A DNA stretch of 47,677 bases, taken from Oscillospiraceae bacterium. Its GTDB lineage: Bacteria; Bacillota; Clostridia; Oscillospirales; Oscillospiraceae. Where the stretch lies: positions 1 to 47,677 of the forward strand of contig JAFSAP010000003.1 of the NCBI GenBank assembly GCA_017440925.1, given 5' to 3'. The translations under genes and the position numbers were made by a program. Below, one piece after another: positions 1-47,677 of this stretch; the stretch's first letter is position 1; each line of letters starts with the position of its first letter. The notes under the pieces were generated by a model. That model was not told the DNA's origin. It saw only the letters and a list, made by a program, of their open reading frames with translations, and ran no database searches.

Positions 1-2
1 CG

Positions 3-59
3 GGCAAAGTCTTGAAACGGGATCTGAGCAAGATGGCTGCCGGAATGATCCGAAAATGA
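3..59 (+). CDS. C-terminal fragment of an unidentified protein
   Basis: The first 57 bases read in frame 3 as GKVLKRDLSKMAAGMIRK followed by TGA. The composition (basic, ends in a short amphipathic stretch) and codon choice resemble the coding DNA elsewhere in the window, so this is probably the tail of a gene that begins before the window. Too little is present to name a family, and frame 2 is also open here, so the call is weak. Confidence 0.3.
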   Translation, partial: GKVLKRDLSKMAAGMIRK

Positions 60-146
60 GAAAATCATTGGTTCTATACAGAATAGAACTGATGGAATTG
101 TTACATTTATGTCAACTAACTATTGACCACTTCACCACAGGGGTGT

Positions 147-180
147 TGCGGTCTACCAGCTCAAAAGCTGGTAGACCGCA
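147..180. repeat. Perfect 15-bp hairpin upstream of tRNA-Thr
   Basis: Bases 147-161 are exactly complementary to 166-180 around a CAAA loop. No T-run follows, so it is not a standard terminator. Its inner part belongs to a 46-base unit (155-200) that recurs downstream of the tRNA. Confidence 0.8.
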
Positions 181-200
181 GTGCATTAACAAATCTAGCT
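155..200. repeat. Structured repeat unit, copy 1 (upstream of tRNA-Thr)
   Basis: This 46-base unit aligns without gaps to 472-517, with 36 of 46 identical bases by hand count. It consists of a hairpin with a CAAA loop, a GACCRCA block, a variable 7-base part, and AACAAATCTRGCT. One difference in the stem (C to T at 160) is compensated on the other arm (G to A at 167), which suggests the hairpin itself is conserved. Confidence 0.65.
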
Positions 201-249
201 GACGAATCCATAGTGGTTCCATCAAAAGAAGAGAATAGCAAAAAACTTC

Positions 250-278
250 TTGACAAAATTCTATGCATATAGTATAAT
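250..278 (+). promoter_or_regulatory. Sigma-A promoter of tRNA-Thr
   Basis: TTGACA (250-255), 17-base spacer, TATAAT (273-278): a full consensus promoter ending 20 bases before the mature tRNA 5' end, as expected for a highly expressed stable RNA. Confidence 0.93.
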
Positions 279-297
279 ACTTAAGCTGTCTAAAAAT

Positions 298-373
<76 letters not shown>

Positions 374-380
374 AAAGCAA

Positions 381-410
381 AAGGCCACTCGAAAGAGTGG
401 CCTTTTATTT
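381..410 (+). terminator. Terminator of tRNA-Thr
   Basis: Ten-base-pair stem AAGGCCACTC / GAGTGGCCTT around GAAA, followed directly by a T-rich tract. It begins 7 bases after the tRNA CCA end. Confidence 0.92.
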
Positions 411-442
411 TTGGCATGGAGGGCCAGGTTTGAATGACTAAA

Positions 443-467
443 TGCAATATGCCAGTGGCATATTGCA
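443..467. repeat. 12-bp perfect inverted repeat
   Basis: TGCAATATGCCA (443-454) and its exact complement TGGCATATTGCA (456-467) are separated by one G. It lies between the tRNA terminator and repeat copy 2. It could be a protein-binding palindrome or part of a decayed mobile element; nothing in the sequence decides. Confidence 0.7.
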
Positions 468-471
468 GGAA

Positions 472-517
472 ACCAGTTCAAAAACTGGTTGACCACAATA
501 CTGAAACAAATCTGGCT
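472..517. repeat. Structured repeat unit, copy 2 (downstream of tRNA-Thr)
   Basis: Second copy of the 46-base unit at 155-200, with the same length and the same CAAA hairpin loop (stem 471-478 / 483-490). Its hairpin resembles the tRNA T-arm, and its 3' end runs into an exact copy of the tRNA 3' end (507-524). Confidence 0.65.
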
Positions 518-524
518 AGCAGCT
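507..524 (+). repeat. 18-bp direct repeat of the tRNA-Thr 3' end
   Basis: CAAATCTGGCTAGCAGCT here is identical to tRNA bases 353-370. Direct repeats of a tRNA 3' end are the usual scar of tyrosine-recombinase integration, but only about 130 bases and no integrase lie between the copies. A deleted element or a decayed second tRNA are the two likely origins. Confidence 0.6.
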
Positions 525-530
525 TATCAT

Positions 531-559
531 CCCATCCAAACGGATGGGTTTTCTTTTTT
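531..559 (+). terminator. Hairpin terminator before the VanZ-like gene
   Basis: CCCATCC (531-537) pairs with GGATGGG (542-548), loop AAAC, followed by a T-rich run. It would stop any read-through from the tRNA unit. Confidence 0.8.
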
Positions 560-586
560 ATAAAAAATCTTTAAAAAATACTTAAT

Positions 587-615
587 TTGATTTCCAATCC
601 TGGTGGGTTTATAAT
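587..615 (+). promoter_or_regulatory. Sigma-A promoter of the VanZ-like gene
   Basis: TTGATT (587-592), 17 bases, TATAAT (610-615). A strong AGGGGGGA ribosome site (633-640) follows before the ATG at 645. Confidence 0.82.
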
Positions 616-644
616 AAATATATCCAATCAATAGGGGGGATTCG

Positions 645-1229
645 ATGGGCTATCTTCTGTTTGCCCTGCGGGAAATACTTCCGGCAGCCGTACTGCTGAT
701 ACCGTTTTATTGCGTGCTTCAGCGAAGAGTTCACCTGGATATGCACAGAATTGTGTTTTACTATCTTATATCCTGTTATCTCTGCGGCGTGTATGTGCTG
801 GTTGGATTGCCCAATATTACCTATTTCCGGTTTGATTTCAGCGGCAATCTGATCCCTTTCCGGGATATGCTGAATGGACTGAGAAGCACGGTTCAAAATG
901 TGCTGCTGTTTGTTCCCTTGGGGCTTTTTCTACCGTTTCTGGATTCAAAGTACAGGGAACTGAAGCATACGGTGGGATTTGGTTTTTTTACATCGCTTTG
1001 CATAGAACTCCTACAGATTTTTACCTATCGGGCAACAGATGTGAATGATCTGATCGCCAACACTCTGGGAACCTTCCTGGGATATGTCCTTGCCGGATTG
1101 CTGATGAAAAGGATTCCGGTGTTGGAGAAAGCCTCACTCCGGGAAGATAAAAGGACTATGCCCATCCTCTTTGGAACTGCTGCTTGTGTCATGTTTTTCC
1201 TGCAGCCCTTTGCAGTCATGCTGCTGTGA
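645..1229 (+). CDS. VanZ-like family membrane protein
   Basis: The 194-residue product is very hydrophobic, with about five membrane segments. It carries the VanZ signature: NLIPFRD near residue 70, the NVLLFVPLGLFLPF segment near 85-100, and the ELLQIFTYRATDVNDLIANTLGTFLGY block near 120-145 with the conserved acidic/Asn residues. VanZ proteins give low-level teicoplanin resistance in enterococci, but most family members, like this one, stand alone and have no known substrate or reaction. There is no van cluster nearby. It has its own promoter and terminators upstream; the ATG at 645 follows a strong ribosome site. The family call is firm, the function is unknown. Confidence 0.88.
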   Translation: MGYLLFALREILPAAVLLIPFYCVLQRRVHLDMHRIVFYYLISCYLCGVYVLVGLPNITYFRFDFSGNLIPFRDMLNGLRSTVQNVLLFVPLGLFLPFLDSKYRELKHTVGFGFFTSLCIELLQIFTYRATDVNDLIANTLGTFLGYVLAGLLMKRIPVLEKASLREDKRTMPILFGTAACVMFFLQPFAVMLL

Positions 1230-1251
1230 CAGGACGAAGAAAGAGAAAATA

Positions 1252-1280
1252 TTGTAATTGGAAGGAATGTTTGTTATAAT
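1252..1280 (+). promoter_or_regulatory. Sigma-A promoter of the lipoprotein gene
   Basis: TTGTAA (1252-1257), 17 bases, TATAAT (1275-1280), then AAAGGAGG (1287-1294) and ATG at 1303. This placement rules out the in-frame ATG at 1258, which lies inside the promoter. Confidence 0.85.
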
Positions 1281-1302
1281 ACCCATAAAGGAGGTATCTG
1301 CC

Positions 1303-1983
1303 ATGAAAAAGATAATGTCCGTATGTCTGATATTTGGTTTGGTTGTTTCATTGTGCGCCTGCGCTTCCGGGCAGGAACCTGCGGAAGCAGCCTGCGGCCA
1401 CGAAGCCTATTCCGATCTGATCGCCCGGCTGGAAGCAAAGGATTTTGACGGTGCCCGTTCCATCATTGACATTCTGGAAGGACAGGAAAACCCTGTGGCT
1501 ACGGTGACGGTGGAAACCACGGCTGCGGAAACACCGGCACAGGAAGAGCCTACTCTGCCGCCGGCACAGCCAGGTTCTGTGGTTACAGCAGATATGGAAA
1601 TCGTGAAACTGACACAGTACAATGTAAACGAATATTTTGAGTTTGTAGATGACTATCTGATCTCTGAGAGAAGCGGCTGCAATCAGTACATCGTTCTGAA
1701 GGAAGAATACGCTGACCGGCTGATCAGTGCAGAAAATGTCCGCATAGATGTTTCCTATCTGATGACAAATGCCTACGGCGAAATCGATATGAAGGCCGAG
1801 GAATTCAAGTCAGAATATTTTGATATCACCTCCAAGCAGCGGCTGTCAGACACACTGGAACTGGACAGGAACAATACAGCCTGGATTGCCCAGCCCACCT
1901 ATTCAAACAGAAAAGGCTGCTTCCAGGATTTTGTCATGGATGTGGAAATCGAATCCGGGTCCGGTACACTGACCTTTTCGTAA
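1303..1983 (+). CDS. Small secreted lipoprotein of unknown function
   Basis: The product (226 residues) begins MKKIMSVCLIFGLVVSLCAC, a signal peptide with a lipobox-like LCAC, so Cys20 is the likely lipidated residue. Residues about 30-60 form a short charged helix-like segment (YSDLIARLEAKDFDGARSIID) that looks like a peptidoglycan- or partner-facing module, followed by a Thr/Pro/Glu-rich linker (about 60-90) and a C-terminal beta-rich domain of about 130 residues. No enzymatic motif is recognised. The start at 1303 is chosen because AAAGGAGG sits at the proper distance and the upstream in-frame ATG lies in the promoter. It is a single-gene unit bounded by a terminator at 1998. Cell-surface location is a confident inference; function is not known. 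Confidence 0.75.
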   Translation: MKKIMSVCLIFGLVVSLCACASGQEPAEAACGHEAYSDLIARLEAKDFDGARSIIDILEGQENPVATVTVETTAAETPAQEEPTLPPAQPGSVVTADMEIVKLTQYNVNEYFEFVDDYLISERSGCNQYIVLKEEYADRLISAENVRIDVSYLMTNAYGEIDMKAEEFKSEYFDITSKQRLSDTLELDRNNTAWIAQPTYSNRKGCFQDFVMDVEIESGSGTLTFS

Positions 1984-1997
1984 TAATGGAATATCCG

Positions 1998-2023
1998 AGA
2001 GCGGCCTGCGGGCCGCTCTTTTT
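1998..2023 (+). terminator. Terminator of the lipoprotein gene
   Basis: AGAGCGGCC / GGCCGCTCT stem (1998-2006 with 2011-2019), TGCG loop, then five Ts. Confidence 0.93.
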
Positions 2024-2032
2024 CATGCAATC

Positions 2033-2061
2033 TTGACATTTGCCCCAAAGTGCAGTACGAT
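2033..2061 (+). promoter_or_regulatory. Sigma-A promoter of the DUF554 gene
   Basis: TTGACA (2033-2038), 17 bases, TACGAT (2056-2061). The in-frame ATG at 2050 lies within this promoter, supporting a start at 2092. Confidence 0.75.
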
Positions 2062-2091
2062 ACAACCAAATTTCTGAAATCAGGTGACAGT

Positions 2092-2811
2092 ATGATTGGG
2101 TTGGGAACCATCATCAATACGGCAGCCATTCTGGCAGGCGGTCTTCTGGGGGGACTTTTCGGACGGTTTCTCACGGAAAATACCCAGGACATGCTGACAA
2201 AGGTCTGCGGCGTCAGTACCTTGTTTATCGCGGTATCCGGTGCCCTGGAGGGGATGCTGACAGTGGAAAATGGCCGGATCGTCAGCGGCGGAGCTATGCT
2301 GATCATTGGCTGTCTGGCCATTGGCGCGTTTGTGGGAGAACTGCTGAATCTGGAGGATGCCTTTGAACGTTTCGGCAGCTGGCTGAAGATGAAAACCGGA
2401 AATGCCAAGGACAAGGGGTTCGTGGATGCATTCGTGACAGCTTCGTTGACAGTCTGCATCGGCGCCATGGCTATTGTGGGTTCTATCCAGGACGGTATTT
2501 TGGGGGATTATTCCATTCTTGCCACCAAAGCGGTGCTGGATCTGATCATTATTATGGTTATGACCTGCTCCATGGGCCGAGGCTGCGTTTTTTCGGCCAT
2601 CCCCGTTGCGGTGTTCCAAGGAAGTATTACCGCCCTGGCGGGGCTTGTAAAACCCCTTATGACGGACGCAGCCCTCGCCAATCTGTCTCTGGTCGGTAAT
2701 ATTCTGATTTTCTGCGTGGGCGTGAATCTGGTATGGGGAAAGAAGATCCGGGTAGCCAATCTGCTGCCGGCAGTGGTGGTGGCGGTGATTGCGGCATTTC
2801 TGCCATTCTAA
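2092..2811 (+). CDS. DUF554 family membrane protein (YdfK/YqgA-like)
   Basis: The 239-residue product begins MIGLGTIINTAAILAGGLLGG and has about seven hydrophobic segments rich in Gly and Ala. The opening glycine-rich segment, the central AFVTASLTVCIGAMAIVGSIQDG stretch and the C-terminal GVNLVWGKKIRVANLLPA stretch are typical of the DUF554 family, whose members are inner-membrane proteins, possibly transporters, without established substrates. The start at 2092 follows CAGGTGA at a reasonable distance and lies downstream of a well-placed promoter. The gene is monocistronic as far as can be seen; a run of hairpins follows it. Family assignment is strong; no function is claimed. Confidence 0.88.
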   Translation: MIGLGTIINTAAILAGGLLGGLFGRFLTENTQDMLTKVCGVSTLFIAVSGALEGMLTVENGRIVSGGAMLIIGCLAIGAFVGELLNLEDAFERFGSWLKMKTGNAKDKGFVDAFVTASLTVCIGAMAIVGSIQDGILGDYSILATKAVLDLIIIMVMTCSMGRGCVFSAIPVAVFQGSITALAGLVKPLMTDAALANLSLVGNILIFCVGVNLVWGKKIRVANLLPAVVVAVIAAFLPF

Positions 2812-2817
2812 TACGCA

Positions 2818-2849
2818 TTTTTTATAAAACGGCCTTGTTTTATAAAAAA
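2818..2849. repeat. 13-bp AT-rich inverted repeat
   Basis: TTTTTTATAAAAC (2818-2830) is exactly complementary to GTTTTATAAAAAA (2837-2849) around GGCCTT. It is the first of several hairpins between the DUF554 and CLC genes. Confidence 0.75.
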
Positions 2850-2872
2850 GACACCGCCCGTCGGCGTTGTCG

Positions 2873-2906
2873 ATTCAGACATTTTTGAAAATAAAAATGT
2901 CTGAAT
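2873..2906. repeat. 14-bp inverted repeat
   Basis: ATTCAGACATTTTT (2873-2886) pairs perfectly with AAAAATGTCTGAAT (2893-2906), loop GAAAAT. A further GCACC-TTC-GGTGC hairpin lies near 2930. None has a classic GC-rich stem plus T-run. Confidence 0.75.
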
Positions 2907-2950
2907 TCCGTCTCATAGCGTTTTTGACGCACCTTCGGTGCTATAAAATG

Positions 2951-2982
2951 AAAAACCGCATCCAGCCGGATGCGGTTTTTTT
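2951..2982. terminator. Terminator after the DUF554 gene
   Basis: AAAAACCGCATCC (2951-2963) pairs with GGATGCGGTTTTT (2968-2980), loop AGCC; A-run before and T-run after, so it can act in both directions. Confidence 0.92.
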
Positions 2983-2984
2983 AG

Positions 2985-3013
2985 TTGCGAAAATGGAAAA
3001 ATCGTGGTAAATT
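2985..3013 (+). promoter_or_regulatory. Probable sigma-A promoter of the CLC gene
   Basis: TTGCGA (2985-2990), 17 bases, TAAATT (3008-3013), directly after the terminator and 35 bases before the ATG. Confidence 0.68.
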
Positions 3014-3048
3014 GAAGAGGAAAAGAAAAAAGAAAGAAGAGATTTTCT

Positions 3049-4299
3049 ATGGCCTGGCTGGATAAAATGCATCATCCGGAATACTATGTAAAAACCTTTC
3101 TGAAATGGGGCTTTCTGGGACTGCTGATGGGTGCCCTCGGTGGACTGCTGGGTGCGATCTTCCACCATGCCCTGCACTTTGTGACCCACATCAGAAGCGA
3201 ACACACCTGGCTGATCTTCCTGCTGCCGGTGGGCGGTCTGCTGACAGTTGCACTGTACCGCGTACTGAAGATGCAGGGCAACCGCGGTACCAATGAGATC
3301 ATCGATGCTACATTGGATGGCCATAGTGTCAGCCCCATGGTGGCGCCTTCTATTTTTCTGGCAACGGCAATGACCCATCTGTTCGGCGGCTCTGCCGGCC
3401 GGGAGGGTGCAGCATTGCAGCTGGGCGGCTCCACGGCTTCCATGCTGGCAAAGCTCTTTAAGCTGGGAGAAGAAGATCGGAAGGTTATGGTCATGGCAGG
3501 CATGAGTGCAGTCTTTGCGGGCTTGTTTGGTACGCCGCTGACAGCAACCTTGTTCTGCATGGAGTTTGAATCCGTGGGAACTCTGTTTACCCCTGCGCTG
3601 CTGCCCTGCTATCTGGCAGCCTTTACTGCCAGCCGGGTATCCGGCCTGTTGGGGGTCCATGCGGAAACCTATCTGCTGGACAGTGTTTATGCCATCACCA
3701 TGGGTAACAGCTGGAAGTTCCTGGTGCTGGCCGTGCTGGTTTCCGGACTGGGAATTGCCATGTGTGCAGTATTTCATAAAGCGGAGCATCTGGCTGCCCA
3801 TCATCTGCCCAATCCCTATGTCCGCATTGCAGTTGGCGGCATCATCATTACTGTGCTGACCCTGCTGGTGGGCGACCACCGGTTCAACGGTGCCGGTATG
3901 GATATGGCTCTGAAAGCTGTGGGTGGTGAAGCAGACTGGTATTCCTTCCTGCTGAAACTGTTGTTCACCGCTGTGACCCTCTCTGCGGGCTTCAAGGGCG
4001 GTGAGATCGTCCCCACCTTCTGCATTGGCGCTACCTTTGGCTGTGTCCTGGGGGGCCTCCTGGGGCTGGATCCGGGTGTCGCAGCGGCATTGGGACTGGT
4101 GGGCCTGTTCTGCTGTGCCACCAACTCTCCCTTTGCCTCTATTGTGCTGAGCATTGAGATGTTCGGCAGTGCCAACTTGTATCTGTTTGCATTGATCTGT
4201 GTGATCTGCTTTGTGTTGTCCGGCCACAGCGGTCTGTATGCCAGCCAGATCATCCAATTCTCCAAGTCCGGTATTCCCGGAAGCCGGCAGGAACAGTAA
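3049..4299 (+). CDS. CLC family chloride channel or H+/anion antiporter
   Basis: The 416-residue product has the CLC fold signature. GGSAGREGAALQLGG around residues 113-127 corresponds to the family GREGP/A helix; Glu119 would be the gating/extracellular glutamate. FKGGEIVPTFCIGATFGCVLGGLLG near 322-346 matches the second anion-path motif, and GLFCCATNSPFASIVLSIEMFG near 355-380 the third. There is no C-terminal CBS pair, so it is a short, membrane-only member. The substrate (chloride, nitrate or fluoride) cannot be read with certainty; no fluoride riboswitch is seen upstream. It stands alone with its own promoter and a terminator shared with the convergent AraC-type gene. The ribosome site (AGAAGAGA) is weaker than its neighbours'. 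Confidence 0.9.
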   Translation: MAWLDKMHHPEYYVKTFLKWGFLGLLMGALGGLLGAIFHHALHFVTHIRSEHTWLIFLLPVGGLLTVALYRVLKMQGNRGTNEIIDATLDGHSVSPMVAPSIFLATAMTHLFGGSAGREGAALQLGGSTASMLAKLFKLGEEDRKVMVMAGMSAVFAGLFGTPLTATLFCMEFESVGTLFTPALLPCYLAAFTASRVSGLLGVHAETYLLDSVYAITMGNSWKFLVLAVLVSGLGIAMCAVFHKAEHLAAHHLPNPYVRIAVGGIIITVLTLLVGDHRFNGAGMDMALKAVGGEADWYSFLLKLLFTAVTLSAGFKGGEIVPTFCIGATFGCVLGGLLGLDPGVAAALGLVGLFCCATNSPFASIVLSIEMFGSANLYLFALICVICFVLSGHSGLYASQIIQFSKSGIPGSRQEQ

Positions 4300-4316
4300 A
4301 TGATTAAAAGAAAAAG

Positions 4317-4350
4317 GCCGGAGCGTTAATCGCTCCGGCACTCTTTTTTG
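4317..4350. terminator. Bidirectional terminator between CLC and AraC-type genes
   Basis: GCCGGAGCG (4317-4325) pairs with CGCTCCGGC (4331-4339). The loop TTAAT contains the stop codon of the minus-strand AraC gene, and an A-run precedes and a T-run follows the stem. Confidence 0.9.
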
Positions 4351-5228
4351 CGGTATTGGGTTGGGGTGCATCCATATGCATCCCGGAAAGACTTTGTAAA
4401 ATAGCTCATATCCTGGAAACCGCAGGATGCAGCGATTTCGGAAATGGATAAAGGGGAATACAGCATCAGGCCAGCAGCCTGCCGGATGCGGTACTGTTTG
4501 AGATACTGAATGGGCGTGGTGCCGATGGAACTGCGGAAACAACGCAGGCATTCGCTTTCACCGATGGATGCGGCAGCTGCGATTTGGGAAATGGTCACGG
4601 TGTCACCATAATGCGCATGGAGAAAGGACAGCATGCTCTTGATCCGGTCTGCATCCCGGAAGTTCTTTGCCGTGGGCTGATAGGGTGTGTGGGGCATATT
4701 CTGCCAGAGCCTCAAGGTAAGTCTGGAAAGGGAACTGCGGACATTGAATTCATAGCCTGGCTCATTCCGGCTGCAGGCTTGCCAGGCAGCTTCAATGGCA
4801 TCCAGTGCATCCTGCTGCCAGGGGACTTCCGGCGACAGAGATATCCATTCCAAAGTCCGGTTTTCCATAACAGGCTGCACATAATTCTGATATATGGCAC
4901 TGTCCAGGCTGCCGCCCACAAGACGGGGATGAAAGACCAGTGAATGGAATACACAGCCGGTTGCATCTTCGTCCCAGCATCCGTGCAGAATACCGGAGTT
5001 GATAAAGAACCCTTCGCCGGCATGGAGTGTTCGTTTCTGCTGTCCTGCCACAACTGTACAGCTGCCGGAATGGATACGGACGGCCTCCCATTCTGTATGC
5101 CAGTGCCAGGGAACGTTCATAATTTGAAAGTCATCCTGGTAGCAGGCAACAGGAAAGGAGTCGCTTCCGTGTCTTGTCAGTTCCTGACCCTGGCTGTTGG
5201 TCTGAACACAACATTCGGATATCGCCAT
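4326..5228 (-). CDS. AraC family transcriptional regulator
   Basis: The 300-residue protein has an N-terminal cupin-like sensor (VPWHWHTEWEAVRIHSGS... HAGEGFFINSGILHG, about residues 40-85) and a C-terminal pair of helix-turn-helix motifs (about 200-298: TISQIAAAASIGESECLRCF, and LSISEIAASCGFQDMSYFTKSFRDAYGCTPTQYRK), the hallmark AraC/XylS DNA-binding domain. The start at 5228 is preferred over the in-frame ATG at 5255 because AAAGGAGG lies 6 bases before it. It is transcribed divergently from the MFS carrier gene 105 bases away, so it most likely controls that gene in response to a small, probably sugar-like, ligand. The stop codon lies inside a bidirectional terminator. The family is certain; the ligand is inferred only in general terms. 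Confidence 0.93.
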   Translation of the reverse strand: MAISECCVQTNSQGQELTRHGSDSFPVACYQDDFQIMNVPWHWHTEWEAVRIHSGSCTVVAGQQKRTLHAGEGFFINSGILHGCWDEDATGCVFHSLVFHPRLVGGSLDSAIYQNYVQPVMENRTLEWISLSPEVPWQQDALDAIEAAWQACSRNEPGYEFNVRSSLSRLTLRLWQNMPHTPYQPTAKNFRDADRIKSMLSFLHAHYGDTVTISQIAAAASIGESECLRCFRSSIGTTPIQYLKQYRIRQAAGLMLYSPLSISEIAASCGFQDMSYFTKSFRDAYGCTPTQYRKKECRSD

Positions 5229-5333
5229 GGAAGCCTCCTTTGACGGTTTTCTCATAGAAAAATGACGGAATAGACATAACAGTTTCTATTTCTTGATGAT
5301 ATAATCATAGCAGAAATAAAGGAGGAAAGCAAT
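5229..5333. promoter_or_regulatory. Divergent control region, AraC-type gene / MFS gene
   Basis: A consensus -10 TATAAT for the MFS gene is at 5300-5305, but the base block 17 upstream (TAACAG) is a poor -35, which fits an activator-dependent promoter. A TAGACA at 5271-5276 is 23 bases away, too far for sigma-A. No clear AraC half-sites could be picked out by eye. Confidence 0.5.
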
Positions 5334-6488
5334 ATGGCAAGTTTTCTTTTGGCAATTATTTATATATCTTTTGTGAGCCTGGGCCTGCCCGATGCATTGC
5401 TTGGTGCCGCCTGGCCGACCATGCAGACCGATCTGGCGGTTCCTGTATCCTATGCAGGCGGCCTTTCTCTGATCATAGCCATCGGGACAGTGATCTCCAG
5501 TCTGCAGGCAGACCGCCTGGCCAAATGGCTTGGTACCGGAAAGATCATGGTCATCAGTGTGGCAATGACAGCCCTGGCGATTTATGGCTTTTCTGCCAGC
5601 AGTGCCTACTGGCAGCTGTGTCTCTGGGCCATTCCCTATGGCCTGGGTGCCGGAAGCGTAGATGCAGCACTGAATAACTATGTGGCGTTGCATTATGCCA
5701 GCCGCCATATGAGCTGGCTGCACTGCATGTGGGGCCTGGGTGCCAGCATCGGCCCTTATATCATGGGCGCGGCACTGACCGGGGGTCTTAGCTGGAATAT
5801 GGGTTACGGCATCATTGCTGTTCTACAGGTGATCCTCACTGCTGTGCTGTTCTTCACCATCCCTCTGTGGAAAAAGCAGACCCTGGAGGCAAATGGAGAA
5901 ACGGCACCTGCACCGCTGACTTTGAAGCAGATCGTGGGGATCCCCGGTGCGAAAGAGGTCATGGTGGCGTTCTTCTGCTACTGTGCACTGGAACAGACGG
6001 CTATTTTGTGGGGCAGTTCCTACCTGGTAAGGCACAATGGCTTGGATGAGGAAACAGCAGCAAGCCTGGCCAGCCTGTTTCTCATTGGACTGACCATAGG
6101 GCGGGGACTGAACGGTTTCCTGACATATAAACTCAGCGATGCCAATCTGATCCGGTTGGGCCAGGGGATCATTGCCCTGGGTGTTGGCATCATGCTGCTG
6201 CCCCTGGGAGCAGCTGCCAGCTTTGCAGGGTTGATGCTCTGCGGTCTGGGCTGTGCACCGGTTTACCCATGCATTATCCATTCCACACCGGAACACTTTG
6301 GCGAGGAAAATTCCCAGGCGCTGATCGGTGTCCAGATGGCCAGCGCCTATGTGGGCATCTGTGTTATGCCTCCGGTATTTGGTCTGCTGGCCCGGTATAT
6401 CACAGCCTCTTTGCTGCCCTGGTACTTAGGCGGAATCCTGGTGGTGATGATCGCAATGTGTGAGCGGCTGAACCGAATCTGCAAATAA
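5334..6488 (+). CDS. MFS transporter
   Basis: The 384-residue product has about twelve membrane segments and the fold of the FucP/YfkF-like branch of the major facilitator superfamily: FVSLGLPDALLGAAWPTMQTDL at 10-31, a motif of the loop 2-3 type (QADRLAKWLGTGKIMV, about 62-77), SAYWQLCLWAIPYGLGAGSVDAALNNYVALHY at 85-120 and GLGCAPVYPCIIHSTPEHFG in the C-half. Carriers with this SVDAALNNYVA segment often move sugars or other small polar solutes, but the substrate is not readable. The ribosome site AAAGGAGG is ideal. The divergent AraC regulator suggests substrate-induced expression. A bidirectional terminator follows at 6535. Confidence 0.88.
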   Translation: MASFLLAIIYISFVSLGLPDALLGAAWPTMQTDLAVPVSYAGGLSLIIAIGTVISSLQADRLAKWLGTGKIMVISVAMTALAIYGFSASSAYWQLCLWAIPYGLGAGSVDAALNNYVALHYASRHMSWLHCMWGLGASIGPYIMGAALTGGLSWNMGYGIIAVLQVILTAVLFFTIPLWKKQTLEANGETAPAPLTLKQIVGIPGAKEVMVAFFCYCALEQTAILWGSSYLVRHNGLDEETAASLASLFLIGLTIGRGLNGFLTYKLSDANLIRLGQGIIALGVGIMLLPLGAAASFAGLMLCGLGCAPVYPCIIHSTPEHFGEENSQALIGVQMASAYVGICVMPPVFGLLARYITASLLPWYLGGILVVMIAMCERLNRICK

Positions 6489-6534
6489 TGCCATTTCATG
6501 GAAATGAAAGATTTTTATGAACAAGTCGTATAAG

Positions 6535-6569
6535 AAAACCGCAGTTCCAGTTTTGGAACTGCGGTTTTT
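6535..6569. terminator. Bidirectional terminator, MFS gene / envelope operon
   Basis: AAAACCGCAGTTCCA (6535-6549) and its complement ending at 6568 form a 15-bp stem around GTTT, with A- and T-runs at the two ends. Confidence 0.94.
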
Positions 6570-6577
6570 GTTTGCGG

Positions 6578-7189
6578 TTAGCGTTCGTATTTACCTTTTT
6601 TTCCAAACCTGCCCAGGGGGATCTTCTTTGCGATAAGATTGCCGATGATGGCAAAGAGGATACCGGCAAAGATGGAGAAAATCACATCAGAGGGATAGTG
6701 GACATACAGGTACAGCCGGGAGAAGGCGATCAGCACAGCCAGGATCATGGCGGGAATGCCCATGGCAGGGCTGTTCAGCAGCAGAACCGTGGCAGCTTCA
6801 AAGGAAGCGATGGTGTGGCCAGAGGGGAAGGAGAAGTCATGGGGCAACTCCACCAGCAGCTCGCCGCCAGCCAGAAGATCATTCCATGTCTTTCCCAGTT
6901 CCTTGATCTGGAAATCATAGGGACGCATACGGCCCACCAGGGGCTTCAGGGTGATGTTGCAGATCAGCAGACCCATGGCCAGGGCGAACCACATGCCAAG
7001 GCCGGTGCGGCGGTATTTGGGAATGAACAGCAGCAGGGTTGCCCAGACCATCCAGAAGATACCGGCATCACCGAACAGGGTGATGATGGGCCAGATGGTA
7101 TCCATAAATCCGGACTGCAGATGGGCCTGGATCCATTCCAGAATAGGCAGGTCAAAGGACACTGCCAGGGAATTCAGTAAAGAAAGCAT
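6578..7189 (-). CDS. PAP2 family membrane phosphatase
   Basis: The 203-residue product has five to six membrane segments and all three PAP2 (type 2 phosphatidic acid phosphatase) motifs: KPLVGRMRP (about residues 82-90), FPSGHT (about 120-125, catalytic His) and SRLYLYVHYPSDV (about 156-168, second His and Asp). Such enzymes dephosphorylate lipid phosphates; in Gram-positives many act on undecaprenyl diphosphate or phosphatidylglycerophosphate at the outer face of the membrane. It is last in a four-gene minus-strand operon, 3 bases after the preceding stop codon, with GGAAGGAG as ribosome site. With a polyprenyl-type glycosyltransferase at the head of the operon, recycling of a lipid carrier is a reasonable inference, not shown. 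Confidence 0.92.
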   Translation of the reverse strand: MLSLLNSLAVSFDLPILEWIQAHLQSGFMDTIWPIITLFGDAGIFWMVWATLLLFIPKYRRTGLGMWFALAMGLLICNITLKPLVGRMRPYDFQIKELGKTWNDLLAGGELLVELPHDFSFPSGHTIASFEAATVLLLNSPAMGIPAMILAVLIAFSRLYLYVHYPSDVIFSIFAGILFAIIGNLIAKKIPLGRFGKKGKYER

Positions 7190-7192
7190 GGT

Positions 7193-8929
7193 TTACGCTC
7201 CTTCCGTTGCATCGGGGGTTTCTGCAGCGGCTGCTGCAGCATCTTCGAACAGGGGATACAGCGTCATGGGCTCCAGAGTGGTACCGCTGGGGATGGTCAC
7301 ATCGCCGTTCTCATCGGGAACAAATACCAGGGTCTGGACGCGGGAACCGTTGTCCTGAATGGTTTCCCGGTACCAACCGGAGAATACCTTTCCGGCGGGA
7401 ACAGACAGCCGGGGTGTTTCCAGAGTGGTGGATTCGATATCATAGAAGTCCTTGGACAGGACGGTGTCACCGTTCATGAAGGTCAGGCGAACCTTGCCGA
7501 CAGTCTGTGCAACATCGGCATTGGTCATCTTGGTGACCTTCCAGGTGCCGCCCTTCTTCTCGAAGAGCAGGGTGGAGTTGATAGCCTTGGTTTGGGTGCC
7601 GCCGTCAGTCAGCTTGATGGTCAGCTCCGTGGTGACGTAGACAGAGAACATGTCATCGCCATAACGGCAGTAGTTGGAGACAGTGTCCTTGTCAAAGCTG
7701 ATGCCGTTGTTGCCCTTGGTCCAGGTCAGAACTGTCTGGATAATGCTCTTGTAGGCACTGCCGGTGGAATCGAAGTACTTGCCAACCTCGGCACCGCTGG
7801 CTTCCTTGATGCCGTACTTTGCGTAGACCTTCAGGGCCTCCAGTGCCAGTTCCTTTTCGGCATCCGAGATGGCAACAGCCTCAAACTGCTCCACATACAT
7901 GCCGGTGGCTTCATCATAGACGACTTCCATCTGGCTGCCCTTGCTGTCTACTACCGTGATGACAGGTTCAGCGATCAGACCGGTGATCTCATAAATGCTG
8001 GTCTTGGAAGAGGAGTAACCGGCGGGCAGGAAACCGCTGTCATCATTTTTCATGGAGGACATCTGGATCACATGGTCATCCGTCAGTGAAACGCCGTTGA
8101 TCTGGGGAATATGGCCATCCACAGTCTGGATCCGGTAGCCGTTGGCCCGCTCGTAGAACAGACCTACCTCGCCCAGCCGCCATTCAGCAATGTCGGCAGA
8201 GGTGTCGCTGGAGGCCAGATAGTCAAAGAGCTTAATGAAGTTGAAGCTTGTGTTCTTTTCGCCACCGGTAAGGGTGAAGTAGGCCAGGCGCTTGTCACCC
8301 AGCTTGACGAAATACTTGACATCCTCAGACATGCCGGTGGAGGTCAGCTGATAGGTCAGTTCCTGGTCGCCCACAAGGTTTTCCATATAGGTGACGAAGG
8401 CTTCCTTGCCTTCATATTCGGTGTCGGCAATACCGGCAGCTTCATACAGGGCGCCCCAGTCGGGATCATCGAAAAGCTGGTGGAACACTTCTGCAGATTT
8501 TGTGGTGGGCTGGGCACCTTCATACTCCACCAGGAAGTCCTGAAGACGCTGCAGACCGAAGAACACAACCACAAAGAACAGGAAGATGAACAGGAAATAC
8601 AATGTGTAGAAGATCACACCGCCCAGACGGGGGCCTCTTCTTTCGGGTGTTTGCGGAACAGCCTCCTGGCGGACAGGCTGCTTTTTGACAGGCTTTGCGG
8701 CAGGGGTTTCCCGCTGTGCAGCGGCCTGCTTTCTGGGAAGGGATTCCATAGGTGTACGGTCTTTGGGTGCAGACCGCCTTGCAGGAGCATCCTGGGGTGC
8801 AGGCCGTTTTGCAGGTGCATCCTGGGGTGCAGGCTGGCGGGAGGAGGCACTGCTGTTGCGCTCAGCCACCAAATCGCTGGTGCTTACGGTTGTGCTTTTG
8901 CGCTTTTTATCGAATTTACCTTGATACAT
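7193..8929 (-). CDS. Pro/Ala-rich single-pass membrane protein, unknown function
   Basis: The 578-residue product starts with about 105 residues of basic, Pro/Ala/Gln-rich cytoplasmic sequence containing about three imperfect ten-residue repeats (PAPQDAPAKR-like, about 33-58). One membrane segment follows (GVIFYTLYFLFIFLFFVVVFFGL, about 104-126), then an outside region of about 450 residues with no recognised enzyme motif. Near the C-terminus VRLTFMNGDTVLSKDFYDIESTTLETP and SGWYRE...TLYPLFE resemble a bacterial adhesin beta-repeat of the InlB B-repeat / Listeria-Bacteroides type, and the protein ends in an Ala-rich tail. It sits between the phosphodiester glycosidase gene (13 bases) and the PAP2 gene (3 bases), so it belongs to an envelope operon. 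The ribosome site GGGAGGT fixes the start. Role unknown; a scaffold or regulator of surface glycan work is only a guess. Confidence 0.75.
   Translation of the reverse strand: MYQGKFDKKRKSTTVSTSDLVAERNSSASSRQPAPQDAPAKRPAPQDAPARRSAPKDRTPMESLPRKQAAAQRETPAAKPVKKQPVRQEAVPQTPERRGPRLGGVIFYTLYFLFIFLFFVVVFFGLQRLQDFLVEYEGAQPTTKSAEVFHQLFDDPDWGALYEAAGIADTEYEGKEAFVTYMENLVGDQELTYQLTSTGMSEDVKYFVKLGDKRLAYFTLTGGEKNTSFNFIKLFDYLASSDTSADIAEWRLGEVGLFYERANGYRIQTVDGHIPQINGVSLTDDHVIQMSSMKNDDSGFLPAGYSSSKTSIYEITGLIAEPVITVVDSKGSQMEVVYDEATGMYVEQFEAVAISDAEKELALEALKVYAKYGIKEASGAEVGKYFDSTGSAYKSIIQTVLTWTKGNNGISFDKDTVSNYCRYGDDMFSVYVTTELTIKLTDGGTQTKAINSTLLFEKKGGTWKVTKMTNADVAQTVGKVRLTFMNGDTVLSKDFYDIESTTLETPRLSVPAGKVFSGWYRETIQDNGSRVQTLVFVPDENGDVTIPSGTTLEPMTLYPLFEDAAAAAAETPDATEGA
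8761..8850. repeat. Imperfect 30-bp tandem repeat inside a coding region
   Basis: Three successive 30-base units (8761-8790, 8791-8820, 8821-8850) share GGTGCAG and TTGCAGG-GCAT blocks. The first two are close copies and the third matches only in its first half. They encode the Pro-Ala-Gln-Asp repeats in the cytoplasmic N-terminus of the 7193-8929 protein. Confidence 0.75.
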
Positions 8930-8942
8930 GACTTACCTCCCT

Positions 8943-10124
8943 TTACTCAGCAGTCCGGACAAGCCAGTAGTTGGGCATACGTCTGGGCTGGGACTGGAGC
9001 ACGGAATAGCTGTTGATGGTCTGAACCTGTCCGGCTTCACCAAACAGGCCGTGCATATCCCGGTACATCATGATGGAGGAAGAGCCGCCGTCCAGATTGC
9101 AGGCGTTGACGGCGCCGAACTCGATCATAATGTCGGTAACATCCCGGTAGGTGCCGCCGGGAGAACCGGCCTGGCGGCCGTCGATGCAAACGAAAATGAC
9201 CGCACCGTCAGCACGCTGGCCGATGGCAGTACGGGGATTCAGACCGGAGGCCTTGTTGTAGGCTTCCTGGTTCACTTCGCCGTTGATGATCAGGGGCGGG
9301 CCGAATTCACAGCCGTCGCGGATGTTCAGAGCCTCTGCTTCTGCCTCGGTCATGGACTTGGCGACAACCAGAACATCGTCATCGTTGAAGCCCACGAAGC
9401 CGCCGCCGGTTTCGGCAACGGGAATGTTACCCCGGTTTGCATTGCAGATGAATTCACCTTCGGAGAAAACGATACCGGCGGGAACACTGCCGACATGGCT
9501 GCCTGCAGTACCATCGTCATTGAAAGCACCGGCGTTGATGGCGGCGATGATGCTGTCATCGGCTTCTGCCATGACTTCATTCAGACGCTTGCCGGGGATG
9601 CTGGTGGAATAGGTGGGGGAAGACCGGCCCATAAAGACCTTGCTGGGATCCCGAACTACCATGACATGGGCATTGTAGGTAGCGCCGGACAGCCGCTCGA
9701 TGCGGACACCATCGGGGGAGTTGGCCCATTCATCGCTGGAGCCGGACAGAATGCTGTCCTTGTTGATGGTGACCAGGTCTGTATTGGTGGTGCTTTCTGC
9801 CATGGCCTCACTCTTGGGGTTGCGGATCTCATTGAGCACATCTTCTTCCAGGAACAGGCCGGGGATCCACTTAGTGGCGGAGGGTTCCAGCAGAGACATG
9901 GTCAGAATGGACCGCATGGCAGGGGAGGGGCCCTTGAAGATCACATTGGCTGCCAGGATCAGCGCGATCAGAACCAGCAGGACGATGGTAAACAGCACCA
10001 GGAAGAACCGGCGGATGATCCGGCCCACAATACCGCTGCCCTTCTTTTTCTTCTTGGCCTTTTTGGTTACAGGAGCCATCTCTTCATCATAAGAGAAGTC
10101 TTGGCTGCGCATTTTTTTGCTCAT
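8943..10124 (-). CDS. Phosphodiester glycosidase family protein, membrane-anchored
   Basis: The 393-residue product has a Lys-rich cytoplasmic N-terminus (KKAKKKKKGSG), one membrane segment (about residues 38-62) and an outside domain of the NAGPA / phosphodiester glycosidase family (formerly DUF2233). Family markers are SIIAAINAGAFNDDGTAGSHVGSVPAGIV, FGPPLIINGEV, LNPRTAIGQRADGAVIFVCIDGR and NACNLDGGSSSIMMYRD. Animal members remove GlcNAc from a phosphodiester-linked sugar. In bacteria the domain is found in exopolysaccharide and wall-polymer contexts and is thought to cut sugar phosphodiesters. The gene lies 13 bases after the GT2-GtrA gene in the same operon. Family confident; the actual polymer is unknown. 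Confidence 0.88.
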   Translation of the reverse strand: MSKKMRSQDFSYDEEMAPVTKKAKKKKKGSGIVGRIIRRFFLVLFTIVLLVLIALILAANVIFKGPSPAMRSILTMSLLEPSATKWIPGLFLEEDVLNEIRNPKSEAMAESTTNTDLVTINKDSILSGSSDEWANSPDGVRIERLSGATYNAHVMVVRDPSKVFMGRSSPTYSTSIPGKRLNEVMAEADDSIIAAINAGAFNDDGTAGSHVGSVPAGIVFSEGEFICNANRGNIPVAETGGGFVGFNDDDVLVVAKSMTEAEAEALNIRDGCEFGPPLIINGEVNQEAYNKASGLNPRTAIGQRADGAVIFVCIDGRQAGSPGGTYRDVTDIMIEFGAVNACNLDGGSSSIMMYRDMHGLFGEAGQVQTINSYSVLQSQPRRMPNYWLVRTAE

Positions 10125-10137
10125 AGTAAATTACCTC

Positions 10138-11238
10138 TTATTTGGATTCTTGCGGTGCAAAGACCCAGCGCTGCTGGATCATATAGCTAAGGAAATACAG
10201 GGCGGTCATGACCACTGCGTAAATGAGGGTGCGCAGACCGTTGGCGCTGTCGCTGATGCCAAGCAGTGCGTAGACACCCTGGGTCAGCAGAACCTGGGCT
10301 GCCATCTGGGGCAGGGCCAGCATGTAATAGCGGAGCATTGCCTTTCCGGTATTTACATTGGTCTGGAACACCAGCTTCTTGTTCATGTAAAAGTTCAGCA
10401 GGGAGGAGATCACTCTTGCACCCACACCGGCAGCAGCGGTGAGGGCAAAGCCCTGCAGGAGTTTTCCGAGAAGGGCGGTAAGCAGGGAGTAAGCGCCGGT
10501 ATCGACAATGGCGCTGACAAGACTACTTACCGTGTACCGAAAAAAATGGGCAAGGATCAGCTTGTAGATCCGCCAGGAATCATGGATCACCCGGAAATGG
10601 GAGCTCTTGTTTTCCTCAATGTAAACGGTGCGGATCTTTACTTCGTCAAAGGGGATGGCGTTGGTCTTAAAGGCCAGCAGCATGTTGGTTTCATATTCAA
10701 ACCGGTCGCCGTAGACGTTTACCAGGGTTTCCAGAACCTTTCGGGGGATGGCCCGCAGACCGGTCTGGGTGTCGGAAATGGTCATGCCGACAAAGATCTT
10801 AAAAATCGCAGAAGTGGTCTTGTTGCCGAAGCTGGAACGGGCAGGCACGTCCGACTGGTTGAAGTCACGGCAGCCCAGAACCACATGCCCGGTTTCCAGC
10901 ATATGCTCACAGCAGGCCCGGGTGTCGGCGGGATGGTGCTGGTTGTCGCCGTCCACAGTGACAACACCGAAACCCTCGGGACGGTTTTCCAGGAACCACC
11001 GGAAAGCGTTTTTCAGTGCGGCGCCTTTGCCTTTGTTGACTTCATGGTGCAGCAGATGAATCTCGGGATGCTGGGCTGCAGCCTCTTCAAAATAGTGCAG
11101 GTTTTCGGGCTTGCTGCCGTCATTGACCAGAATGATATCGGAAAAACCATATTCCAGCAGACCGTCGATGACGGCGATCAGCTTTTCATCCGGATCCAGG
11201 GAGGGCAGAACCACAGAAATCTGGGATAAGTCTTTCAT
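10138..11238 (-). CDS. GT2 glycosyltransferase fused to GtrA-like membrane domain
   Basis: The 366-residue product is a two-domain fusion. Residues about 1-220 are a family 2 glycosyltransferase of the dolichol-phosphate-mannose synthase type: ISVVLPSLDPDEKL, DIILVNDGSKPENL, VTVDGDNQHHPAD (the DxD-like metal site) and DTQTGLRAIPRKVLE. Residues about 230-360 hold four membrane segments of the GtrA family (FFRYTVSSLVSAIVDTGAYSLLTALLG ... RVISSLLNFYMNKKLVFQ). GT2 enzymes of this kind load a sugar onto polyprenyl phosphate and GtrA domains are thought to help move the lipid-sugar across the membrane. It heads a four-gene envelope operon with its own promoter at 11291-11318. The start follows GGAAGAGG. 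The fusion itself is well known in the family. Confidence 0.92.
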   Translation of the reverse strand: MKDLSQISVVLPSLDPDEKLIAVIDGLLEYGFSDIILVNDGSKPENLHYFEEAAAQHPEIHLLHHEVNKGKGAALKNAFRWFLENRPEGFGVVTVDGDNQHHPADTRACCEHMLETGHVVLGCRDFNQSDVPARSSFGNKTTSAIFKIFVGMTISDTQTGLRAIPRKVLETLVNVYGDRFEYETNMLLAFKTNAIPFDEVKIRTVYIEENKSSHFRVIHDSWRIYKLILAHFFRYTVSSLVSAIVDTGAYSLLTALLGKLLQGFALTAAAGVGARVISSLLNFYMNKKLVFQTNVNTGKAMLRYYMLALPQMAAQVLLTQGVYALLGISDSANGLRTLIYAVVMTALYFLSYMIQQRWVFAPQESK

Positions 11239-11290
11239 TTTATCGCCTCTTCCTTAATTTGCGCATAGATTGTCATAATAAACTTAGTAT

Positions 11291-11318
11291 ACTATAGCAC
11301 ATTTCTTTCCGTTTGCAA
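11291..11318 (-). promoter_or_regulatory. Sigma-A promoter of the GT2-GtrA operon
   Basis: On the minus strand TTGCAA (11318-11313), 16 bases, TATAGT (11296-11291). Confidence 0.75.
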
Positions 11319-11379
11319 AGCCTCTTCATAAATATTTAATAGATATTGTCGAAGAAAAAATGGCTTCCTCCGGCGATTC

Positions 11380-11408
11380 TTGACAGAAAAAAACGGGTAT
11401 GGTAAATT
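11380..11408 (+). promoter_or_regulatory. Sigma-A promoter of the MFS-GH2 operon
   Basis: TTGACA (11380-11385), 17 bases, TAAATT (11403-11408). It overlaps the in-frame ATG at 11380 and so supports the ATG at 11443 as start. Confidence 0.82.
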
Positions 11409-11442
11409 ACAGGCAGAACAAAGCCGGAAGGGATGGCGTTTT

Positions 11443-12756
11443 ATGGAAAAAACAAAAAGAACAGGAAGGTTTTACCTGGCTCTGGTGATCTTCAGCCTGG
11501 TGGGACAGGTGGCCTGGGTGGTAGAGAATATGTATTTCAACGTCTTTGTTTACAAGATGTTCCATGCCTCTGCCTCCGATATTTCTCTGATGGTGGCAGC
11601 TTCTGCTGTCAGTGCAACCATCACCACATTGATCATCGGCGCACTGTCCGATAAGGTGGGCAAGCGGAAGCTGTTTATCTGCGGTGGTTATATTGTCTGG
11701 GGCATTACCATCTGGAGCTTTTCTCTGATCCGCCTGGATGTGATCGAAGCTCTGTTTCCCGGGGTTGCCTCGGCAGCGGCAGTGGGTGTTTCTCTGGTCA
11801 TCATCATGGACTGTGTCATGACCTTTTTCGGATCGTCTGCCAATGATGCCTGCTTCAATGCCTGGCTGACAGATATGACCGATGAAACCAACCGTGGCGC
11901 GGCGGAGGGAATCAATTCTATGATGCCCCTGCTTGCTATCTTAGTGGTATTCGGCGGCTTTATGGGCTTCGACCTGGACAAGAGCGAAAGCTGGACGGCT
12001 ATTTTCAACATTATCGGCATTGTGGTCATTGCCATTGGCGTGCTGGGTATTTTCCTCATTCAGGAGCCCAAGGTACGCACAGAGGATAATCAGAATTATT
12101 TTGCCAATATTTTCTATGGTTTCCGGCCTGGTGTCATTGCCTCCAACAAGCCCCTTTATGCCACGCTTCTGGCAGTGGCGGCTTTCAATATCTCCATCCA
12201 GGTATTCATGCCCTATCTGATCCTTTACTACAGTGTAACGCTGCAGATGGAGAACTATGTACTCATTATGGCACCGGCTATTATTCTGGCGGCTGTTTTT
12301 ACTGCCTTTTATGGCCGCGTCTATGACCGTGTTGGATTCCAGAAGGCAGTCATCGTTCCCATTGTGCTGCTGATGCTGGGCTATGGCTTCCTGTATTTCT
12401 GCCGCAGTACGGCGCTGGTGTTTGTGGGAAGCCTGCTGATGATGTGCGGCAATCTGGGCGGCGGTGCCATGTTCGGCGCCATGGTTCGTGACCATACCCC
12501 TGCCAACAAGGCAGGCATGTTCCAGGGACTTCGCATCTGTGCACAGGTGTTGATCCCCGGTGTCATCGGCCCGGCTATTGGTGCGGCAGTGCTGAAAAAT
12601 GCGGCCACCATTGCCAATGATGACGGCACCACATCGTTTATTCCCAATGAAAATGTGTTCCTGGCAGCTTTTGTGGCGGGTATTGCGATCTGGCTGGTGC
12701 TGCTGTGGCTGTTCAAGCTTCTGAAAAAGGAGGAAAGCGTATGCTGCAAAAACTGA
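11443..12756 (+). CDS. MFS transporter, likely glycoside or uronide uptake
   Basis: The 437-residue product has twelve predicted membrane segments. ALSDKVGKRKLFICGG in the 2-3 loop (about residues 69-84) is the MFS signature, and FYGRVYDRVGFQKAVIVP is its repeat in the second half. The start at 11443 follows GGAAGGGA and is downstream of the promoter. Its last 16 bases overlap the start of the GH2 gene, so the two are translated together: the carrier probably imports the oligosaccharide or conjugate that the intracellular hydrolase then cuts. The MFS family assignment is sure; the substrate is inferred from context only. Confidence 0.88.
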   Translation: MEKTKRTGRFYLALVIFSLVGQVAWVVENMYFNVFVYKMFHASASDISLMVAASAVSATITTLIIGALSDKVGKRKLFICGGYIVWGITIWSFSLIRLDVIEALFPGVASAAAVGVSLVIIMDCVMTFFGSSANDACFNAWLTDMTDETNRGAAEGINSMMPLLAILVVFGGFMGFDLDKSESWTAIFNIIGIVVIAIGVLGIFLIQEPKVRTEDNQNYFANIFYGFRPGVIASNKPLYATLLAVAAFNISIQVFMPYLILYYSVTLQMENYVLIMAPAIILAAVFTAFYGRVYDRVGFQKAVIVPIVLLMLGYGFLYFCRSTALVFVGSLLMMCGNLGGGAMFGAMVRDHTPANKAGMFQGLRICAQVLIPGVIGPAIGAAVLKNAATIANDDGTTSFIPNENVFLAAFVAGIAIWLVLLWLFKLLKKEESVCCKN

Positions 12757-14429
12757 CCACTACCCGGGGCGAAGCCCTGTCCGGTACGCCCTGGACAGTT
12801 TATCCCCGTCCCCAGATGAAGCGGGAATCTTATTTCAATCTGAACGGAGAATGGGACTTTTCCGTAAAGGATCCGGTATTTGACCGGAAGATCCAGGTGC
12901 CCTTCTGTCCGGAATCTGCCCTTTCCGGTGTGGAGCAGCATTTCGGGGAGGGTGTGCCCCTGTGGTACCGCCGGAATGTGGTGCTGCCGGAGGGCTTTAA
13001 CCGGGGACGTGTGCTGCTGCATGTCGGTGCAGCGGATCAGATTGCGGATATCTATGTCAACGGCAGCCATGTCTGCCACCATGAGGGCGGCTATGATGCT
13101 TTCTGCTGCGATATTACAGCGTATTTGAAAAAAGAAAATGAGATTATCATTCGCTGCATCGATGACCTGCGTGATCAGAAGTTCCCCTATGGCAAGCAGA
13201 CTTTGACCCGGGGCGGCATGTGGTATACCCCGGTGTCCGGTATCTGGCAGACGGTATGGCTGGAAAGCGTTCCCGACACCCATATTGAAAAGCTGAACAT
13301 TGAAAACCGGGAATATTCCGTCACGATTTCCACGGTTCCTACTTTGGAAGGTAAGGTCGTTGTGCCGGAACTGGGAGAGTATGTCCTGAAAAACGGCAGT
13401 GTTACCATCGCACCGGAAAAGCCCCATCTCTGGAGCCCCGAGGATCCCTACCTTTATGATTTTACGGTGGAGGCCGGGGAGGATTCTGTTCGTTCTTATT
13501 TTGTTGTCCGCAGTCTGGAAGTTCAGAAGGTGGGCGCTTATCCCCGGCTGTGCCTGAACGGTGTGCCTTACTTTTTCCATGCCCTGCTGGATCAGGGCTA
13601 CTGGCCCGATGGCCTGTTTACCCCGGCAGCACCGGAGTGCTATGCCGACGATATTCTGGCTATGAAAAAACTGGGCTTCAACACGCTGCGAAAGCACATC
13701 AAAGTGGAGCCGGAGGAATTCTACTACCAGTGCGATAAGCTGGGCATGATCGTCTGGCAGGACATGGTGAACAACAGCGATTACAATTTCCTCCGGGATA
13801 CGGCCCTGCCCACCGTGGGAATCCAGAAGCTGAATGACAAAAACCTCCATAAAGAGGAAGCTCACCGGCAGGTGTTTTTCCAGGCAGCAGAGGCGGCAGT
13901 GAACCAACTGAAAAACCATCCCAGCATCTGCTACTGGACGATTTTTAATGAAGCCTGGGGCCAGTTTGACAGTGACAATGTCTATGACTGGTTCCGCGGT
14001 CTGGATGATACCCGGTTTATTGATTCTACCTCCGGCTGGTTCCGGCAGAAAAAGAGCGATGTGGACAGCCGCCATGTGTATTTCCGAAAAGTGAAGCTGC
14101 AGGGCGATGGAATCAAGCCTCTGGTGCTGTCGGAATTCGGCGGCAAGACCTGGAAAGCGGAAGGTCACGTATTCAACCCGGATAAGTCCTACGGTTACGG
14201 TGGCTGTAAATCCAGAGAAGAACTGAATGACGCACTGGTGAAGCTGTATATGGAGGAAGTGCTTCCCTGCATCCATAATGGTCTCTGCGGCGCGGTGTAT
14301 ACCCAGATATCCGATGTGGAGGACGAGATCAACGGCCTTATGACCTATGACCGGAAGGTGGAGAAGATCGATCCGGAGAAGATGCTTCCTGTGGCGGCAG
14401 CCATGCAGCAGGCGATCCGGGAAAAATAA
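12741..14429 (+). CDS. Glycoside hydrolase family 2 enzyme
   Basis: The 563-residue product has the GH2 order: an N-terminal sugar-binding jelly roll (YFNLNGEWDFSVKDP ... LWYRRNVVLPEG ... VGAADQIADIYVNGSHVCHHEGGYDAFCCDIT), a shortened immunoglobulin-like region (about 190-260), and a TIM barrel. FNEAWG near residue 403 carries the acid/base Glu404, and LSEFGG near 464 the nucleophile Glu465. There is no signal peptide, so it acts in the cytoplasm. GH2 includes beta-galactosidase, beta-glucuronidase and beta-mannosidase; the barrel motifs do not settle which. The start at 12741 follows AAGGAGG and overlaps the upstream carrier gene. The protein is short for the family and lacks the extra C-terminal domains of LacZ. 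Confidence 0.9.
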   Translation: MLQKLTTTRGEALSGTPWTVYPRPQMKRESYFNLNGEWDFSVKDPVFDRKIQVPFCPESALSGVEQHFGEGVPLWYRRNVVLPEGFNRGRVLLHVGAADQIADIYVNGSHVCHHEGGYDAFCCDITAYLKKENEIIIRCIDDLRDQKFPYGKQTLTRGGMWYTPVSGIWQTVWLESVPDTHIEKLNIENREYSVTISTVPTLEGKVVVPELGEYVLKNGSVTIAPEKPHLWSPEDPYLYDFTVEAGEDSVRSYFVVRSLEVQKVGAYPRLCLNGVPYFFHALLDQGYWPDGLFTPAAPECYADDILAMKKLGFNTLRKHIKVEPEEFYYQCDKLGMIVWQDMVNNSDYNFLRDTALPTVGIQKLNDKNLHKEEAHRQVFFQAAEAAVNQLKNHPSICYWTIFNEAWGQFDSDNVYDWFRGLDDTRFIDSTSGWFRQKKSDVDSRHVYFRKVKLQGDGIKPLVLSEFGGKTWKAEGHVFNPDKSYGYGGCKSREELNDALVKLYMEEVLPCIHNGLCGAVYTQISDVEDEINGLMTYDRKVEKIDPEKMLPVAAAMQQAIREK

Positions 14430-14430
14430 G

Positions 14431-14459
14431 TTGCAAATTTCATGCAGATACGGTAAAAT
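14431..14459 (+). promoter_or_regulatory. Sigma-A promoter of the ArsR-type gene
   Basis: TTGCAA (14431-14436), 17 bases, TAAAAT (14454-14459). Confidence 0.75.
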
Positions 14460-14486
14460 ACCCGAAAAGGGAAAGGAAGTGAGCCC

Positions 14487-14786
14487 ATGAGATCGGTTCC
14501 AGATAAAGAAACCTTAGGCCATATTGCGGAGCTTTTCAAGGGCTTTGCAGACCCCACCCGGGTGCATATCCTGTGCCTTTTGCTGACAGAGGGGGAACTT
14601 TGCGTCACAGACATTGCAGAAAAGGTGGAAATTTCCCAGAGCGCTATTTCCCACCAGCTGAAGAGTCTGAAACAGATGCATCTGATCCGGTTCCGCCGGG
14701 AGGGAAAGAATATCCTCTATTCTCTGGCGGATGACCATGTAAAGACCATACTGCAGATGGGCCTGGAGCATGCACAGTGTGAATAA
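14487..14786 (+). CDS. ArsR/SmtB family metal-sensing repressor
   Basis: The 99-residue product is a winged-helix regulator: FADPTRVHILCLLLTEGELCVTDIAEKVEISQSAISHQLKSLKQMHLIRFRREGKNILYSL. ELCVTDIAE contains one Cys (39) where As/Cd sensors have ELCVCD, so the alpha-3 thiol site is incomplete. The alpha-5 helix (Asp82, His84, His95, Cys98) matches the spacing of the Zn/Co/Ni site of CzrA and SmtB, with Cys where those have His or Glu. Zinc or a similar divalent metal is therefore the likely signal. It has its own promoter and terminator and no metal exporter next to it, so its target gene is elsewhere in the genome. Confidence 0.9.
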   Translation: MRSVPDKETLGHIAELFKGFADPTRVHILCLLLTEGELCVTDIAEKVEISQSAISHQLKSLKQMHLIRFRREGKNILYSLADDHVKTILQMGLEHAQCE

Positions 14787-14790
14787 GGAT

Positions 14791-14819
14791 AAGCGGCATG
14801 AGTTTTCATGCCGCTTTTT
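14791..14819 (+). terminator. Terminator of the ArsR-type gene
   Basis: AAGCGGCATGA (14791-14801) pairs with TCATGCCGCTT (14806-14816), loop GTTT, then Ts. Confidence 0.93.
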
Positions 14820-14836
14820 CAAATTTTTAAAAACTA

Positions 14837-14866
14837 TGTGAAAGATTTTCCAATTTTTTGCGTCAT
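14837..14866 (+). promoter_or_regulatory. Putative ECF-type promoter, sigma module 1
   Basis: TGTGAAA (14837-14843), 17 bases, CGTCAT (14861-14866). This resembles ECF sigma -35 TGAAA and -10 CGTC elements and has no good sigma-A match. A related motif precedes sigma module 2, suggesting autoregulation. Confidence 0.55.
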
Positions 14867-14900
14867 GATAGGTGAAGGATAAAAACAAGGAGGGATCGGA

Positions 14901-15455
14901 ATGGAAGATCAGAAGATCATTGATCTTTACTGGCAGCGGTCAGAGCAGGCCATCCGGGAAACGGATTCCAAATATGGCGGCTACTGCTACTGCATTGCCT
15001 ATAATATCCTTGCAAACCGGGAAGATTCCGAGGAAAGCGTCAGCGATACCTATCTGTCTGCCTGGCATGCTATGCCCCCCAGGCGGCCGGGGATCCTGGC
15101 GGCATTTCTGGGAAAGATCACCCGGCATATCTCCATTGACCGCTGGCGCAGGCGCACTGCAGAAAAACGGGGCGGGGGAGAAGTGGTTCTGGCGCTGGAA
15201 GAACTGAATGACTGCCTGTCCGATGGCTGCAGCGCGGAAGATGCTGTGCAGAAAAAGGAACTGACGGTATTCATCAACCGGTTTCTGGATGCCCTGCCGG
15301 AAACGGAGCGCAATGTGTTCCTGTGCCGGTACTGGTATGTGGATCCTGTGAAGGACATTGCCGATACTCTTGGCTTTTCTGTGGGCAAAGTCAATTCCAT
15401 GCTGCACCGTACCCGGGAGAAGCTGCGCCGGGCATTGGAAAAGGAGGGCTACTGA
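14901..15455 (+). CDS. ECF-type RNA polymerase sigma factor (module 1)
   Basis: The 184-residue product has the two sigma-70 regions of ECF factors. Region 2 is YCIAYNILANREDSEESVSDTYLSAWHAMPP...FLGKITRHISIDRWRRR (about residues 30-85), where the DAEE-like box (REDSEESVSDTYL) contacts the -10. Region 4 is ALPETERNVFLCRYWYVDPVKDIADTLGFSVGKVNSMLHRTREKLRRAL (about 132-180), whose helix-turn-helix reads the -35. The start has AAGGAGGGA upstream. Its TGA overlaps the ATG of the next gene, the usual layout for an ECF sigma and its membrane-bound anti-sigma factor. It is a paralogue of the sigma at 24687 (same length, same order). The signal it answers is unknown. Confidence 0.92.
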   Translation: MEDQKIIDLYWQRSEQAIRETDSKYGGYCYCIAYNILANREDSEESVSDTYLSAWHAMPPRRPGILAAFLGKITRHISIDRWRRRTAEKRGGGEVVLALEELNDCLSDGCSAEDAVQKKELTVFINRFLDALPETERNVFLCRYWYVDPVKDIADTLGFSVGKVNSMLHRTREKLRRALEKEGY

Positions 15456-17461
15456 TGGATGCCATGACACTTTTTGAGATCATCGGCAATGCCCGCGACA
15501 AATATGTTGTAGAAGCGGAGAAGATTCGCTCCGGTGCGGTTCCGGCAGCTTCCCACGGCGTGCCAAGGAAACGGCTGCTTCTGGCTGCGGCAGTTCTTGC
15601 CCTGACAGCCTTGCTGGTGGGCTGCGCGGTGGTGTATGCTCTGCGGATACAGAATCTGAAAGTGGGTGAATTTCAGCACTACATATCCGGCATCTTTGAC
15701 GATACTCCGGCAGAAGAACCGAAGCCCATCACGTTGATCTCCCTGCAGGGCACACACCTGGAGGCTATGACCGAGTGGATCGCATTTATCCAGGCCTATG
15801 ACAGCGACCATATGATTGCCGTAGAAGCAGAAAGTGCAGGAACACCCGGAAAGGTTCCGGCGCAGTATTCCGTGACCTATGGTTGCCATACCCAGGAAAT
15901 GGTGGACAAGCTGGAGGAAATTGCAGAGAAATATGATTTAAGGCTGCTTTCTGACCAGAGGCCGTTTATGCAGGGAGAAGGAATGCAGGTGCTGGATGCC
16001 CTGGGGATCAACAGCCTGTACCGAAAAAATGATTGGTCAGCGGTATCCTATCTGGATGGATGCTATTACCCGGAAGGTACGTTTGAGATGAACCTGTCCA
16101 TCAGTCTGGAGGGAAGCGACTGGAACTGTACGGATAATCCGGCGACGTACCGGTATTCCCGTAAGGATTATTTCGATCCGGTTTATGGAGCAGTCAGTGA
16201 CCCGGATGCCTACACCCAGTGGAATTATACCCGGGAAGATGGGAATCAGGTGTTGCTGGCTATGAGCAGGGAATTTGCCAGAATCTATATTGATCTGCCC
16301 GAAGCATTTATTTCCCTTTCCATGGAAGCCTGCGAGTGGGAAACGGGCGGTGTCCGGATCCCCATGACAAAAAAGGCATTGGAGCAGATTGCAGAGCTTC
16401 TGGATCTGACCATTCAGCCGGGACAGGTAAGTATGGCAGATACAATAGGGAGCACCTCTCCTGTGAAAATGGACGCAGCAGAGTATGCCCAAATCGTAGC
16501 AGACTATATCGCCAGAATACCCAACCCGGAAAATGGCAGTTATCTTCTGTATGATCTCAATGGCGATGGCGTAGAGGAACTGCTGATCAATGGCTGGGGT
16601 ATTTACTCCATGGAAGATGGCGTTCCTTACGAATACATGAACAGGGATAAGGTGCTGACAATATTGCCTATGATGCGTCCCTGCGAGGGAAATATCGTGG
16701 AAATATATTTGGAAACCGATGGACATTTGGCAGAGGATGCCTGGTATTTTTACCGGGCGGAGGCCCAGTCCATGGCTTACATTGTTGGCGTGACCTATAA
16801 CAACCGAACGGATACCTGGACACTGATTCCCGATGACGATCCCTGGACAGAGAATAACCGGCAGATTCCGGAGGTGGAGGCAAGCCAGATTCTGGATTCC
16901 TATACCAGGGTGGCGTTTGACTGGCGTCCGGTGAAAAAATATGGTGAGCCCTATACACCCATAACATCTTCAGACCCTTACACAAAGTATATTTTTGGAA
17001 TGATGGAAAGATTTCCGAAAGCAGCAGAATATCAATATCTGCTGATGGATCTCAATGGGGATGGTGTAGAGGAACTGATCACCCGGGATGAACGGGTACA
17101 TGGGCCTTACGGGCAGGAACAGCTTCTTCTGAAAATCCATACCATTGAGAATGGGGAATTGAAGAAACTGGCAGGTGGTATTGACCATATCTGTGAGGGT
17201 GGCATTCTGGAGGAAACCCAGGAAGATTATGATCCCAGAGATTATGGAGAATTCTGGAGATACTCCCGGCTGACAGAAAATGGCGTAGAATTTGTGGAGA
17301 AAATTGTCCAGGATCCCATTACGAATATTTGGGGCCGGGTAGAAGCCGGACAAGAGGGACGGGATGTGACGGAAGCAGAGGCCATGGGTGTGGTAAACGC
17401 TTACCGGGCAAAACGGCTGGACATGCAGATGAAACCCTTTTCGGAATATCCCATGAATTAA
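15455..17461 (+). CDS. Putative anti-sigma factor with large extracytoplasmic sensor (module 1)
   Basis: The 668-residue product starts at the ATG overlapping the sigma stop (AAGGAGGG 7 bases before). Residues 1-40 are cytoplasmic (MTLFEIIGNARDKYVVEAE, similar to other clostridial anti-sigma N-termini), 41-62 cross the membrane and contain LVGC, and the rest is outside. Residues about 108-185 (EWIAFIQAYD ... CHTQEMVDKLEEIAEKYDLRL) are shared with the module 2 protein. The C-half carries two DLNGDGVEEL loops (Asp367 and Asp532 first), matching EF-hand/dockerin-like calcium-binding loops, each at the start of a similar segment of about 160 residues. No enzyme motif is seen. The anti-sigma role is inferred from operon position and topology. 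The stop codon lies just before the terminator stem. Confidence 0.75.
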   Translation: MDAMTLFEIIGNARDKYVVEAEKIRSGAVPAASHGVPRKRLLLAAAVLALTALLVGCAVVYALRIQNLKVGEFQHYISGIFDDTPAEEPKPITLISLQGTHLEAMTEWIAFIQAYDSDHMIAVEAESAGTPGKVPAQYSVTYGCHTQEMVDKLEEIAEKYDLRLLSDQRPFMQGEGMQVLDALGINSLYRKNDWSAVSYLDGCYYPEGTFEMNLSISLEGSDWNCTDNPATYRYSRKDYFDPVYGAVSDPDAYTQWNYTREDGNQVLLAMSREFARIYIDLPEAFISLSMEACEWETGGVRIPMTKKALEQIAELLDLTIQPGQVSMADTIGSTSPVKMDAAEYAQIVADYIARIPNPENGSYLLYDLNGDGVEELLINGWGIYSMEDGVPYEYMNRDKVLTILPMMRPCEGNIVEIYLETDGHLAEDAWYFYRAEAQSMAYIVGVTYNNRTDTWTLIPDDDPWTENNRQIPEVEASQILDSYTRVAFDWRPVKKYGEPYTPITSSDPYTKYIFGMMERFPKAAEYQYLLMDLNGDGVEELITRDERVHGPYGQEQLLLKIHTIENGELKKLAGGIDHICEGGILEETQEDYDPRDYGEFWRYSRLTENGVEFVEKIVQDPITNIWGRVEAGQEGRDVTEAEAMGVVNAYRAKRLDMQMKPFSEYPMN

Positions 17462-17466
17462 ACAAA

Positions 17467-17504
17467 ATGCGCGATACCCATACCTGGGTATCGCGCATCA
17501 TTTT
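17467..17504. terminator. Bidirectional terminator, sigma module 1 / ABC importer
   Basis: ATGCGCGATACCCA (17467-17480) and TGGGTATCGCGCAT (17485-17498) form a perfect 14-bp stem, with AAAA before and TTTT shortly after. Confidence 0.9.
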
Positions 17505-17510
17505 GCATAA

Positions 17511-18233
17511 TTACAGCACCTTGGACAGGAAATCCTTCAGTCTGGGATGCTGGGGATTGTCGAACACTTCTGCAGGGGTGCCCTGTTCCAGGATCTTGCC
17601 CTCGTCCATGAAGAAGATCCGGTTGCCCACTTCCCGGGCGAAGCCCATTTCGTGGGTGACCACCACCATGGTCATGCCGCCGTTGGCCAGTTCCTTCATA
17701 ACTTCCAGAACTTCACCGACCATTTCGGGGTCCAGGGCGGAGGTGGGCTCGTCAAAAAGCATCACCTTGGGGTTCATGGCCAGGGCCCGGACAATGGCAA
17801 TTCTCTGCTTCTGGCCGCCGGACAGCTGGTTGGGATAAGCGTCCGCCTTTTCCTCCAGACCGACACGGCGCAGCAGCTGCATGGCGGTTTCGTCTGCCTC
17901 TGCCTGGGTCATGAGGCCGGTGCGGACAGGCGCCAGGGTGATGTTACGCTTGATGGTCATATTGGGGAAGAGGTTAAAGTGCTGGAATACCATGCCCATC
18001 TTCCGGCGAACAAAGTCGATGTTGGCCTTGGGGTTGGTGATCTCATGGCCGTCAAAGAGGATAGTGCCGGCAGTGGGTTCTTCCAGCAGGTTGAGGCTGC
18101 GCAGGAAGGTGGATTTGCCGGAACCGGAGGGTCCGATGATGACCACCTTGTCGCCGGGATAAATGTGCTCGGAAATGTCCTTCAGAACTTTGTTGTCGCC
18201 GAAGGATTTGCTCAAATGCTTAACGTCTATCAC
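17511..18233 (-). CDS. Polar amino-acid ABC transporter, ATP-binding protein
   Basis: The 240-residue product is a GlnQ/HisP-type ATPase: Walker [10 protein letters not shown] (about residues 34-42), Q-loop [11 protein letters not shown], signature LSGGQKQR (about 138-145), Walker [15 protein letters not shown] and switch His in VVTHEMGFA. The [12 protein letters not shown] and [18 protein letters not shown] segments are typical of polar amino-acid importers. It overlaps the end of the permease gene by 14 bases, so the two are translationally coupled and supply the two halves of the importer. Substrate is set by the binding protein at 19120. Confidence 0.95.
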
Positions 18234-18981
18234 TTTGACGCAGTCTCCTTTCCAAAAGTCCTACCAGCCAGGTGAAGATAATGACCAGCACCAGATATAC
18301 GCAGGCAATGCCGATCAGAGGGAACATCTGTTCATAGGTCCTGCCGTAGATGGCCTGAGCAGCATACACCAGCTCCTTGCCGCCGATGACAGTGATCAGA
18401 GAGGTATCCTTCAGCAGAATGATAAATTCGTTGCCCAGGGAGGGAAGGATCGCCTTGAAGGCCTGGGGAATGACGATGAAGCGCATGGTATCAATATAAT
18501 TCAGACCCAGGCTTCTGCCGGCTTCTGCCTGGCCGGGATCCAGAGCCATCAGACCGCCGCGGATGATCTCCGCAACATAGGCACCGGAGTTGATACCCAG
18601 GGTCAGCGCACCGACCATGGTATAATTACGGGAGGAAGAGAAGATTACAAAACCCATAATCAGAAGCTGCACCATCATGGGCGTGCCGCGGATAATGGTG
18701 ACATACACCTGGCAGATGCCATTGAGAATGCCGAGGAAGAGATTTTTATGGCCGGGACGCTGCTGGTCGTGGGCAGTACGAACCATTGCCACAAGAATAC
18801 CCAGAACAATACCAATGGCAAGGGCCATGGCTGTGACCATCAGTGTGGTGCCCACACCATTTAAATACTGCTTCCACCGGTCGCCAACGATGAATGCCTG
18901 AAAGAATTTTACGTAGAACTCCTGCCAGCCGGTAGCCTCGCCGGACTGCAGCAGGACTCTCCATGCTTCATATTGTGCCAC
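18220..18981 (-). CDS. Polar amino-acid ABC transporter, permease
   Basis: The 253-residue product has about five membrane segments and the HEQRxxG-family permease features: [47 protein letters not shown], and the ATPase-contact loop [50 protein letters not shown]. This is the His/Glu/Arg/opine permease type, working with the overlapping ATPase gene and the upstream binding protein. It starts 138 bases after the binding-protein gene, with a hairpin between them. Confidence 0.94.
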
Positions 18982-19076
18982 AAACTCACTCCTAAATTTG
19001 ATTTTTCAGTTAGATTATCTCCGGAAAACTGCCTGTTTTAAGCAACTTTCCGCAAATGACCGGAAAAGAACAAGAC

Positions 19077-19102
19077 GTAAGGGCGGCTTTTGCCGCCCTT
19101 AC
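19077..19102 (-). other. Intercistronic hairpin between binding protein and permease
   Basis: GTAAGGGCGGC (19077-19087) and GCCGCCCTTAC (19092-19102) form an 11-bp GC-rich stem with a 4-base loop. On the minus strand it is not followed by a good T-run. Such stems after the binding-protein gene often protect its mRNA so that more binding protein than permease is made. Confidence 0.8.
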
Positions 19103-19119
19103 GGGATTCGCAAAGGATC

Positions 19120-19893
19120 TTATTCAGCGGGGATGTACTTGGCAACGATGGATGCCAGGGTGCCGTCCTCGGACAGCTCCTTCAGAGCGCCGTTGACTGC
19201 TTCCAGCAGAGCGGTGTTTTCCTTGTTCATGCCGATGGCATAGAACTCTTCCACCCAGGTGCCTTCCAGAATGGTCAGACCAGCGTTGGCTGCCACGAAA
19301 GCTTCAGCGGGAGCGGAGTCGATGATGACGCAGTCGACCTGGCCGTTGATCAGGGCCTGGACAGCGGAAGCACCGTTGTCATAAGCGGTGACATGATCTT
19401 CACCGTAGCCGCCATTTTCGGGGCTGTCGGATGCGTAGATGTAGCCGGTGGTGCCGCGCTGGCAGCCGATCATCTTCTCACCCAGGTTGTCCATGGTGAC
19501 ATCGGAGCCTTCCTTGACGATGACCACCTGCACGCCGGTGGCGTAGCTGTCAGAGAAGTTCATGACCATCTGACGGTCTTCGGTAACGGTAACACCAGCC
19601 ATGACGATGTCGGACTTGTTCTGCTGAACAGCCAGCAAAGCAGCGTCGAAGTCCATGTCATCGATTACCAGCTCCAGGCCCAGCTTCTGGGCGATGGCAC
19701 CGGCGACTTCCACATCGATGCCCTCGAAGGAGCCGTCATCGGCGACCATTTCGTAGGGAGGGAATGCGGCGTTGGTGGACATGATCAGCTTGCCCTTTTC
19801 AATGGTGTTCAGACCGGCATCAGCGGAGGAACCGCAGGCAGCCAGAGACAGCATCATAACAAGAACCAGCAGCATTGCAAACAGCTTTTTCAT
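19120..19893 (-). CDS. Polar amino-acid ABC transporter, substrate-binding lipoprotein
   Basis: The 257-residue product starts MKKLFAMLLVLVMMLSLAAC, a signal peptide with LAAC lipobox (Cys20 lipidated). It is a family 3 solute-binding protein: KLIMSTNAAFPPYEMVADDGSFEGIDVEVAGAIAQKLGLELVIDDMDFDAALLAVQQNKSDIVMAGVTVTEDRQMVMNFSDSY, then the hinge and second lobe. The Arg in TEDRQMVMNFSD is the usual carboxylate contact for amino-acid ligands. The start at 19893 is used because AAGGAGA sits 9-10 bases upstream; the ATG at 19914 has no proper site. First gene of the importer operon, with a consensus promoter. The exact amino acid is not readable. Confidence 0.93.
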   Translation of the reverse strand: MKKLFAMLLVLVMMLSLAACGSSADAGLNTIEKGKLIMSTNAAFPPYEMVADDGSFEGIDVEVAGAIAQKLGLELVIDDMDFDAALLAVQQNKSDIVMAGVTVTEDRQMVMNFSDSYATGVQVVIVKEGSDVTMDNLGEKMIGCQRGTTGYIYASDSPENGGYGEDHVTAYDNGASAVQALINGQVDCVIIDSAPAEAFVAANAGLTILEGTWVEEFYAIGMNKENTALLEAVNGALKELSEDGTLASIVAKYIPAE

Positions 19894-19949
19894 AATTCTT
19901 AATCTCCTTTTCATTGTCCTCTGGTCATGAGGACTGGAATGATGAATGA

Positions 19950-19978
19950 ATTATAGCGCGGATAATATGCACCGTCAA
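19950..19978 (-). promoter_or_regulatory. Sigma-A promoter of the amino-acid importer operon
   Basis: Minus strand: TTGACG (19978-19973), 17 bases, TATAAT (19955-19950). Confidence 0.88.
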
Positions 19979-20207
19979 TTAGAGAAACAGACAATAATAG
20001 GAAAAAATATCCGGTTTGCATGATAAAAATAGCACAAAAACATTCAAAACGGATGTGAATATACGATTATGCATCCTTTATATGCGGTATTAAACTGGAA
20101 TAATATACGGATATATAGTAAAAATATGCATAAATATACAAAAATGATTCCCGGACAGAAACGTATGTCTTTTGCAGGGAAACGAAAATTGGAAATATGA
20201 ACAATTC
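19979..20207. promoter_or_regulatory. AT-rich region with possible ArgR-like operators
   Basis: This gene-free stretch holds imperfect AT-rich palindromes that resemble ArgR boxes in general form: CATGATAAAAATAGCAC (20019-20035), a GGATG/CATCC-bounded one (20051-20076) and TATGCATAAATATACAA (20125-20141). They lie upstream of the importer promoter. No match is close enough to be sure. No gene is seen here. Confidence 0.3.
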
Positions 20208-20236
20208 TTGACGAAAATGTTTCCTTAGGGTATAAT
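20208..20236 (+). promoter_or_regulatory. Sigma-A promoter of the acyltransferase gene
   Basis: TTGACG (20208-20213), 17 bases, TATAAT (20231-20236). Confidence 0.88.
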
Positions 20237-20280
20237 AAACCAGCAAAGATTCTTAACCTGTATGAAAGGACGTTCCCAAC

Positions 20281-21585
20281 ATGAAGACCACTGTCAAAAA
20301 AATGGATTTTGACTCTGTTTCAGCGCTGCCTCGTCCCAAGCATAAAGATCCCCGGAAGCCTGGTATGTTCTGGCGGGTTTTGATCCGTCTGCTCACCATC
20401 ATCGGTATGATGGGCACAAAGTTCCGGTATGAAACGGAAGGATTTGAAAAAATCAGCAGAGATGAACCCTGCCTGGTGCTGATGAACCATACCTGCTTTC
20501 AGGATATGGAGGTTGCTTACCAGATCCTTTTCCCCCGGCCTTTTAATATTGTATGTTCCAACGATGGCTTCATCGGTTTCTTCGGACTTATGGAGTGGCT
20601 CATGCGTACCATTGGCTGTATTCCCACCCAGAAATTCGTCTCTGATGTTTCCCTGGTGCGGGATATGGAATACTGCTTCAAAACCTTGAAGTCCAGCGTA
20701 CTCATGTATCCCGAGGCCTGCTATTCCTTTGATGGCACTGCCACCACCCTGCCAAGAAAGATGGGGATTCTGCTGAAAAAATTCGATGTTCCCGTCATCA
20801 TGATCGAATCCTTCGGTGCCTTTGGCCGGAATCCCCTGTACAATGAGCTGCAGATCCGAAAGAATGTGCCCATCACTGCAAAGGCCAGGGTTCTTTTTAC
20901 CCAGGAAGAGATCCGGGAAAAAAGCGTCCGGGAGCTCAGCGAGTGTGTGGAAGCTGCTTTCAGCTTCGACCATTTCCGCTGGCAGAAGGAGCAGGGTATT
21001 GAAATCAACCAGCCCTTCCGTGCGGATGGCCTGCACCGCATCCTTTACAAATGTGCTTCCTGCGGTGCGGAAGGAAAAATGGCAGGCAGGGGAACCGGCA
21101 TTACCTGCGGCTGTTGCGGAAAGCGCTATGAATTGACCCCTTTGGGCCAGCTGAAGGCAGAGCAGGGTGACACAGAGATTTCCCATATTCCGGATTATTA
21201 CCGTTGGGAGCGGGAACAGGTAAGGCAGGAGATCCTGGATGGCACCTATTCTCTGGATGCGGAAGTGGAGATTGCCATGCAGGTGGACTATAAGGCAATC
21301 TATAAGGTAGGCAAGGGCCGCCTTGTCCATGATAATTCCGGTTTTACACTCACCGGCTGCGATGGAAGGCTGCACTATACACAGCCGCCCCAGGCCAGCT
21401 ACAGCCTCTATGCCGACTATTATTGGTATGAGATGGCAGATGTGGTCTGTATCGGCGATACCGAGACGCACTATTTCTGCTTCCCCCAGAATGGAGAATC
21501 TGTGGCGAAGATCCGCCTGGCCACGGAGGAAATGTACAAGCTTTTCAAGGCCAAGCAGCTGCCGCCTCCGAAAACATCCGAATAA
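20281..21585 (+). CDS. PlsC-like acyltransferase with C-terminal zinc ribbon
   Basis: The 434-residue product has an acyltransferase domain: NHTCFQD at residues 69-75 is the catalytic H-x4-D box (His70, Asp75), IGCIPTQKFVSD (about 111-122) and YPEACYSFDG (about 143-152) match the later lipid-acyltransferase boxes. 1-acyl-glycerol-3-phosphate acyltransferases of this kind make phospholipid precursors at the membrane. After residue 250 there is a zinc-ribbon-like CASCG...CGCCG (Cys258/261/276/279) and then about 150 residues of beta-rich sequence with no family I can name. The extra half is unusual for PlsC (normally about 200-250 residues). Own promoter, ribosome site GAAAGGA, strong terminator after. 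Acyl acceptor not known. Confidence 0.83.
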   Translation: MKTTVKKMDFDSVSALPRPKHKDPRKPGMFWRVLIRLLTIIGMMGTKFRYETEGFEKISRDEPCLVLMNHTCFQDMEVAYQILFPRPFNIVCSNDGFIGFFGLMEWLMRTIGCIPTQKFVSDVSLVRDMEYCFKTLKSSVLMYPEACYSFDGTATTLPRKMGILLKKFDVPVIMIESFGAFGRNPLYNELQIRKNVPITAKARVLFTQEEIREKSVRELSECVEAAFSFDHFRWQKEQGIEINQPFRADGLHRILYKCASCGAEGKMAGRGTGITCGCCGKRYELTPLGQLKAEQGDTEISHIPDYYRWEREQVRQEILDGTYSLDAEVEIAMQVDYKAIYKVGKGRLVHDNSGFTLTGCDGRLHYTQPPQASYSLYADYYWYEMADVVCIGDTETHYFCFPQNGESVAKIRLATEEMYKLFKAKQLPPPKTSE

Positions 21586-21588
21586 ACG

Positions 21589-21620
21589 AACCGCCTGCAC
21601 TTCGGTGCAGGCGGTTTTTT
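21589..21620 (+). terminator. Terminator of the acyltransferase gene
   Basis: AACCGCCTGCAC (21589-21600), TTCG loop, complementary strand from 21605, then six Ts. Confidence 0.95.
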
Positions 21621-21630
21621 GTCGGTAAAT

Positions 21631-21675
21631 GAAAAATCCCCGATACGGTTGACCAGACCGTATCAGGAATTTTTC
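21631..21675. other. Long imperfect hairpin before a short reading frame
   Basis: GATACGGT (21642-21649) pairs with ACCGTATC (21657-21664); outward the match continues imperfectly to AAAAAT / ATTTTT. It could be a second terminator working in both directions or a leader structure for the 20-codon frame at 21698. Confidence 0.5.
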
Positions 21676-21697
21676 AGAGAAAAAGAGAGGTAAGAAA

Positions 21698-21760
21698 ATG
21701 AAAAAGAATGTAAACTCACTTGTTACACCTATATTATACCCGGGGTGTTTTAAAAAATAA
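21698..21760 (+). CDS. Possible 20-residue peptide
   Basis: An ATG at 21698 with GAGAGG about 8 bases upstream opens a 20-codon frame (MKKNVNSLVTPILYPGCFKK) ending TAA at 21758. No good promoter lies directly before it and the hairpin at 21631-21675 precedes it. A TATTATAC in the middle could instead be a -10 element. It may be a chance frame; listed because the ribosome site and A-rich lead-in look real. About 100 bases of AT-rich DNA without other features separate it from the clpB promoter. Confidence 0.25.
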   Translation: MKKNVNSLVTPILYPGCFKK

Positions 21761-21861
21761 GGGTCAAAATATTAAATAAGTATTAAGCGGGTAAAAATCC
21801 ATGCTTTGATTTTGTGCATTTTGATAGTTGTGAACTTTTTGTAGCATTTGGAATGGATGGC

Positions 21862-21889
21862 TTGACTTTTTGGGAAAATGGGATATCAT
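21862..21889 (+). promoter_or_regulatory. Sigma-A promoter of clpB
   Basis: TTGACT (21862-21867), 16 bases, TATCAT (21884-21889), immediately upstream of the CIRCE operator. Confidence 0.82.
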
Positions 21890-21903
21890 AAAGACAAACA
21901 GAT

Positions 21904-21930
21904 TTAGCACTCTCAAGAGAAGAGTGCTAA
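21904..21930 (+). promoter_or_regulatory. CIRCE operator of clpB (HrcA binding site)
   Basis: TTAGCACTC, 9 bases, GAGTGCTAA: a perfect match to the CIRCE inverted repeat, placed in the 5' untranslated region just after the promoter. HrcA bound here blocks transcription until heat or misfolding stress. Confidence 0.97.
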
Positions 21931-21951
21931 AATACGAAAGGAAGGATAGCT

Positions 21952-24543
21952 GTGAACTTTAACCAGTATACCCAGAAGTCTCTGGAGGCTGTCCAGAGCG
22001 CAAAAAGTATTGCCGTTCAGAACGGCCACCAGCAGATGGAACAGCTGCATCTGCTGATCGCCCTGCTGCAGCAGGATGGGGGTCTGACCCGCCAGCTGCT
22101 GCGAAAGATGGAAATTACCGTGGAAAGCCTGGAGGCAGCTGCCCAGGCAGAACTGCGGAAGATCCCCAGCGTTAGAACCAGCCGGGAGGAAGACCGGTTC
22201 TATATCACTGCTGATATGGATGCGGCCTTCCATGCTGCTGAAGACCAGGCAGCGGCCATGAAGGATGAATTTGTCTCCGTGGAACATCTGCTGCTGGGAC
22301 TGCTGGATGCAGCCCGGGGCAGCGTAAAGAATCTGCTGGAAACCTACCGAATTACAAAGGAGAATGTGCTGCAGGCTTTGCAGACTGTCCGGGGCAACCA
22401 GCGCGTCACCTCCGACAGCCCCGAGGGCACCTATGATGCCCTGGAAAAGTATGGCACCGATCTTGTGAAGCGGGCCCGGGATCAGAAAATGGATCCCGTC
22501 ATTGGCCGGGATGAAGAGATCCGCAATGTGATCCGGATCCTGTCCCGAAAGACCAAGAACAATCCCGTCCTCATCGGTGAACCCGGTGTGGGTAAGACCG
22601 CCATTGCGGAAGGACTTGCCCAGCGGATTGTTAAGAAAGATGTGCCGAAATCTCTTCAGGACAAGACCATATTCTCTCTGGATATGGGCGCACTGGTAGC
22701 CGGTGCCAAATACCGGGGCGAATTTGAGGAACGGCTGAAAGCGGTTCTGAACGAGGTCAAGGAATCCGATGGCCAGATCATTCTGTTTATTGATGAGCTC
22801 CATACTATCGTGGGAGCAGGCAAAACAGACGGTGCCATGGATGCCGGAAATCTGCTGAAACCCATGCTGGCAAGAGGAGAACTCCACTGCATCGGTGCCA
22901 CAACTCTGGATGAATACCGTCAGTATATCGAAAAGGATCCTGCCCTGGAGCGCCGGTTCCAGCCGGTGCAAGTGGATGAACCCACTGTGGAGGATACCAT
23001 TGCCATTCTCCGGGGTCTGAAGGAACGCTACGAGGTGTTCCATGGCGTAAAAATTGCAGACCCTGCCATTATCGCTGCTGCAACCCTGTCCCACCGGTAT
23101 ATTACCGACCGGTTCCTGCCGGACAAGGCCATCGACCTGGTGGACGAGGCCTGCGCCCAGATCCGCACGGAAATGGACTCCATGCCCACGGAGCTGGATG
23201 GCGTTTCCCGGAAGATCATCCAGATGGAAATCGAGGAAGCTGCTCTGAAAAAGGAAGAAGATCCCCAGTCCAAAGCGAGACTTTCAGAGCTCCAGAAAGA
23301 ACTGGCAGAGGAACGGGATGCCTTCAATGCCATGAAAGCCCAGTGGGAAAATGAGAAGCATGCCATTGAGCGGCTGCAGCAGCTCCGGGAGCAAATTGAA
23401 GATATCAATCGTCAGATTGAGGCCGCGGAGCGGAATTATGATCTGGAAAAAGCTGCAGAACTGAAGTATGGCCGCCTACCGGAAGCCCAGAAGCAGCTGG
23501 CGGAGGAAGAACGCCGCGCCCAGACTGTCAAGGAAAATAATATCCTGCGGGATCGCGTCACCGAAGAGGAGATCGCCCGGATCGTCCAGCGGTGGACCGG
23601 TATTCCCGTTTCCCGGCTGGTGCAGGGAGAGCGGGAAAAGCTGCTGACCCTGGATGAAACCCTCCACAAGCGGGTGGTGGGACAGGATGAGGCAGTCCAG
23701 GCAGTGACGGAGGCCATCCAGCGCAGCCGCGCCGGTATCCAGGATCCGGGCCGTCCCATTGGTTCCTTCCTGTTCCTGGGCCCCACCGGTGTGGGTAAGA
23801 CAGAACTGGCGAAAACCCTGGCCCAGGCTCTTTTCGATGATGAAAACAATCTGGTTCGTATCGATATGTCGGAGTATATGGAGAAATTCTCCGTTTCCCG
23901 TCTCATCGGCGCGCCTCCTGGCTATGTGGGCTATGAGGAAGGCGGCCAGCTGACAGAGGCTGTTCGCCGGAAGCCTTATTCGGTTGTCCTCTTTGACGAA
24001 GTGGAGAAAGCCCATCCCGACGTATTCAATGTGCTGCTGCAGGTTTTGGATGACGGACGGATCACCGATTCCCAGGGAAGATGCGTGGATTTCAAAAATA
24101 CCATTCTGATCCTCACCTCCAATCTGGGCTCGGAATACCTGCTGAATGGGATCCGGGAAGATGGTTCCATTGATGATGCCGCAAAGGTACAGGTGGAAGC
24201 TCTGCTGCGCCGGTCTTTCCGTCCGGAATTTTTGAACCGTCTGGATGAGATCGTGTTCTACAAGCCCCTGACCAAGGAAAATGTCACAAAGATCATTGAC
24301 CTGCAGATCGCGAAACTCAACAGCCGTCTGGAAAACCAGCAGATCAGAGTGGAACTGACAGATGCCGCCAAGTCTGCCATTGTGGAGGCTGCCTATGATC
24401 CCCAGTACGGTGCCCGGCCCCTGCGCCGGTATGTCCAGCATACGGTGGAGACCATGCTGAGCCGGAAGCTGCTTCGCGGTGAGATCCTCCCCGGCAAGAC
24501 AGTAATAGTGGATGCTGTAAACGGCGAACTGATTCTGAAATAA
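21952..24543 (+). CDS. clpB: Chaperone ClpB (AAA+ disaggregase)
   Basis: The 863-residue product is full length for ClpB. Order: N-domain (1-145, two Clp_N repeats), AAA-1 with Walker [10 protein letters not shown] (about 205-213) and Walker B ILFIDELH, a long coiled-coil middle domain (about 400-520), AAA-2 with GPTGVGKTE (about 609-617) and [14 protein letters not shown], then the C-terminal D2-small domain. The middle domain separates it from ClpC/ClpA, and there is no ClpP-binding IGF/L loop obvious. It works with DnaK to pull proteins out of aggregates. The start is GTG at 21952 after GAAAGGAAGGA. Control is by a CIRCE operator, i.e. by HrcA. Terminator follows at 24562. Confidence 0.97.
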
Positions 24544-24561
24544 TCCGTCTGAAAACCATAG

Positions 24562-24596
24562 AAGAGCCTGCGCAAGCAGGCTCTTTTCTTTTTTTG
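24562..24596 (+). terminator. Terminator of clpB
   Basis: AAGAGCCTGC (24562-24571), GCAA loop, GCAGGCTCTT (24576-24585), then a long T-rich tract. Confidence 0.94.
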
Positions 24597-24615
24597 AAGA
24601 AATATTATAATGAGG

Positions 24616-24644
24616 TGTGAGATTCATACCTGAAATTCCGTCTT
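24616..24644 (+). promoter_or_regulatory. Putative ECF-type promoter, sigma module 2
   Basis: TGTGAGA (24616-24622), 16 bases, CGTCTT (24639-24644), very like the motif before module 1. A TATAAT at 24606-24611 is a possible sigma-A -10 but its -35 would fall in the clpB terminator T-run. Confidence 0.5.
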
Positions 24645-24686
24645 AAAGGGTGAGGAAGCAAAACACAAAAGCGGGGTGAACCAGAA

Positions 24687-25241
24687 ATGGAAGATAACAA
24701 GATCCTTGAATTGTTCTTCGCCAGAAATGAAGATGCCATCCGCCATACAGACGAAGCCTATGGCCGGCGACTTTATGCCATGGCGAACAATATTCTGAAA
24801 AACGGCCAGGATGCCGAAGAAAGTGTAAGTGATACCTATCTGCGGGCCTGGGACACCATTCCTCCCCAGAAGCCAAAGCACTTTTTCGCCTACCTTGCAA
24901 AAATCTGCAGGCATTTTGCCCTGGATAAGCTGGACTGGATCCTGGCGGCAAAGCGGCATGCGGAGGTGGTCAGTCTGACCCAGGAAATGGAAAGCTGCAT
25001 CCCCGATGGCGGCCAGAGCCGGCAGCTGGAGGACAGGGAACTGGGACGGATCCTGGATGCGTTTTTGCGGACGCTGACACCGGAAAACCGGATGGTTTTT
25101 CTGCGGCGGTACTGGTATGTGGATACCATCGCCCAGATCGCCCAGCGGTATGGGATCAGCGAAAGCGCCGTGCAGATGCGGCTGATCCGGACGAGAACAA
25201 AGCTGGCAGAATATCTGGCAAGGGAGGGAATTCAGGTATGA
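24687..25241 (+). CDS. ECF-type RNA polymerase sigma factor (module 2)
   Basis: The 184-residue product is a second ECF sigma with the same layout and length as that at 14901. Region 2: LYAMANNILKNGQDAEESVSDTYLRAWDTIPP...FFAYLAKICRHFALDKLDW (about 30-85). Region 4: LTPENRMVFLRRYWYVDTIAQIAQRYGISESAVQMRLIRTRTKLAEYL (about 132-178). The shared RYWYVD and ESVSDTYL(R/S)AW words show common descent. GGGGTGA is the ribosome site. The TGA overlaps the ATG of the partner gene by ATGA. An ECF-like promoter precedes it, consistent with autoregulation. Signal unknown. Confidence 0.92.
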   Translation: MEDNKILELFFARNEDAIRHTDEAYGRRLYAMANNILKNGQDAEESVSDTYLRAWDTIPPQKPKHFFAYLAKICRHFALDKLDWILAAKRHAEVVSLTQEMESCIPDGGQSRQLEDRELGRILDAFLRTLTPENRMVFLRRYWYVDTIAQIAQRYGISESAVQMRLIRTRTKLAEYLAREGIQV

Positions 25242-27436
25242 ACGGTAAAGACATTTTTCTTGGACTGAAATATATCGGGGAAGATTTGATCGATGAGGCG
25301 GAAACGGGCCGGTTCCCGGAGCGGGAAAATCCGAAACCTGTTATGAAACAGAGGATTCGAAGGCCCCTGCTGGTGGCGGCGGTCATCGCCATGATGCTTT
25401 TGCTGGTGGGCTGTGCTGTGGTTTATCTGCTGAGCATGCAGCAGATCAAGCTGGGGGATCAGACCGTCATGCGGGATGTTTTTGAATATGATCCCACTAC
25501 CGGTGAAGCCCTTGCTTATGTGGGGCAGGAAGCTTATACCCAGCAGGTGCTGACCCTGGCGGGTATGGGAGAAACACCAGCTTCCCAGGCGGCACGGGAA
25601 TGGTATGCATTCTGTGAAAGCTATGATCCCGACGGGGCGATCCACAAGTCGGTTTGGGGCAGTATGCCGGAATTTCCGGAAGAATACGGCGGCTATGGCC
25701 TTTATACCCAGGAAATGAAAGACAAACTGGATGAAATCCTCAAAAAAAATGACTTGAAGCTACGGGGTGAAAAGGTGGCGTTTCAGACCAGCAAGCTACT
25801 GTTCCGGGCGCTGGGTATGGAGAATGTGCTGAACCCCGGCAGCGATGCAAAAATGAAGATCGACCATGCTGCCTATTATAAAAACGGCAATCTGGATGTG
25901 TATTTTGATATCACGATCCCCGGCGAAAACGGTGGGGAGGGGGAACAGTCAAAGGGGTACCTGTACTACCGTCCCAAGGACTGCTTCATCCCGGATACAG
26001 TGGTGCTGACGGATGTGGCTTGGGAGGAATGGAATTACACCACCGCCTCCGGCCACAATGTTCTGATTCTTTATTCGGAAGCCTCCAGCGTAGCCTGGAT
26101 CTTCTGCGATATGCCGAACTGTACAGCCTCCCTGCGGGTGGACACCATTCAAAGAATGGCGGCGGAAAAGGGCAGCAATATGCAGGTGACCAAATTTGAT
26201 GTGGTGACCAAGCGGCATCTGGAACAGGTGGCGGAAGCGGTGAACTTCTCCCTGGAACCGGAACTGGTGGATGGCTGGGAAAATCTGCCCGACAATGCAG
26301 TTCCTGCCGGGCAGGAGATCAATGGCTATACCATTGATCCGGTTTCAGCGTTTACCGATGGTTACGGCTACCGGATCATTCTGCGCATTACGGCGCCCGA
26401 AGGGGTGGCACTGACCGACCCGGATGATTATAGCACCTGCACAGAAGCGGGCGCGGGTGTCTACGGTTACTGCACGGAAGATGGGGACGGCAAACTGAAC
26501 ACCTGTCACTATATCCTTTCAGAATCCATTCAAAAGCGTGACTGTCCGGATGACGGCACGTATCCCTTCCCGGAGGGGAATGTGATCCCGGTCTACTGGG
26601 AAGACCTGTATTCCAGCCGTTATGACTTTGAAAATCAGCGGTTTGTCACCACACTGCTGACAGAGGGAACCTGGAAGTTCAATATTTCCCTGGATACTGC
26701 GGACACCCGGCAGATCGAATTGCTGACTGCTCCCATCACGGCAAAGGGCTGCACTGGATGGAAGCTGGACGGTACCGACGTGCTGAAGGATCTGGAAGTG
26801 ACTTCGGTCAAGCTTCGTCCTCTGGGCATTGAAGTGACCAGTGAAAATGACAGTGCCGACTTTCTGTGCTTTACCGGACAGTTCTCCCACATCGTCATGA
26901 AGGATGGTTCCTGGATGGAATTTACCAGCTGGGAATTTGACCAGCCCATCGATCTGGATCAGGTTGCCTATGTGCAGCTGGCAGATAAGACCATATTGCC
27001 CATGCCCGGTGTGGAAGCACAGACGGTAGAACTGCTTTCCGAGATGGTACAGGCCCAGTGGGATGCAGCCTATGTGCCGCTTCCTGTTTTTGATGACGGT
27101 ATTGAATTGCTCAGTGAACCCATTACCATGAAGCATCTGGGTGGCTATGTTACAGACGATACCGGCGACAGGGAGCCGCTGTATGAATATCTGAATATCA
27201 CTTCCATCATTCTGCATCCCAAGGGCCTTGCCATTGTAGGACCGGCGGCCTTTGATTCCCCGGATACCCAGGCAACTGTGACCATGAAAGATGGCAGTGA
27301 AATTCTTCTGACCGGTATGGGCAGCGGCCCTTACTGCGATGAACCCCTGAGCCAGCTGGAGGCGGAATCCACCATCGATCTTTCTGCGGTGGAAGAAATC
27401 CTCCTTCCAGACGGAACCAAACTTCCTATGCCGTAA
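25238..27436 (+). CDS. Putative anti-sigma factor with large extracytoplasmic sensor (module 2)
   Basis: The 732-residue product begins in the ATGA overlap with its sigma gene (AGGGAGGG upstream). Residues 1-42 are cytoplasmic (DIFLGLKYIGEDLIDEAE), 43-65 span the membrane with LVGC at 56-59, and the rest is outside. The stretch about 121-200 (EWYAFCESYD ... LYTQEMKDKLDEILKKNDLKL) matches module 1. Further on, two repeats of about 150 residues start with VTSVKLRPLGIEVTS and ITSIILHPKGLAIVG and contain MKDGS followed by beta strands, similar in style to DUF4179/DUF5643 anti-sigma outer domains. No calcium-type loops are present, unlike module 1. Anti-sigma role inferred from gene order and topology. 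Strong terminator after. Confidence 0.75.
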   Translation: MNGKDIFLGLKYIGEDLIDEAETGRFPERENPKPVMKQRIRRPLLVAAVIAMMLLLVGCAVVYLLSMQQIKLGDQTVMRDVFEYDPTTGEALAYVGQEAYTQQVLTLAGMGETPASQAAREWYAFCESYDPDGAIHKSVWGSMPEFPEEYGGYGLYTQEMKDKLDEILKKNDLKLRGEKVAFQTSKLLFRALGMENVLNPGSDAKMKIDHAAYYKNGNLDVYFDITIPGENGGEGEQSKGYLYYRPKDCFIPDTVVLTDVAWEEWNYTTASGHNVLILYSEASSVAWIFCDMPNCTASLRVDTIQRMAAEKGSNMQVTKFDVVTKRHLEQVAEAVNFSLEPELVDGWENLPDNAVPAGQEINGYTIDPVSAFTDGYGYRIILRITAPEGVALTDPDDYSTCTEAGAGVYGYCTEDGDGKLNTCHYILSESIQKRDCPDDGTYPFPEGNVIPVYWEDLYSSRYDFENQRFVTTLLTEGTWKFNISLDTADTRQIELLTAPITAKGCTGWKLDGTDVLKDLEVTSVKLRPLGIEVTSENDSADFLCFTGQFSHIVMKDGSWMEFTSWEFDQPIDLDQVAYVQLADKTILPMPGVEAQTVELLSEMVQAQWDAAYVPLPVFDDGIELLSEPITMKHLGGYVTDDTGDREPLYEYLNITSIILHPKGLAIVGPAAFDSPDTQATVTMKDGSEILLTGMGSGPYCDEPLSQLEAESTIDLSAVEEILLPDGTKLPMP

Positions 27437-27444
27437 TAAAATGT

Positions 27445-27478
27445 GCCTGCCTCCCTGTTGGGGAGGCAGGCATTTTTT
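27445..27478. terminator. Terminator, sigma module 2 / RluA gene
   Basis: GCCTGCCTCCC (27445-27455) pairs with GGGAGGCAGGC (27461-27471), then six Ts; serves the plus strand well and may serve the convergent minus-strand gene. Confidence 0.94.
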
Positions 27479-27481
27479 GTA

Positions 27482-28069
27482 TCAGTTTGCCCAGTCCGGC
27501 AGTGCTTCGAACCGTTTGCTTTCTCCCTTCCAGGGAAATGTGATGCAGCAGGAGAACAGCATGGGCTCTTTTCTGTCATCCCGGGAACCATACTTGTGGT
27601 CACCTACCAGCGGGAAGCTCCGGGAAGAAAACTGCACCCGGATCTGATGAGACCTTCCGGTGTGGAGCCGGATGCGGACAAGGCTCTCGTTTCCGGCGGA
27701 AAGGGTCTTGAATTCCAGTCGGGCTTTTTTGACGCCTTTGCGTTCTTTTTTGACCACAAAGACCTTATTTTTGCTGCTGTCCTTAAAAATAAGATCTGTC
27801 CAGTCCCCAGTTTCCGGCGGCGTACCATGCACCATGGCCACATATTCTTTTACCATCTGCCCATCCTGCACTGCTTTGCTTAAGGCGGCGGCAGCCTGCT
27901 TGGTGCGGGCATAGACCATAACGCCGCCAACATTTTTATCCAGCCGGTGGATGGGGAAGATTTCGCCGCCAAGGGCATCTTTCAGTGTGTTGGGGACTTC
28001 GCTTTCCGAATCCAGTCCCACGGGTTTGATGCAGACCGCCAGATCGCAGTCGGAATAGATGATGTCCAT
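27482..28069 (-). CDS. RluA family RNA pseudouridine synthase
   Basis: The 195-residue product contains the RluA motif FPIHRLDKNVGGVMVYART (about residues 38-56), where the Asp in HRLD is the catalytic residue that attacks the uridine C1'/C6. RIRLHTGRSHQIRVQFSSRSFPLVGDHKYG (about 132-161) is the conserved C-terminal motif. There is no S4 domain, so it is a short form that probably modifies a single site in rRNA or tRNA. GTGAGGAT precedes the ATG. It is divergent from the ABC exporter gene. Target uridine unknown. Confidence 0.92.
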   Translation of the reverse strand: MDIIYSDCDLAVCIKPVGLDSESEVPNTLKDALGGEIFPIHRLDKNVGGVMVYARTKQAAAALSKAVQDGQMVKEYVAMVHGTPPETGDWTDLIFKDSSKNKVFVVKKERKGVKKARLEFKTLSAGNESLVRIRLHTGRSHQIRVQFSSRSFPLVGDHKYGSRDDRKEPMLFSCCITFPWKGESKRFEALPDWAN

Positions 28070-28098
28070 AAGTATATCCTCACAGTAGCTTTTTTCTT

Positions 28099-28127
28099 AC
28101 TATACCACAGAATCCGGTAAAGTCCAA
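28099..28127 (-). promoter_or_regulatory. Sigma-A promoter of the RluA gene
   Basis: Minus strand: TTGGAC (28127-28122), 17 bases, TATAGT (28104-28099). Confidence 0.75.
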
Positions 28128-28144
28128 AATAATTCTCCAGCCGG

Positions 28145-28172
28145 TTGCAACATTTTGAAATTGCTGTATAAT
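28145..28172 (+). promoter_or_regulatory. Sigma-A promoter of the ABC exporter gene
   Basis: TTGCAA (28145-28150), 16 bases, TATAAT (28167-28172). An in-frame ATG at 28155 falls within it, so the ATG at 28197 is the start. Confidence 0.8.
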
Positions 28173-28196
28173 AAGGAAAAGAAACGGAGGGGTAAT

Positions 28197-29960
28197 ATGA
28201 CCACCAGGGATTTTCAGCGAAAGTCTCCTCTGATGATTTTCCTGAGCTATTTCAAAAACCATAAAAAACTCTTTGCCATTGATGTCAGCTGCGCTGTAGG
28301 CATCGCGGCCATCGATCTGGCATTCCCGCTGATCACAAGAAGCGCACTGTATGATATGCTGCCCAATCAGCTGTACCGCACCTTCTTTATGATTATGGCG
28401 GCGGTGATCGGCAGCTATGTGCTTCGGTCTTTTCTGAATTACACCGTGGCTTACCTGGGACATACCTTTGGTATCCGGGTGGAGGCGGATATCCGCCGGG
28501 ATCTGTTCCGCCATATGCAGGAGCTTAGTTTTGATTTTTATGACCAGAACCGTACCGGCAAGCTTATGAGCCGCTTAACTTCTGACCTGTTTGAACTGAC
28601 GGAACTGGCCCACCATGGCCCGGAGGATCTGCTGACCTCGATTCTGACCATCTGCGGTGCCCTTATTGTCATGGGTTCCATCCGCTGGGAACTGGCCGTG
28701 ATCGTGGCGTTAACCATTCCGGTATTTTTGGTGGTGGTCATGACCATGCGCAAGCGTATGAGCATGGCCTCCAAGGCCGCCAAGGAAAAGGTGGCCCACA
28801 TCAACCAGGAGATCGAAAGCAGCCTTTCCGGCTTCCGCACCTCCAAGGCCTTTGCCAATGAAGCGGTGGAAGCGGCCCGGTTTGATGCGGCCAATGACCA
28901 GTTCAAAACCTCCAAGCGGAATTTCCACAAGGCCATGGGACAGTTTCACAGCAGTGTGGAATTTTTCCTCTGCAGCCTCAATGTCATCGTCATCGGTGTA
29001 GGCGGCTACTATGTGATGCAGGGGGAAATGGACTACCGGGATCTTGTCACCTTTAACCTGTACATCGCTTCCTTTGTCAGTCCCATGCGAAAACTTTCCA
29101 GCTTTTCTGAGATGTTTGCCAACGGCTTTGCCGGACTGAACCGGTTTGTGGAGGTCATGCGCACCGAGCCCACCATCCAGGATGCCCCGGATGCCAAAGT
29201 GCTGGAAAGTGTAGCCGGTGAGATCACCGTGGACAAGGTTTCCTTTGCCTATGACGGGGATCTGGATGTGCTGCACGATGTGAGCCTAAGGGTGGCGCCC
29301 GGAGAAACAGTGGCCATCGTCGGCCCCTCCGGTGGCGGCAAGACCACCCTGTGCCAGCTGATCCCCCGGTTCTATGACGTGACCACCGGTTCCATTTCCC
29401 TGGACGGCGTGGACATCCGGAAAATTGCCCAGAAGAGTATCCATGAAAATATCGGTATTGTTCAGCAGGATGTATTCCTCTTTGCCGATACCATCCTGGA
29501 AAATATCCGCTACGGCAAACCCGGTGCCACCATGGAGGAAGTCATCGAAGCAGCCCAAAAAGCGGAGATTTATGACGATATCCAGGCTATGCCCCAGGGC
29601 TTCAATACTTATGTGGGTGAACGGGGAACCTTGCTTTCCGGCGGTCAGAAGCAGCGGGTCGCCATTGCCCGGATCTTTTTGAAAAATCCCCCGGTGCTGA
29701 TCCTGGACGAAGCGACTTCCGCATTGGATTCCGTGACGGAAGCCAAGATCCAGCGTGCTTTTGACAATCTGGCCGTGGGCCGCACCACGCTGATCATTGC
29801 CCACCGGCTTTCCACCATCCGCAATGCAGACCGGATCATTTCCATTGCCGACGGTGTCATTACGGAATCCGGCAGCCATGCCGAACTGGTGAATACCGGA
29901 GGCATCTATTCCCAGCTCTACAAGACCCAGAATGCCCTGGCGCTGGAAGCCATGAAGTAA
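28197..29960 (+). CDS. ABC exporter, membrane domain fused to ATPase
   Basis: The 587-residue product is a half-transporter of the MsbA/LmrA/BmrA type. Residues about 15-310 hold six membrane helices; the C-terminal ATPase has Walker A GPSGGGKTT (about 376-384), Q-loop VQQDVFLFADTILENIRYG, signature LSGGQKQR (about 480-487), Walker B VLILDEATS and H-loop IIAHRLSTIRNAD. It must work as a homodimer or with a partner not in this window. The substrate (drug, lipid or peptide) is not given by sequence. GGAGGGG precedes the ATG. It is monocistronic, with a bidirectional terminator shared with argS. Confidence 0.93.
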   Translation: MTTRDFQRKSPLMIFLSYFKNHKKLFAIDVSCAVGIAAIDLAFPLITRSALYDMLPNQLYRTFFMIMAAVIGSYVLRSFLNYTVAYLGHTFGIRVEADIRRDLFRHMQELSFDFYDQNRTGKLMSRLTSDLFELTELAHHGPEDLLTSILTICGALIVMGSIRWELAVIVALTIPVFLVVVMTMRKRMSMASKAAKEKVAHINQEIESSLSGFRTSKAFANEAVEAARFDAANDQFKTSKRNFHKAMGQFHSSVEFFLCSLNVIVIGVGGYYVMQGEMDYRDLVTFNLYIASFVSPMRKLSSFSEMFANGFAGLNRFVEVMRTEPTIQDAPDAKVLESVAGEITVDKVSFAYDGDLDVLHDVSLRVAPGETVAIVGPSGGGKTTLCQLIPRFYDVTTGSISLDGVDIRKIAQKSIHENIGIVQQDVFLFADTILENIRYGKPGATMEEVIEAAQKAEIYDDIQAMPQGFNTYVGERGTLLSGGQKQRVAIARIFLKNPPVLILDEATSALDSVTEAKIQRAFDNLAVGRTTLIIAHRLSTIRNADRIISIADGVITESGSHAELVNTGGIYSQLYKTQNALALEAMK

Positions 29961-29962
29961 AG

Positions 29963-29994
29963 AAAAACCGCTGCACATGGTGCAGCGGTTTTTT
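29963..29994. terminator. Bidirectional terminator, ABC exporter / argS
   Basis: AAAAACCGCTGCAC (29963-29976) pairs with GTGCAGCGGTTTTT (29980-29993), 3-base loop ATG. Confidence 0.93.
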
Positions 29995-30002
29995 GATATA
30001 AT

Positions 30003-31754
30003 TTACATTTTTTCGGGAGCGGAGAAGCCCAGGATACCGATACAGGTTTCCAGGATTCTCTTGGCAAGACCGATCAGAGCAATGTAGCCTGCCTTCAGTT
30101 CTTCGTTTTCCTCGGTGAGGATCCGGGTCTCATGGTAGAACTTGTTGACACAGCCTGCCAGCTCGTAGATATAGGCGCAGACCAGATTAGGAGCTGCGGA
30201 CTTGAGAGCAGTCTCCATGGAGGGGCCGAACTTGGTGATGGCCAGCATCAGATCCTTGGCATAAGGATTGGCGGGAGCCTGGATGGGCAGATGCTCCCAG
30301 GCACCGTATTTGGCCAGAATGGACTTGATACGGACGATGGTGTACAGGATATAGGGGCCGGTGTTGCCTTCAAAAGCGGCAAACTTGTCCATGTCGAACA
30401 CGTAGTTCTTAGTGGGCTGGTTGGAAAGGTCGCCGTACTTCAGTGCGGCCAGAGCGATCTTTGCGGTGGTGGCCTCCACTTCGGACTCCTCCACGATCTT
30501 GTTCTCCACTACCTTAGCCCGGACAAACTCGGTCATATCGGCAATCAGCTGCTCCAGACGCATAACGCCACCGTCACGGGTCTTGAAGGGCTTTCCGTCC
30601 TTACCGTTCATGGTGCCAAAGCCCAGGTGGGTCAGAGGGAAGTCGGCAGGCACGATGCCGCCCTTCTTTGCGGCGCGGAACACCTGCTCGAAGTGCAGGG
30701 ACTGGCGGCCGTCGGTGATGTAGAACATCTCGTCTGGCTTGAAATCCTGCATACGCTGCACCATAGTGGCCAGGTCGGTGGTGGCATAGATGGCGGAGCC
30801 GTCAGACTTCACCAGAATGCAGGGAGGAACTTCCTTCTTGTCGGTTTCCTCAGCCACGGGAATGACCCAGGCACCCTCGCTCTGGACAGCCAGACCTCTG
30901 GCTTTAAAGTCCTCCACCATGGCAGGAATGAAGGGATCGGCATCGCTTTCACCCAGCCAGGATTCAAAATGAACATCCAGATTGTCATAGATCCGGGTCA
31001 TATCGGCAACGGAAAGCTTCATGATGTGCTGCCAGATGGCCCGGTAGCCGGGACGGCCGGACTGCAGCTCAAAGGTAGCAACATGGGCCTTTTCCGCGAA
31101 TGCTTCATCAACCTTCTTCTTGGCGGAAGCAGCAGGATAGATCTCTTCCAGTTCAGCCAGAGTGAAGGGAGGCTCAGCGGGGTATTCACCGGTGTAGCCG
31201 GGATCAAAGTAGCACAGGTCAGGCTGACGCTCCTGGAGCTCCGTAATGATCAGACCCATCTGCAGACCCCAGTCGCCCAGGTGGATGTCGCCGATGGTAT
31301 TGTAGCCGAAGAACTTATACAGCCGCTTGATGCTTTCGCCGATGATGGCGGAGCGCAGGTGACCGATGTGCAGAGGCTTGGCCACGTTGGGACCGCCGTA
31401 GTCTACCACGATGGTCTTGCCTTCGCCGGACTTGACAACACCGAAGTTTTCGGCAGTGCGCATTTCCTCCAGATAGTTCTGAAGGAAAGCATCGCTGAGT
31501 TTCAGATTGATAAAACCAGGCATGACGGCATCCACCATGGAATAGTCGGCGGCATCCAGCTTTTCAGCAACGTTCTTTGCAATCTGGATGGGAGCGCACT
31601 TGTACTGCTTGGCAGCGGACAGGGCGCCGTTGCACTGGTATTCGCACAGGTCGGGACGGTTGGATACGGTAACACGGCCGAAGGATGCATCATAACCGGC
31701 TTCTTCGAAAGCCTTCTGCATCTTGGCGGTGATGATATCAAGAATCTTTTCCAT
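30003..31754 (-). CDS. argS: Arginyl-tRNA synthetase
   Basis: The 583-residue product charges tRNA-Arg. The N-terminal additional domain (1-100) is followed by VVDYGGPNVAKPLHIGHLRSAIIGE with the class I HIGH motif at 129-132. PPCILVKSDGSAIYATTDLATM is the usual ArgS core, and the KMSKS region is replaced by the family's divergent KPFKTRDGG segment. The C-terminal DALR anticodon-binding domain (about 450-583) ends in SAPEKM, close to the family's usual PERM end. Its ATG overlaps the stop of the ABC-F gene by one base, so both come from one transcript. Essential housekeeping gene; call very secure. Confidence 0.97.
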   Translation of the reverse strand: MEKILDIITAKMQKAFEEAGYDASFGRVTVSNRPDLCEYQCNGALSAAKQYKCAPIQIAKNVAEKLDAADYSMVDAVMPGFINLKLSDAFLQNYLEEMRTAENFGVVKSGEGKTIVVDYGGPNVAKPLHIGHLRSAIIGESIKRLYKFFGYNTIGDIHLGDWGLQMGLIITELQERQPDLCYFDPGYTGEYPAEPPFTLAELEEIYPAASAKKKVDEAFAEKAHVATFELQSGRPGYRAIWQHIMKLSVADMTRIYDNLDVHFESWLGESDADPFIPAMVEDFKARGLAVQSEGAWVIPVAEETDKKEVPPCILVKSDGSAIYATTDLATMVQRMQDFKPDEMFYITDGRQSLHFEQVFRAAKKGGIVPADFPLTHLGFGTMNGKDGKPFKTRDGGVMRLEQLIADMTEFVRAKVVENKIVEESEVEATTAKIALAALKYGDLSNQPTKNYVFDMDKFAAFEGNTGPYILYTIVRIKSILAKYGAWEHLPIQAPANPYAKDLMLAITKFGPSMETALKSAAPNLVCAYIYELAGCVNKFYHETRILTEENEELKAGYIALIGLAKRILETCIGILGFSAPEKM

Positions 31755-33364
31755 TACTTACCGGCTTCCTTTCTTTCGGCCATCCATGCCAGGTAATCAT
31801 CGTAAGTGCCGTACTTGTCGATGATGGTACCGTCGGGCTGGAAGGCGATGACGCGGTTACAGGTGGAGGTCAGCATTTCATGGTCATGGGAGGCCAGCAG
31901 AACAACGCCCTGGAAAGCTTCCAGACCCTTGTTGACAGCCTGGATGGATTCCATGTCCAGGTGGTTGGTGGGCTGGTCCAGCAGAACCACGTTGGCGCCG
32001 GACAGCATCATCTTGCTCAGCATGCAGCGAACCTTTTCGCCACCAGACAGAACGTCAACGGGCTTGAAGACATCCTCGTTGCTAAACAGCATACGTCCCA
32101 GGAAACCACGGAGGTACACATCGTCCTTCTTCAGGGAATACTGACGCAGCCAGTCTACCAGTTCCATCTTGTTGCCTTCAAAGTACTCAGTGTTGTCCTT
32201 GGGCAGATAGCTGCGGATAGTGGAAACGCCCCACTTGATGGAGCCTTCATCGGGTTCCAGCTCGCCCATCAGTACCTTAAAGAGGGCAGTCTGTGCCAGC
32301 TCGTTTTCGCCGACGAAAGCAATTTTGTCGGTACGGTTAACGGAAAAGTAAACCTTGTCCAGCAGCTTGACACCGTCTACAGTGACGGAAATATCCTTGA
32401 CGGTCAGAACATCCTTGCCCAGTTCCCGCTCGGGCATGAAGCCAACGAAGGGATAGCGGCGGGTGGAGCAGGGCATTTCTTCAACGGTCAGCTTGTCCAG
32501 CAGCTTCCGGCGGGCAGTTGCCTGCTTGGCCTTGGACTTGTTGGCGGAGAAACGCTGAATGAACAGCTGCAGCTCTTCGATCTTTTCCTGGTTCTTCTTA
32601 TTCTTGTTGCGCAGAACAGCCTGGACCATCTGGGAGGATTCGTACCAGAAGTCGTAGTTACCGACGTACATCTTGATCTTGCCGTAGTCGATATCCACGG
32701 TGTGGGTGCAGACGGTGTTCAGGAAGTGGCGGTCGTGGGAGACAGCGATGACCATGCCGGGGAATTCCAGCAGGAAGTCTTCCAGCCAGTTGATGGCTTC
32801 GATGTCCAGGTTGTTGGTAGGTTCGTCCAGCATGATAATGTCGGGATTGCCGAACAGTGCCTGGGCCAGCAATACCTTAACCTTCAGACGGGGGTCGGTA
32901 TCGCCCATCATGTCGTAGTGCATATCGGTGCCAATGCCCAGACCCTGCAGCAGACGGGAAGCGTCGGACTCGGCTTCCCAGCCGTCCATATCGGCAAATT
33001 CTGCCTCCAGCTCTGCAGCGCGGATGCCGTCCTCGTCGGAGAAATCTTCCTTTTCATAGATGGCATTCTTTTCCTGCATGACATCATACAGGCGCTGATT
33101 GCCCATGATGACGGTGTCCAGAATGGTGTAATCGTCGTAGGCGTTCTGGTTCTGCTTCAGAACGGAGACACGCTTGTCTGCATCAATGACAATATTACCG
33201 GTGGTGGAGTCCAGGTCACCGGTGAGGATCCGCAGGAAGGTGGACTTGCCGGCGCCGTTGGCACCAATGATACCGTAGCAGTTGCCGGGCAGGAACTGCA
33301 GGTCAACATGCTGGAACAGCCACTGGCCGCCAAACTGCATACCGAGATTGGATACTGTGATCAT
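31754..33364 (-). CDS. ABC-F family ATPase (YkpA/YbiT-like)
   Basis: The 536-residue product has two ABC ATPase domains and no membrane part, joined by a charged helical linker (RNKNKKNQEKIEELQLFIQRFSANKSKAKQATARRKLLDKL, about 250-300), the ABC-F layout. ABC-F proteins bind the ribosomal E-site and ease stalled translation; a few give antibiotic resistance. Walker A of domain 1 is intact (GANGAGKST, 34-42). Domain 1's signature is replaced by DTDPRLKVKVL, and domain 2's Walker A reads GENELAQTAL, without the Lys; the domain 2 signature LSGGEKVR is intact. So one composite ATP site looks canonical and the other degenerate, a trait of this subgroup. Cotranscribed with argS. AAGGAG fixes the start. 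Confidence 0.92.
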   Translation of the reverse strand: MITVSNLGMQFGGQWLFQHVDLQFLPGNCYGIIGANGAGKSTFLRILTGDLDSTTGNIVIDADKRVSVLKQNQNAYDDYTILDTVIMGNQRLYDVMQEKNAIYEKEDFSDEDGIRAAELEAEFADMDGWEAESDASRLLQGLGIGTDMHYDMMGDTDPRLKVKVLLAQALFGNPDIIMLDEPTNNLDIEAINWLEDFLLEFPGMVIAVSHDRHFLNTVCTHTVDIDYGKIKMYVGNYDFWYESSQMVQAVLRNKNKKNQEKIEELQLFIQRFSANKSKAKQATARRKLLDKLTVEEMPCSTRRYPFVGFMPERELGKDVLTVKDISVTVDGVKLLDKVYFSVNRTDKIAFVGENELAQTALFKVLMGELEPDEGSIKWGVSTIRSYLPKDNTEYFEGNKMELVDWLRQYSLKKDDVYLRGFLGRMLFSNEDVFKPVDVLSGGEKVRCMLSKMMLSGANVVLLDQPTNHLDMESIQAVNKGLEAFQGVVLLASHDHEMLTSTCNRVIAFQPDGTIIDKYGTYDDYLAWMAERKEAGK

Positions 33365-33407
33365 TTCAAACTCCTTATATATACATTTTATTTTTCAACT
33401 AACCGGG

Positions 33408-33421
33408 GTGCCCGCGGGCAC
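33408..33421. repeat. 14-bp GC-rich palindrome in the ABC-F leader
   Basis: GTGCCCGCGGGCAC is self-complementary and lies between the promoter and start of the ABC-F gene. It could fold as a small hairpin (5-bp stem, CGCG loop) but no T-run follows. Confidence 0.6.
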
Positions 33422-33437
33422 ATACTCATACAGTATA

Positions 33438-33465
33438 ATCATAACACAAAATCATAAATAATCAA
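33438..33465 (-). promoter_or_regulatory. Probable promoter of the ABC-F / argS operon
   Basis: Minus strand: TTGATT (33465-33460), 16 bases, TATGAT (33443-33438). An alternative -10 TATACT lies just downstream. Confidence 0.55.
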
Positions 33466-33585
33466 TGGAGGAATGTGATTTTGTTACGGAAATAATCCGG
33501 AGAATATGGTATGAATATATCAACAAAATCCACAAAACCAATGGCTATCAAATGTTAAGAAAACGAGAACATTTTGAAAAAGGGG

Positions 33586-33613
33586 TTGCATTTTCCATTG
33601 GGCGCGCTATAAT
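33586..33613 (+). promoter_or_regulatory. Sigma-A promoter of htpG
   Basis: TTGCAT (33586-33591), 16 bases, TATAAT (33608-33613), abutting the CIRCE operator. Confidence 0.85.
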
Positions 33614-33614
33614 A

Positions 33615-33641
33615 TTAGCACTCAACAATAAAGAGTGCTAA
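33615..33641 (+). promoter_or_regulatory. CIRCE operator of htpG (HrcA binding site)
   Basis: TTAGCACTC, 9 bases, GAGTGCTAA: a perfect CIRCE element, second in the window. It starts two bases after the -10, so bound HrcA would cover the transcription start. A short ACGAAAGGA block follows CIRCE in both genes. Confidence 0.97.
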
Positions 33642-33665
33642 AAACGAAAGGACGCGACTGAATTT

Positions 33666-35543
33666 ATGGAAAAGCACCAGTTTAAAGCAGAGTCCCAGCG
33701 GCTGCTGGATCTCATGATCAACTCGATCTACACCAACCGGGAAATCTTCCTCCGGGAGATTATCTCCAATGCAAGTGATGCCATCGATAAGCTGGCTTAT
33801 ACCGCGCTGACCGATGACAAAGTGGGCATTGCCCGGGATGACTTCGCCATCACCATCACCCGGAATGAAGATGACCGGATCCTCACCGTTTCCGACAATG
33901 GCATCGGCATGAGCCGGGAAGAGCTGGAAGAAAACCTGGGTACCATCGCCAAGTCCGGCTCCCTGGGCTTCAAGCAGGCAATGGAAAAGCAGGAAGACAT
34001 CGATATCATCGGCCAGTTCGGCGTAGGTTTCTACTCCGCCTTTATGGTGGCCTCCTCCATCACTGTCATCACCAGAAAGTACGGTGAGGACAAGGCCTGG
34101 AAGTGGGTATCCAACGGTGCTGACGGCTATACCATTGAAGAAACCACCAAGGATGCTGCCGGCACACAGATCATTATGACCCTGAAGGAAGATACCGAGG
34201 ATGACAAGTATTCTGACTTCCTAAAGGAGTATGAAATCCGGAATCTAATCCGCAAGTATTCTGACTATATCCGCTATCCCATTAAAATGGAAGTCAGCAA
34301 GTCCCGGAAGAAGGAAGATTCTGAGGAATACGAATCCTGCACTGAGGAAGAAACCCTGAACTCCATGGTGCCCATCTGGCAGCGGGCCAAGAAGGATGTG
34401 ACCGAAGAGGAGTACAATTCCTTCTACCAGGACAAGTTCTTTGACTTCACCAATCCTCTGCGCACCATCCACACCAGCGCAGAAGGAACCGTCAGCTACA
34501 AGGCACTGCTGTATATCCCCGGCAAGGCACCCTATGATTTCTATACCAAAGACTTCAAGCGGGGTCTGCAGTTGTATTCCTCTGGCGTCATGATCATGGA
34601 GTCCTGCGAGGACCTGCTGCCCGAGCATTTCCGCTTTGTCCGGGGTGTGGTGGACAGCCAGGATCTATCCTTGAATATCAGCCGTGAGATGCTGCAGAAG
34701 AACCGCCAGCTGACCATCATTGCCCGGAATATTGAGAAGAAAATCAAATCCGAGCTGAAGTCCATGCTGGAAAATGAGCGCGAGAAGTATGAAGCGTTCT
34801 TCGAAGCTTTCGGCCGCCAGCTGAAGTACGGCACTGTTTCCGATTACGGTGTGCATAAGGAATCTACCCAGGATCTGCTCCTGTTCTGGTCTCACAAGCA
34901 GGGCAAGCTGATTTCGCTCAAAGAGTATGTTGAGGCAATGCCGGAAGGCCAGGAGAAGATCTACTATGTGCCCGGTGAAAACAAGGAGCATCTTGCCAAG
35001 CTGCCTCAAGTGGAGACCCTCAGCAAAAAGGGTTACGATACGCTGCTGTTTACCGAGGATGTGGATGAATTCATTCCCCAGACCCTCATGACCTATATGG
35101 AAAAGTCCTTCTGCAACGCATCTTCCGAAGATCTGGGTCTGCAGACCGAGGAGGAGAAGAAGGAGCTTGATGCCAAGGCAGAGGAACTGAAGGGATTCCT
35201 CACCTTCGTCAAGGAAACGCTGGGTGAGCAGGTGAAGGAAGTCAAGCTGTCTGCCAACCTGGGAACCTACCCCGTCTGCATGAGTCCCGAAGCCGGTATG
35301 AGCTTCGAAATGGAAAAGTATATGAAGCGGATGACCCCTGAGTACAGCTTCTCCGTGGGCCGGATTCTGGAGCTGAATGCAGGGCATGAAGCTGTCCAGG
35401 CCATGCAGAAAGCCATGACGGAAGATCCCCTCAAGGCGAAGGATTATGCCCAGCTGCTGTGCTACCAGGCCCAGCTGATGGCGCAGCTGCCTCTGGAGGA
35501 TCCCTACGCTTACACAGAGCTGGTCTGCAAGCTGATGGTATAA
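33666..35543 (+). CDS. htpG: Chaperone HtpG (bacterial Hsp90)
   Basis: The 625-residue product is full length. The GHKL ATPase domain shows ISNASDAIDKL (about residues 35-45, with Asn for Mg), SDNGIGMSREEL (about 77-88) and IIGQFGVGFYSAFMVA (about 113-128). The middle domain contains GVVDSQDLSLNISREMLQ (the catalytic Arg loop), and the C-terminal dimerisation domain ends near ...YTELVCKLMV. HtpG folds and remodels client proteins under stress. The AAAGGA ribosome site is 13 bases from the ATG, longer than usual, but no better start exists. HrcA control through CIRCE links it to clpB. The ccdA gene follows with its own promoter. Confidence 0.97.
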   Translation: MEKHQFKAESQRLLDLMINSIYTNREIFLREIISNASDAIDKLAYTALTDDKVGIARDDFAITITRNEDDRILTVSDNGIGMSREELEENLGTIAKSGSLGFKQAMEKQEDIDIIGQFGVGFYSAFMVASSITVITRKYGEDKAWKWVSNGADGYTIEETTKDAAGTQIIMTLKEDTEDDKYSDFLKEYEIRNLIRKYSDYIRYPIKMEVSKSRKKEDSEEYESCTEEETLNSMVPIWQRAKKDVTEEEYNSFYQDKFFDFTNPLRTIHTSAEGTVSYKALLYIPGKAPYDFYTKDFKRGLQLYSSGVMIMESCEDLLPEHFRFVRGVVDSQDLSLNISREMLQKNRQLTIIARNIEKKIKSELKSMLENEREKYEAFFEAFGRQLKYGTVSDYGVHKESTQDLLLFWSHKQGKLISLKEYVEAMPEGQEKIYYVPGENKEHLAKLPQVETLSKKGYDTLLFTEDVDEFIPQTLMTYMEKSFCNASSEDLGLQTEEEKKELDAKAEELKGFLTFVKETLGEQVKEVKLSANLGTYPVCMSPEAGMSFEMEKYMKRMTPEYSFSVGRILELNAGHEAVQAMQKAMTEDPLKAKDYAQLLCYQAQLMAQLPLEDPYAYTELVCKLMV

Positions 35544-35552
35544 TATTTCCTC

Positions 35553-35580
35553 TTGCATTGCAGGGGGAATGTGATATAAA
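35553..35580 (+). promoter_or_regulatory. Sigma-A promoter of ccdA
   Basis: TTGCAT (35553-35558), 16 bases, TATAAA (35575-35580). Confidence 0.7.
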
Positions 35581-35610
35581 ATCAATACAAACAGCATAAG
35601 GAGTGATACT

Positions 35611-36273
35611 ATGCAATATGTGATCTCTTTTCTGGAAGGCATCATCACCTTCCTGTCCCCCTGCCTGCTGCCCATGCTGCCCATTTACATTTCCTACTTT
35701 GCCGGCGGCGGTGAGCGCTCCAACAAAAAAACCCTGAAAACTGCATTGGGTTTTGTGCTGGGATTCACCGTTGTGTTTGTTGCACTGGGTGCCCTGGCGG
35801 GAACGTTGGGCAGTTTCCTCACCAGATATCAGACGGTTGTCAATATTGTCTCCGGTCTGATTGTCATTGTGTTTGGTCTCAACTACATGGGGGTGTTCCA
35901 CCTGAATATTTTCAAGGGTGTGGGAGCCTCTATGGAGCGGGACAGCATGGATTTCTTCTCTGCCTTGGTTTTCGGCATGGTGTTCTCCGTTGGCTGGACG
36001 CCTTGCGTGGGTGTGTTCCTGGGATCTGCACTGATGCTGGCTTCCCAGCAGGGGCACGTAGTGGAAGGAATGCTGATGCTTCTGGCCTATTCGCTGGGCC
36101 TGGGCGTGCCGTTCCTCTTCAGTGCGGTACTCATTGACCGGCTGAAGGGTGCCTTCAACTGGGTCAAGGCCCATTACCGGCAGGTAAATCTGGTCTGTGG
36201 TGCCCTTCTGGTGCTGGTAGGCATTCTGATGGCCACCGGTACGCTGGGCAGACTGCTGAGCGCACTGAGTTAA
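35611..36273 (+). CDS. ccdA: CcdA-like thiol-reductant transmembrane protein
   Basis: The 220-residue product has six membrane segments and the paired cysteines of the CcdA/DsbD-beta family: ITFLSPCLLPMLPIY (Cys18 region) and FSVGWTPCVGVFLG (Cys130 region). These carry electrons from cytoplasmic thioredoxin across the membrane. The next gene, 12 bases later, encodes a membrane-anchored thioredoxin-like protein which is the natural acceptor. No cytochrome c maturation genes are seen, so the pair more likely keeps surface or secreted disulfides reduced. AAGGAG lies before the ATG. Confidence 0.93.
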   Translation: MQYVISFLEGIITFLSPCLLPMLPIYISYFAGGGERSNKKTLKTALGFVLGFTVVFVALGALAGTLGSFLTRYQTVVNIVSGLIVIVFGLNYMGVFHLNIFKGVGASMERDSMDFFSALVFGMVFSVGWTPCVGVFLGSALMLASQQGHVVEGMLMLLAYSLGLGVPFLFSAVLIDRLKGAFNWVKAHYRQVNLVCGALLVLVGILMATGTLGRLLSALS

Positions 36274-36285
36274 GGAGGAATTGCT

Positions 36286-36864
36286 ATGGAAAAAACCTAC
36301 AAAATTCTGAAAATGGTTCTGCTGGTACTCATTTTTGTGGCGCTGCTGCTGGGTGCCACCCGGCTGTATGATGTTCTGGGCAGCCAGGTGCAGATGAACA
36401 ATCTGGCGACCCAGGCAACCGAAGGGGCAGAGGAGTCTGCCAAACAGGCAGCTCCTGACTTTACCGTGTATGATGCAGATGGCAATGCCCACAAACTGTC
36501 AGATTTCAAGGGCAAGCCGGTGGTATTGAATTTCTGGGCCACCTGGTGCGGATTCTGCAAGCAGGAAATGCCGGACTTTGAGGAGAAGTATCAGCAGTTT
36601 GGCGAGGATGTTCACTTCCTGATGGTAAATGTCACCGACGGCAGCCAGGAGACGGTGGAGAAGGCCTCTGCCTTTGTTGAAGAAAACGGATATACCTTCC
36701 CGGTGTATTACGATACCGATCTGGATGCGGCCATGGCCTACAATACCAGCGGCCTGCCGGTGAGCTATTTCATCGATGCGGAAGGCGGATTTGTGGCCTG
36801 GCAGCAGGGTGCCCTTACGGCACAGATGCTGCAGACAGGCATTGATATGCTGCTGGAGAATTAA
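36286..36864 (+). CDS. TlpA/ResA-like membrane-anchored thioredoxin
   Basis: The 192-residue product has an N-terminal membrane anchor (ILKMVLLVLIFVALLLGATRLYDVL, about 6-30), a short linker, then a thioredoxin fold with the active site NFWATWCGFCKQEMPDF (WCGFC, about 81-85) and the cis-Pro region NTSGLPVSYFIDAEG. TlpA/ResA proteins reduce disulfides outside the membrane using electrons from CcdA. Glu in KQEMPDFEEKY is the usual partner residue. It is 12 bases after ccdA with ribosome site AAGGAGG, a two-gene operon ended by a strong terminator. Confidence 0.94.
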   Translation: MEKTYKILKMVLLVLIFVALLLGATRLYDVLGSQVQMNNLATQATEGAEESAKQAAPDFTVYDADGNAHKLSDFKGKPVVLNFWATWCGFCKQEMPDFEEKYQQFGEDVHFLMVNVTDGSQETVEKASAFVEENGYTFPVYYDTDLDAAMAYNTSGLPVSYFIDAEGGFVAWQQGALTAQMLQTGIDMLLEN

Positions 36865-36869
36865 AAGAC

Positions 36870-36899
36870 AAACGCCCGAAGGATTTCCTTCGGGCGTTT
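36870..36899. terminator. Bidirectional terminator, tlpA-like / 3-methyladenine glycosylase gene
   Basis: AAACGCCCGAAGGA (36870-36883) pairs with TCCTTCGGGCGTTT (36886-36899). Confidence 0.92.
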
Positions 36900-36903
36900 A
36901 ATT

Positions 36904-37404
36904 CTATTCTGTTTCCAGAAGGAACCGCCAGGGCCTGTCTTGGTCTTCCTGGCTGGCATAGCCGATCCCTACCCGTTTTCCGGTGCGGACACTGCACTGG
37001 AAACCGTCATCTGCGATCCAGAGTGCATCGGAGGTAATGATGCTTTCCCGGTTCAGCGCTCCGGTAATACCCAGCTTTTTTGTCAGTTTGCCGGGGCCGT
37101 CTGCCTCTACACAGGCCCGGATCAGCACACCCTGGGGATCGTTTTCCTCTCCGGTGATCACATTCATCAGCCAGTGCATACCATAGCAGAGGTAAATATA
37201 AATGGTTCCGGCATCGGCATACAGAACCTCCGTCCGCTTGGTTCGCCCCTTGTGAGCATGGCAGGCGGTGTCCTGTTCTCCGCAGTAAGCTTCTGTCTCA
37301 GAGATCCGCAGAGCAGTACCATTGTGGATCAGCAGTTTGCCCACAAGATCCGGAGCTACCTCCAGAGCGTGGCGGTGAAAAAAGTTGTAATCCAGTCGTC
37401 TCAC
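36904..37404 (-). CDS. DNA-3-methyladenine glycosylase (AAG/MPG family)
   Basis: The 166-residue product matches the alkyladenine glycosylase fold. RISETEAYCGEQDTACHAHKG contains the catalytic Glu of the ETEAY motif, and YIYLCYGMHWLMNVITG and KRVGIGYASQEDQDRPWRFLLE are the other family blocks. It removes alkylated or deaminated purines from DNA to start base-excision repair. The start is taken as GTG at 37404, with AAAGGAGG 9 bases before it; the longer in-frame reading to 37593 crosses the promoter and contains no family sequence. The protein is a little shorter than the usual 190-200 residues. Convergent with the thioredoxin gene and divergent from the serine operon. Confidence 0.9.
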   Translation of the reverse strand: MRRLDYNFFHRHALEVAPDLVGKLLIHNGTALRISETEAYCGEQDTACHAHKGRTKRTEVLYADAGTIYIYLCYGMHWLMNVITGEENDPQGVLIRACVEADGPGKLTKKLGITGALNRESIITSDALWIADDGFQCSVRTGKRVGIGYASQEDQDRPWRFLLETE

Positions 37405-37428
37405 GGGGTAATTCCTCCTTTTGGAACC

Positions 37429-37457
37429 ATCATAACACGAAAAAAGCACAATGAAAA
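37429..37457 (-). promoter_or_regulatory. Possible promoter of the 3-methyladenine glycosylase gene
   Basis: Minus strand: TTTTCA (37457-37452), 17 bases, TATGAT (37434-37429). The -35 is weak. Confidence 0.42.
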
Positions 37458-37545
37458 GAGAAAGTGGCAAAAAAATTCGGGACAATTTGCGCAAAGTGCC
37501 CATGTTTTCCCGGAAAGAGCCTTGCTTTTCTGGTAGTTTCCCATA

Positions 37546-37574
37546 TTGTATTCCTAGGAAATTGGTACTATAAT
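37546..37574 (+). promoter_or_regulatory. Sigma-A promoter of the apgM-serC-serA operon
   Basis: TTGTAT (37546-37551), 17 bases, TATAAT (37569-37574). Confidence 0.82.
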
Positions 37575-37644
37575 ATTGAAATATCAAACGCACATCTGTC
37601 CGCTGACCACGGACGCTGTGACTTTACAGAAAAGGAGAGCGGTT

Positions 37645-38844
37645 ATGAAATACATTGTGATTCTTGGTGACGGCATGTCAGATGAGCCCATCGAAGCTCT
37701 GGGTGGAAAAACACCTCTGGAAGCAGCCAATACGCCTGCCATGGATCTGCTGGCATCCCAGGGCGAAATGGGCATGGTTCAGAATGTCCCTGCAGGGATG
37801 GCACCCGGCAGCGATGTGGCAAACCTGTCCGTCATGGGCTACGATCCGAAAGAGAGTTACTCCGGCCGATCTCCCCTGGAGGCATTGAGCCTCGGCATCG
37901 ATATGGATCCCGATGATATCATCTTCCGGGTTAATGTGGTGACACTGACGGAAGAAGGACCCTATGCCGAAAAGACCATCACCGACCACAGCGCCGGTGA
38001 GATCTCCACCGCAGATGCCCGCATTCTGATGGAAACCATTCAGAAAAACTTCAACAGTGAAGCGTTCCAGTTCTATCCCGGTACCAGCTACCGGCATATC
38101 ATGATCTGGAAGAAGGGCCGCCTTGTGGCACTGGAGCCGCCCCATGACCATCTGACCCAGGTTATCGGGCCCCATCTTCCCAAGGAACCCGTTTTGCGGG
38201 AGTTTATGGAAAAGAGCTTTGAGCTTTTGAACGACCATCCGCTGAATCTGCAGCGGGCACTGGACGGCAAAAACAAGGCCAATTCCCTCTGGTACTGGGG
38301 TGCCGGTACCAAGCCCAGTCTGGAAAACTTCCAGGCAAAGACGGGGCTGAAGGGAGCTGTTGTTTCCGCGGTTGACCTTCTTAAGGGCATTGCCGTAGGC
38401 TCCGGCATGCAGGTGTGCCATGTGGAAGGTGCCACCGGCTCCATCGATACCAACTGGGAGGGCAAAGCCCAGGCAGCCATCGATGCCCTGCTGAAAGACG
38501 GATGCGACTATGTTTACGTCCATGTGGAAGCTCCTGATGAAATGGCCCACCAGGGCTTACTGGAAGAAAAGATCCAGTCTATCGAATACCTGGACAGCCG
38601 GATCGTTGCACCGATCAAGGCCGCCATGGAAGAAGCAGGTCAGGATTTCCGTATGCTGGTTCTGCCCGACCATCCCAATCCCCTGCGCTACCGTACCCAT
38701 ACCGGGGATCCTGTTCCCTATGTGCTCTATGACAGCACCATGCAGCGGAAAGCCGTTGCCCACTATAATGAAAAAGAAGCAGCCGCAACCGGTGTGTTTG
38801 AGCCTGTCGGCCATAACCTGCTGAACCGGCTGATCCGGAAGTAA
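37645..38844 (+). CDS. ApgM-type phosphoglycerate mutase family protein; possible phosphoserine phosphatase
   Basis: The 399-residue product belongs to the alkaline-phosphatase superfamily branch of archaeal-type cofactor-independent phosphoglycerate mutase. MKYIVILGDGMSDEP holds the first metal Asp, PGSDVANLSVMGYDP the nucleophile Ser region, HVEAPDEMAHQG and LPDHPNPLRYRTHTGDPVPYVLY the remaining metal ligands. The same branch includes proteins once proposed as homoserine kinases. Here it leads an operon with serC (20-base gap) and serA (21-base gap), where a phosphoserine phosphatase would complete serine synthesis and no such gene is seen. So its role is either 2-/3-phosphoglycerate interconversion or phosphoserine hydrolysis; sequence alone cannot decide. 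AAAGGAGAG precedes the ATG. Confidence 0.85.
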   Translation: MKYIVILGDGMSDEPIEALGGKTPLEAANTPAMDLLASQGEMGMVQNVPAGMAPGSDVANLSVMGYDPKESYSGRSPLEALSLGIDMDPDDIIFRVNVVTLTEEGPYAEKTITDHSAGEISTADARILMETIQKNFNSEAFQFYPGTSYRHIMIWKKGRLVALEPPHDHLTQVIGPHLPKEPVLREFMEKSFELLNDHPLNLQRALDGKNKANSLWYWGAGTKPSLENFQAKTGLKGAVVSAVDLLKGIAVGSGMQVCHVEGATGSIDTNWEGKAQAAIDALLKDGCDYVYVHVEAPDEMAHQGLLEEKIQSIEYLDSRIVAPIKAAMEEAGQDFRMLVLPDHPNPLRYRTHTGDPVPYVLYDSTMQRKAVAHYNEKEAAATGVFEPVGHNLLNRLIRK

Positions 38845-38864
38845 CCGGAAAAGGAGAGAAGAAT

Positions 38865-39947
38865 ATGTCCAGAGTGTATAATTTTTCCGCAGGTCCTGCC
38901 GTCCTGCCCGAAGAAGTTCTGAAAGAAGCCGCCGCTGAAATGCTGGATTACCGTGGAACCGGCATGTCTGTTATGGAAATGAGCCACCGCTCCAAGGCCT
39001 ATCAGCAGATCATTGATGAGGCAGAGGCTGACCTGCGCCAGCTGATGAACATTCCTGATAATTATAAGGTTCTGTTCCTGCAGGGCGGTGCCAGCCAGCA
39101 GTTTGCAGCCATTCCCATGAACCTCATGAAGAATAAGGTTGCCGATTATATCATCACCGGCCAGTGGGCAAAGAAGGCTTACCAGGAGGCAAAGCTCTAC
39201 GGCACCGCCAATGCCATTGCTTCCTCTGCTGACAAGACCTTCTCCTACATTCCCGACTGCAGCGATCTGCCCATCAGCGAGAATGCAGACTATGTCTACA
39301 TCTGCGAGAACAATACCATCTACGGCACCAAGTTCCATCAGCTGCCCAACACCAAGGGCAAGGATCTGGTGGCAGACGTTTCCTCCTGCTTCCTCAGTGA
39401 ACCTGTGGATGTGACCAAGTACGGCATGATCTACGGCGGTGTTCAGAAGAATATCGGCCCTGCCGGTGTGGTCATCTGCATCATCCGGGAAGACCTCATC
39501 ACCGAGGATGTGCTGCCCGGTACCCCCACCATGCTGCGCTATAAGACCCATGCGGACGCTAAGTCCCTGTACAATACCCCTCCTGCCTACGGCATCTACA
39601 TCTGCGGCAAGGTCTTCAAGTGGCTGCTGAAGCAGGGCGGTCTGGAAGCTATGAAGGCATATAACGAGAAAAAGGCAAAGATTCTCTATGATTTCCTGGA
39701 CGAAAGCAAACTCTTTAAGGGTACCGTTGAGAAGAAGGACCGTTCCCTCATGAATGTTCCCTTCGTCACCGGCAGCGAAGAACTGGATGCCAAGTTCGTC
39801 AAGGAAGCAGCTGCAGCAGGCTTTGTGAATCTGAAGGGCCACCGCACTGTGGGTGGTATGCGCGCCTCCATCTACAACGCCATGCCCATTGAAGGCGTGG
39901 AAAAGTTGGTTGCTTTCATGGCAGCCTTTGAAGAGGCCAATAAGTAA
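38865..39947 (+). CDS. serC: Phosphoserine aminotransferase
   Basis: The 360-residue product makes O-phosphoserine from 3-phosphohydroxypyruvate and glutamate, using PLP. The N-terminus RVYNFSAGPAVLPEEVLKEAAAEMLDYRGTGMSVMEMSHRSK is diagnostic for SerC. FLQGGASQQFAAIPMNL binds phosphate, and YGGVQKNIGPAGV contains the PLP lysine. The C-terminus (FVNLKGHRTVGGMRASIYNAMPIEGVEKLVAFM) is standard. It is the middle gene of the serine operon, with AAGGAGAG before its ATG. Confidence 0.97.
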   Translation: MSRVYNFSAGPAVLPEEVLKEAAAEMLDYRGTGMSVMEMSHRSKAYQQIIDEAEADLRQLMNIPDNYKVLFLQGGASQQFAAIPMNLMKNKVADYIITGQWAKKAYQEAKLYGTANAIASSADKTFSYIPDCSDLPISENADYVYICENNTIYGTKFHQLPNTKGKDLVADVSSCFLSEPVDVTKYGMIYGGVQKNIGPAGVVICIIREDLITEDVLPGTPTMLRYKTHADAKSLYNTPPAYGIYICGKVFKWLLKQGGLEAMKAYNEKKAKILYDFLDESKLFKGTVEKKDRSLMNVPFVTGSEELDAKFVKEAAAAGFVNLKGHRTVGGMRASIYNAMPIEGVEKLVAFMAAFEEANK

Positions 39948-39968
39948 AAGAGGAAAGAAGCGTTTTTT

Positions 39969-41132
39969 ATGTATCAGGTACATTATTTAAATAAAATCTC
40001 CCCCAAGGGTACTGCCCTGTGGACAGAAGACTACAAAACAGCAGATGAACTGGAAAATGCCGATGCTGTTCTGGTGCGCAGTGCCAGCATGCACGAGATG
40101 CACCTTCCGGAAAATCTGCTGGCTGTGGCCCGTGCCGGTGCCGGTGTCAACAATATCCCCCTGACCTCCTGCGCTGAGCAGGGTATCGTGGTGTTCAATA
40201 CTCCCGGTGCCAATGCCAACTCCGTTATGGAACTGGCTCTGTGCGGCATGCTGCTGGGCAGCCGCGATATCGTGGGCGGCATCAACTGGGTCCAGACCAT
40301 CAAAGGAAGCAGCGAAGTTGCCAAGCTGGTGGAAAAGGGCAAGTCCCAGTTTGCCGGCCATGAGATCCGTTATAAGAACCTGGGTGTTATCGGTCTGGGT
40401 GCCATTGGCGGTCCTCTGGCAAATTCCGCCAGAAAGCTGGGCATGAATGTCTATGGCTGCGATCCTTTTATCTCCATTGATGCAGCCTGGCATCTGGACA
40501 GCCACATCATCCGGGTCAAGAACCGGGAAGAGATTTATGAAAACAGCGACATCATCTCCCTGCATGTGCCTCTGATGGACGATACCCGGAAGATGATCGA
40601 TGCCGAGGCCATTTCCAAGATGCGCGATGGTGTCATCATTCTGAACTTTGCCCGGGATGCTCTGGTGGATGACGATGCCATGGCAGAGGCGCTGGCTTCC
40701 GGAAAGGTCAAGCGTTATATTACCGACTTCCCCAATGCCAAGACCGCCAACATGCCCGGCTGTATTGCCATTCCCCATCTGGGTGCTTCCACGGAGGAAT
40801 CCGAGGACAACTGCGCCAAGATGGCAGTTTCCCAGGTAATGAACTATCTGGAAAACGGTAACATCATCAATTCTGTGAACTTCCCCAACTGCGATATGGG
40901 CGTCTGCCATGCAGCCGGCCGTATTACCCTGCTGCATAAGAATATCCCCAACTCCCTGGGCCAGTTTACTGCAGCCATTGCTGGCGAGAACCTGAATATT
41001 GCAGGCCTTATGAATAAGAGCCGCGGCGAATTTGCCTACACCATGCTGGATTTGGATCATCCTGCATCCGAAGCAGTCGTGGAGGCACTGAAGCACATTG
41101 ATGGCGTTATCAAGGTGCGTGTGATCAAATAA
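39969..41132 (+). CDS. serA: D-3-phosphoglycerate dehydrogenase
   Basis: The 387-residue product oxidises 3-phosphoglycerate with NAD+, the first step of serine synthesis. VARAGAGVNNIPL and IVVFNTPGANANSVMELAL are substrate/catalytic-domain blocks, GVIGLGAIGGPLANSARKLGMNVYGCDPF is the NAD-binding Rossmann motif, and GCIAIPHLGASTEESEDN contains the catalytic His (PHLGAST). An ACT domain (about 315-387: IAGENLNIAGLMNKSRGEFAYTMLDLDH...) suggests feedback inhibition by serine. It is the last gene of the operon, with AGGAAAG upstream, and has a terminator 3 bases after its stop. Confidence 0.96.
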   Translation: MYQVHYLNKISPKGTALWTEDYKTADELENADAVLVRSASMHEMHLPENLLAVARAGAGVNNIPLTSCAEQGIVVFNTPGANANSVMELALCGMLLGSRDIVGGINWVQTIKGSSEVAKLVEKGKSQFAGHEIRYKNLGVIGLGAIGGPLANSARKLGMNVYGCDPFISIDAAWHLDSHIIRVKNREEIYENSDIISLHVPLMDDTRKMIDAEAISKMRDGVIILNFARDALVDDDAMAEALASGKVKRYITDFPNAKTANMPGCIAIPHLGASTEESEDNCAKMAVSQVMNYLENGNIINSVNFPNCDMGVCHAAGRITLLHKNIPNSLGQFTAAIAGENLNIAGLMNKSRGEFAYTMLDLDHPASEAVVEALKHIDGVIKVRVIK

Positions 41133-41134
41133 TG

Positions 41135-41166
41135 AAAAAAGCCAACCCCAACGGGTTGGCTTTTTT
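41135..41166 (+). terminator. Terminator of the serine operon
   Basis: AAAAAAGCCAACCC (41135-41148) pairs with GGGTTGGCTTTTTT (41153-41166). The right arm overlaps the -35 of the next promoter. Confidence 0.94.
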
Positions 41167-41184
41167 GCTGGATTATGTTATACT
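41156..41184 (+). promoter_or_regulatory. Probable promoter of the chromate-type transporter genes
   Basis: TTGGCT (41156-41161), 17 bases, TATACT (41179-41184). The -35 lies within the terminator stem. Confidence 0.6.
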
Positions 41185-41206
41185 GGGGAAAATTGGAGGT
41201 GTTTGT

Positions 41207-41758
41207 TTGCTGGAATTGTTTCTGACCTTTGCGAAAATCGGTCTTTTTACCATCGGCGGCGGCTATGCCATGGTCGCAGTGATCGAAGATGCCTGCGTCA
41301 ATCAGAAAAAGTGGATCTCCCACGAGGAGATGATGGATCTTCTGGTCATTGCCGAATCCACACCCGGCCCCATTGCCATCAACTGCTCTACCTATATCGG
41401 TTATCGGAAACGGGGAATTTGGGGAGCTGCTGCTGCAACGCTCGGTACGGTGACTCCGTCTTTTGTCATTATTTTCATCATTTCCATGTTCCTGGATAAC
41501 TTTCTGGAGATCACGCTGATCGCCAATGCATTCCGGGGAATGAAAGCCGGCGTGGGCATCGTGATCCTCAATGCAGGCTGGAAAATGCTGAAAAAGGTGC
41601 CCAAAACGGCAATGTCCCGTGGAATCGTTATCTTTGGATTTGGAGCCATGCTGCTGATCAATATTCTCTCATTGCGGATCTCTGCCATTACGCTGATGCT
41701 GCTGACAGGCTTCCTCAGCCTGGCAGTTTACCGGGGAAAGGAGGGTGTGCAGAAATGA
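41207..41758 (+). CDS. Chromate transporter family protein, N-terminal half type
   Basis: The 183-residue product is a short-chain CHR (chromate transporter) protein. FLTFAKIGLFTIGGGYAMVAVIEDACV (about 4-30) is the first family block, ESTPGPIAINCSTYIGYRKRG the second. A longer in-frame reading from ATG 41132 would pass through the serine terminator and promoter, so the start is placed at TTG 41207, with GGAGGT 6 bases upstream. Its TGA overlaps the ATG of the next gene, which encodes the other half; the two presumably form a heterodimer. Family members export chromate in a few cases; in gut anaerobes the real substrate is unknown. Confidence 0.85.
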   Translation: MLELFLTFAKIGLFTIGGGYAMVAVIEDACVNQKKWISHEEMMDLLVIAESTPGPIAINCSTYIGYRKRGIWGAAAATLGTVTPSFVIIFIISMFLDNFLEITLIANAFRGMKAGVGIVILNAGWKMLKKVPKTAMSRGIVIFGFGAMLLINILSLRISAITLMLLTGFLSLAVYRGKEGVQK

Positions 41759-42312
41759 TCTATCTGGAATTGCTTCTGGGCTTCCTCCGGGTCGGCTGCT
41801 TCACCTTTGGCGGCGGTTATGCGGCCATTCCGCTGATCCGGGATGTGGTGCTGTCCTATGGCTGGCTGACAGAAGAACGGCTGACCTACATGATCGCCGT
41901 CAGCGAAGGTACCCCTGGCCCTATCATGATAAATCTGGCCACCTATGTGGGCAGCAGTCAGGCAGGTTTTCTGGGTGCCGTATTGGCAACCTTTTCGGTG
42001 GTGTTTCCTTCTTTCTGCGTCATCCTGCTGATACTGATCCTGTTGAAAAACCTGCTTCAGAACCCCAATGTGAAAGCGGTTCTGGCAGGTATGCAGCCCT
42101 GTGTGGTTGGCATCATTATGGCCACCGGCGCTTTTATGACGCTGAAAAGTCTCCGCACAGGCGGTGTGTTGGATGTCCGGTCGGTGGTGATTGCGCTGAT
42201 CCTGGGCGTACTGGTGATCTGGGGCAAGAAGCTGATCAAGCGCAACCTGTCAGCCATTCAGCTGATTTTGCTGTCAGCGGTAATGGGTATTTTGTTTTAC
42301 GGAATCGGATAA
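41755..42312 (+). CDS. Chromate transporter family protein, C-terminal half type
   Basis: The 185-residue product has the same family blocks as its neighbour: LLGFLRVGCFTFGGGYAAIPLIRDVVL (about 5-31) and SEGTPGPIMINLATYVGSSQAG (about 50-71), then four or so membrane segments. It begins in the ATGA overlap with the upstream half gene (ribosome site AGGAGGG), giving a strictly paired layout. The two halves mirror the single long-chain ChrA of other bacteria, from which split pairs are known. Substrate not established. A strong bidirectional terminator follows. Confidence 0.88.
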   Translation: MIYLELLLGFLRVGCFTFGGGYAAIPLIRDVVLSYGWLTEERLTYMIAVSEGTPGPIMINLATYVGSSQAGFLGAVLATFSVVFPSFCVILLILILLKNLLQNPNVKAVLAGMQPCVVGIIMATGAFMTLKSLRTGGVLDVRSVVIALILGVLVIWGKKLIKRNLSAIQLILLSAVMGILFYGIG

Positions 42313-42346
42313 AAAAGATCCTCACCGGATGGTGAGGATCTTTTTT
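42311..42346. terminator. Bidirectional terminator, transporter pair / DUF4230 gene
   Basis: AAAAAAGATCCTCACC (42311-42326) pairs perfectly with GGTGAGGATCTTTTTT (42331-42346); the two convergent stop codons lie in its flanks. Confidence 0.95.
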
Positions 42347-43064
42347 AGTTTTCTATGATCTCGAAAACGATGCTGTAATCGTTTTTCATGGTGGGATTTC
42401 CGGAAATCAGGCCGCTGATGATGGATTTGGCGTTTTCCAAAGCCTTGTCCAGCAGACCGTTTTCAATGGCCCGCTGCTCCATGGCAGTCTGGCCAGCAGC
42501 ATCCACCAGGCGGATATCATCAATGCTGATGGGATTGAATACATTGTCTTTTTCGTCCAGGGTTTCGTAGCTGTCCAGGATCGTTTCATGGGACAGGATT
42601 TGGGCCGCGGGCATGCGGACAGTGATTTCCTTCTGCCGCAGATCCAAAGCTACCGTAATTTGCGTGATATCTACACCGGCTTTGATGACACCGTCCCATT
42701 TGATGATGAAGGACTTGGTGGTGAAAGGAACATCGCGGCCAAACAGCTGCTTGGGGTCAGAATACTGGGCAACATCGGTGTAAAGGTATTCCACAGTGGC
42801 CAGCTCACCGATTTCCTGGATCTCCGCGCGGATCATACCCAGATCGACGGTTTCTTCCACTTCTTCCGATACGGTCACGGGCTCCTTCAGCAGGGCAAGT
42901 TCCGTGGTCAGCTGATCGATCAGCTTTTCGAATCTGGCAGAGGTGAGCCGATAGGTAGCGAATATGGTGATAACCAGCAGGATGGCCACAAGAAGAATCA
43001 GGAGAATGGGAACAATGGGGGGTGTATGTCTGCCGGGGTGCTGCTGTTTTGTGAACTCGCGCAT
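42345..43064 (-). CDS. DUF4230 domain protein, single-pass membrane
   Basis: The 239-residue product has a short cytoplasmic start, one membrane segment (PPIVPILLILLVAILLVITIFATYRL, about 15-40) and an outside DUF4230 domain, recognised by EIQEIGELATVEYLYTDVAQYSD, FIIKWDGVIKAGVDITQITVALD and ITVRMPAAQILSHETILDSYETLDEKDNVFNPI. The domain is widespread in Bacillota and without known activity. AGAAGGGG lies close before the ATG. It starts 45 bases after the aldo/keto reductase gene and has no clear promoter, so the two may share a transcript. Confidence 0.87.
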   Translation of the reverse strand: MREFTKQQHPGRHTPPIVPILLILLVAILLVITIFATYRLTSARFEKLIDQLTTELALLKEPVTVSEEVEETVDLGMIRAEIQEIGELATVEYLYTDVAQYSDPKQLFGRDVPFTTKSFIIKWDGVIKAGVDITQITVALDLRQKEITVRMPAAQILSHETILDSYETLDEKDNVFNPISIDDIRLVDAAGQTAMEQRAIENGLLDKALENAKSIISGLISGNPTMKNDYSIVFEIIEN

Positions 43065-43109
43065 AATTGCCCCTTCTTTCTGTTTGGAGGATGGGAAAAT
43101 GCGGGAAAA

Positions 43110-44117
43110 TTACTTGTCCATCTTTTCGGCAGCTTTTTTCAGCATGGCGCGGATGGGAAGGTTATAGGGGCATCGGGTCTCGCAGACGCCGCAGCCGATG
43201 CAGTCGGATGCCTTCTTGCCCATGGCGTTGTAGCGGCCCAAAGCCCATTCTCCCAGACCATAACGGCTGAGATAGCCTTCGAACAGGAATACACTGGAAA
43301 TGTTGATGCCCACGGTGCAGGGCTGGCAATAGTTGCAGCGGCGGCAGAACTGGGTACCCAGTTCTTTGCGGATGGCTTCCATTTTCTGGATTTCTTCTTT
43401 GGCCAGAGGAGCGGTATCGTTCACCGCAGCCAGATTCTGGTCCAGTTCCGCAGGGTCGGCCATACCGGGGATGGTGACAGTGACGTCGGGATTGGCGCAG
43501 ACAAAACGCAGAGCCAGAGTAGCATCCTCAATGGCACCACCGGCCAGGGGCTTCATGTCGATAAAGCCGATGTTCTTTTCGGCGCAGGCATGGATCAGAT
43601 TGGTGCCGTGGGTTTCCACAATGTTGTAGGGGAACATAATGGTTTCCACCCAGTCCTGCTCCAGAGCCTTCTCAAAGACTTCCAGAGAGTGGGCGGTCAC
43701 ACCGATATGGCCGATTTTTCCGGCTTCCCTGGCTTCCAGCAGCGCTTCCAGCGCACCGCCGGGGGCCATGACCTGCTCAAACTGGGCTGGTGTGGGGTTA
43801 TGTACCTGGTAGAGGTCGATGTAATTGGTGCGAAGATTTGTAAGGCTGATGTCGATATCAGCAGCCATGGCTTCCTTTGTGCGGGACATGCTCTTGGTGG
43901 CCAGGATGAAATCCTCCCGGATACCCTCCAGTGCCTCGCCCAGATAGCTTTCACTGACGGTGTAGCCCCGGGCGGTGTCGATGTAATTGATACCAGCAGC
44001 TTTCAACTGGTGCATCAGCACCTTGGTTCCTGCAGCGTCGATGCGCTGAATGGGAATGCCACCGAAACCCATACGGGAAATCTTCAGACCGGTCTTGCCG
44101 AGAATTCTGTATTCCAT
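43110..44117 (-). CDS. Aldo/keto reductase with C-terminal 4Fe-4S ferredoxin domain
   Basis: The 335-residue product combines an aldo/keto reductase barrel (MEYRILGKTGLKISRMGFGGIPIQ..., GINYIDTARGYTVSESYLGEAL with catalytic Asp-Tyr, FILATKSMSR, IDLYQVHN) with a C-terminal ferredoxin-like part: CRRCNYCQPCTVGI (about 260-275) and CIGCGVCETRCPYNLPI (about 307-323), enough cysteines for one or two 4Fe-4S clusters. Such proteins are common in anaerobic Clostridia; the electron donor and substrate are unknown. The start at 44117 follows GGGAGGA; a longer in-frame reading to 44225 runs through the promoter. Own promoter at 44148-44176. Confidence 0.93.
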   Translation of the reverse strand: MEYRILGKTGLKISRMGFGGIPIQRIDAAGTKVLMHQLKAAGINYIDTARGYTVSESYLGEALEGIREDFILATKSMSRTKEAMAADIDISLTNLRTNYIDLYQVHNPTPAQFEQVMAPGGALEALLEAREAGKIGHIGVTAHSLEVFEKALEQDWVETIMFPYNIVETHGTNLIHACAEKNIGFIDMKPLAGGAIEDATLALRFVCANPDVTVTIPGMADPAELDQNLAAVNDTAPLAKEEIQKMEAIRKELGTQFCRRCNYCQPCTVGINISSVFLFEGYLSRYGLGEWALGRYNAMGKKASDCIGCGVCETRCPYNLPIRAMLKKAAEKMDK

Positions 44118-44147
44118 AGAAAAATCCTCCCAATACGATTTTTCTTT

Positions 44148-44176
44148 ATTATACAGCAAAGTTTTTTCAAATACAA
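44148..44176 (-). promoter_or_regulatory. Sigma-A promoter of the aldo/keto reductase gene
   Basis: Minus strand: TTGTAT (44176-44171), 17 bases, TATAAT (44153-44148). Confidence 0.82.
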
Positions 44177-44225
44177 TGGCTTTGCAAAATCTGGATAAAA
44201 AATGCTCCGGCGCGGCAGCGCCCAA

Positions 44226-44345
44226 GGCTCCCCTGTGTAAGGGGAGCTGTCACGCGAACAGCGTGACTGAGGGGTTGCCACAATCCCTCAGTCTTTTTCT
44301 CTGCTACGCAGAGAAAATCCAGCCCCCTTTACACAAGGGGGCTCT
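44226..44345. repeat. Palindromic intergenic repeat (MITE/REP-like), about 120 bp
   Basis: Five stems lie in succession: GCTCCCC/GGGGAGC, GTCACGC/GCGTGAC, GACTGAGGG/CCCTCAGTC, TTTTCTCTGC/GCAGAGAAAA and AGCCCCCTT/AAGGGGGCT. The two ends are inverted relatives of each other (CCCCTGTGTAAGGGG against CCCCTTTACACAAGGGG). This is the form of a small non-coding element seen in many copies in related genomes. It lies between nrdG and the aldo/keto reductase gene and codes for nothing. Confidence 0.82.
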
Positions 44346-44367
44346 TCGAAGGTGCGGCAAAAAGGAG

Positions 44368-44402
44368 AAAAACGGTTCAACCATGTCGGTTGAACCGTTT
44401 TT
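44368..44402. terminator. Terminator of the nrd operon
   Basis: AAAAACGGTTCAACC (44368-44382) pairs with GGTTGAACCGTTTTT (44388-44402), 5-base loop. On the minus strand it closes the nrdD-nrdG operon. Confidence 0.94.
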
Positions 44403-44407
44403 GACAT

Positions 44408-44920
44408 TTAATATTCTCCTAGCCAGCGGGCAGAGGCGGTGGGTACTGCCTTGCCGGCAGCGAGGCTCTTGGGCACATCCAGGATCCGCTGGTTGCGGCT
44501 GCCCCGGAAAGCAATCTCCAGGCTCTTCTCGGCCATGAGAAAGGGGCCGTCAATGAGAATGTCGATGGTGGCCAGCAATTCTTTCTGGTCCTCAGAGCCA
44601 TTCAGAAGTTCCTCAAAGGTGTAGCCGGAATAGGATGCCACTTCATATCCCTGTGCTTTCAGCAGCCGGGCAAGCTTTGCAAAGCCTGCCGCCTGGGCAA
44701 AGGGCTCGCCGCCGGAGAAAGTCACACCCCGGCACAGGGGATTGGATTTCACCACATCCACAAGTTCCTCCACGGGAACGGTGGTGCCGCAGCCAAAATC
44801 CCAGGTTTCCGGATTGTGGCAGCCGGGACAGTGGTGAGGACAGCCCTGGCAGAAAAAGGTGGTGCGGATACCGGGGCCATCCACGATGCTGTCGCTGACG
44901 ATGCCGCTTAAATCAAGCAT
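44408..44920 (-). CDS. nrdG: Anaerobic ribonucleotide reductase activating protein
   Basis: The 170-residue product is the radical-SAM activase of class III ribonucleotide reductase. The N-terminal IVSDSIVDGPGIRTTFFCQGCPHHCPGCHNPETWDF carries the cysteines for the 4Fe-4S cluster that cleaves S-adenosylmethionine, and VTFSGGEPFAQA is the SAM-binding GGE motif. It places the glycyl radical on the reductase. Its ATG lies inside the end of the 53-residue glycyl-radical gene (8-base overlap), coupling translation of the activase to that of its target peptide. It closes the operon before a strong terminator. Confidence 0.96.
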   Translation of the reverse strand: MLDLSGIVSDSIVDGPGIRTTFFCQGCPHHCPGCHNPETWDFGCGTTVPVEELVDVVKSNPLCRGVTFSGGEPFAQAAGFAKLARLLKAQGYEVASYSGYTFEELLNGSEDQKELLATIDILIDGPFLMAEKSLEIAFRGSRNQRILDVPKSLAAGKAVPTASARWLGEY

Positions 44921-45074
44921 TGCCGTTCAGACCGTGCTTGACGCGGTCCCGCTCCTCAGCCCGCTTGGCATCGTTCCATTTATCCATGGTGCCCACCAGA
45001 TAGCCGGTGATGCGGCGGATCCGCTCGAAACCGACACCCTGGCCCAGCTTTTCGCTCTTGCTCTTAACAGTCAT
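44913..45074 (-). CDS. Stand-alone glycyl-radical domain of anaerobic ribonucleotide reductase
   Basis: This 53-residue protein contains GFERIRRITGYLVGTMDKWNDAKRAEERDRVKHG (about 15-48), the sequence that normally ends NrdD. In E. coli the matching end reads RRVCGYLG...FNAGKQEE. Gly24 in ITGYL is the candidate radical residue. AAGGAGG lies 9 bases before the ATG at 45074. The gene is 97 bases after the end of nrdD, in another frame, and overlaps nrdG by 8 bases. So the radical tail is made as a separate peptide that should dock on the large NrdD protein. The family match is strong; the two-part enzyme is inferred. Confidence 0.85.
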   Translation of the reverse strand: MTVKSKSEKLGQGVGFERIRRITGYLVGTMDKWNDAKRAEERDRVKHGLNGNA

Positions 45075-45109
45075 AGTAATATTCCTCCTTCTGGAATTGA
45101 CAGGTCTTG

Positions 45110-45126
45110 GGAAAGGCATTCTTTCC
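45110..45126 (-). other. Small hairpin between nrdD and the glycyl-radical gene
   Basis: GGAAAG (45110-45115) and CTTTCC (45121-45126) can form a 6-bp stem with a 5-base loop in the 97-base gap. No T-run follows, so it is unlikely to end transcription; it could slow decay or set the ratio of the two products. Confidence 0.4.
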
Positions 45127-45171
45127 ATGGGACCATTATGGCATATTTGGAAAATGTCTTCTGTGACAATG

Positions 45172-47457
45172 TTACTCAATGCCCTGGAAGGCAGGCATTT
45201 CGGGGTACATCCGCTTCAGTTCTTCGATGCGCTCGGGGGCGATCTCCTCACCCTCCCGGCGGCCGCAGCGGGGACAGACATCGCCGATGATACCCACATA
45301 GCCGCAGATGGGGTCGCGGTCAACGGGATGGTTGATGGAGCCGTAACCAACGCCGCAGTCATGCATGTGGCGGACGACAGTCTCAAAGGCTTCCACGTTC
45401 CGGGCGGTATCACCGTCCAGCTCCACATAGCTGATGTGGCCGGCGTTGCACAGGGCGTGGTAGGGGCCTTCCAGGCGGATCTTGTCGTAGACGGAGATGG
45501 GATACCAGACGGGGATATGGAAGGAGTTGGTGTAGTATTCCCGGTCAGTGACGCCGGGGATCTTGCCGTAGCGCTTCTTGTCCATGCGGATAAAGCGGCC
45601 GGACAGACCCTCTGCGGGTGTTGCCAGCAGGGTGATGTTCATCTTCATTTCCTGGGACTTGCTGTCGCAGTAGGAACGCATGAAGTTCAGAATCTCCAGA
45701 CCCTTTGCCTGGATCTCTTCGCTCTGGCCGTGGTGTTTGCCGTAGAGACTGGTGAGCGTCTCAGCAAGGCCGATAAAGCCGATGGACAGAGTACCGTGCT
45801 TCAGAACCTCCCGCAGATCATCCTGCAGCGTCAGATGGTCGCTGTCCAGCCATACGCCCTGGCCCATGAGGAAGGGGTAGTTGTAGATGTGCTTGTTGGC
45901 CTGAATCTCAAAACGGTCCAGCAGCTGTTGGGTAACCAGATCCAGCATATGCTGCAGTTTTTCGTAGAACAGCTTTTCATTGCCCTCAGACTCAATGGCG
46001 ATTCTGGGCAGATTGATGGAGGTGAAGCTGAGGTTGCCACGGGAGTAGGCGATCTGGCGGCTGGGATCATAGACGTTGCCCATAACACGGGTACGGCAGC
46101 CCATGGTGGCCACTTCCGTTTCAGGACGGCCGGGGACATAGTACTGCAGGTTGTAGGGAGCATCCAGGAAGGTATAGTTGGGGAACAGCCGCTTGGCGCT
46201 GACCCGGCAGCTCAGGCGGAAGAGGTCATAGTTGGGGTCACCTTCGTTATAGTTGATGTCTTCTTTGACCTTGAAAATGTGGATGGGGAAGATGCAGGTC
46301 TCACCATGGCCCAGACCGGCTTCCAGAGCCAGCAGAACATTGCGGATGACCATGCGGCCTTCGGGAGAGGTGTCAGTGCCATAGTTGATGGAGGAGAAGG
46401 GAGTCTGGGCACCGGCACGGGAGTGCATGGTGTTCAGGTTGTGGACAAAACCCTCCATGGCCTGGTAGGTATCCCGGTCAGCCTTTTTGAGGGCCCGTTT
46501 TCTGGCCCGGGCGATGAGGCTGTCAGCAGCCTCCTGGGACAGGCTGTACTGCTTCTGCAGACCAACGGAGACGGCGGGATCAAACTGGGAACAGTTTTCA
46601 ATCCGGGCAGTTTCCTTACAGATGCTTTCTGCGGCATTGACAATGCCTTTGATGGTTTCGGCTTCATCCTCCAGATCCAGACGATCCTCCAGGGCTTCCT
46701 TCAGCAGGCGGATATAAGCCTTGCGGTAGGTCTTGGCAACGCCCTCGGCCATGCCATAGTCAAAGTTGGGGATGGACTGGCCGCCGTGCTGGTCATTCTG
46801 GTTGGACTGGATGGCAATGGCAGCCAGGGCGGCATAGCTCTGGATGCTCTGGGGCTCTCTTAAGTAACCGTGGCCGGTGGAGAAACCGCCGTGGAACAGC
46901 TTCAGAATATCGATCTGGCAGCAGGTGGTTGTGAGGCTGTAGAAGTCGAAATCGTGAATATGGATATCGCCTTCCCGGTAGGCCTTGGCATGCTCAGGCC
47001 GCAGCAGGTACATTTCATTGTAAGCTTTGGCACCGGCAGCGCCGATCTGCAGCATGGAGCCCATGGCGGTGTTGCCGTCGATGTTGGCGTTGTCGCGCTT
47101 CATATCGCTGATGCGGGCATCGATGTTGGTGATCTCATCGATGGTCTTCATCAGGGTGGTGTTGGCCTCTCTTGCCCGGGTACGGTTGGCACGGTACAGG
47201 ATGTAAGCTTTGGCAGCGGAGCTGAAACCGTGGTTCATCAGCTGGCGTTCAACGGTATCCTGAATGGCCTCAATGCCGGGGGCCTTCTGGGCGGAGAACT
47301 GGCTTTCCAGATCCCGCTGGACATCGTTGGCAACTCTTGCGGCATCGGCAGCGTTGCCGTCACCGGAGACTTCCAGCGCCCGCAGGATGGCACCGGCGAT
47401 CTTGCTCTGATCGTATAAGACGACACGACCGTCGCGCTTGATAATACTCTGAATCAT
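45172..47457 (-). CDS. nrdD: Anaerobic ribonucleoside-triphosphate reductase, large part without glycyl-radical tail
   Basis: The 761-residue product has an N-terminal ATP-cone (MIQSIIKRDGRVVLYDQSKIAGAILRALEVSG...RVANDVQRDLE, 1-90) for allosteric control and the class III reductase barrel (GHGYLREPQSIQSY, QNDQHGGQSIPNFDYG, CRTRVMGN, RGNLSFTSINLPRIA). It ends in a zinc-ribbon remnant DPICGYVGIIGDVCPRCG (Cys718, 728, 731; Asp where a fourth Cys is often found), then about 29 unrelated residues. The usual RVTGYLVG-type glycyl-radical tail is missing and is supplied by the next gene. The start at 47457 follows AAGGACT; an upstream in-frame ATG at 47502 lies in an NrdR box. It reduces NTPs to dNTPs, without oxygen. 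Confidence 0.95.
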   Translation of the reverse strand: MIQSIIKRDGRVVLYDQSKIAGAILRALEVSGDGNAADAARVANDVQRDLESQFSAQKAPGIEAIQDTVERQLMNHGFSSAAKAYILYRANRTRAREANTTLMKTIDEITNIDARISDMKRDNANIDGNTAMGSMLQIGAAGAKAYNEMYLLRPEHAKAYREGDIHIHDFDFYSLTTTCCQIDILKLFHGGFSTGHGYLREPQSIQSYAALAAIAIQSNQNDQHGGQSIPNFDYGMAEGVAKTYRKAYIRLLKEALEDRLDLEDEAETIKGIVNAAESICKETARIENCSQFDPAVSVGLQKQYSLSQEAADSLIARARKRALKKADRDTYQAMEGFVHNLNTMHSRAGAQTPFSSINYGTDTSPEGRMVIRNVLLALEAGLGHGETCIFPIHIFKVKEDINYNEGDPNYDLFRLSCRVSAKRLFPNYTFLDAPYNLQYYVPGRPETEVATMGCRTRVMGNVYDPSRQIAYSRGNLSFTSINLPRIAIESEGNEKLFYEKLQHMLDLVTQQLLDRFEIQANKHIYNYPFLMGQGVWLDSDHLTLQDDLREVLKHGTLSIGFIGLAETLTSLYGKHHGQSEEIQAKGLEILNFMRSYCDSKSQEMKMNITLLATPAEGLSGRFIRMDKKRYGKIPGVTDREYYTNSFHIPVWYPISVYDKIRLEGPYHALCNAGHISYVELDGDTARNVEAFETVVRHMHDCGVGYGSINHPVDRDPICGYVGIIGDVCPRCGRREGEEIAPERIEELKRMYPEMPAFQGIE

Positions 47458-47483
47458 AGGCTGAGTCCTTTCTCTAACACAGG

Positions 47484-47499
47484 ACACAATATGTTGTGT
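47484..47499 (-). promoter_or_regulatory. NrdR box 1 of the nrd operon
   Basis: ACACAATATGTTGTGT, a perfect palindrome in the NrdR consensus form (ACACwAtATaTwGTgT). It lies downstream of the -10. Confidence 0.9.
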
Positions 47500-47515
47500 C
47501 ATTTTTCAAAAACCT

Positions 47516-47531
47516 CCACAATATATTGCCA
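47516..47531 (-). promoter_or_regulatory. NrdR box 2 of the nrd operon
   Basis: CCACAATATATTGCCA, an NrdR-like box 32 bases (about three helical turns) from box 1 and overlapping the -10, as is usual for paired NrdR sites. Confidence 0.8.
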
Positions 47532-47551
47532 CAGACCATTATCTTTGTCAA
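47523..47551 (-). promoter_or_regulatory. Promoter of the nrdD operon
   Basis: Minus strand: TTGACA (47551-47546), 17 bases, CAATAT (47528-47523). The -10 lies within NrdR box 2, so NrdR with dATP/ATP bound would block it. Confidence 0.75.
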
Positions 47552-47677
47552 GATACAAAACGGTAACAAAAGCACTCCGGTGGAGTGAAAGCTGATTTTT
47601 TCAAGCTTTTTCTGCGGCTATAGGGAGGATATCATACATTGTGGGGCATAAACAGGACTTTTTGTCGAAGTGTAAAA
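47552..47677. other. Non-coding end of window upstream of the nrd promoter
   Basis: No gene is seen. A small CACTCC-GGT-GGAGTG hairpin lies at 47573-47587 and a GAGGATATCATACATTG stretch near 47625 does not match a clear promoter. Confidence 0.5.

Follow-up and report, generated by a model that had tools for sequence, protein, structure and literature searches.

Locus organization

The window, 47,677 nucleotides of DNA of an Oscillospiraceae bacterium, encodes an NrdD, a small protein and an NrdG on its reverse strand (Table 1). In the Pfam scan the NrdD matches PF13597 (601 bits), at model positions 1-531 only, and PF03477; in the NCBIfam scan NF005497 aligns over model positions 1-710 of 746. 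The chain thus has the NRDD domain of a class III NrdD, with Cys454 at the place of the radical cysteine, and its glycyl-radical domain lies on a separate ORF, the 53-residue protein, which matches PF13597 above cut-off at model positions 533-562. An earlier note, made from the DNA alone, had seen that the NrdD lacks this tail and stops about 30 residues after CPRCG; the count is 29. PF01228 matches the 761-residue chain weakly, at 15.5 bits, below the 22.2-bit cut-off.

PF13597 is the sole Pfam match of the 53-residue protein at E up to 1, and the protein aligns to residues 708-739 of Prevotella copri NrdD (PDB 8p23) with an E value of 1.7e-10 (profile A1). The P. copri residues aligned with Gly24 of the tail (RRITGYL) and Cys454 of NrdD, Gly711 and Cys416, are the radical glycine and radical cysteine of that enzyme according to PMC11226230. 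Re-reading the coordinates confirmed that the tail ORF has its own AAGGAGG and, the gap being 97 bases, stands in a different frame from nrdD; the positions of the tail gene and nrdG likewise give the 8-base overlap described before. The third gene encodes a radical-SAM activase of class III ribonucleotide reductase (RNR), with a TIGR02491 match of 135.7 bits (cut-off 126.1) and a CX3CX2C motif. A longer TTG start for the tail (88 residues, 44913-45179) was rejected; the short ATG start with a Shine-Dalgarno-like site is found in 79/79 loci, a count that leans to the short start as the script favours ATG and Shine-Dalgarno sites.

Table 1. Features of the split nrdD locus and the sites upstream of it
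Feature	Position	Strand	Remarks
nrdD core gene	45172..47457	-	761 aa, stop counted; ATP-cone, catalytic barrel, zinc-ribbon motif, without glycyl-radical tail
Standalone glycyl-radical tail protein gene (P0001)	44913..45074	-	53 aa, stop counted
nrdG activase gene	44408..44920	-	170 aa, CX3CX2C; shares 8 bases with tail gene
Shine-Dalgarno AAGGAGG of tail gene	45084..45090	-	9 nt upstream of ATG
Gap between nrdD and tail gene	45075-45171	-	97 bases
NrdD C-terminal extension	45175..45261	-	29 aa after CPRCG; candidate docking element
Codon of tail Gly24 (RRITGYL)	45003..45005	-	aligned with radical Gly711 of P. copri NrdD
Codon of NrdD Cys454	46096..46098	-	aligned with radical Cys416 of P. copri NrdD (8p23)
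NrdR-box-like site ACACAACATATTGTGT	47484..47499	-	15/16 match to assumed consensus
Second, weaker NrdR-box-like site TGGCAATATATTGTGG	47516..47531	-	12/16 match to assumed consensus

The sites upstream of nrdD are called NrdR-box-like by a 16-position consensus that we take to be that of the NrdR box. At least one such site (at least 12/16) lies within 200 nt upstream of nrdD in 56/77 loci, and none lies in an intragenic stretch taken for comparison (0/77).

In the genome of the window, a 68% complete MAG, no other NRDD match and no other copy of the tail was found, so that the second NrdD which could have undone the earlier reading did not appear; a second RNR could be missing from a MAG of this completeness.

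Conservation among nearest relatives

A genome scan found 398 relatives, of which the best 80 loci were kept. The search proposed in the earlier note, for tailless NrdD proteins followed by a small gene, found the pair in 79 of these 80 loci; the contig of the 80th (L091) ends inside NrdD and is uninformative. The assemblies with the split pair include isolates; [Clostridium] fimetarium DSM 9179 and Gemmiger sp. An87 are examples of cultured carriers. Tails with the short start are 47-66 residues long, and the tail gene and the aligned start of nrdG overlap in 56/78 loci, with the tail stop at most 60 nt away in 21 further ones. Dropped from the counts were L091 and L039 (contig end inside NrdD), L045 (a contig-end fragment), L164 (a decayed NrdD copy) and L163 (a C-terminal NrdD piece with a tail, the remainder lying outside the 6.6 kb read); no tail was obtained in L047-L049.

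Across the 79 loci and the window, the tail core varies mostly at the third codon position, with mean pairwise differences of 0.06/0.03/0.42 for the three positions, and has a pN/pS of 0.07; on these codon comparisons it is under purifying selection. The window differs from a simple cut of NrdD, as the earlier description would have it: NrdD carries a conserved extension at its C-terminus, and the tail a short one at its N-terminus. The NrdD extension has a consensus of about ERxxELRKxYPxMPxFxG, a pN/pS of 0.38, and 5 of 26 counted columns with a single residue in 78-79 of 79 loci.

The split arrangement is neither an artefact nor due to chance.

Standalone tails in other lineages and viruses

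In five genomes of one family (G648, G578, G474, G689, G625), the truncated NrdD and the tail either lie on separate contigs or are some 430 kb from each other, and the tail adjoins nrdG. A standalone tail is present in each of the 20 near-complete genomes whose only NrdD is truncated, these genomes having been chosen via tail or split-pair matches, and no fused tail was found in them. In a less biased set of 60 relatives, a tail is close by in 9/9 cases of NrdD read as truncated inside a contig; four other early-ending NrdD matches that were read (G015, G018, G024, G029) run into contig ends. The class-wide NRDD survey covers matches stronger than the weak ones of tails and gives no tail counts. 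Follow-up was of chosen rows.

A class I/II RNR, sought as a PF02867 match, is not found in 14 of the 20 truncated-only genomes, these 14 being 95-100% complete, and split NrdD is the only detectable RNR in some near-complete genomes. Several split-type genomes have a further NRDD match or a class I/II RNR besides; therefore the split enzyme is not always the sole one. Two genomes have a second NrdD-like gene with neither zinc motif nor tail, and in L287, the one read for the radical cysteine, this residue is absent as well; a tailless NrdD therefore need not be an active RNR.

A standalone tail occurs in all 11 virus records with truncated NrdD, and an extra one in none of the nine searched virus records with fused NrdD, some of the records being near-copies. 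The 46 viral loci include six contig-end fragments and an interrupted piece (L246). L201 and L231 have tails of the short type and group with bacterial sequences; they may therefore come from bacterial DNA. Of the nine remaining truncated virus loci, two were checked for phage genes, and L213/L214 and L225/L226 share tails, so that fewer than nine are independent.

Fused NrdD and a standalone tail occur together in 21 of 42 chosen genomes, where the tails typically have an added N-terminal domain. Neither a dedicated Pfam nor a dedicated NCBIfam model matched any of the six standalone tails scanned, and PF01228 matched none of five longer tails scanned. The 43 aligned "long" tails include one short-type tail with a wrongly chosen start (L041). 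By the sequences compared, the window's split belongs, as one branch, to a wider family of standalone tails in which phages are also represented.

A predicted two-chain ribonucleotide reductase

Strict anaerobes obtain their DNA precursors from class III RNR, whose glycyl radical does not survive oxygen. We propose, with a probability of about 0.87, that the window encodes a working class III RNR of two chains in which the radical glycine acts in trans. The two-subunit make-up is well supported by what can be read from the sequences: NrdD is split, the split is conserved and under selection, other families have the parts in trans, and some genomes lack another detectable RNR. NrdD would supply the ATP-cone, the barrel with Cys454 and the zinc-ribbon motif, and the 53-residue protein the glycyl-radical loop. 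NrdG, whose translation would keep step with that of the small protein, would take a hydrogen from Gly24; the radical-bearing tail would then occupy the site filled by the fused tail in ordinary NrdDs and pass the radical to Cys454. The NrdD C-terminal and tail N-terminal extensions probably hold both chains together. We infer chain binding, radical installation, activity, and exchange after oxygen damage.

The earlier note's proposal of a radical subunit that is permanently separate and produced in step with its activase gains strong support from sequence, because the arrangement is kept across several genera under purifying selection, the genes can be unlinked, and several near-complete genomes show no other RNR. 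The subunit may also be replaceable, for which genomes with fused NrdD plus a standalone tail, and genomes with two or three tails, give indirect support.

At slightly less than even odds, the 53-residue protein is mainly a spare part, swapped in after oxygen cleaves the radical glycine so that the 761-residue chain is kept. This would extend the two-chain explanation, not oppose it; in contrast to GrcA/YfiD, the exchangeable part would be in use at all times. The genomes that pair fused NrdD with a standalone tail are consistent with such a role, as are the extra tails in G298 (three), L098 (two in tandem) and Faecalibacterium sp. UBA7177 (two), and the pyruvate formate-lyase (PFL) precedent, whose authors remark that other spare parts may exist (PMC8683613); selection could nonetheless have other grounds for keeping the split, dosage or NrdG activation for example. 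Tails beside fused NrdD are candidate spare parts for class III RNR.

A regulatory role, for example as a decoy substrate of NrdG and not as the catalytic radical site, is possible where fused NrdD is also present; against it stand the truncated-only genomes, where no fused tail was found, and a radical loop unchanged in all 27 aligned tails, and we consider it unlikely. It is very unlikely that programmed frameshifting, stop read-through or splicing yields one fused chain, as might be suggested by the tails lying in frame 12 nt past the NrdD stop in 15/79 loci. Their in-frame position follows from a fixed spacing, with the stop inside the Shine-Dalgarno site 7 nt before ATG (TAAGGAGG in 14, TGAGGAGG in 1); gaps fall in all three frames (45/15/19 of 79), and in other families the tail and NrdD genes are in some cases unlinked. 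A pseudogene reading, with NrdD in decay and the tail as what is left of it, for which the change of frame might speak, is hardly credible given the selection on the tail, the pair in nearly all of the best 80 loci, and the genomes where split NrdD is the only RNR detected. Any single MAG could be wrong, but a frameshift artefact in a normal gene can be dismissed when many assemblies, isolates included, have gaps varying from 11 to 669 nt and the pieces are unlinked in other families.

Beyond the two-chain reading of the window, we lean towards the view that anaerobes and their phages have a general family of autonomous proteins that carry the glycyl radical of class III RNR, mostly of about 85-112 residues with an extra N-terminal domain. 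Starting as spare parts alongside a full-length NrdD, they would have allowed its tail to be lost on repeated occasions, and the outcome would be enzymes that need both subunits and whose radical cartridge is disposable. From the standalone-tail state, splits seem to have been derived more than once. In a test on independent pairs, with rows chosen by hand, tail and split were not significantly associated: on average 4.1 of 7 pairs spoke for the association and 0 against it, at a median p of 0.125. Placing the window's clade and a second short-tail clade in one group, as a single origin would require, was rejected (p-AU 0.018), a weak test because the grouping was named after the tree was seen.

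Relation to known systems

The window's NrdD shares the ATP-cone, barrel, radical cysteine and zinc-ribbon motif with class III NrdDs of the PRK07111/NF005497 type, of which P. copri NrdD (PDB 8p23) is the nearest solved; the RITGYLVGT radical loop and an nrdG activase are also common to both. In P. copri, the glycyl-radical domain is in the same chain, whereas in the window it is a separate gene, and the window's NrdD has the extra C-terminal extension.

GrcA/YfiD and T4 Y06I, spare parts of PFL (PMC8683613), are likewise small standalone proteins that duplicate the glycyl-radical end of a larger enzyme. Unlike GrcA/YfiD, which is defined by PF01228 homology to the PFL C-terminus, the 53-residue tail has no PF01228 match and resembles NrdD rather than PFL; where NrdD is split, it would provide the sole radical site instead of an emergency copy. 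Andorfer et al. describe YfiD and Y06I as the only validated spare parts (PMC8683613). The Pseudomonas aeruginosa NrdJa/NrdJb, a split class II RNR (PMC4520616, PMC9669993), also divides an RNR chain over two genes, but without a glycyl radical. Phages, too, can have nrdD in more than one coding piece; the cases considered are of intron, intein or unexplained fragmentation, and none is reported to have a standalone radical tail (PMC3653736). In the full-text literature searched, a partial collection, we found no prior description of a separate-tail NrdD.

In fused class III RNR, the radical domain must flip out for NrdG to reach the glycine (PMC12662201), and the split enzyme offers a handle on how NrdG does so. 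A radical site on a small separate protein, if such it is, would let cells renew the broken part and keep the large enzyme. The separate radical tip occurs in many gut bacteria and some phages, with no other such enzyme found in some of these bacteria, and the standalone tails of phages and of gut bacteria, some of them cultured, form a concrete candidate set of spare parts. For annotators, an NrdD that looks truncated should serve as a warning, and the small tail ORF is easily missed: the six scanned tails matched no model of their own.

Radical domain of NrdD on a separate protein

In the window, nrdD, encoding the catalytic subunit of a class III ribonucleotide reductase (RNR), is followed on the minus strand by a small ORF for the glycyl-radical end of NrdD (the tail), and then by the activase gene, nrdG. 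The earlier note had described this as an nrdD split from a separate 53-residue tail, and that description is exact: 97 bases separate nrdD from the tail ORF, the tail ORF and nrdG have 8 bases in common, and the PF13597 model is divided over the two ORFs (1-531 in NrdD, 533-562 in the tail, which alone exceeds the curated cut-off). Cys454 of the longer chain aligns with Cys416 of P. copri NrdD and Gly24 of the shorter with Gly711 (PDB 8p23, after subtraction of a 4-residue chain offset for both; numbering as in PMC11226230). As judged from this alignment, the radical pair is complete, with its halves on two different proteins.

Features of the split nrdD locus in the window
Feature	Position	Strand
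Two NrdR-box-like sites (presumed consensus)	47484-47531	
nrdD, 761 aa	45172-47457	minus
Tail ORF, 53 aa	44913-45074	minus
nrdG	44408-44920	minus

Its own genome, a 1.92-Mb MAG that is 68% complete, yielded no second NRDD match, no further tail copy, and no match to PF02867, which models the large subunits of class I/II enzymes. Upstream of nrdD are two sites resembling what we take to be the NrdR-box consensus, and sites of a similar kind lie in the upstream region of 56 of 77 related loci.

Conservation of the split and selection on its parts

A tailless NrdD with a small following gene, which the earlier note had suggested looking for in related genomes, is present in 79 of 80 loci (the best 80 of 398 NrdD relatives in a scan that took a single genome for each species); in the remaining locus the contig stops inside NrdD. 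Carriers include Gemmiger sp. An87, An194, and An50, Fournierella massiliensis DSM 100451, Faecalimonas umbilicata DSM 103426, and [Clostridium] fimetarium DSM 9179. Under a start rule that prefers ATG and a Shine-Dalgarno (SD) sequence, all 79 tails begin with ATG, 77 are preceded by five to seven bases of AAGGAGG, and 71 have the SD at 7-8 nt from the start; in 14 loci the SD contains the NrdD stop, as TAAGGAGG. The nrdD-tail gap ranges from 11 to 669 nt across the 79 loci (remainders 0, 1, and 2 in 45, 15, and 19), and of 78 loci, 56 have a tail gene that runs into the aligned nrdG start, with a distance of at most 60 nt in a further 21.

A second sample, 60 relatives searched with PF13597, is less biased than the 42 chosen genomes considered below. 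NrdD is read as truncated inside the contig in nine of them (G007, G011, G013, G020, G021, G039, G048, G051, G058), all with a tail ORF no more than about 0.3 kb away; in G015, G018, G024, and G029 the early end of the NrdD match is the contig end. At locus L302 of genome G311 (3590-4288 and 4411-5910), just the last NrdD piece, with zinc motif and tail, precedes nrdG; because unrelated opposite-strand ORFs lie beyond this piece, the gene seems to have been cut by insertion or rearrangement.

Among tail cores (80 sequences: 79 plus the window), the mean pairwise difference is 0.06 at the first codon position, 0.03 at the second, and 0.42 at the third, and pN/pS is 0.07. The ratio is 0.51 for the ten codons preceding the core (78 sequences) and 0.38 for the C-terminal NrdD extension, the residues after the CPRCG zinc-ribbon motif (79 loci). 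Since extension residues G3, P19, and F24 are constant in 79/79 loci and L14 and G26 in 78/79, we regard it as a conserved element, perhaps a dock for the tail.

Unlinked pieces and other reductases

Forty-two genomes were chosen for a standalone tail or split pair shown beforehand, and one C-terminus of each was read: 20 have only truncated NrdD, 21 have fused NrdD (tail in the same chain) plus a standalone tail, and one (G578) has both kinds. Tail and nrdG lie apart from truncated NrdD in G648, G578, G474, G689, and G625, the last with about 430 kb between them on one contig; in G430, G284, G510, and G271, tail and NrdD are on separate contigs. Pieces placed in these ways cannot be made into one chain by frameshift or read-through.

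The 20 genomes with only truncated NrdD have a completeness of 95-100%. By profile search, which is not proof of absence, PF02867 has no match in 14 of them (G430, G284, G234, G344, G474, G689, G625, G669, G452, G494, G646, G667, G039, G051) and is matched in six (G298, G271, G648, G602, G729, G510). G234 and G344 have a second tailless NrdD-like gene besides truncated NrdD (loci L288 and L287, respectively); its product, about 750 residues, ends before the zinc-ribbon motif, and the gene overlaps an nrdG of its own. In L287, GNN replaces GCR at the radical Cys position. These second proteins are likely pseudoenzymes with an activase. Among 12 genomes behind named loci (completeness not given), the same kind of search, again not proof of absence, left PF02867 unmatched in three with just split NrdD (a Negativibacillus MAG, Faecalibacterium sp. 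UBA7177, and a Christensenella MAG) and in four with split NrdD and a full-length NRDD match; five, including the three Gemmiger, match PF02867. Two or three tail copies per genome occur (L098, L168, L169, L289): L098 has two in tandem, G298 has three, and the second tail of Faecalibacterium sp. UBA7177 is unlinked.

Longer tails and the order of events

A longer form, of about 85-112 residues, accounts for many standalone tails; it has an extra N-terminal domain of the approximate pattern V-V-GG-LS-EI-AY-EKYP-...-DGD-VDI-Y, then FERIRRITGYLVG. The five long tails scanned all hit the end of NRDD, one of them with a score under Pfam's cut-off, and none reaches the cut-off of any other family. 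Long tails sit directly between fused NrdD and nrdG in G327, G345, G357, G252, and G140, and are also found unlinked in fused-NrdD genomes and together with truncated NrdD. They have the look expected of a spare part for class III RNR.

In a phylogeny of 93 NrdD cores (our own selection of rows; C-terminus and ATP-cone excluded), the best tree requires at least 11 changes between split and fused states, and at least 7 when well-supported branches alone are counted; gain and loss cannot be told apart from this tree alone. Within one genus (g32), G404 has fused NrdD and an unlinked tail, and G430 and G284 have truncated NrdD and an unlinked tail. The NrdD of G510, whose long tail is on another contig, ends in NEVEFERIHRITE, which we read as the stub of a lost motif. 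The mix in genus g32 and this stub with its separate long tail fit an order in which the spare part came first and loss of NrdD's own tail second, a direction that we infer.

A possible mechanism

NrdG acts on known class III RNRs after an outward flip of their radical domain (PMC12662201). NrdG could activate a separate radical protein while it is free or loosely bound, and the activated tail could next dock beside Cys454. Residues 696-733 of pyruvate formate-lyase (PFL) are needed for binding of the spare part YfiD (PMC8683613), and by analogy the conserved NrdD extension may serve likewise. Searches of the open-access literature, with passages of PMC9669993, PMC9531940, PMC11226230, PMC11528403, PMC8683613, PMC12288474, PMC3653736, PMC11194802, PMC12662201, and PMC2795772, turned up no account of a class III RNR whose radical protein is separate, a result within this scope that is no proof that such an account is lacking.

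Viral loci

A search of IMG/VR with the window NrdD gave 46 loci, and reading every one of them showed 28 fused, 11 truncated, 6 ending with the contig, and 1 interrupted piece. A standalone tail is present in 11/11 truncated records, some records being near-copies and L201 and L231 possibly bacterial; an extra one is present in 0/9 fused records searched (of 28, some near-copies) and was not found in the fetched flanks of fused loci. PHROGs on one truncated record include helicase, exonuclease, endonuclease, MazG, and polymerase-like genes, and on another exonuclease and endonuclease. The complete genome of Eggerthella phage EL753P1, whose host is Eggerthella lenta, encodes a tailless NrdD. 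At a distance of about 365 bp it has a tail gene (L294 4417-4650) with its frame broken partway through the radical motif; the product, annotated as a hypothetical protein, stops at FERIRRI, and the remainder of the tail is in another frame. In viral loci L238 and L246 a long insert, perhaps an intron or intein, breaks NrdD at the QNDQH/GGQ site. Downstream of the split nrdD operon in L290 sits a phage gene (9838-12909) scoring 1249 bits to a PHROG named RNA-dependent RNA polymerase.
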